Assembly: GCA_018968925.1 (NCBI GenBank)
Contig: JAGWZI010000006.1
Coordinates: 1 to 34,579 of the forward strand
Source: Patescibacteria group bacterium
GTDB lineage: Bacteria > Patescibacteriota > Minisyncoccia > Phycocordibacterales > GWA1-40-21
Direction of reading: 5' to 3'
DNA length: 34,579 bases
The position numbers and the translations under genes are program-made. The notes beneath the pieces were generated by a model, which saw only the letters and a list, made by a program, of their open reading frames with translations, was not told the origin of the DNA and searched no databases. Positions 1 to 34,579 of this stretch are shown piece by piece. Positions within the stretch are counted from its first letter, which is position 1. The number at the start of each line of letters is the position of its first letter.

Positions 1-1497
<1,497 letters not shown>

Positions 1498-1670
1498 TTC
1501 CTATTCGGAAATTTAAAAACCACAACTGCCGCATCCGCTTCAAACGGATACGGCCATGTTTCGACCTGTCATGTGGAATCAATCCGCACGACAGATCATT
1601 TTTACCTGCCTGTCTGCGCCGCCTGAAAGACCCCGTCCGACATAGGTCGGACGAAACCGGCGGCGCGACA

Positions 1671-1687
1671 GAATTCAGTTGTCAATT
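1671..1687 (-). promoter_or_regulatory. boxA-like antitermination element in the 23S leader
   Basis: Minus strand AATTGACAACTGAATTC resembles rRNA-leader boxA sequences of the TTGAnAACTnAAT type. Located between the terminator-like hairpin and the 23S gene. Confidence 0.4.
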
Positions 1688-1702
1688 TTCGTTCGTTCCG
1701 AT

Positions 1703-1763
1703 GAAAAAACCGCCTTCCGGCGGCTCATGGAGTCAATGCCAAAGCATTGGCTATATGAACCGC
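1703..1763 (-). promoter_or_regulatory. Candidate transcription attenuator: antiterminator hairpin overlapping an intrinsic terminator
   Basis: Minus RNA: GCGGTTCAT-AT-AGCCAATGC-TTTG-GCATTGACT-CC-ATGAGCCGC (1720-1763, 9 bp + 2x2 internal loop + 9 bp), mutually exclusive through 1720-1723 with CCGCC-GGAA-GGCGG-TTTTTT (1704-1723). Confidence 0.6.
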
Positions 1764-1803
1764 TGTAAAAATTGGTTTTTGTTCTGCATATCTGAGCCAG
1801 GAG

Positions 1804-1831
1804 AGTATAGCGGAAATCAAAATAAAGTCAA
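1804..1831 (-). promoter_or_regulatory. Promoter of the 23S rRNA transcript: TTGACT-N16-TATACT
   Basis: Minus strand TTGACT (1826-1831), 16-bp spacer, TATACT (1804-1809). Predicted start ~1797, upstream of the 23S leader and downstream of the previous gene's terminator. Confidence 0.72.
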
Positions 1832-1912
1832 GGAAAATAAGCCGATTTCGGGGATTTCCTGTGTACAAAATGCGGAAACCGGTTTTGAGCCTTATTTTGC
1901 AAGGGAGAAAAG

Positions 1913-1942
1913 AAAAACACCCCCGAAAAAACAGGGGTGTTT
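1913..1942 (-). terminator. Intrinsic terminator after the TrpF-like gene
   Basis: Minus strand AAACACCCC-TGTTTTTTC-GGGGGTGTTT-TT. Confidence 0.65.
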
Positions 1943-1953
1943 CGAACGAAAGA

Positions 1954-2724
1954 TCAGCCGGCGATTTCAAATAGCCTAAGCGCTTTCCGCACGTACGCTC
2001 CGGCTAAAGCGAGATCAAGACCGTCATCTTTGTTCCGCAAACGGCCCTCGGCATCGATGGAAAGACGCGGGAACTCCTTTGCGAGAAGCGCGACCGCGTC
2101 GAGCGTTTCGGCGGAAAGACCGCCGGCGATGCCGAGACCGATCTGCATGTTCTTCGCGGAAAGAGCCTCGAGATGGCCGCGCATGCGATCGACATCGAGC
2201 AACTGTCCTTTCCCGCCTGACGGGTCGAGAAGAACCGTATCGACAAGAATGTCGTACTCCCCGATCTTCTCGGCAAGCCTTTTCGGCGAATTGCCGATCA
2301 TCGTGAACGCGTAGCCGCCGACCTGTAGCACGATCGACGGAAGCCTTCCCCGCCGTTCAATATGCCCTTTGACGTATTTCTCGATGCTGCCGGGATCCGG
2401 CCACGGAATGTTCAACTGAAATCCGTGCAGATGCTCTCCGCCCCACGAATGCTCGAGAACCGTGAGCTGTTGGTCCAGCGTTTCCGGATCATCGGTATTG
2501 TAGTGGATGAGGTTCAACGTATGCGCCGAATCGGGAAAAATATCGCTGATGCCGTGCATGTCCGGATACCGATTCGGATATTTGTTGCGGATATTGCGCA
2601 CGGTCTTCCAGCTTGCAAGGACTCCGACCATGAGAAGGCACTTTTCATTCTCCGGAAAAACTTCCAGACATGCGTCGACTTCCCTCTTCAACATGAACCC
2701 GGTGATGCCGATGTATGGTTTCAT
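1954..2724 (-). CDS. TIM-barrel protein, phosphoribosylanthranilate isomerase (TrpF)-like
   Basis: 256 aa. VDTVLLDPSGGKGQLLD and IGLGIAGGLSAETLD resemble TrpF-type phosphate-binding barrel motifs. SD GGAAGGAG 7 nt upstream of ATG. Confidence 0.6.
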   Translation of the reverse strand: MKPYIGITGFMLKREVDACLEVFPENEKCLLMVGVLASWKTVRNIRNKYPNRYPDMHGISDIFPDSAHTLNLIHYNTDDPETLDQQLTVLEHSWGGEHLHGFQLNIPWPDPGSIEKYVKGHIERRGRLPSIVLQVGGYAFTMIGNSPKRLAEKIGEYDILVDTVLLDPSGGKGQLLDVDRMRGHLEALSAKNMQIGLGIAGGLSAETLDAVALLAKEFPRLSIDAEGRLRNKDDGLDLALAGAYVRKALRLFEIAG

Positions 2725-2752
2725 TGCACGACTCCTTCCTCTTTTTTCAAAG

Positions 2753-2797
2753 AAAAAACTCCTGGTTTGATAGTACAGGAGCTTTCCGAAAAATCAA
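2753..2797 (-). promoter_or_regulatory. Terminator of ndk with the next gene's promoter embedded in it
   Basis: Minus strand CTCCTG-(TACTATCAAAC)-CAGGAG-TTTTTT (2753-2781). TACTAT (2770-2775) lies in the loop, with TTGATT (2792-2797) 16 bp upstream. Confidence 0.5.
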
Positions 2798-2808
2798 TAT
2801 AGATCTTT

Positions 2809-3405
2809 TTATCCCAAAATGTGCCCGAGATCGGTCTCGTAGATGACCATTTCCTGGATGTGGCGGTATTTGAGGACTTCGTTTTGCTTGAACCAAAGGT
2901 TGATCTCATTCTTCGCTTCGTCGACGGAACCGGACGCGTGGATGACGTTGCGCACCGCGCGGCCGTCCGTGTCGGCAAGCTGATAGGAATCGAGGACGAG
3001 ATCGCCGCGGATCGTGCCGACATCGGACGTGAGCGGCTCGGTCGAGCCGACAAGCTTGCGCACGAGCGCGACCGCATGCGCCCCTTCGAGGACGAATGCG
3101 ACGACCGGGCCGGACGTGAAGTATTCGACGAGATTGCCGAGCACGCGCTTGCCGATATTCAAGGGATCGTTCGACGGCGCTTTCAGGCCTTTCTTCTCGT
3201 AACCGGCGATGGTTTTCTCGCCGACTTTGCGGAGCCACTCGGGGTCGAGCGTGTAATGCTTCTCGGCCTGCTCGCGCGTCGGCACGAGCATCTTCATGGC
3301 GACGAGCTTCAGGCCGACCTTTTCGAAGCGGCCGATGATCTCGCCGACGAGCGACCTTTGCACGCCGTCCGGTTTCACGATGACGAATGTCTGTTCGGTT
3401 TTCAT
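2809..3405 (-). CDS. ndk: Nucleoside diphosphate kinase (long form with insertions)
   Basis: FVIVKPDGVQR, GAHAVALVRKLVGSTEP, and RNVIHASGSVDEAKNEINLWF (active-site His). Confidence 0.93.
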   Translation of the reverse strand: MKTEQTFVIVKPDGVQRSLVGEIIGRFEKVGLKLVAMKMLVPTREQAEKHYTLDPEWLRKVGEKTIAGYEKKGLKAPSNDPLNIGKRVLGNLVEYFTSGPVVAFVLEGAHAVALVRKLVGSTEPLTSDVGTIRGDLVLDSYQLADTDGRAVRNVIHASGSVDEAKNEINLWFKQNEVLKYRHIQEMVIYETDLGHILG

Positions 3406-3407
3406 GG

Positions 3408-6167
3408 TTATACCTTTATATCAGGTTTTTTGTATTTTTCCAAAATCGCCCGCTCCACTTCCTGCCGGTCGGCGCCGTATTTCTGATACGACAATTCCTT
3501 TATTTTATCAATGAACAGTTTGTCGCCGCGCGGCGGCAGGTTCGTGAGAAGCGAGAACGGTTTCGTCGGCTTGCCGCGCGAAAGCAGCTTGATGTACGAG
3601 TGGTGCATCTCGATGTTCATGAGATCATTCGCGGAAAAGACCGGCGCGAACTGCTTGGCGAGATATTCGGCATCATCCGATGATACCCGGAAGACGTCCA
3701 TGGTGCCGACGTTGCCGAAAACGGCGTCCTTGATCTTCTCGTCGAGCTGCTTGATGAATTGGTGTGCCACCGTGAGCGAAAGCTTGTACTTGCGCGCTTC
3801 GGAGAGGATGACGGCGATCGAGTCGGTCGTGACGTTCTGAAATTCGTCGATATACAGATAGAACGGCGGCAGATCGGCGCCGAGGGAATCAACGCGCGAG
3901 AGCGCGGCCATCAGGATCTTGCCGACGATAATGAGACCGATCAGGTTCGAATTGATGTCGCCGAGCCGGCCTTTCGCCAGATTGACGAGGAGAATTTTCT
4001 TGTTGTCCATCACGTCCCGGAAATCGAACGCGGATTTCTCCTGCGAGACGATCGGCCGCATGATGTCGTTCGACAGGAAGACGTCGAATTTCGAGGTGAT
4101 GTAGGGCACGATGTTCGCAAGCGACGCTTCCCCGCCGGCCTTTGCCGCGATCTCGCGCCAGAACTGGATGACGATCGGGTTCTTGCATTTTGCAAGCTTC
4201 AGCTCGCGATATGCCTTGTCGGAAAGCACGCGCGAAACATCAAGCAGGGTCGATCCCGATTCCGGGTCCTCGATCGTGAGCATCACCGCGTTCCGGAAAT
4301 ACTGCTCGAACATCGGGCCGCCCGCGGTCTTCATGTCGAACAATTTATTGAAAATGGAAAGCATCTCGTTCACCACGAAGGTCTTCTGCTCCGGAAACCG
4401 TCTGTCATATTCGAGCATGTTGAGCCCCATCGGCCGCTCGGTGTGGCTCGGGTCGAAATAGATGACGTCGCCGTATCGCTCGGGCGGAATGTACGAAAGG
4501 ACTTCCTGGATGTCCGAACCGTGCGGATCGAGCATGCAGACGCCGTCGCCCGCGAGAATGTCCTGGCGGATCATCGATTTCAGCATCGTCGTCTTGCCGG
4601 TGCCGGTCTGGCCGATGAGATAGACGTGCCGCAGGCGGTCTTCGGCCGAAATGTGCACCGGCGTGCGAACGTTCCGGTAGACGTTCTCGCCGAGAAGGAT
4701 GCCGTCCATCGGCAGATCGAGCGGTGCGGGCGCAGACACGGCATTCGTCTGGCGGAGTTCCGACGAGCGGCTCGCGGTGCCTTCCGGCAGATGCATGACA
4801 GTCGTCAGTTCTTTCGTACTCAGCGTGAGCGCGCGGCGGTCGTCGAAAAGGCGGAAGGAAAAATCCCGCGCCATTTCGAGGAGCCGCTTGCCTTCAACGC
4901 GGTCGAAGACAAAGCGGTTGCCGGAGGTATTTTCAAACTGGTTGAACGACGATTCGATATCGGCGAGGATCGCTCCGGCGCGCTCGCGCGAGGCGGCCGA
5001 TGCCATGATGCGGATATTGACGGAAAGCAGCGGGTTCGCCGTCTTCTTCCTCACCGCTTCGACTTTCGTCGCGTTCGGCGCCGCCGATGTGCCGTCTTTC
5101 TTCTGTTTTTCCATGCCCACGAGCTGGGCTCCCGCGTGCTTGAACATGTTGAGGAACGAAATGTCCGCCTCATCGAGCGCGGCTTTGAACGGCATTCCCT
5201 TCTCGAGCCCTTTCAGCACGCGCTGGAAAAAACCCATCATCTCGCGCGGTGCCGGTTTCACGACAATCTCGACGGACGCGCCCTCGCCGACCTTCGCGAT
5301 CTTTGAGAAGCTCTCGACAAGGACGGCAAGCGGATCGTGATCGTACTCCTCGTACGTCCGGATCGGCAGGACGGCGTTCGCAGCGAGCGCGGCGTACGAT
5401 CCGACGTAATCGCCCGATTCATTGAAAATATTGTAATCGTCTTTCTTCTCGGCGATCACGGCGTCGGGAAAGACCGATTGGAGCTGTTTCTCGAAAAGCG
5501 TCCGCTTGCCGTCCGGCACCGCCATATAGAGCACGGTCTCGTTCGATCCTTTGGCGCTCGCAAGCTCGATCGAAAAATATCCCGGGCCGTTCGCATCGTC
5601 GCGCTCGACCGAAAGCATGCCGGCATAGAACTGCTCCATTTTCGAGACGAGCTCCTTGAGCCCTTTCGTTTTTTTGTCCTCGTCCTTGCCTGCAGCCGGC
5701 AGCGAAACCTCAAATAATGTCATGGCAAGCGCTTTCCAGATCGGACCGCGTTCGTTTTTACCGGTCGCGAAACCCGCTTTGACGTATTGAACAAGGAAAC
5801 GCTCGAAGTCGTCGGCGACATGCGGGTCGCGGAGACCTTCGACGACGGAGAGCGTATTGAGCACGCCTTTTTCCTGGAGGACCGTGATGAGCTCGGCCAT
5901 CTTTTGGTCGTGAGCTTCGGGCGCAAGATCGAGGACGATCGCTTCGCGTTCGGGATGCTTCAGCACATATTCTTTTGCAAGCATGTCGTCCGCATCGCGC
6001 TCAGCATGTTTTCTGATCTCGCGACTGACCACTTCTTCCCGACGCGCCGTTTCGCCGCGTTCGGCAAGCGCCGCTTCGTGCCGCTTGACCTGCTCTCGCA
6101 GGAAGGAAAGCTCTTCTTCAGGCGTCCTGAATTTCTGCTCGGAAACATCGGCGAATCGTTCTGCCAT
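3408..6167 (-). CDS. VirD4/TraG/TraD-like (type IV secretion DNA-binding domain) AAA ATPase
   Basis: YLIGQTGTGKTTMLKSMIRQDI (Walker A), LPPFYLYIDEFQNVTTDSIAVILSEARKYKLSLTVAHQF (Walker B plus sensor). Start MAERF chosen because the -10 TATAAT (6177-6182) overlaps the longer ORF start. Confidence 0.88.
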   Translation of the reverse strand: MAERFADVSEQKFRTPEEELSFLREQVKRHEAALAERGETARREEVVSREIRKHAERDADDMLAKEYVLKHPEREAIVLDLAPEAHDQKMAELITVLQEKGVLNTLSVVEGLRDPHVADDFERFLVQYVKAGFATGKNERGPIWKALAMTLFEVSLPAAGKDEDKKTKGLKELVSKMEQFYAGMLSVERDDANGPGYFSIELASAKGSNETVLYMAVPDGKRTLFEKQLQSVFPDAVIAEKKDDYNIFNESGDYVGSYAALAANAVLPIRTYEEYDHDPLAVLVESFSKIAKVGEGASVEIVVKPAPREMMGFFQRVLKGLEKGMPFKAALDEADISFLNMFKHAGAQLVGMEKQKKDGTSAAPNATKVEAVRKKTANPLLSVNIRIMASAASRERAGAILADIESSFNQFENTSGNRFVFDRVEGKRLLEMARDFSFRLFDDRRALTLSTKELTTVMHLPEGTASRSSELRQTNAVSAPAPLDLPMDGILLGENVYRNVRTPVHISAEDRLRHVYLIGQTGTGKTTMLKSMIRQDILAGDGVCMLDPHGSDIQEVLSYIPPERYGDVIYFDPSHTERPMGLNMLEYDRRFPEQKTFVVNEMLSIFNKLFDMKTAGGPMFEQYFRNAVMLTIEDPESGSTLLDVSRVLSDKAYRELKLAKCKNPIVIQFWREIAAKAGGEASLANIVPYITSKFDVFLSNDIMRPIVSQEKSAFDFRDVMDNKKILLVNLAKGRLGDINSNLIGLIIVGKILMAALSRVDSLGADLPPFYLYIDEFQNVTTDSIAVILSEARKYKLSLTVAHQFIKQLDEKIKDAVFGNVGTMDVFRVSSDDAEYLAKQFAPVFSANDLMNIEMHHSYIKLLSRGKPTKPFSLLTNLPPRGDKLFIDKIKELSYQKYGADRQEVERAILEKYKKPDIKV

Positions 6168-6218
6168 ATTTTCCGTATTATAACACACGAAATCGGGCAA
6201 TCTGCTATACTAAAGGCC

Positions 6219-7247
6219 ATGGAAAAGAAGGAAAAGCGGCATATCGCGATTCAAATTACCGCAAGCATCATCCTCCTTGCGGCGGGTTTTGCCGCGGGCT
6301 ACGCTGTCATGCATGCGAAAACGACCGACCTCGTCCGGAGCATCAGGCCGGTGCACGAGAACAATTTCAATTATCAGTTCGTCTTCCCGCTCCTGAAATA
6401 CGATTTCGGCGCCGCGCGTCCGTATCTCGAGGACAAGGATCTCGAGCAGAAAATAAACGCGTATGTCCAAAACGCCTACGAAAACAACCGGGCTGAGAGC
6501 ATCTCCGTCTATGAGGCGAATCTCCTCGATAACGATTGGGCCGGCGTCAACGCGGATGCCGAATATCATCCTGCAAGCATGATGAAAGTGCTTATCATGA
6601 TCGCCTATTATCGGCAGTCGCAGCTTGATCCGGCAATCATGAACCAACGGTTCATATATACGGAACCGATCGCCGATCAGGCGAATGCGATCGAATACAA
6701 TCTGCCGTCCGATCTCGTCGTCGGACAGACATATAACGTCCGCGACCTGATCGCCCTCATGATTGAGCGTTCCGATAATGGCGCCGAGACCTTGCTTCTC
6801 GACAATTCGAACCAGACGATCCTGAACGACATCTATCATGATCTCGGCATCGAGGTGCCGACCGACGTGCCCGACTTCACGATCTCGCCGCGCACGTATT
6901 CGGCATTCATCCGCATCCTCTACAATACGACGTATCTGACCGACGCGGAATCAGAAGCGGCATTGTCGCTCATGGCGAGCACGACGTTCACAAAAGCGCT
7001 CGCCGCAGGCGTGCCGGCAGATGTCACCGTCGCCCACAAATACGGCGAGCATGTCGACACCGACGCCGCGAACGCGGTGACCGCGACCGAACTTCACGAC
7101 TGCGGCATCGTTTATGCCGAAAATCCCTACCAGATCTGCGTCATGACAAAAGGCTATCCCGACGAGACCGAAGCCGATCTCGCCGGCATCATCAAGGATA
7201 TCTCCGCTCTCGTGTACCGGTATAAAAATTCGGCGGAAAACAACTAG
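6219..7247 (+). CDS. Membrane-anchored class A beta-lactamase-fold / DD-peptidase-like serine hydrolase
   Basis: N-terminal TM segment. SxxK motif in PASMMKV and SDN in ERSDNGAE. The KTG position is replaced by HKYGEH. Confidence 0.7.
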   Translation: MEKKEKRHIAIQITASIILLAAGFAAGYAVMHAKTTDLVRSIRPVHENNFNYQFVFPLLKYDFGAARPYLEDKDLEQKINAYVQNAYENNRAESISVYEANLLDNDWAGVNADAEYHPASMMKVLIMIAYYRQSQLDPAIMNQRFIYTEPIADQANAIEYNLPSDLVVGQTYNVRDLIALMIERSDNGAETLLLDNSNQTILNDIYHDLGIEVPTDVPDFTISPRTYSAFIRILYNTTYLTDAESEAALSLMASTTFTKALAAGVPADVTVAHKYGEHVDTDAANAVTATELHDCGIVYAENPYQICVMTKGYPDETEADLAGIIKDISALVYRYKNSAENN

Positions 7248-8014
7248 ACCTCCGTCAAAATTTCCACGCCTTTCGCGGTAATAACGATCGTGTGCTCGAA
7301 ATGCGCGGCGCGCGAACCGTCCGCCGTCTTGTACGTATAGCCGTCATCGTCGAGATAGACGTTCTTGCTGCCCGCAGTAAACATCGGCTCAATGGCGAGC
7401 ACCATGCCCGGTTTGAGCTTCTCGCCGCTTCCCTTTCTGCCGAAATTCGGCACGTACGGATCCTCGTGCACCTTGTAGCCGACGCCGTGGCCGCAGAGCT
7501 CTTCGACGACGCCAAAGCCCGCCGCCTGACCGACGCGCTCGACCGCGTATCCGATGTCGCCGATATGACCGCCGCCTTTTACCGCCTTGATGCCGGCAAA
7601 GAGCGCTTTCTCGGTCGCCAAAACAAGCTTTTCCGCTTCCGCATCCGCCGCACCGACGACGACCGTCGCCGCAGTGTCGGTGATGAGTCCCCGATGCGTG
7701 AGGCACATGTCGAACGAGACAATATCGCCGTTCGCGAGGATCTTCGGATGCTCGTTCGGAATGCCGTGGACGACCTCGTCGTTCACGGAGATGCAGACGG
7801 ACGCCGGGTATGGTCGCTTCGCGCCCTTCGGCCGGTAGCCGAGAAGCGACGGCACATCGCCGCCTTCGCGAGCCATTTTTTCGGCAAGCGCATCGAGATC
7901 GGCCGTCGAGACGCCGATCTTTGCGGCATTGCGCAAGGCCTGCATGATGGCGGCAAGCCGCCTGCCGCCTTCGCGCAGGATTTTTATCTCTTCGGGAGTT
8001 TTGATGGTGATCAT
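7244..8014 (-). CDS. map: Methionine aminopeptidase type I
   Basis: SVCISVNDEVVHGIP, GDIVSFDMCLTHRGLITDTAATVVVG, CGHGVGYKVHEDPYVPNFG, LAIEPMFTAGS. Confidence 0.95.
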   Translation of the reverse strand: MITIKTPEEIKILREGGRRLAAIMQALRNAAKIGVSTADLDALAEKMAREGGDVPSLLGYRPKGAKRPYPASVCISVNDEVVHGIPNEHPKILANGDIVSFDMCLTHRGLITDTAATVVVGAADAEAEKLVLATEKALFAGIKAVKGGGHIGDIGYAVERVGQAAGFGVVEELCGHGVGYKVHEDPYVPNFGRKGSGEKLKPGMVLAIEPMFTAGSKNVYLDDDGYTYKTADGSRAAHFEHTIVITAKGVEILTEV

Positions 8015-8628
8015 TTCGAGAATCCGAGCTTATGCATGAGATCGGCGTCGACAGCGTCCGGCGTCTGTTCTCCGTCGATGTCAAGCACGACGCAGTCCTT
8101 GTTCGTGCGGAAAAATTCTAATGCCGGCACAACGTCCTTGTCGAACCAGTTCATGCGGTTCTCGATGGCGGATGGAATGTCGTCCGAGCGGGCGCGAGCG
8201 GTGAGACGGGCGGTCGCCGATGCGCGGGAGACTTCGATATTGAGAATCTTGTAATTCGCGATCTCGAGGAATTTCATGGTGCTGTCGAGAAAGACCGCCT
8301 CGACGAGCTTGCGCGGCGCGCCGTCAAAAATGAGCTGTTCCGTACCGGTAAAATGCTCGATAATGTAGTTGATCCAGAGGCCGATAATAACCGGGTCCGG
8401 CGCGAGATTGCCCGCTTCGATCAGGCGCTTGACGATCTTTTGCACGTACGAATCACCTTTCGCGTATGCGCGCAGGAATGCGCCAGTCTCGATATGCAAA
8501 AACGGCATGTCATGCCTTGCAAAATAGTCTTTGAGCATCGCGACCTGCGTCCCCTTGCCGGAACCGGACCGGCCCATGAAGACATACGCCATCGGTGCGG
8601 GTTTTTTCAAATCGGTTTTCCTGGCCAT
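8011..8628 (-). CDS. adk: Adenylate kinase
   Basis: VFMGRSGSGKGTQVAMLKDYF P-loop, IFDGAPRKLVEAVFLD. Genomic position between secY and map. Confidence 0.9.
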   Translation of the reverse strand: MARKTDLKKPAPMAYVFMGRSGSGKGTQVAMLKDYFARHDMPFLHIETGAFLRAYAKGDSYVQKIVKRLIEAGNLAPDPVIIGLWINYIIEHFTGTEQLIFDGAPRKLVEAVFLDSTMKFLEIANYKILNIEVSRASATARLTARARSDDIPSAIENRMNWFDKDVVPALEFFRTNKDCVVLDIDGEQTPDAVDADLMHKLGFSK

Positions 8629-8667
8629 GGCGGCGATTATACCATGAACTGTCCGCCGGGCGGAAAC

Positions 8668-9939
8668 CTAGTACTCGCGCATCGTGATCTGCGCATCGAC
8701 TTTCTTGATGAGATCGATGATGACTGATACGACGATGAGGAGCGCAGTGCCGCCGACGGCAAGCGACGTGATGCCGGTAAGCGACCGGACAGCGAACGGC
8801 AGAACGGCAAGCACCGCAAGGAACGTCGCGCCGACAAGCGTAATGCGCGTCAGGACTTTGGCGAGATATTCCGAGGTCGCCTGGCCCGGACGGACTCCCG
8901 GGATGAATGCACCCGACTGCTGGAGATTCTTCGCGATCTGGTCGGGATCAAACGTGACCGCTGTGTAAAAATACGTGAAGAGAAAGACAAGGACGAAATA
9001 CAGGATGCCGTAGATCCAGACATTCGATATCCAGGCGTTCAGCGTCGCCGAGATCGATTTGATCGTCGGGCTCGCGGCAAGCGTCGAGAGGTATTTGAAG
9101 ATCATCTGCGGGAACAAGAGGATCGACATGCCGAAGATGATCGGCATGACGCCGGCCTGCGCGATGCGGAGCGGCAGGTAGGTCGACATGCCGCCCGTCG
9201 TCGCGCCGCCGCGCACGGTTTTCGCATACGTGACCGGCACCGGACGCTCAGCCTCGGAAATGAAGACGACACCGTAGATGACCGCGAGCGTGAACGCGGC
9301 GAGCAGGACGTACATTGGGATCTCGGACACGGAGAAGATGACGGACAATTGGCTCACGGTGCCCGGCAGGCTCGCCACGATGCCCGCAAAGATGAGAAGC
9401 GACACGCCGTTGCCGATGCCGAATTCGGTCATGAGCTCGCCAAGCCACATGAAGAGCATGGAACCCGCGGTGATGACGACCATATTGACGAGAAGCTCGG
9501 GCCGAGTGAGGTTCGCGATGATGCCGGCCGAAGCGAGAAGCGAGAGGAATCCGAACGCCTGGAGGAACGCGATCGGCACCGTGATGACCCGCGAGATCTG
9601 GTTGAACTTGGCGCGGCCGGCGTCGCCCTCCTCCTGGTACATCGACTTCAACTTGCCGGACACCATGGTAAGCAGCTGCATGGCGACGGACGCCGTGATG
9701 TACGGCGAGACGCCCAGCATGACGATCGAAAGGCGCGACATGCCGCCGCCCGAAAAAATATTCAAAAAGCTGAAGAACTGGCTGCCTGAGAAGAACTCAT
9801 CGAGCTTCGCCGCGTTGATACCCGGCACCGGGATGGTGGCAAGCAGGCGCGAAAGAAGAAGCGTGAGCGCGAGAAAAAGGATCCTGCCGCGCAGACCCTT
9901 GTCCTGCCAGATCATGCCGAGCTTCTCCGAGAATTTCAT
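8668..9939 (-). CDS. secY: Protein translocase subunit SecY
   Basis: RLLATIPVPGI, multiple TM segments, FTYFYTAVTFDPDQIAKNLQQSGAFIPGVRPG. Confidence 0.97.
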   Translation of the reverse strand: MKFSEKLGMIWQDKGLRGRILFLALTLLLSRLLATIPVPGINAAKLDEFFSGSQFFSFLNIFSGGGMSRLSIVMLGVSPYITASVAMQLLTMVSGKLKSMYQEEGDAGRAKFNQISRVITVPIAFLQAFGFLSLLASAGIIANLTRPELLVNMVVITAGSMLFMWLGELMTEFGIGNGVSLLIFAGIVASLPGTVSQLSVIFSVSEIPMYVLLAAFTLAVIYGVVFISEAERPVPVTYAKTVRGGATTGGMSTYLPLRIAQAGVMPIIFGMSILLFPQMIFKYLSTLAASPTIKSISATLNAWISNVWIYGILYFVLVFLFTYFYTAVTFDPDQIAKNLQQSGAFIPGVRPGQATSEYLAKVLTRITLVGATFLAVLAVLPFAVRSLTGITSLAVGGTALLIVVSVIIDLIKKVDAQITMREY

Positions 9940-9944
9940 AAAGA

Positions 9945-10385
9945 TTATTTGACCGAACCGCCGGCCTTTTCAATCTTGGCTTTCGCTTCGGCCGACGCGA
10001 GGCAACCGGTGACGGAGAGTTTCTTCGTGATATCGCCTGTGCCGAGGATCTTCACGGACGGCATTTGTCCGCCGCGAACGCGAACGAGTCCCTTGCCGGC
10101 GAGGATCGCCGGCGTGACCGCGTCTCCTGCGGAAAACACCGCGTCGAGCGCGACAAGGTTGACCACCGCCGGTTTTGCACGGAACGCGACGTTGCTGTTC
10201 TTGCCGCGGCCGCGGAGCTTCGGCATGCGCTTGATGATGTCGCGCATTTCCGGACGGCCTTTATGGCCGGCGCGGGCCGTCTGGCCCTTGCCGCCGCGGC
10301 CGGATGTCTTGCCGCGCTTGCCGCCGCGGCCGATCATCGGATATTTCTTATTCGGGGTCTTGCGGACCAGTTCGTGGATTTTCAT
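9945..10385 (-). CDS. rplO: 50S ribosomal protein L15
   Basis: GRGGKRGKTSGRGGKGQTARAG; start MKIHEL. Confidence 0.93.
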   Translation of the reverse strand: MKIHELVRKTPNKKYPMIGRGGKRGKTSGRGGKGQTARAGHKGRPEMRDIIKRMPKLRGRGKNSNVAFRAKPAVVNLVALDAVFSAGDAVTPAILAGKGLVRVRGGQMPSVKILGTGDITKKLSVTGCLASAEAKAKIEKAGGSVK

Positions 10386-10389
10386 ATGA

Positions 10390-11049
10390 TTATTCTGCGG
10401 ATTTCTCCGATTTCTCCTTGACCTCTTCCTTCGCGTCGGCAAAGAGCACGGCCGGCTTTTTCTTGGCAAACGCCGAAAGCGCCATGACCGCCGCGCGGGC
10501 GATGTTGAGCTTGTTCTTTGACGGCGAGACGATTTTCGCCGTCACGTCCGTGATGCCGGCAAGCTCGATGACGTTCTTCACCGCGCTGCCTGCCGAGACG
10601 CCGCGGCCCGGTGCCGGGATGATCATGACGCGACCCGAGGAATATTTTGCCGACACGTCGTGCGGAACGGACATCGATTTCGTGAGCGAAAGCTCGACGA
10701 TATTTTTTTTCGCGCTCCGGTACGCCTTGTCGATGGCGGCCGAGGTGTCGTTCGCCTTGCCCGTGCCGACGCCGACGGAACCCTTCCTGTTGCCGATGAC
10801 CATGGCGATCGAGAAATTCATGCGCTTGCCGCCTTTCGTGACGCGGGTGACGCGGCGGATATTCAAAATTTTCTGGTCAAATTCCGGCTTCACGCGCTCC
10901 GGGCGGCCTGCGCTCGGGCGACGGTTCTTCGGACGATCCATGCGCGGACCGCTCCGGCGCGCGAACGGCGCCTTCGGCGCGGCGTTTTCTGCCGGCGCTT
11001 GCGGCGCGGTCACGTTCTGCTTCGTTTCTGTGGTTGTCGTTTCAGTCAT
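10390..11049 (-). CDS. rpsE: 30S ribosomal protein S5 with Ala/Pro-rich N-terminal extension
   Basis: RVTRVTKGGKRMNFSIAMVIGNRKGSVGVGTGKA. Start MTETTTT preferred. Confidence 0.94.
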   Translation of the reverse strand: MTETTTTETKQNVTAPQAPAENAAPKAPFARRSGPRMDRPKNRRPSAGRPERVKPEFDQKILNIRRVTRVTKGGKRMNFSIAMVIGNRKGSVGVGTGKANDTSAAIDKAYRSAKKNIVELSLTKSMSVPHDVSAKYSSGRVMIIPAPGRGVSAGSAVKNVIELAGITDVTAKIVSPSKNKLNIARAAVMALSAFAKKKPAVLFADAKEEVKEKSEKSAE

Positions 11050-11053
11050 GATA

Positions 11054-11401
11054 TTAGAATTCAAGTCCTCCTTCGCGGGCGCCGTCGGCGAACGCCTTGA
11101 TCTTGCCGGTATAAATGAACCCGCCGCGGTCGAAGACGACTTTCTTCACACCCTTGGCGATGGCAAGCTTCGCAATCTCCTTGCCCGCGTTCTTCGATTT
11201 CTCGACGAGGCCCTTGCCCGCCGCTTCCGCCGCGGACGACGCCGCGAGCGTCACGCCTTTCGTATCGTCGATCACCTGTCCGTAGACGGACGTGTTCGAC
11301 TTGTGCACTGAGAGACGCGGCCGCTCCGCCGTGCCCGAAACCTTCGCGCGGATGCGCGCGTGGCGGGTCGTGACGCTCGTTTGTTTGCTTTTGGTATTCA
11401 T
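11054..11401 (-). CDS. rplR: 50S ribosomal protein L18
   Basis: RHARIRAKVSGTAERPRLSVHKSNTSVYGQVIDD; VVFDRGGFIYTGKIKAFADGAREGGLEF. Confidence 0.94.
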   Translation of the reverse strand: MNTKSKQTSVTTRHARIRAKVSGTAERPRLSVHKSNTSVYGQVIDDTKGVTLAASSAAEAAGKGLVEKSKNAGKEIAKLAIAKGVKKVVFDRGGFIYTGKIKAFADGAREGGLEF

Positions 11402-11405
11402 ATGA

Positions 11406-11939
11406 TTATGCGGTCTTCTTGCCCTCCTTTCTGCGGACGACCTCGTCTTCGAAACGGATGCCCTTGCCCTTGTACGGCTCCGGCTTCTTGATGGCGCGGA
11501 GTCCTGCGGCAAAGCTCGAGACGAGTTCCTTGTCTATCCCTGCGATGACGAGAACACCCTTGTCGGATGTGATCTTGATGCCTTTCGGGATGGCGACCTT
11601 TACCGGGTGCGAGAAGCCGACCTTGAGCGTGATGTCCGCAGGGGCGATGTCGGCCTTGTAGCCGATGCCTTCGACGACCATGCGCTTCACGTATTCCTTG
11701 TTCACGCCCGCGATCATGTTCTTGATGTGCGACGCGTACGTGCCCCAGAGCGCCTTGTTTTCGAGCGTCTCGGCGGCGGGCGCGAGCGTGACGTGGTTGT
11801 CCGCGACCGCGATACGGATGTTCTTCTTGAACGGGCGGGAAAGTTCGCCGAGCGGTCCCTTGACCGTGACCGTGCCCTGGGCGACCGCGACGGTCGTCTT
11901 TTCCGGGATTGCTATGGGTTTTTTGCCGATACGCGACAT
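11406..11939 (-). CDS. rplF: 50S ribosomal protein L6
   Basis: MSRIGKKPIAIPEKTTV; C-terminal KKPEPYKGKGIRFEDEVVRRKEGKK. Confidence 0.96.
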   Translation of the reverse strand: MSRIGKKPIAIPEKTTVAVAQGTVTVKGPLGELSRPFKKNIRIAVADNHVTLAPAAETLENKALWGTYASHIKNMIAGVNKEYVKRMVVEGIGYKADIAPADITLKVGFSHPVKVAIPKGIKITSDKGVLVIAGIDKELVSSFAAGLRAIKKPEPYKGKGIRFEDEVVRRKEGKKTA

Positions 11940-11952
11940 GATGATGAAAAAT

Positions 11953-12345
11953 TTACCAGATGCGGAAGAGCGCCTCGCCGCCCGCTTTCGCCTTGATCGC
12001 CTCCTTGTCGGAGAGGATGCCTGCGGGCGTCGAGAGGATGAGCGCGCCGAAGCCGCCCTTGAACGGACGGATCTCGGAGACCGGCATGTAGACGCGGCGC
12101 GACGGTTTCGAGACGCGCGCGACGCCCGCGATCCGCGGCGTTTTTTCCGCGCCATAGGCGAGCTCGATGTCGAGCATCGCGCCGCCCTTCCCCGCCGAGA
12201 CGGATTTGACGAAGCCGGCGCGCACCAAGGCTTCGGCCACCGCCGATTTCAATTTCGACGCGCGGACGGAGACCGTGTCCTTGCCGACACGGTTGCCGTT
12301 CTTGAGACGGATGATGAGATCGCCGATCGTGTCAGTGATTACCAT
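11953..12345 (-). CDS. rpsH: 30S ribosomal protein S8
   Basis: [15 protein letters not shown]-terminal [19 protein letters not shown]. Confidence 0.95.
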
Positions 12346-12524
12346 GATGATTTTTTGACGCCCGGGATCTTACCCTCATTCGCGAATTCGCGGAAGCAGA
12401 TGCGGCAGAGACCGAAGTCGCGCATGAAGCCGTGCTTGCGGCCGCAACGGAAACAGCGCCGAACGACCCGTGAGGCGAATTTCGGCTTCTTTTCCGACCG
12501 CGTGATGACTGATTTTTTTGCCAT
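12339..12524 (-). CDS. rpsN: 30S ribosomal protein S14, zinc-finger type
   Basis: [61 protein letters not shown] with two CxxC pairs. Confidence 0.95.
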
Positions 12525-12536
12525 AAGCAAACAAAA

Positions 12537-12589
12537 AAGCTTCGAAAAGCTTGTGGAACGATACTAGCAAGAAGCCTTGCGAAAGTCAA
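12537..12589 (-). promoter_or_regulatory. rpsN operon promoter and 5'-terminal leader hairpin
   Basis: Minus strand TTGACT (12584-12589)-N17-TAGTAT (12561-12566, extended TGC), then AAGCTT-TTCG-AAGCTT (12537-12552) followed by TTTT. Confidence 0.7.
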
Positions 12590-12596
12590 CAAAGGA

Positions 12597-12618
12597 AACG
12601 CCCGCTTCCGCGGGCATC
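12597..12618 (-). terminator. Intrinsic-terminator-like hairpin after rplE
   Basis: Minus strand GCCCGC-GGAA-GCGGGC then GTTTCCTTT. Confidence 0.5.
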
Positions 12619-12623
12619 ATGGC

Positions 12624-13184
12624 TTATTTCTTCCCTTTTTTCGACTCATCACCCTTCTTGAAGGGAAAGCCGAGATAATCGAAGAGGGCTTTCGCGGCGG
12701 CTTTATCATGCGCCGTCGTGACGATCGTCACCGCCATGCCGAAAACATCTTTCAATTCTTCGTCTGCCGATTCCGGGAAAACGTTGTTCTCTCTCACCGC
12801 GATCGTGTAGTTGCCCATGTCGTCGATCGCGCCCGCCGAGAGGCCGCGGAAGTCCTTCGTGCGCGGCAGGGCGACATCGACGAGCTTGTCGAGAAAATCG
12901 AACATGCGCGCGCCGCGGAGCGTGACCTGGTAGCCGACAAGGTCGCCCTCGCGCACCTTGAAGGTGGCGACGGATTTCTTGGCGGTCTTCGCCACCGCCT
13001 TCTGGCCGGTGATCTTGGCAAGGCGGTCGTCGACGATCTTGTTCTTGTTCTTATCCTTGAACGATCCCGTGCCGACGGAGACGACCACTTTCGTGATCTT
13101 CGGCGTCTGCATCGGATTCGTGATATGGAGCACGCCCTTGAGCGCCTCGAATGCCTTCTGCTGTTTTTGCCTGATGGATATCAT
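12624..13184 (-). CDS. rplE: 50S ribosomal protein L5
   Basis: TNPMQTPKITKVVVSVGTG; LRGARMFDFLDKLVDVALPRTKDFRG. Confidence 0.96.
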   Translation of the reverse strand: MISIRQKQQKAFEALKGVLHITNPMQTPKITKVVVSVGTGSFKDKNKNKIVDDRLAKITGQKAVAKTAKKSVATFKVREGDLVGYQVTLRGARMFDFLDKLVDVALPRTKDFRGLSAGAIDDMGNYTIAVRENNVFPESADEELKDVFGMAVTIVTTAHDKAAAKALFDYLGFPFKKGDESKKGKK

Positions 13185-13193
13185 GGAAATGGT

Positions 13194-13493
13194 TTATAGT
13201 TCCTGGCCGGTCTTCCTCGACGCGCGGACGAATTTCCCGCTGATCATCTTTTTGCCGGTGCGCACGCGCTTGCCGCTCTCGACGAGCATGGCGTTCGAAA
13301 CGTGGATCGGCATGACCTTCTCGATCGTCTGGCCCTTGCCCGAGGACGTCCGGCGGCGTTCATGCTTTTTGTGCTTGTTCACGCCGTCGACGACGATAAG
13401 GTTTTTCTTCGGATACGCGGCAAGCACCTTGCCAGACTTTCCCTTGTCCTTGCCTGCGATGACGATGACATTGTCCCCTTTCTTGATCTTCAT
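13194..13493 (-). CDS. rplX: 50S ribosomal protein L24
   Basis: KKGDNVIVIAGKDKGKSGKVLAAYPKKNLIVVDGVNKHKKH (KOW motif). Confidence 0.95.
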   Translation of the reverse strand: MKIKKGDNVIVIAGKDKGKSGKVLAAYPKKNLIVVDGVNKHKKHERRRTSSGKGQTIEKVMPIHVSNAMLVESGKRVRTGKKMISGKFVRASRKTGQEL

Positions 13494-13502
13494 AAAAATG
13501 AT

Positions 13503-13874
13503 TTAGACGATTTCTGGCGCGAGCGAACCGATCTTCTTGAAACCGAGCTCGACGACCTCGCGCGGGATCGGACCGAAAACGCGGCCGGCGATCGGCTCCT
13601 GCTTGCCCTTTTCGATGACGACGACCGCATTCTCGTCGAAGCGGATGTAGGAACCGTCGGCGCGGCGGAACGGTTTCCGCTGGCGGACGATGACGCCGTA
13701 GAGAATGTCTTTCTTCTTCACCTGCTTGCGCGGTTCGGCCTTCTGCACCGAGAAAACGACGACTTCACCGATCTCCGCCCAGCGCTTTTTTGACGAGCCG
13801 AGCACCTTGAAAATGCGCCCGATGAGCGCTCCCGAATTGTCCGTAACCTGCACGAGTGATCGGTCTTGCAACAT
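13503..13874 (-). CDS. rplN: 50S ribosomal protein L14
   Basis: MLQDRSLVQVTDNSGALIGRIFKVLG; GRVFGPIPREVVELGFKKIGSLAPEIV. Confidence 0.96.
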   Translation of the reverse strand: MLQDRSLVQVTDNSGALIGRIFKVLGSSKKRWAEIGEVVVFSVQKAEPRKQVKKKDILYGVIVRQRKPFRRADGSYIRFDENAVVVIEKGKQEPIAGRVFGPIPREVVELGFKKIGSLAPEIV

Positions 13875-13884
13875 GATGGTGAAA

Positions 13885-14148
13885 TTATTTTCTGATGATG
13901 GCGAAGCGCTTGTTCTTCGAGATCGGCCGCGTCTCGACGATCTCGACCGAGTCGCCGACATGCGCGGTATTGCCCGCGTCGTGCGCCATGATCTTCTTCT
14001 CGCGCTTGATGAATTTGCCGTACTTCGGGTGCTTCTTGAACGAGGAGATCTCGACGACGATCGTGTCTTTCATCTTGGTCGAAACGACCGTGCCGTGGAG
14101 CATCTTGCCGTTCGTTTCCGTTTTCTTTTGTGCCGCCTGTTTCTTCAT
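13885..14148 (-). CDS. rpsQ: 30S ribosomal protein S17
   Basis: GTVVSTKMKDTIVVEISSFKKHPKYGKFIKREKKIMAHD. Confidence 0.94.
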   Translation of the reverse strand: MKKQAAQKKTETNGKMLHGTVVSTKMKDTIVVEISSFKKHPKYGKFIKREKKIMAHDAGNTAHVGDSVEIVETRPISKNKRFAIIRK

Positions 14149-14149
14149 A

Positions 14150-14344
14150 TTATTGCTTCATTTCGGCCTCGCGCAGGAGGGTCTTGATGCGGGCAATGTC
14201 TTTTTTCGCCGTGCGAAGCGCGCGAACGTTCTTCGTCTGGTGCTTCTTGATGCCGAGACGGACAGTATGCACGAGCTCCGTCGTTTCCGCAAGCGCGTCG
14301 GCAAGTTCCTTCGTATTCTTCTTTCGCAGGTCTTTCGTTTTCAT
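14150..14344 (-). CDS. rpmC: 50S ribosomal protein L29
   Basis: MKTKDLRKKNTKELADALAE...RALRTAKKDIARIKTLLREAE; position between rplP and rpsQ. Confidence 0.92.
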   Translation of the reverse strand: MKTKDLRKKNTKELADALAETTELVHTVRLGIKKHQTKNVRALRTAKKDIARIKTLLREAEMKQ

Positions 14345-14348
14345 GGCA

Positions 14349-14768
14349 TTAGAATCGGGCGATGACTTTCGTGTCGACCGGCAGTTTCGTGCCGCCTTTG
14401 CGCAGAATCTCGCGCGCGAGCGTTTCGTCCACGCCGTCGACCTCAAACAGCACGCGGCCGGGCTTGACGATCGCGACGTAGCCCTCAAGCTCGCCTTTGC
14501 CCTTGCCCATCTTCACTTCGGCCGGTTTCTGCGTGTACGGATGGTCCGGGAAGATGCGCGTCCAGATCTTGCCGGATTTCGGCATGGTGTGGGCAATCGC
14601 TTTCCTGGCCGATTCGATCTGGTTCGACTTGATGCGGCCGGCCGAGAGCGATTTGAGACCGAACGAACCGAAGGAGACCTTCGTGCCGCGCGTTTCCACG
14701 CCGATCTTGTCCGCGTTTTCGCGGAACGTATGCGCCTTGCGGAATTTTACTTTTTTGGGGACAAGCAT
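14349..14768 (-). CDS. rplP: 50S ribosomal protein L16
   Basis: MLVPKKVKFRKAH; GKIWTRIFPDHPYTQKPAEVKMGKGKGELEGYVA. Confidence 0.96.
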   Translation of the reverse strand: MLVPKKVKFRKAHTFRENADKIGVETRGTKVSFGSFGLKSLSAGRIKSNQIESARKAIAHTMPKSGKIWTRIFPDHPYTQKPAEVKMGKGKGELEGYVAIVKPGRVLFEVDGVDETLAREILRKGGTKLPVDTKVIARF

Positions 14769-14777
14769 GATGGTAAA

Positions 14778-15443
14778 TTATTTCTTATCCTTGGCGAAGA
14801 CATCGCCCTTGTAGATCCAGACCTTGATGCCGATGTCGCCGTAGGTCATGTGCGCCTTCTCCTGCGCGTAGTCGATGTCGGCGCGCAAGGTCTGGAGCGG
14901 CACGCGACCCTTCTTGAGCTCTTCCGAGCGCGAGATTTCCGCGCCGCCGAGCCGGCCGCCGCAATAGACGCGCACGCCTTTGACGTCGCGGTTCGCCATC
15001 ACCTTTTCGATGGTCTGTTTCATGACGCGGCGGAACGGCAAGCGCTTCTCGAGGCCCTCCGCCATCATGGCGGCGACGATCGCCGCGTTCGATTCGGGCG
15101 AGCGGACTTCCTCGATGTCGAGCTTGAAGTCCTGCGGAATGGCGAGCTTTTTCTTCGCCGCGAACTTCAAGATGTCCTTGCGCAGGGCGACGGAGCCTTC
15201 GCCGTTCCGGCCGATGACGAGACCCGGGCGCGAGGTTTTGATGATCAGGCGGAATGTCTTGTCGTTGCGCTCCATCTCGATCGAGGCGACGTACTGGCCG
15301 CGCATCTTCTTTTCGAGGTATTCGCGGAGCGTCATGTCGGCCTTCAGGAATTCCTTGTACTTTTTGCCTGAGGAGAACCAGCGGGACTTCCAGTCCCTGA
15401 TGACGCCGAGCCTATGGGAATACGGGTGAACGGTGTGCGACAT
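14778..15443 (-). CDS. rpsC: 30S ribosomal protein S3
   Basis: MSHTVHPYSHRLGVIRDWKSRWF; GLVIGRNGEG KH-type motif; VYCGGRLGGAEISRSE. Confidence 0.96.
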   Translation of the reverse strand: MSHTVHPYSHRLGVIRDWKSRWFSSGKKYKEFLKADMTLREYLEKKMRGQYVASIEMERNDKTFRLIIKTSRPGLVIGRNGEGSVALRKDILKFAAKKKLAIPQDFKLDIEEVRSPESNAAIVAAMMAEGLEKRLPFRRVMKQTIEKVMANRDVKGVRVYCGGRLGGAEISRSEELKKGRVPLQTLRADIDYAQEKAHMTYGDIGIKVWIYKGDVFAKDKK

Positions 15444-15447
15444 GGTA

Positions 15448-15825
15448 TTACTTGGTTGCTTTGGCTTTCGCCTTTTTCTTCGCCGGCATCGCGTCAGTCG
15501 TGTCGAGTTCGATCATGACGCGGCTCGTGCGCTTCGCGATCGGGAACGCCATGCCGCGGGCGCGCGGACGGCGGCGCTTGAGCGTCATGCCGGAATCGAC
15601 GCGCATGGTGCGGACGAAGAGCTTGTCTGCGGAAATATTGAAATTGTGCGCGGCGTTCGCGACGGCGGAGGCGAGCAGGTCCGCGAGCGGTTTGCCGGCG
15701 CGCTTCGGTAAAAAGGCGAGCGCGTCCGCCGCATCGGATGCGGTCTTGCCCTTCACCAGGTTCGCCACGAGGCGGACCTTGCGCGGAGACTGGCGATAGT
15801 CGCTGAGTTTTGCCGTGATGATCAT
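15448..15825 (-). CDS. rplV: 50S ribosomal protein L22
   Basis: SPRKVRLVANLVKGK; SAVANAAHNFNISADKLFVRTMRVDSGMTLKRRRPRARGMA. Confidence 0.95.
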   Translation of the reverse strand: MIITAKLSDYRQSPRKVRLVANLVKGKTASDAADALAFLPKRAGKPLADLLASAVANAAHNFNISADKLFVRTMRVDSGMTLKRRRPRARGMAFPIAKRTSRVMIELDTTDAMPAKKKAKAKATK

Positions 15826-15829
15826 GGTA

Positions 15830-16171
15830 TTACTTCTTCGCTTCGACGGACGCCTTGGCCGCTTTCGCCGCGGTCGCCTCGGCTTCCTTCGCCGCGGCAT
15901 CGATCTCCTTCTGCATCTTGCCGCCGTGGCGGATGAACTTGCGCGTCGGCGAGAATTCGCCGAGCCGGTGGCCGACCATGTCCTCGGTCACGAGGACCTC
16001 GACATGGCTCTTGCCGTTATGCACGCCGAAATTGAAGCCGACCATTTCCGGAGCGATTTGGCTGCGGCGCGACCACGTCTTGATGACGCCGGTCTCGATC
16101 GGTTTTTTGCCTGCTATTTTCTTGAGCAGTTTTTCGTCGACGTATGGGCCTTTTGAAAGCGATCGTGCCAT
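15830..16171 (-). CDS. rpsS: 30S ribosomal protein S19 with Ala/Lys-rich C-terminal extension
   Basis: [54 protein letters not shown]. Confidence 0.96.
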
Positions 16172-16188
16172 AAAGAAAGCAAAATAAT

Positions 16189-16238
16189 AAGCTCGCGGGA
16201 GCTTGGTAGCATGCTAGCAAAAATCGGCCGAATGTCAA
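16189..16238 (-). promoter_or_regulatory. rpsS operon promoter and 5'-terminal leader hairpin
   Basis: Minus strand TTGACA (16233-16238)-N16-TAGCAT (16211-16216, extended TGC), then AAGCTC-CCGC-GAGCTT (16189-16204) followed by ATTATTTT. Confidence 0.7.
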
Positions 16239-16242
16239 CAGC

Positions 16243-16341
16243 CTATTGACCGCCGGCGCCGGCCAAATGCATGAAAAAGAGGCTTGCGCCGATGATGAGG
16301 ACGAAGGCGACGAGAAATTTGAAGAATGCCGAATCGAACAT
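16243..16341 (-). CDS. Small 32-aa single-TM protein (not in the ORF track)
   Basis: MFDSAFFKFLVAFVLIIGASLFFMHLAGAGGQ. Extended -10 TGGTATGAT (16348-16355) ends 6 nt before the ATG. Confidence 0.55.
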   Translation of the reverse strand: MFDSAFFKFLVAFVLIIGASLFFMHLAGAGGQ

Positions 16342-16371
16342 GCCGCTATCATACCACGCCGGGAATATCGG

Positions 16372-17664
16372 CTAAAAGCCGAAAAAACGGGCGATCGCGC
16401 CGAAAAATCCCCTGCCCGAGACGGCCGCCGCGGCCGTCTCGGCGAACGGATTCGCGGCGGCGGACGAGCTCGCCGCCGGTTGCACGGCGACCGCCGGCGA
16501 CTTTTTCAAAACAAGCGAGACATGCGCCGCAGAGCTTGCGGCGACGGATTGCGCCGCAACCGACGGCGGCAGAGGCAGGCTTGTCGAAGCGACGATGCCG
16601 CCCGACGGATCGAGAAGCGCGACCGATCCTGACGCCGAGAGGCCGGTATCGGCGTGCGCGAAGACGACGCTCGAGCTCGCGAGAACGATCGTGTCCGCCG
16701 GCACGCCGAACGAACTCGATCCTTGCGAAAATCTCCAGCCGCCGAGATTGATCTCCGCAGTATCGGCGTTCGAGAGACGGATGCCTGCCGGCAGGACGGC
16801 GAGCGAGACGGCCGGCGCCGCGACATGAACGGTCGCGCGCGAAACCGCCGCGATGCCGTTCATCGTCCCGTTCAGGATGACCGGATAATCACCCGGGTAT
16901 TTATAGATGTGCGATACGTTCTGCCCCGCCGCCTGCGTACCGTCGCCGAACGACCAGGCAAAAGATGGCTGATAATAGGAAATATTCGCCGATGCCGAGA
17001 ATTTTGCGGCGAATGCGACCGATGCGCCGACGGTCGCGAGCCGGTCGCGGCCGGCCGAAACGGAAAACGGCTGACTGTCCTGCCAATTTGAGAGCGCCGC
17101 CGGATTCTGGTGGCTCGAGACATACACGATCTTGGTTATGACGGTCGTCGTGGCGGTCGAAGTCGCCGAAGCGCCGGCATCTGTTGACGTCGCCGTCGAG
17201 GTCGCCGGGTTATCCTGATTGCCACCGCCAGACCCTCCAGAAGCAAGAAAAATAGAATACGGCGCAGGCAAAGAAAAAGAATTGCCGTCCGCATCCTTCG
17301 CCGACAGCACGACGTGGTACTCCCCTGCAGGTGCAATCGGCGAAGAGGCGTTTGAAGACGTCTTGCCGTCCCATGTTTTCTCCGCATCGGTCGCCGTCGC
17401 ATAGACGGTAAAATACCGCGTATAATCGGCCGTGCAGGTGTCGACGGATGGGCAGATATACAAGCGGCTGAAATAGACCGGCCCATCCGTTCCAATGCCG
17501 ATCGTCACACTTTCCCCGAGATCGGGACGGAATGTGGCGTTCGCGGCCGCGCTGTTTAGGGTAAAAGAGGAAATCTGCGGCGTATCCGCGAGTGCGGGCG
17601 CGGCAAACAAAAATCCGAAAGAGCAAACAGCCGCGGCAAGCGCGGCACGAGTGATGTGTTTCAT
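16372..17664 (-). CDS. Secreted surface protein with PKD-like and lamin-tail-like domains
   Basis: Signal peptide MKHITRAALAAAVCSFGFLFAAPALA; PKD SFAWSFGDGTQAAGQNVSHIYKYPGDYPVIL; lamin-tail-like IRLSNADTAEINLGGWRF. -10 TACAAT at 17675-17680. Confidence 0.75.
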   Translation of the reverse strand: MKHITRAALAAAVCSFGFLFAAPALADTPQISSFTLNSAAANATFRPDLGESVTIGIGTDGPVYFSRLYICPSVDTCTADYTRYFTVYATATDAEKTWDGKTSSNASSPIAPAGEYHVVLSAKDADGNSFSLPAPYSIFLASGGSGGGNQDNPATSTATSTDAGASATSTATTTVITKIVYVSSHQNPAALSNWQDSQPFSVSAGRDRLATVGASVAFAAKFSASANISYYQPSFAWSFGDGTQAAGQNVSHIYKYPGDYPVILNGTMNGIAAVSRATVHVAAPAVSLAVLPAGIRLSNADTAEINLGGWRFSQGSSSFGVPADTIVLASSSVVFAHADTGLSASGSVALLDPSGGIVASTSLPLPPSVAAQSVAASSAAHVSLVLKKSPAVAVQPAASSSAAANPFAETAAAAVSGRGFFGAIARFFGF

Positions 17665-17716
17665 AGCTACGCATATTGTAGCAATCAATCGCGACAAATA
17701 AAATTGTTGATAACTC

Positions 17717-17790
17717 AAAAACGGCGTGCCAATTATTTTTGCGAGGCGGAGCCAGGTCTGGTCAGCAAAATAATTGGCGCGCCGTTTTTT
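17717..17790. repeat. Composite palindrome copy A: ~25-bp inverted arms around a 22-bp core shared with copy B
   Basis: + strand AAAAACGGCGTGCCAATTATTTTTGC (17717-17742) / core GAGGCGGAGCCAGGTCTGGTCA (17743-17764) / GCAAAATAATTGGCGCGCCGTTTTTT (17765-17790). Flanking T-runs on both strands also fit a bidirectional terminator. Confidence 0.85.
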
Positions 17791-17798
17791 CAGGCAAA

Positions 17799-17827
17799 AC
17801 AAAAACTCCCCTTTCGGGGAGTTTTTG
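17799..17827. terminator. Bidirectional intrinsic terminator downstream of the surface-protein gene
   Basis: AAAAACTCCCC-TTTC-GGGGAGTTTTT reads as a terminator on either strand. Confidence 0.8.
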
Positions 17828-17835
17828 CAACCATC

Positions 17836-17863
17836 AGGTGAGAGCTTTCGCTCTCGCCTGACC
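17836..17863. repeat. Stem-loop immediately 3' of the surface-protein gene
   Basis: TCAGGTGAGAGC-TTTC-GCTCTCGCCTGA, a near-perfect inverted repeat. Confidence 0.65.
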
Positions 17864-17871
17864 ACAAGCGG

Positions 17872-20800
17872 TTAGTTGGTGACGGACGAAACGTTCGTCG
17901 GATAGTTGAAGATCGAGGAACCGGTCAGGCCAGACTCTGCCGAGTTGCCCTGAATGTCGGTCCACAGGAAGTTCGTGCTCGACGCAAGCTGTGTAGCGAG
18001 CGAGAGCGTACCAGCCGTAGCGGCGTAGTTCGTCGGGTTCACCTTGATCCTGAAGGTCTGTGACGTGCCAGCCGGAATGCGGTAACCAGTCGACACTCCG
18101 TTCAAGAACGAAATGTAAACGGTGGCATTCGCGTTGTTGCTGACAGCGATCGTACCCGTGGCCTGCGTAACCAGAGAATTGTTCTGGTCGTAGACGCCAA
18201 CCGTCTGGGTGCCGATCGAGAGCGAACCGCCGTTGGCCGCGATGGTAACAGGCAACTGATCAAGATTGATGTCGCCTGCCGCATCCGCTGAAACCGTAAC
18301 GTCGGCAACTTCCGTCGTACCGGCAAGCGTTGCGCCAGCCGGAGTCGATACAGTGACCGTCGGCTTCGTAGCCACGAGCTTCATCGTGTTCGACGAGATG
18401 CTCAGACCCGAATTGGTCTGGATCGCGCTCGAGCCATTCTGCGATTTGACGAGAGTGAGCTTGAGCGTGCTCGAGGAGTTATCCGTCGAGAGACCGTTGA
18501 GACCGACCGTGTTGTACTTGACCGAGACCGGGATATTCACGCCGGCGAATCCAGCCGGAACCGAGATATTGAGACCGGTAACAATCGCCGTACCGGACGC
18601 CATCGGGGCCGTAACGCCGCCGACAGTGACCGAAACGATCGTGCTGTTGTTCTCGGTGTTCGCGAAGTCCATCTCCGTGATGACCGCAGTGCCGACCGAG
18701 GACGTCGCGTTGTAGACGACGACCGGGAAGGACGAACCGCCAACGACGTACTGAGCCGTCGGAGACGTGTTCACGATCGAGCCATTGATGCCCGTCGCAC
18801 CGGAAGCAACCGTGATCTGCTGACCCGTCGCGGCCGCAGGCGTGATCGTCAGGTTAGACGTCATGCCGCGAAGCGTCGCGGAGAGCGTGGTCTGGATGGT
18901 CGCCGTCGACAAAGTCGTCGTCGAACCGCCAGTCATGTTTGCACCGGACACCGTGACTGTACCACCGGTAGTACCAGTGTTCGTCAAAGTGTAGTTCGAA
19001 CCAGAACCGCCCGTCGTCGACGTCAATGTGATGACTGCTGACGAAGTGCCGATCGAGAGCGAAGCCGTAACCGGCGACGTCGATGAGCCATTGATGACTG
19101 AAGTCAACTGGCTCGCGACGTACGCGTAGCTCGAGCTTGCTGCCGATGACGTGAACTTGAACTGCTGGCCGTTCACGTTGACCTCGGCAATCATACCGCT
19201 ATCAAAGTAACCGGAAACAGTCGCCGTACCTGTGGACTTGGTAAGGGTCGGGGTGGACGGAATCGCACCGACATCCGCAAAGACGTCGATTTCCTTGGTC
19301 AAGTTCGAATTGATCGTGTCATTGACCGAGAAGTTGTTCGTCGCAGACGGCGCCGCAATGGTGTTCGTCTGTTCCGTCGTCCTCAAGTTCGAGAGCGACG
19401 TGAGCGGAAGCGTACCGGTGATACCGAGCGCCAAGCTCGTGAGCTGGACGTTCTCATTCGCACCGGCCTGGATCACGAACGAGCCGATTTCCTGGTTCGC
19501 GGTGTTCGCGAGGATCGACTGGTTCGAGTACGCCGCGTTCTTCGACAGGGTCACTGCCGCAGTGCCGAGCGTAATGGCATTGCTCGTGATCGTCGTCGAC
19601 GGGATCGTCGAGAGCGAGTTCGAGGTCATGCCCTGGGCGTTGTTCGTCGTACCCGAGAGCTGGACAGCGACGCTGCCGCCCGTGTAGCTACCGAACGCCG
19701 AGTTGATCGTGTCAGCCTTCACCGTCAGGGTGACTGTCTGGCCGGCCTGGACCGTCAAAGACGAGCCGAGGTTGTAGGTCAGAGTCGTACCCGTCCAGTT
19801 CTGGAGCGTGCCCACCTGGGCGCCGTTCACATAGAGACCGACGTTGTTGAGGGATGACGTCGCGCCCGTTGAAGCGGTCGCATTCGTCAAAACCGGCTGA
19901 ACCTGGATCTGCGAGATCTTCACCGCCTCGCCGTAATCAGCAAGGGTGTACTGCGCGATCGCGACGTTCGTCGAACCGCCAGTAATGACCGTCGGATTGA
20001 ACGACGGATCCTGCTGAACCACGATGGAACCAGCATTGATGCTGATCGTGCCAGCGCTGTTCTGCGAGAAGGTCGAATTCGACTGGTTGGTGATCGCCGC
20101 AACGTAGACGCCCTGGAGCTGCGAATCCGCAAGCATGATGTCCGCCTGATTCTGGAGGACAAACTGGCCGCTGTAATTCGCGCCGCCGACGATGTCCGCG
20201 TGGACCTCGATCGTGTGGCTGCCCGTGGTCAGGGTGTACGGAGACGCCGAGAGATCAAAGACAACAAAGCTGTTGGCATTGATGCCCGCGGACGTTCCGA
20301 CTTTCGAACCGTCGACGTAGAGGGCGAGGTTCTGGAAGGCCGACGGATTCGCCGAGCCGATGAACTTGAGCGTCAAAGCGTTCAAGTAGACCGAGCGCGT
20401 CGAGACCGAGACCGGAACCGACCATACGTTGTAGTTCATCGTGCCGGCATTGACCGAAGAATTCGCAACATTGTTGGAATCCGATCCGCCGCCGAGAAGA
20501 ACGCTCGCCGGATTCGTAGCGCCGGCAATGTTCTGGGTCGAGCCAGCAACGTTGACGTTCACCGCCGCCGTCGCACCCGAAAGGGTGAGAGACGTGAGAG
20601 AAACGCCGACCGTGCCGCTGCCCTGGCCCGTCGCGATGTCAGCCCGGACGGAAACCGTCATCGAGCCGTTCACCATGAAGAGACCGTTCGGGTTCGAGAA
20701 GCTGATCACACCGTTTGCGACCGAAGCCGCATCCGTGAGACGGGTGGCACCCTGGTACAGATAGACGTTGTTGAGCGTGCTATCCGACGAGACGCCGGTC

Positions 20801-21444
20801 CGCTGGAGGACAACTTTCGTAACCGTGCCGGTTCCCGAGAAGACGTACTGCGCGAGAAGCGCCGTAGCCGACGGAGAAACAACGGTCGAGTTGACCGGAG
20901 ACGTGGCCGCAAGAGCGACCGAGACCGAGCCGGCCGAAGTGACCGTGCCAGACGTCGAGCCGGTCGAAACCGACACGCCGCCCGCCATGCCGTTCACGAT
21001 AGCGCGAGTCTTCGGACCGAAGTAACCAGCCGCCGGCGAAATCTTTTCCGCCGCCTGGAACTTGGCGAGAGCCGCTTGCGTGAGCGAGCCGAAGTAACCG
21101 GTGTTGTAGCTCGCGCCGAGATCACCCTGAGCGATCAGGAAGTTCTGGAGAGCCGTAACCGCCGCACCTTTCGAACCGATCGTGAGATCGGACGTGAAAG
21201 TGTATGACGATGTCATCGCCGGAGCCGACGTCGTGGTCGTCACCACCGGAGTGCCGGTGAGAGACGCTTCAACGTTGGCGATCGTTCCCGCATCCGCCCC
21301 GAAGGACTGGAGGAGAGAAACGATGGCGCTGACCTGCGCCGAGGTAAGAGCGGCCGCCTGAGCAACCGTCATACCGACCATCGAGAACGTCATTGCCAAT
21401 GCGACAGCTGACGTAGCCAATGTTTTTAAACCAAATTTTTTCAT
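17872..21444 (-). CDS. Large secreted surface (S-layer-like) protein with N-terminal peptidoglycan-binding domain
   Basis: 1190 aa. Signal peptide; LTIGSKGAAVTALQNFLIAQGDLGASYNTGYFGSLTQAALAKFQAAEKISPAAGYFGPKTRAIVN (PG_binding_1-type); long Ser/Thr/Gly-rich beta-repeat region. Confidence 0.85.
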   Translation of the reverse strand: MKKFGLKTLATSAVALAMTFSMVGMTVAQAAALTSAQVSAIVSLLQSFGADAGTIANVEASLTGTPVVTTTTSAPAMTSSYTFTSDLTIGSKGAAVTALQNFLIAQGDLGASYNTGYFGSLTQAALAKFQAAEKISPAAGYFGPKTRAIVNGMAGGVSVSTGSTSGTVTSAGSVSVALAATSPVNSTVVSPSATALLAQYVFSGTGTVTKVVLQRTGVSSDSTLNNVYLYQGATRLTDAASVANGVISFSNPNGLFMVNGSMTVSVRADIATGQGSGTVGVSLTSLTLSGATAAVNVNVAGSTQNIAGATNPASVLLGGGSDSNNVANSSVNAGTMNYNVWSVPVSVSTRSVYLNALTLKFIGSANPSAFQNLALYVDGSKVGTSAGINANSFVVFDLSASPYTLTTGSHTIEVHADIVGGANYSGQFVLQNQADIMLADSQLQGVYVAAITNQSNSTFSQNSAGTISINAGSIVVQQDPSFNPTVITGGSTNVAIAQYTLADYGEAVKISQIQVQPVLTNATASTGATSSLNNVGLYVNGAQVGTLQNWTGTTLTYNLGSSLTVQAGQTVTLTVKADTINSAFGSYTGGSVAVQLSGTTNNAQGMTSNSLSTIPSTTITSNAITLGTAAVTLSKNAAYSNQSILANTANQEIGSFVIQAGANENVQLTSLALGITGTLPLTSLSNLRTTEQTNTIAAPSATNNFSVNDTINSNLTKEIDVFADVGAIPSTPTLTKSTGTATVSGYFDSGMIAEVNVNGQQFKFTSSAASSSYAYVASQLTSVINGSSTSPVTASLSIGTSSAVITLTSTTGGSGSNYTLTNTGTTGGTVTVSGANMTGGSTTTLSTATIQTTLSATLRGMTSNLTITPAAATGQQITVASGATGINGSIVNTSPTAQYVVGGSSFPVVVYNATSSVGTAVITEMDFANTENNSTIVSVTVGGVTAPMASGTAIVTGLNISVPAGFAGVNIPVSVKYNTVGLNGLSTDNSSSTLKLTLVKSQNGSSAIQTNSGLSISSNTMKLVATKPTVTVSTPAGATLAGTTEVADVTVSADAAGDINLDQLPVTIAANGGSLSIGTQTVGVYDQNNSLVTQATGTIAVSNNANATVYISFLNGVSTGYRIPAGTSQTFRIKVNPTNYAATAGTLSLATQLASSTNFLWTDIQGNSAESGLTGSSIFNYPTNVSSVTN

Positions 21445-21900
21445 AATGACTGTGTAATGTGTTTAGAGCCGTGCCCGCGCACTTAACTGATAAAAGCTAA
21501 TAAGGTGGGCAAAGCCCGGTTCGCACTTAGCAAACATACATATATATGTATATTTGCGATCGTCTCGATTCCCGCGAAGTTCCGGACCGACCGTCCGAAT
21601 CCTTTCGGGATACCGCGCGGCCGACGAGTGCCGTGCGACTTCTACTATTCCTTTTTCGCATGCCCGCGCGAGGCGGGCTCGACACGAAAAAGGATTAGCG
21701 AACAAAACGTAAAAACTGTTCGTCTGTATTTCTGCCTATTCTATTGTCAAAGTTCTCGACCGCTGACAACAGGGCTTGAGCGAGCCCGAAATCAGAATGA
21801 CGGCATATGGCGGTATTCGCATACCGCCGAAACTAGGCGGTAGAACCCCGCCCAGTCTGAGATACGAATAACACTTCGAACGAAATGCAACTCGCGTCTC
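21445..21900 (-). promoter_or_regulatory. Long structured 5' leader of the surface-protein gene
   Basis: Between predicted start (~21900) and ATG (21442-21444). Contains several stem-loops, e.g. CTAATCCTTTTTCG...CGAAAAAGGAATAG and GCAAATATACATATATATGTATGTTTGC. Confidence 0.55.
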
Positions 21901-21907
21901 GCAAACA

Positions 21908-21936
21908 ATTATATATGTTGCCAAAATAACTGGCAA
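21908..21936 (-). promoter_or_regulatory. Surface-protein promoter TTGCCA-N17-TATAAT overlapped by a 33-bp dyad
   Basis: Minus strand TTGCCA (21931-21936), N17, TATAAT (21908-21913). Dyad ATATATGTTGCCA-AAATAAC-TGGCAAAATATAT spans 21911-21943. Confidence 0.6.
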
Positions 21937-21954
21937 AATATATATCTGTGGATA

Positions 21955-22026
21955 ACTAAAAAAGGCCGCGCAAGGGCTTTCCGCCCCCTATCGCAACCTT
22001 TATTCCATAGCTATCCGCATGCGGCC
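21955..22026 (-). terminator. Terminator-like structure after the HTH gene
   Basis: Minus strand GGCCGC....GCGCGGCC followed by TTTTTT, with a large ~45-nt apical region. Confidence 0.4.
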
Positions 22027-22075
22027 ATACTTGCATGAAACGGCTGAAAAGACAAGCATCAGCGAACGCGGATCG

Positions 22076-22918
22076 TTAAGCGAGAAAATATTTTGACCAG
22101 CGGCGCTCGCCCTCCTTTTTCAGGATTCCTTTTTCCACGAGGCTCGCAAGCTCACGCTGAATGGTCTTGTCCGATACTCCTTTGATATTCTTCGCAAAAT
22201 CCTTGATAGTAAGGCGCTTTCCATCTGAGAGCATGGAGATAATGACCTCTGAACGGTTATTTTTGTCCTTTACTGATTTATGCTCGGCTGTCGGTTTCAT
22301 TACGGACATTTTTTCGGTATTCGATTTTTTCCGTATGTCCGTTACAGACGTTTGTCCTTGAGAAATATTTTCCATCGAGGTTGCGCCGGGTTCAGAGACG
22401 GACGGCGCGGGCGTGCGCAGAATATCGGATACGGCCTCAGGTTTGTAATCATACGATTCGGCGAACATGTCTTTCGGGAACGCGATTTTCGCCGAAGAAT
22501 AGTTCGATGACGATTCTGCCAAAAACTGCATCAATTTTCCAAGCTCTTCCGCGATGATGCGGTGATTCATCTGCGAGATCATTTTTGCCTGCTCGGCGAC
22601 ATCAAAGAGCACCGACATCTCGCACAGTGCGCTTGCAAGATTCTTCTGGCAGGTTTCCTCGCTCCATGTCCGTTCGGACATAAGGAGCGCATTCGAGAGC
22701 ATATCGGTTGCAATACCGCGAAGCTTTTCTTTCATCGGCTCCCTATCAGACATGAGACCGGTCAGAAGATAGATGGCCCGAACGATCCGTTCGGTCTTCT
22801 TGAAAACAAAAAGACCATACGAGTCACCGGCAAAAAGACGGTCAATGTCCGTTTTCACCATCTTGCCGTTCTCTGCAGAAACGGCGACAATATTGGTTTT
22901 TTCATTGTTCTCGGGCAT
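22076..22918 (-). CDS. Protein with C-terminal winged-helix DNA-binding domain
   Basis: 280 aa. SEVIISMLSDGKRLTIKDFAKNIKGVSDKTIQRELASLVEKGILKKEGERRWSKYFLA is DeoR/Fic-associated-style wHTH. The N-terminal helical domain is unrecognised. Confidence 0.7.
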   Translation of the reverse strand: MPENNEKTNIVAVSAENGKMVKTDIDRLFAGDSYGLFVFKKTERIVRAIYLLTGLMSDREPMKEKLRGIATDMLSNALLMSERTWSEETCQKNLASALCEMSVLFDVAEQAKMISQMNHRIIAEELGKLMQFLAESSSNYSSAKIAFPKDMFAESYDYKPEAVSDILRTPAPSVSEPGATSMENISQGQTSVTDIRKKSNTEKMSVMKPTAEHKSVKDKNNRSEVIISMLSDGKRLTIKDFAKNIKGVSDKTIQRELASLVEKGILKKEGERRWSKYFLA

Positions 22919-23197
22919 ATTCGTCTTTTATTATGTTCCCTTGTAAAATGAAGGTTATTTGAAATTGTCCTTTTCTTGTCCGTTATAGGTAATCAAAGAC
23001 ACAGTAATGTTGCAAAGATATTCTATTATGTCCTATAGAATTTGTCAAATATTGCTATGGGTCATGAAACGGACATTTGTCGGACGCAAGATGGCTGAAA
23101 AAATACCCCTTTCTTTTCTGCATAAAATGCCGCGAGAACCCGGCCGTCGTTTTTCCGATGGAAAATCGGGCACCGTATCTGTTATAATGGCGCGAGC

Positions 23198-25429
23198 ATG
23201 GCAAAACAGAAAGAAAAGACGCGGAAGAACGACGCAAAAGAGAGCTCGTGGAGCCGGGTGAAAGGCGAGACAAAGCAGGCGATCATCGCCATCGCCTTCC
23301 TCGTCCTTTTCGTGATTTTCCTGCTCGCCGCCTTCGGCAAGGCCGGCATGGTCGGCAACCAGCTCTATACGTACCTGTCCGAGCTCCTCGGCATCGGCTA
23401 CTACCTCATTCCTCTCTTTTTCCTGATGCTCTCGATCTCCTTCTTCCGGGCCGAGGAGAAGGAATTCAACCGGATCAAGGTGGCGGGCGGTCTCCTCTTT
23501 TTCGTCTCGGGTCTCGGTCTCATCGATCTCGTCTCGCGCACGTATTTCACGGCATCGGGCGGCTGGCTCGGACATATCATTTCGACGCCGCTCTTGAACC
23601 TGTTCAGTTTCGCGGCAAGCGCGGTCATTCTCATCGCGCTCATCATCATTGCCTGCCTCGTCCTCTTTGAGACGCGTCTCACGGTCGAATCGATCATGTT
23701 CTGGAAGAAGTGGCAGAAGAAAGAAGAACCGGAAGACGAAGAAAAAGACGTACCGATCGTCATGCCGGAAGAAAAGCCGTTACCGGTGGGCAAGCCGGTG
23801 AAAGAGCCCGAAGAAAAGCCGGAGAAAAAATCGAAAGGCATATTTGCCAAGAAAGACGACGAAGAGCTCAAGGTCGCCGACCGCGTCATCCGCAATTCGA
23901 GCTACGCGCCGCCGCCGATCTCCTTGCTTGAGGACGACAAAGGCCGCGTGGTGTCTGGCGACGTGAAGGCGAACGCGAACATCATCAAGCGGACGCTCGC
24001 GAACTTTGGTATCGACGTCGAGATGGACGAGGTCTCGATCGGCCCGTCGGTCACGCGCTATGCCTTGAAACCTGCCGAAGGCGTGAAGATCTCGCGCATC
24101 TTGGGACTGCAAAACGATCTCTCGCTCGCCCTTGCCGCGCATCCTCTGCGCATCGAAGCGCCGATCCCCGGCAAGTCGCTTGTCGGCATCGAGATCCCGA
24201 ATTCGGTGAAATCGACCGTCGGTCTCGCCTCGCTCGTCTCGGCGGATGAATTCCAGAAATCCGACAAGCCGCTCCTCATCACCCTCGGTCGCGGCATTTC
24301 CGGCAAGTCGCACTATGCGAACCTCGCTAAGATGCCGCACGTCCTCGTCGCCGGCGCGACCGGATCCGGCAAATCGGTGACGATCCACGCCATCATCACC
24401 TCTCTTCTCTATCGCAATTCGCCCGAGCAACTGCGCTTCATCATGATCGACCCGAAGCGCGTCGAGCTTACGCTCTACAACAAGATCCCCCACCTGCTGA
24501 CGCCGGTCATCACGGACGCCAAGAAGACCATCCTCGCCCTCAAATGGGCGACGAAGGAAATGGACCGCCGTTATGACGTGCTTGAGTCGCACGCGGTGAA
24601 AGACATCGATTCGTACCATAAAAATGTCCTCGCCCCCGCCCTGAAAAAGGCCGAGGAAGCCAAAAAAGGCGGCAAAGGTAAGGAGCCGGCCGACCTGCCG
24701 GAAGCGATGCCGTTCATCGTCCTCGTCATCGACGAGCTCGCCGATATCATGATGGCCTATCCGCGGGAGCTCGAGGCCGGCATCGTCCGCCTCGCCCAGA
24801 TGAGCCGCGCCGTCGGCATCCACCTTATCCTCTCGACCCAACGTCCGTCCGTGAACGTCATCACCGGCATCATCAAGGCGAACATTCCGACCCGCATCGC
24901 GCTCCAGGTCGTCTCGCAGATCGATTCGCGCACCATCCTCGATACGACGGGCGCTGAGAAGCTCCTCGGCGCGGGCGACATGCTCTACCTCGGCGGCGAG
25001 AGCGCGAAACCGGTGCGCATCCAGTCGGCGTACGTTTCCGAAAAGGAGGTGAAGGATGTGGCAAAATACCTGGCAAACGCGTACAAGGAAGAGCTCATCG
25101 GCGGCGAGATCGATCTCGGCGGCGACACGGGCGGCGGCGAAGGCGGCGAAAGTTTTGGCGGCGAGATCGATGGCGACGATGACGAGCTCTATATGCAGGC
25201 AAAAGACGAGGTGATGAAAGCAGGTAAAGCGTCGACCTCGTACCTCCAGCGCAAGCTCCGCATCGGCTATGCCCGGGCGGCACGGCTCATCGACCTCCTC
25301 GAGCAGAAGGGTGTCATCGGTCCGGGCGACGGCGCTAAGCCGCGCGAAGTGATCGGCGGCGAGAGTACTCCGAAAACGGACGCCGAAAAAGAAGCGGAGA
25401 ACCTGCACGAGGACGGCGATTATCTCTAG
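23198..25429 (+). CDS. ftsK: DNA translocase FtsK/SpoIIIE
   Basis: N-terminal TM segments; HVLVAGATGSGKSVTIHAIITSLLY; LVIDELADIMM; C-terminal gamma wHTH STSYLQRKLRIGYARAARLIDLLEQKGVIGP. Confidence 0.96.
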   Translation: MAKQKEKTRKNDAKESSWSRVKGETKQAIIAIAFLVLFVIFLLAAFGKAGMVGNQLYTYLSELLGIGYYLIPLFFLMLSISFFRAEEKEFNRIKVAGGLLFFVSGLGLIDLVSRTYFTASGGWLGHIISTPLLNLFSFAASAVILIALIIIACLVLFETRLTVESIMFWKKWQKKEEPEDEEKDVPIVMPEEKPLPVGKPVKEPEEKPEKKSKGIFAKKDDEELKVADRVIRNSSYAPPPISLLEDDKGRVVSGDVKANANIIKRTLANFGIDVEMDEVSIGPSVTRYALKPAEGVKISRILGLQNDLSLALAAHPLRIEAPIPGKSLVGIEIPNSVKSTVGLASLVSADEFQKSDKPLLITLGRGISGKSHYANLAKMPHVLVAGATGSGKSVTIHAIITSLLYRNSPEQLRFIMIDPKRVELTLYNKIPHLLTPVITDAKKTILALKWATKEMDRRYDVLESHAVKDIDSYHKNVLAPALKKAEEAKKGGKGKEPADLPEAMPFIVLVIDELADIMMAYPRELEAGIVRLAQMSRAVGIHLILSTQRPSVNVITGIIKANIPTRIALQVVSQIDSRTILDTTGAEKLLGAGDMLYLGGESAKPVRIQSAYVSEKEVKDVAKYLANAYKEELIGGEIDLGGDTGGGEGGESFGGEIDGDDDELYMQAKDEVMKAGKASTSYLQRKLRIGYARAARLIDLLEQKGVIGPGDGAKPREVIGGESTPKTDAEKEAENLHEDGDYL

Positions 25430-25432
25430 CCT

Positions 25433-25789
25433 ATGACCGAGCGGCACCAGACGAGCACCTTCCTGCGCAATGCCCTGATCGCGCTCGCCGGCATCATCGT
25501 CCTCGGCTATGCGCTCTACGAGATGCATCGGCTCATCACCGGGCCGAGCATTGTCGTCAAGTTTCCCCAAAACGGCGCGACTATCGCCACCTCGACGATC
25601 AGCGTTTCCGGCGTCGCAAAAAACATAAGCGATATCACGCTCGACGGCCGGCCGATCTCGATCGAGGAAAACGGCGATTTCTCCGAAACGATCGTCCTCT
25701 CCCCCGGTTACAACGTCATTGACATTGCCGCCGAGGACCGTTTCGGCAGCACCGAGGAAAAAAGGATCGAGATCACCTATCGGCCGTGA
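25433..25789 (+). CDS. Membrane-anchored protein with Ig-like/glucodextranase-B-like domain
   Basis: 118 aa. One TM segment, then PQNGATIATSTISVSGVAKNISDITLDGRPI...FSETIVLSPGYNVIDIAAEDRFGS. Confidence 0.6.
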   Translation: MTERHQTSTFLRNALIALAGIIVLGYALYEMHRLITGPSIVVKFPQNGATIATSTISVSGVAKNISDITLDGRPISIEENGDFSETIVLSPGYNVIDIAAEDRFGSTEEKRIEITYRP

Positions 25790-25823
25790 TATAATGGAGC
25801 AAATTTATCAGTAATTTTTTTGT

Positions 25824-26858
25824 ATGAAGAAAACAAAGGAGAAGAAAGCGGACTCAGCGGAGGAACCGAAAACGGCGAAACATGCCGCATCGATCGAGAC
25901 GGCGATGAAGGCCATCCAGACGAAGTTCGGCGACGAAGCGATCATGATGCTCGGCGAAAAGCCGAAAGTGGACGTGAATGTCATTCCCTCAGGCTCGATC
26001 GGCCTCGACGCCGCGCTCGGCGTCGGCGGCTATCCACGCGGCAGGATCATCGAGATCTTCGGCCCGGAATCTTCCGGCAAGACCACCCTTGCCCTCCACG
26101 CCGTCGCCGAGGCCCAGAAGATGGGCGGCGCCTGCGCATACATCGACGCCGAACACGCCATGGACCCTGAATACGCTAAGAAGATCGGCGTGAAGGTGGA
26201 TGAGCTTCTCATTTCCCAACCGGACACCGGCGAGCAGGCGCTTGATATCGTCGATTCGCTCGTTCGTTCGGGCGCGATGGACATCATCGTCATCGACTCG
26301 GTCGCCGCCCTCACGCCGAAAGACGAGATCGAGGGAGACATGGGCGCATATCATGTCGGCAAACAGGCGCGGCTCATGTCGCAGGCCCTGCGCAAGCTCA
26401 CCGCCATCGTCGCCCGGTCGAAAACCGTCGTCATCTTCATCAACCAGATCCGCATGCAGATCGGCGTCATGTTCGGCAATCCGGAAACGACCCCGGGCGG
26501 AAAGGCGCTCAAGTTCTATACATCAGTCCGTCTCGATATCCGCCGCATTGCGCAGATCAAGAAAGGCGAAGAGATCATGGGCGGCCGCGTGCGGGTGAAG
26601 GTCGTAAAAAACAAGGTTGCCGCGCCGTTCAAGCAGACCGAATTCGACCTCATGTACAACGAGGGTATCTCAAAAGAAGGCGAAATCCTTGCGCTCGGCG
26701 AGAAAATGGAGCTCATCAAGAAATCTGGCGCGTCCTACGAATACGGCGAGACCAAGCTCGGTCGCGGCTACGACACGGCACGCACGTTCCTGAAAGAAAA
26801 CTCGAAGATCGAGAGCGAAATACTCAAGGCTATCCGCGCGAAACTGAAAGAGCTATAA
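25824..26858 (+). CDS. recA: Recombinase RecA
   Basis: [46 protein letters not shown]. -10 TGATATAAT (25787-25795) overlaps the upstream stop codon. Confidence 0.98.
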
Positions 26859-26865
26859 TATATCC

Positions 26866-27015
26866 ATGAAACAAATCTGGTGGATCATCGTCCTCGGCCT
26901 TGGCGTCTTCGTCATGTACACGCCGAAGTTCAATATCACGCTGTCGCTCGGCAGCTGGATCATTGTCCTCGGCATCCTCGGCCTCATCAAGAGCCTGTTT
27001 TCGAGCAACAGTTAA
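26866..27015 (+). CDS. Small 49-aa two-TM protein (not in the ORF track)
   Basis: MKQIWWIIVLGLGVFVMYTPKFNITLSLGSWIIVLGILGLIKSLFSSNS. TATAAT (26854-26859) overlaps the recA stop and ends 6 nt before the ATG. Confidence 0.6.
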   Translation: MKQIWWIIVLGLGVFVMYTPKFNITLSLGSWIIVLGILGLIKSLFSSNS

Positions 27016-27051
27016 AAAATCACCTCTCGGCGGTTTTTGTTGGAATTTTTT

Positions 27052-27627
27052 TTATTTCGTCACCCTGCCGACGTACTCCCCTGTTTCGGTATTGATGATG
27101 GCGATGTCTTTCTCGGTGATGAAAAGCGGCGCGTTCACGATGGCGCCCGTCTCGAGCGTGATCTGCTTCGTCGCATTGTTCGACGTGTCGCCGCGGACCG
27201 CGGGCGGCGCTTCGGTGACGCGCAGTTCTACCTTGACCGGCAGGTGCACGCCGATGACCTTGTCCTCGAATGTCGCCATTTCGACGATCGAATTCGTTTT
27301 CATGAATTTGGCCGGCGTGCCGATCGCCGTCTCGGAGAGGTTGAAGCGGTTCTTCGGATCGGCAGGATCCGCGAACCAGAAGAGGTTCTTATTGTCTTTG
27401 TACAAAAATTTCGCCTCTTTGTAGACGATCTCCGCCTCTTCCACCCGTTCGGACTGGTGGAACGTGACCTCGACGACCTTGCCGGTCGTCATGTGCTTGA
27501 GCTTGGCGACGTTCACCGCCTTATATCCCCCTTTCGAGCCGACCTGGCTCGCGACGACCTCATACGGTTCGCCTTCGTAGAGGATGGTCGTCCTCGGCTT
27601 GATCTCGTTGTAGGACAGGAGCGCCAT
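27052..27627 (-). CDS. efp: Elongation factor P
   Basis: YNEIKPRTTILYEGEPYEVVASQVGSKGGYKAVNVAKLKHMTTGKVVEVTF; C-terminal GAIVNAPLFITEKDIAIINTETGEYVGRV. Confidence 0.93.
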   Translation of the reverse strand: MALLSYNEIKPRTTILYEGEPYEVVASQVGSKGGYKAVNVAKLKHMTTGKVVEVTFHQSERVEEAEIVYKEAKFLYKDNKNLFWFADPADPKNRFNLSETAIGTPAKFMKTNSIVEMATFEDKVIGVHLPVKVELRVTEAPPAVRGDTSNNATKQITLETGAIVNAPLFITEKDIAIINTETGEYVGRVTK

Positions 27628-27828
27628 TTATTTCGCGACGAACGGCAGGAGGGCCATGAAGCGGGCGCGCTTCACCGCCTCGGCGAGCTGGCGCTGGCTT
27701 TTGGCATTGGTCGACGTCTTGCGCTTTCCCTGGATGCGCGCGTGGGGATTCAAAAATTGCTTGAGGAGGGCGAGGTCCTTGTAGTCGACGTATTGGATGT
27801 TATTCTGCGAAAAAAAGCACTGTTTCAT
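27628..27828 (-). CDS. rpsR: 30S ribosomal protein S18
   Basis: IQYVDYKDLALLKQFLNPHARIQGKRKTSTNAKSQRQLAEAVKRARFMALLPFV. Confidence 0.96.
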   Translation of the reverse strand: MKQCFFSQNNIQYVDYKDLALLKQFLNPHARIQGKRKTSTNAKSQRQLAEAVKRARFMALLPFVAK

Positions 27829-27866
27829 AGCTTGGCGATACTATCGTATTTTCAGATTTTTTGCAA

Positions 27867-28316
27867 CTAGAACGGAATGTCCTCCGGATTGATCTCGTCG
27901 GACGGATATTCGATCGTGTCCATGTCCGGCACTTTGGATTTCGCCGCGGGCGCTTCGCTCTCCGCCTTGCGCGGCGCGCCGGCGCCGCCCGTCATCGGGC
28001 CGAACTGGAAATTCTCGACGATGACTTCCGAGCGGTATTTCTTCTGGCCGTCCTTGTCGTCCCACGAACGGTTCGCGATGCGGCCTTCGACGAAGACGCT
28101 CTGTCCTTTCTTCAAGTATTGCGCGATCGTCTCCGCCTGCCGCGCGAACGCAACGATGTTGTGGAAGGTGACGTCTTCCTTCTTCGCGCCGCTCTGGTCC
28201 TTCCAGACGCGGTTCGTGGCGATGGCGAACGAGACGACCTTCGTGCCGGACGGCAACGACTTAAGCTCCGGGTCCCGGGTGAGATTGCCGAACAGGAATG
28301 CCTTATTGATATTCAT
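27867..28316 (-). CDS. ssb: Single-stranded DNA-binding protein
   Basis: MNINKAFLFGNLTRDPELKSLPSGTKVVSFAIATNR; C-terminal DIPF tip. Confidence 0.95.
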   Translation of the reverse strand: MNINKAFLFGNLTRDPELKSLPSGTKVVSFAIATNRVWKDQSGAKKEDVTFHNIVAFARQAETIAQYLKKGQSVFVEGRIANRSWDDKDGQKKYRSEVIVENFQFGPMTGGAGAPRKAESEAPAAKSKVPDMDTIEYPSDEINPEDIPF

Positions 28317-28328
28317 GCCACCAGTATA

Positions 28329-28835
28329 CTATATCTGCTCCTTGGAGATAAGAGCCTCGAGCCCCGCGTCGATTTCCTCGGCCGTGGCTGAGGTTTCGGC
28401 CGCCTTTTCCGGCTTGCCGATGATCGTCTTGCCTTTGGCGTCCTTGTCGGCGAACACGCTGATTTTCGGCGAGTACATGGTGTTTTCGCGCACCGTTTTC
28501 ACGATGATGTAGCGGAGAATGTCGGCGTCGGCTTTCATGCCGGCATCGATCGCCTGGACGTCGCCGCCTTCCGGCAAGGCGAACTTGACCCAGCCGAAGT
28601 AGGCTTTGTCGAACGTCTTGTAAACGCCGCCGAACGCTTTCTTGATCGGATATGCAAGCGGGCGGAGCGCCGGATTTTCTTCGGAGATGATTTCGGCTTT
28701 CTGCGCGGCAAGGAGTTTCTTCACTTTCTCGACGTGCGCCGGGATCTGCTCTTCGGCGACGGAGGAAACGACGTGGTAGCCGACCTCGTAGATCCGCTCC
28801 CCGTCCTTCTTTTCTGCCTTCGGTTCTGTTGACAT
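28329..28835 (-). CDS. rpsF: 30S ribosomal protein S6
   Basis: YEVGYHVVSS...LRPLAYPIKKAFGGVYKTFDKAYFGWVKF; synteny with ssb and rpsR. Confidence 0.88.
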   Translation of the reverse strand: MSTEPKAEKKDGERIYEVGYHVVSSVAEEQIPAHVEKVKKLLAAQKAEIISEENPALRPLAYPIKKAFGGVYKTFDKAYFGWVKFALPEGGDVQAIDAGMKADADILRYIIVKTVRENTMYSPKISVFADKDAKGKTIIGKPEKAAETSATAEEIDAGLEALISKEQI

Positions 28836-28873
28836 AGGAAATGAGATTAGCACAAACGACGTGCCGAGGCAAG

Positions 28874-30139
28874 CTAGTATTTCAGCACGTCCGAGAATTC
28901 CTTCGCGTCCTTGAACCTGCCGACAACAGCAAGATTGAGCGTCTCGTTTTTGAATATCTTCGCCGCCACGGCGCGAACCTCCTCGGCCGTCACCGCTTTC
29001 ACTTCCCGGGCGATATCCTCCGGCGTCTTGATCTTTTCATGGATGATCTCCTGCCCGCCGTAGAAATTCGCCACCGCATCGGACGATTCGAGGCCGAGAT
29101 ACATGGTGCCGACAAGATACCGCTTCGCCTTTTCAAGCTCCTCCTTGCCAACGGGCTCGACGGTCAAGCGTTTGAGTTCCGCGAGGATCGCTGCAACGCC
29201 CTCTTTGATCCGCGCGGGATCGAGGCCGGCGGAAACGGCGAAGATGCCGTGATCGGTGAACGCGTCATTGCCGGGCGTCACGTAGTAGCAGATGCCGAGC
29301 TCTTCGCGCATTTTCTGGAACAGGCGGCCGCTCATGCCGGAGAGCACGCCGTCGAGCACGCGGATGGCGGGATTGTAGCGGCTGTAGGCGTCGAACGACC
29401 GGTTGCCCACGATGATGTGCGCCTGGTCGGTGTCTTTGTAGAAAACTCTCGCTTGCGGCGCGGATTGCGATTCGGCGACTTTGCGCTTGCCTTCCTTTTT
29501 CCACGTGCCGGCATCTTTGAAAAGCAGTGCGGCTTGTTTCGCAATGTCACGCTCGTCGATGCGGCCTGCAACAATGACGGTCGTCGCCGGCGCGACATAG
29601 TGGCGCATGCGGTAGTCGATAAAATCGCGGCGCGTCATGCGGCGGACGTTCTCCTTCGTGCCGGCGATCGGCCAGCCTGCCGGCGTATCGCCGTAGAGGA
29701 GCTTGAAGAATTCCTCGCCGGCGATCGAGCGCGGATTGTCGGCATACATGTTGATCTCCTCGACGATGACGCCTTTCTCCTTTTCGATCTCGGCCTCGGG
29801 AAAAATGGGGTTCAGATAAATGTCCGCCACGACGTCAAGCAATGTGCCGGCGTTCTTGTAGTCGCCTTTCGCGTAATAGCCGGTGTATTCATGGCCGGTG
29901 AAGGCGTTGTGCACGGAGCCGATGTTCTCGAGCTCGTTGGCGATTATGGCGGATGTCGGGCGCTTTTTCGTCCCCTTGAAGCACATGTGCTCGAGGAAAT
30001 GGGAAATACCGTTCTGATCTTTCGTCTCGTATTTCGATCCGGCCTCGACGAGAACGAGCACGGTGACCGTCGGATTCGACTTCATCGGCACCGTAATGAT
30101 CCGCATGCCGTTTTTGAGGATTTTTTTCGTGTATTGCAT
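28874..30139 (-). CDS. M16 family zinc peptidase (processing-peptidase-like)
   Basis: HFLEHMCFKGT (HxxEH); start MQYTKKILKNG placed by the -10 TGATATAGT (30147-30154). Confidence 0.93.
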   Translation of the reverse strand: MQYTKKILKNGMRIITVPMKSNPTVTVLVLVEAGSKYETKDQNGISHFLEHMCFKGTKKRPTSAIIANELENIGSVHNAFTGHEYTGYYAKGDYKNAGTLLDVVADIYLNPIFPEAEIEKEKGVIVEEINMYADNPRSIAGEEFFKLLYGDTPAGWPIAGTKENVRRMTRRDFIDYRMRHYVAPATTVIVAGRIDERDIAKQAALLFKDAGTWKKEGKRKVAESQSAPQARVFYKDTDQAHIIVGNRSFDAYSRYNPAIRVLDGVLSGMSGRLFQKMREELGICYYVTPGNDAFTDHGIFAVSAGLDPARIKEGVAAILAELKRLTVEPVGKEELEKAKRYLVGTMYLGLESSDAVANFYGGQEIIHEKIKTPEDIAREVKAVTAEEVRAVAAKIFKNETLNLAVVGRFKDAKEFSDVLKY

Positions 30140-30182
30140 GCGGCACACTATATCACAAAATCCGTCCGACACCGGGCGGTTT

Positions 30183-31505
30183 TTAAAAGATTTTCTTGAA
30201 ACGGTTTGAGAGCTCCCCTATGTTCACCCGCTCCTGCTTGCCTGAGTCGCGGTCCCGAACGGTCACGCAGTTGTCCTTTTCGATTGTCTCAAAATCTACG
30301 GTCACGCAGTACGGCGTGCCGATCTCATCCTGCCGGCGGTATCGTTTGCCGATATTGCCGTTATCGTCGAACATGACCGCGCCGAATTCTTTTTTCAGTG
30401 CGGCATAGACTTCGCGCGCCTTTTTCACGAGCTCCGGCTTGTTCTTGAGGAGCGGGAAAACGGCGATCTTCACCGGAGCGAGCGCCGGTTTGAATTTCAT
30501 GAAAACTCTTTTTTCTCCGCCGAGTTCGTCTTCCTGATACGCTTCGCAGATGACGGCGAGGATGCTGCGGTCGACGCCGAAGGTCGGTTCGACGCAATGC
30601 GGCGTGAATTTCGTTTTTGCTTCCTCGTCGAGATATTCCAAGGTCACACCGGACGCCTTCGAGTGGTTCTTCAAATCGAAATCCGTGCGGTACGCGAGGC
30701 CGTAAAGCTCATTTTTGCCGAACGGGAAATCATATTCGAAATCGATCGTGCGCTTCGAGTAGTGGGCGAGTTTTTCCGCCGGAACCTCAAGCTCGTGGAT
30801 GTGATCTTTGGAAAGACCGAGGGTTTCTGTCATCCATTTCCACATCTCGGCGCGCCAGTATTCGAAAATTTTCTTCCAGTCGTCCCCTTTCAGGAAATAC
30901 TCGATCTCCATCTGCTCGAATTCGCGCGAGCGGAAGGTGAAATCGCGCGGCGCAATCTCGTTCCGGAACGCCTTGCCGATCTGGGCCAGGCCGAACGGCA
31001 GCTTCGGATGAAAGGAGTCGACGACATTTTTGTAATTGACGAACATACCCTGCGCGGTTTCCGGCCGCAGGTACGAGACCGATTCCTCGCTCTCGACCGG
31101 ACCGACGTTCGTCTTGAACATCATGTTGAACTGGCGCGCTTCGCCGAGTTCGCCGCCGCATTCTGGGCACTTTTTCGGATTCTCGACCTGGTCGGCGCGG
31201 AAACGCTTCTTGCACTTTTTGCATTCGACGAGCGGATCGGAAAAGGTCGCGACGTGGCCTGACGCCTTCCAGACGTTCTGATTCATAAGGATCGCGGCGT
31301 CCACGCCGTACATGTCCTCGCGATCGGTGACGAACGTCTTCCACCAGAGATTGCGGATGTTGTTCTTGAGCGCGATGCCGAGCGGACCGTAATCCCACGT
31401 GCCGGCGAGGCCGCCGTAGATCTCGGAACCTTGGTAGATGAAACCGCGGCGTTTTGAGAGAGAAATGATCTCTTCCATACGCTTGTTTTCCGCCTGTTTT
31501 GCCAT
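30183..31505 (-). CDS. glyS: Glycyl-tRNA synthetase, alpha2 (class II) type
   Basis: GFIYQGSEIYGGLAGTWDYGPLG; RPETAQGMFVNYKNV; FRNEIAPRDFTFRSREFEQMEIEYF. Confidence 0.96.
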   Translation of the reverse strand: MAKQAENKRMEEIISLSKRRGFIYQGSEIYGGLAGTWDYGPLGIALKNNIRNLWWKTFVTDREDMYGVDAAILMNQNVWKASGHVATFSDPLVECKKCKKRFRADQVENPKKCPECGGELGEARQFNMMFKTNVGPVESEESVSYLRPETAQGMFVNYKNVVDSFHPKLPFGLAQIGKAFRNEIAPRDFTFRSREFEQMEIEYFLKGDDWKKIFEYWRAEMWKWMTETLGLSKDHIHELEVPAEKLAHYSKRTIDFEYDFPFGKNELYGLAYRTDFDLKNHSKASGVTLEYLDEEAKTKFTPHCVEPTFGVDRSILAVICEAYQEDELGGEKRVFMKFKPALAPVKIAVFPLLKNKPELVKKAREVYAALKKEFGAVMFDDNGNIGKRYRRQDEIGTPYCVTVDFETIEKDNCVTVRDRDSGKQERVNIGELSNRFKKIF

Positions 31506-31559
31506 GGAAAGAATATACCTGAAAAATAAAAGAATGCCAGAGGTCCACGGCTTACCTTC

Positions 31560-31613
31560 GGCATGTCATTTTCGCTGACCAGACCTGGCCCCGCCTCGCG
31601 AAAATGACATGCC
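31560..31613. repeat. Composite palindrome copy B: 16-bp inverted arms around the same 22-bp core
   Basis: + strand GGCATGTCATTTTCGC (31560-31575) / TGACCAGACCTGGCCCCGCCTC (31576-31597) / GCGAAAATGACATGCC (31598-31613). Core equals reverse-complemented copy A core with one substitution. Confidence 0.85.
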
Positions 31614-31635
31614 TCGACTCGCCGCGCCGATTATT

Positions 31636-33546
31636 TTACTGCCCTACCGTGCCGATGCCTTGCACATACGCCGGGTCGGAGGTGATCTCCGTCGTCACGG
31701 CGGGTTCGGTGTCGGAGAGCGTTGCGCCGGAAAACGCGTCCGTGCCGGAAAGTGTTACCGGGCCGAGAAGCGTTATGGCCGAGCCGACCTGCGAGAGGGA
31801 CGGCGTGACCGCGACCTGGAACGAGACCGAGCGCGGCTGGATCTTCACGCCGGTGTTCGGCGAAAGGTTGCCGATGTTCCAGATGACGGCGCCGCTCGAT
31901 TGGTCGTAGCTCAAGCTCTCGCTTGCCGGACTCGTGAAGCCGGTCCAGACGACGCCTGCGGGCAAGGTCGTCGTGGCAACGGCGTTCGTGACCGCATTGA
32001 ACGAATTCGTCGCCGTGAGCGTGACCGTGTAGGTCGTCTGGCTGTTCACTTTCGGCGGAACCGGACCGCTGTTCTCGAACGGTCCCGCGCTGTGGAATGC
32101 CCGCGACAGGAGATGCAGCGCCGAGGAAACCTTGATGATCGTCTCGCCGGAGTAGAGCGTTTCGACCGTATTGCTGCCGCCCGCCGGAATGCCAGTGACG
32201 GTCACGTCCGCGCGGATCTCGGAACCGGCGAACGGCAAGGTCGGATTGGCGTCCGGCGAGAGCGTACCGAACGTGAACGCGAGGCTGCCCGAACCGCCCG
32301 GCGCGACCGAGGAAAGGTCGCCGTCCGTCGCGCCCGAAAACGTGATGGAATTGTCGGCGGAATTATAGAAACCGTTCTGCGTCGTTATGGCCTGCGGATC
32401 GAGCACCGTGCCGGAAAGCGCCACCTGCACGTTCATCTGGTCGATGGCCTGTGTCAGGTTGTTCTGCCAGTCGATCGAGGCGCTCTCGGTGTCGCCGGCA
32501 TTCATGGAAAGGGACGAGCCGGAAACCTTGTTCACGGAAAATATCGCGCCGACGGAAGGTTTCCTGATCGCGACATCGACCGTATAAATCGAATACGGCG
32601 TGTCGATCGTCGTGCCGTCGGACGCCGGCGTGCCGACGGTGAATTTGAGCACCCGCTCGTCGCCGTCCTGTCCGTCGATCGAACCGCGGATCGTGATGGT
32701 CTTCGTCGTTCCGGGAGCAAGATCACCGATCGAGAATACGCTTCCGTCGAGAGAAGCCGCCTGCGGATCGGACGACGAGAACGTGAAACCGAACGGGTAG
32801 TCGACCTTCAGGATCAGGTTCGATACGGTCGAGAGCGAATTCGACGCGACCGTCACGGTATAGGTCGCGGCCTGTCTTGCGTTCACGCTCGTATCCCCTG
32901 CCACCGAAAGCGCCACCGGCGAGGAACCGATCGTGAGCATGTAATCCTTCTCCTTGGTGAAGACCGCGTTCGAGCCGGCGATCGAATACGAAACGGTCAC
33001 CGCGATCGTCTGCGGCACATTCTCTTGGCCGTAGAGCGACGCTTTGACGATTTCGTCCGCGCTCTTGCCGGCCGCGATTGTGCCGACGTCGGCCGTCTGG
33101 CGCGGCAAGGCGGCCGACGGATTCGCCGGATCGCGCGTGCCCGCCGGATATTCCACGAGCATGCTGACATTCTCGAGCGCGGTCGCATTGCCGTTGACGA
33201 TCTTGATGTCGAGCGGAAACGCTTCTCCGCCCGAGACCGATACCGGACCGGAGATAAGAATATTGATATTGTTGCCGGACACCGTGCCGGAGCCGCCGAA
33301 GAGCGTATACAGCGCGATGAGGACGGCGATGATGAAAAAGACGAGCGCGCCGATGAATATCTTCGCATACGGAATGTTCACGCGCCGTTGTTCCGGCTCC
33401 GGCGTCCACGCGGACGGCGCATTCTTCGGCACGGGAACGGCATCGACCCCGTGGCGGCGCTTGGCGAAAATGTCGCCCGCGTTTTTCGCGTAGAGCGCCC
33501 GTTCGGCTTCCTCGAGCTTGTCTTCGTTTTCCGGCGACCCGTTCAT
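31636..33546 (-). CDS. Membrane-anchored surface protein with DUF11-like repeats
   Basis: TM IFIGALVFFIIAVLIALYTLF near the N terminus; YTVTVASNSLSTVSNLILKVDYPFGFTF, YTVTLTATNSFNAVTNAVATTTLPAGVVW and IWNIGNLSPN motifs. Confidence 0.78.
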   Translation of the reverse strand: MNGSPENEDKLEEAERALYAKNAGDIFAKRRHGVDAVPVPKNAPSAWTPEPEQRRVNIPYAKIFIGALVFFIIAVLIALYTLFGGSGTVSGNNINILISGPVSVSGGEAFPLDIKIVNGNATALENVSMLVEYPAGTRDPANPSAALPRQTADVGTIAAGKSADEIVKASLYGQENVPQTIAVTVSYSIAGSNAVFTKEKDYMLTIGSSPVALSVAGDTSVNARQAATYTVTVASNSLSTVSNLILKVDYPFGFTFSSSDPQAASLDGSVFSIGDLAPGTTKTITIRGSIDGQDGDERVLKFTVGTPASDGTTIDTPYSIYTVDVAIRKPSVGAIFSVNKVSGSSLSMNAGDTESASIDWQNNLTQAIDQMNVQVALSGTVLDPQAITTQNGFYNSADNSITFSGATDGDLSSVAPGGSGSLAFTFGTLSPDANPTLPFAGSEIRADVTVTGIPAGGSNTVETLYSGETIIKVSSALHLLSRAFHSAGPFENSGPVPPKVNSQTTYTVTLTATNSFNAVTNAVATTTLPAGVVWTGFTSPASESLSYDQSSGAVIWNIGNLSPNTGVKIQPRSVSFQVAVTPSLSQVGSAITLLGPVTLSGTDAFSGATLSDTEPAVTTEITSDPAYVQGIGTVGQ

Positions 33547-33566
33547 ACCGGTATCAGTATACCACG

Positions 33567-34148
33567 CTAGAGGTTCGTCCGGAGGAGCGTTTCGTTGATT
33601 TCGGCGACGAGCGTTTTCCGTACGGCGCGGACGGCGGCAAGCAAGCTGTCAGAAATGTCGTCATTGCCGACAAACCGGGACAATTCCGCCGATTCTTTCA
33701 GATAGCCGAGCGTGGCAAGGATCCGCAGGACGGCGAGAATCTCGAGATCGCGGGCATCCGCGGCGGATGCGCCGCTCGCAAGATATGCAAGGAATGACCG
33801 GACGATACGGAAAAGCCGCTCGTTCTTTTCCTCGCCGTGGACGAGCCGCAAGAGGAGCGACAGGACGCCCTGCGCAACGGACATCTTTTCCGGATCATGG
33901 AAAAACGTTCCTGCGGATTCCGCTTCCGCGCTCGTGATGCGCCAGACGTCCCTGCCACGCACAACGGAAACGGAAACAAGGCAAAAATCGCGCAGGTGAC
34001 CTTTCAATTTCGATTTCGCGAGGCGCACGCCCTGCGCCAATGCGCGAATGAAACCGAGACCCTCGGTCAAAAGATCATAGGCGCGGTTCGCTTCGCCGGA
34101 GGTACGGCTCCGCACGACGATCGCCCGGGTCGTGTAGACGTGGTGCAT
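33567..34148 (-). CDS. recO: DNA repair protein RecO
   Basis: MHHVYTTRAIVVRSRTSGEANRAYDLLTEGLGFIRALAQGVRLAKSKLKGHLRDF. Start placed by the -10 TGCTATGAT. Confidence 0.8.
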   Translation of the reverse strand: MHHVYTTRAIVVRSRTSGEANRAYDLLTEGLGFIRALAQGVRLAKSKLKGHLRDFCLVSVSVVRGRDVWRITSAEAESAGTFFHDPEKMSVAQGVLSLLLRLVHGEEKNERLFRIVRSFLAYLASGASAADARDLEILAVLRILATLGYLKESAELSRFVGNDDISDSLLAAVRAVRKTLVAEINETLLRTNL

Positions 34149-34164
34149 GGAAAAATCATAGCAT

Positions 34165-34195
34165 GAAAAAACCGGCGTTTGTGCGCCGGTTTTCA
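34165..34195. terminator. Bidirectional intrinsic terminator
   Basis: GAAAAAACCGGCG-TTTGTG-CGCCGGTTTTC. Confidence 0.8.
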
Positions 34196-34200
34196 AAGAA

Positions 34201-34578
34201 TTACGCCGCAATTGCTTCCCGTTCGCGGATCTTCTCCGCCTCCGCTTTCGTGATGTCGTCGATATCGGCAAACGATGAGGACTCGGCATACGCCTCTTTG
34301 AGCGAAGCGAAGTCGGTGAATTCCTTCTTCACGAACATGCGGTTCCGGAATCCGACGAGCTGTTTGCCCAAATCGTTCATTGTCCCATCCTTCGATCCCT
34401 CGCACATGCGGATCGCCTGCTGGAGCGCCACCTTGAAATCGACGAACGTGTGTTCGTCGGCGATGTCCTTCGTGGCGGTCTTCTCGAGCGCGATCTCCGC
34501 CCGGGCGAGCGCTCTCGCCGCGTTCTGCCATTCCGGCTTCACCTGCACTTGTTCAAAATTGGTTCCGAATTTTTCCAT
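34201..34578 (-). CDS. Hypothetical protein (possibly truncated at the right edge)
   Basis: 125-aa ORF MEKFGTNFEQVQVKPEWQNAARALARAEIALEK...; the apparent start codon is at the window edge, so the true start is unknown. Confidence 0.5.
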   Translation of the reverse strand: MEKFGTNFEQVQVKPEWQNAARALARAEIALEKTATKDIADEHTFVDFKVALQQAIRMCEGSKDGTMNDLGKQLVGFRNRMFVKKEFTDFASLKEAYAESSSFADIDDITKAEAEKIREREAIAA

Positions 34579-34579
34579 G

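Follow-up and report, generated by a model that had tools for sequence, protein, structure and literature searches.

Attenuators of the trp/his type combine a short leader ORF with mutually exclusive antiterminator and terminator hairpins, and a ribosome at the stop codon favours the terminator. They control biosynthetic operons and carry a run of regulatory codons and a separate 1:2 protector hairpin. In pyrBI it is likewise leader translation, coupled to the polymerase, that decides the fate of an intrinsic terminator; a close ribosome prevents it from forming. The leaders of E. coli rrn operons are also controlled after initiation, by boxA/Nus antitermination. A leader attenuator has reportedly been described in vitro for E. 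coli rrnB; we know of no translated ORF in an E. coli rrn leader. A direct ribosome-to-rRNA feedback switch has been sought for decades and, to our knowledge, has not been described. The leaders of ribosomal protein operons, L10 and L20 among them, act through protein binding to keep the components of the ribosome in autogenous balance, and some do so by attenuating transcription. In toiL and other sensory uORFs (PMC12121999) the translation state of a small uORF switches RNA structure; the target is a protein gene, reached via the ribosome-binding site and Rho. The ribosome feedback of Nomura and co-workers, in which translating ribosomes lower rRNA synthesis, is summarised in PMC2320978. Debate over such direct feedback goes back to 1983; in E. 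coli, ribosomes showed no direct effect in vitro (PMC2320978), and ppGpp/NTP models have been proposed.

The locus studied here lies in a stretch of 34,579 nucleotides, the whole of which we call the window. Upstream of its 23S rRNA gene is a leader that is probably a ribosome-mediated transcription attenuator of 23S rRNA, in which translation of the leader ORF would lead to termination. It shares with the trp type a predicted short ORF between promoter and gene (40/41 leaders) and a mutually exclusive antiterminator and intrinsic terminator. It differs in its target, 23S rRNA, in an AUG that lies close to the 5′ end and has no Shine–Dalgarno (SD) sequence, and in that it appears to sense translation; no codon run for a regulating amino acid was found in 114 leaders. 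A previous interpretation of this DNA, the sequence-only reading, had invoked trp/pyrBI logic. The exclusive hairpins and their leader ORF bear this out; regulatory codons and a protector hairpin are missing, and the sign is opposite to that of pyrBI, as a close ribosome should here promote the terminator. The leader would work like a trp-type attenuator without regulatory codons and with a different target and signal, and we therefore regard it as a new variant. In common with E. coli rrn, control would follow initiation and a boxA-like element (TTGACAACTGAAT, 1685-1673) is present upstream of the rRNA, but the terminator precedes this element and the polymerase would thus not yet be modified there. 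Set against the feedback of Nomura and co-workers, the mechanism would be a direct one, written in cis in the 23S leader; compared with toiL, it would act on rRNA via an intrinsic terminator. It also stands apart from the ribosomal protein leaders, since the downstream gene is 23S and the leader has only sub-threshold Rfam matches, with no leader family above threshold. In the window as a whole only LSU rRNA matched in Rfam, the best others being far below the gathering threshold. That no rRNA attenuator of this type had been described, as the sequence-only reading supposed, agrees with our literature search of open-access papers, where no leader-peptide attenuator was reported for any rRNA gene, and with Rfam, where no family matched the leader.

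If it operates as proposed, one compact, testable RNA would give direct ribosome feedback on rRNA in cis, and the attenuator would offer an answer to how cells with separate 16S and 23S genes keep both balanced. The setting is the Patescibacteria (CPR), which are tiny, uncultured and among the largest and least understood bacterial groups. Should it function in E. coli extracts, the RNA would be a ready-made sensor of translation capacity.

Anatomy of the leader and its locus

The source genome, that of a small-genome Patescibacterium, comprises 579 kb over 31 contigs. Its 23S gene stands alone; an RF02541/Rfam scan of the window found no 16S upstream of it, and none was found in the source genome, the assembly of which is incomplete (31 contigs). 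In 60 relatives, where both genes were located, 16S and 23S are many kb apart or on separate contigs. Unlinked rRNA genes are known as widespread, in the citing passages of PMC7761764 and PMC8178347. The 23S 5′ end is near-identical in records named Candidatus Zambryskibacteria, Taylorbacteria, Vogelbacteria, Nomurabacteria and Paceibacterota. The gene upstream of the leader ends at 1954 and has its own terminator (1943-1914); along the minus strand the order is this gene and its terminator, promoter, leader and 23S. The features are as follows.

1804..1831, minus strand: sigma-70 type promoter TTGACT-N16-TATACT (direct reading and promoter scan)
1751..1789, minus strand: leader ORF ATGCAGAACAAAAACCAATTTTTACAGCGGTTCATATAG, read as MQNKNQFLQRFI, 12 codons plus TAG (direct reading, conservation)
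1755..1763, minus strand: region 2, the antiterminator 5′ arm GCGGTTCAT, within the last codons of the ORF (reading, folding)
1731..1752, minus strand: inner hairpin between regions 2 and 3 (folding)
1720..1728, minus strand: region 3, the antiterminator 3′ arm ATGAGCCGC (reading, folding, swap test)
1704..1723, minus strand: intrinsic terminator CCGCC-GGAA-GGCGG-TTTTTT, region 3:4 plus U-tract (reading, scan, covariation)
1673..1685, minus strand: boxA-like element, downstream of the attenuator and upstream of 23S (direct reading)
1..1505, minus strand: 5′ half of the stand-alone 23S rRNA gene, starting at about 1505 and running off the window (RF02541)

The −35 box (TTGACT, 1831-1826) and −10 box (TATACT, 1809-1804) are separated by a 16-nt spacer and give 10/12 matches in the promoter scan. 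No other good promoter was found ahead of 23S in the window, and both boxes are kept in relatives; we infer that this is the promoter of the leader and sets its transcription start site. The ATG sits 14 nt past the −10 box, about 8 nt past the presumed start, and is not preceded by an SD sequence. GCGGTTCAT (1763-1755) pairs with ATGAGCCGC (1728-1720) around the inner hairpin, the base of which takes in two bases of the stop codon. The terminator is made up of CCGCC (1723-1719), GGAA, GGCGG (1714-1710) and TTTTTT (1709-1704). Positions 1720-1723 are common to the antiterminator 3′ arm, as its last four bases, and to the terminator 5′ arm; terminator 3:4 and antiterminator 2:3 are mutually exclusive. 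The coordinates that the sequence-only reading had given for promoter, ORF, antiterminator and terminator all proved exact on direct reading, as did the overlap of its two exclusive hairpins at 1720-1723; exclusive stems recur in 40/41 regions of the order. On folding, the 95-nt leader is 4.2 sd more stable than its dinucleotide shuffles, of which 0/200 matched its stability. A simple terminator scan of the window did not list the terminator at 1704-1723, we think because its stem was extended into the U-run; a separate purpose-made scan did.

Conservation and taxonomic range

Upstream regions of 23S (n = 41) were gathered by the position of 23S and not by leader, 30 via DNA similarity (mostly of the 23S 5′ end) and 11 via RF02541, and the leader plan was read in them by script as well as by eye. 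In each of the 41 an ATG lies 8-19 nt past the −10 box and is followed by a short ORF. The full anatomy, with the ATG at 9-19 nt, a parsed terminator and an ORF of 8-15 codons, is seen in 40/41, L061 being doubtful. The common plan runs TTGACA/T-16-TATACT, ATG, short ORF, in-frame AAGCGG (Lys-Arg) near the ORF end, stop, inner hairpin, CCGCTT-loop-AAGCGG-TTTTTT. The (A)AGCGG at the ORF end pairs with the terminator 5′ arm, hence the hairpins exclude each other. Members of the genus, family and order differ in ORF length and sequence and have the same plan; the inner hairpin is found in nearly all leaders, with variable sequence. The sequence-only reading had staked its claim on relatives having both the exclusive stems and an ORF over the 5′ arm, and essentially all those of the order with a readable 23S upstream region do. 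Being conserved in this way, the feature in the window is far beyond chance.

We scored leaders with a rule-based detector that asks for a promoter, an ATG, 6-20 codons, a terminator and an arm 3 that pairs with the end of the ORF. It picked out 114/171 23S upstream regions (34/38, 40/48 and 40/85 in three sets), counts that are lower bounds, since several misses show the plan by eye. It was positive for 0/171 reverse complements, 0/513 dinucleotide shuffles and 0/27 16S leaders of the same order. Any one sequence can hold a short ORF and a hairpin by chance; set against 114/171, these controls refute the reading that chance, or the way in which AT-rich leaders fold, accounts for the pattern; it can hardly be entertained. 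Some genomes of the class lack a recognisable attenuator, and the detector also misses some cases visible by eye. The 0/27 result led us to reject the idea that 16S carries the same device. We note that 16S leaders of the order (L031-L052, L054, L056) have a promoter, at once a short hairpin, and a boxA-like TTTGAAAATTGAAT, with neither ORF nor attenuator.

A covariance model from 36 leaders matched 82/297 genomes of the order, one match each, a count from which known positives were lost through the search filter; 28/49 named records were matched. The model also matched genomes from additional families of the class, and those matches that were inspected lie upstream of 23S. One match in the class, L113, was thought not to precede 23S; Rfam places it upstream of 23S. 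In a sample of the phylum, relaxed rules found the attenuator at 10/28 23S genes and in 0/453 shuffles, and at none of the five 16S-linked 23S operons in the sample. From these sequences the attenuator seems to accompany 23S genes that stand alone, throughout the Patescibacteria. Leaders with ORF plus attenuator also precede stand-alone 23S genes in other classes of the phylum (L281-L284, L287-L290), some having longer 5′ UTRs and L284 having an SD-like GAGGAG.

The promoter and intrinsic terminator bracket a discrete unit, and might mainly make a ~95-nt small RNA, or a micropeptide, that has its own function, 23S being mere readthrough. We hold this to be most improbable: the element is always directly upstream of 23S, with one covariance-model match per genome, no other promoter precedes 23S, the antiterminator would be pointless and the peptide sequence is not conserved. 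A good promoter between terminator and 23S was found in only 1/114 leaders, compared with 5.6 expected from base shuffling. A second promoter for 23S, which the sequence-only reading had named as a finding that would count against it, is on these figures not evident.

Leader ORF and exclusive pairing

An ORF ending at region 2, that is with a rightly placed ATG and a stop at region 2, is present in 36/37 leaders against 2.4 expected when region 2 is kept and the flanks are shuffled. The set spans dozens of families, and the significance values of this test, like those of the swap test and other permutations, ignore phylogeny. GCGG has the same phase to the ATG in 30/32 leaders, with offsets of 23, 26, 29 and 32; these steps of three mean that indels keep the frame. 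In the wider set another clade reads AAGCGG one phase on and ends Ser-Gly-stop, with lengths that again keep the frame, so region 2 is Lys-Arg in some lineages (phase 2) and Ser-Gly in others (phase 1). These sequence comparisons argue that the leader ORF is under selection. The sequence-only reading had looked to relatives for a conserved ORF length and stop position: the stop at region 2 is kept and length changes in steps of three, but length itself varies from 8 to 15 codons. In class members L248-L250 the leader ORF ends KGGGS before the same terminator type, a third reading of region 2.

Ribosomal protein leaders often work by protein binding, and the occurrence of the inner hairpin in nearly all leaders would suit a switch whose outcome is decided by a protein bound to the hairpins, such as one of the 50S subunit, or by another ligand, the ORF being incidental. 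The 36/37 ORFs against 2.4 expected and the frame-keeping indels speak against this, as do the variable sequence of the inner hairpin and the lack of any Rfam leader family above threshold, and we judge it very unlikely.

The 114 leaders encode 102 different peptides, and no conserved regulatory codon run or residue was found among their ORFs. This diversity, with the two phases, indicates that the feature kept is an ORF ending on region 2 and not a peptide; with no peptide conserved, an arrest peptide or the sensing of one amino acid is disfavoured. A real switch with this same anatomy could sense stalling inside the ORF (amino-acid supply, antibiotics, nascent peptide) and not initiation frequency. 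An early stall would then leave region 2 free and 23S would be made, and run-through would shut 23S off. Codons for Leu, Lys, Asn and Ile are abundant ahead of region 2, and many translation inhibitors are sensed by toiL and similar uORFs (PMC12121999). Sensing of stalling nevertheless appears rather unlikely, in view of the missing codon run and the 102 peptides, of the Lys-Arg and Ser-Gly readings, which preserve no particular amino acid and no arrest peptide, and of the odd physiology of making more rRNA on starvation. The leader looks like a sensor of translation itself, not of one amino acid.

Folding is consistent with a switch between the two hairpins. When the leader is folded to the end of arm 3, that arm pairs with the ORF end in 37/40. 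In the whole free leader the antiterminator is preferred and the terminator absent in 34/40, the terminator forming in 6/40. Masking the ORF through stop+9, in silico, to mimic a ribosome lets the terminator form in 39/40. With the 5′ half shuffled, the fraction of arm 3 paired upstream is 0.49 and that of terminator loss 0.13. In these in silico models it would be the position of the ribosome on the ORF that decides which hairpin forms.

The sequence-only reading had proposed to look for compensatory changes in both stems. MAFFT alignment of raw leaders misplaced the terminator arm, and an anchored alignment with padding was used instead. Double changes in the terminator helix are well above shuffles. 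The antiterminator core helix shows modest covariation, GCGG/CCGC hardly varying; it is weak because the core sequence is so conserved, and the argument for the antiterminator therefore rests on its variable extension and the swap test. The extension is species-specific and complementary to its own partner, the mean duplex energy being −11.5 kcal/mol when each is paired with its own partner and −8.4 when partners are exchanged, and 0/20,000 permutations were as good.

Proposed mechanism

RNA polymerase would start about 8 nt before the AUG of the 12-codon ORF, to judge from the −10 box. In a leader without a ribosome, region 2 would pair with region 3 and block the terminator; the polymerase would pass the boxA-like element and then make 23S. 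A ribosome at the stop codon would cover region 2 with its footprint, 3:4 would form, and the polymerase would stop at the U-tract, giving an RNA of ~95 nt. Ample translation capacity would lead to less 23S and scarce capacity to more. Structure and conservation are what support termination by a ribosome at the stop codon, and from them we infer the sign of control, the quantity sensed and the effect in vivo. The distance from stop to terminator is nearly fixed, mostly 27-34 nt in 114 leaders, which would suit a ribosome close behind the polymerase. Timing matters, since region 2 could re-pair after ribosome release and before arm 4 is made.

An SD-like sequence precedes the AUG in only 6/114 leaders. 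With almost no 5′ UTR and no SD sequence, the ORF is probably initiated weakly and translated when free ribosomes abound, and weak initiation would make the leader sensitive to them. The model needs weak initiation, as strong translation would lose most 23S transcripts. Translation of leaderless messages is known to begin with 70S particles. If such a start holds here, one might speculate that the leader reports 70S and balances 50S against 30S. A broader proposal, which we offer tentatively as somewhat short of probable, is that this is a phylum-wide device of the Patescibacteria: a near-leaderless mini-ORF would report free (probably 70S) ribosomes, directly set 23S/50S synthesis and restore 16S:23S stoichiometry after unlinking, independently of ppGpp. 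RelA/SpoT is present in 45/60 relatives, including the genome of the window. That the device simply replaces ppGpp is therefore rejected; with RelA/SpoT in most genomes, the attenuator would act beside ppGpp. A boxA-like match lies within 260 nt of the terminator in 59/114 leaders; being downstream of the terminator, the element does not explain the switch.

Some further features of the window were noted. A neighbourhood upstream of 23S (2809-3405) is conserved in relatives L006, L007, L009, L012 and L024, and by eye the genes upstream of 23S recurrently encode either nucleoside diphosphate kinase or a channel of the MscS-like kind. At 9945-11064 the L15 gene directly follows S5 with no L30 gene between them, a trait reported for CPR bacteria. 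Positions 17872-21444 encode a secreted-looking, Ser/Thr-rich repeat protein of 1190 residues, possibly located at the cell surface.
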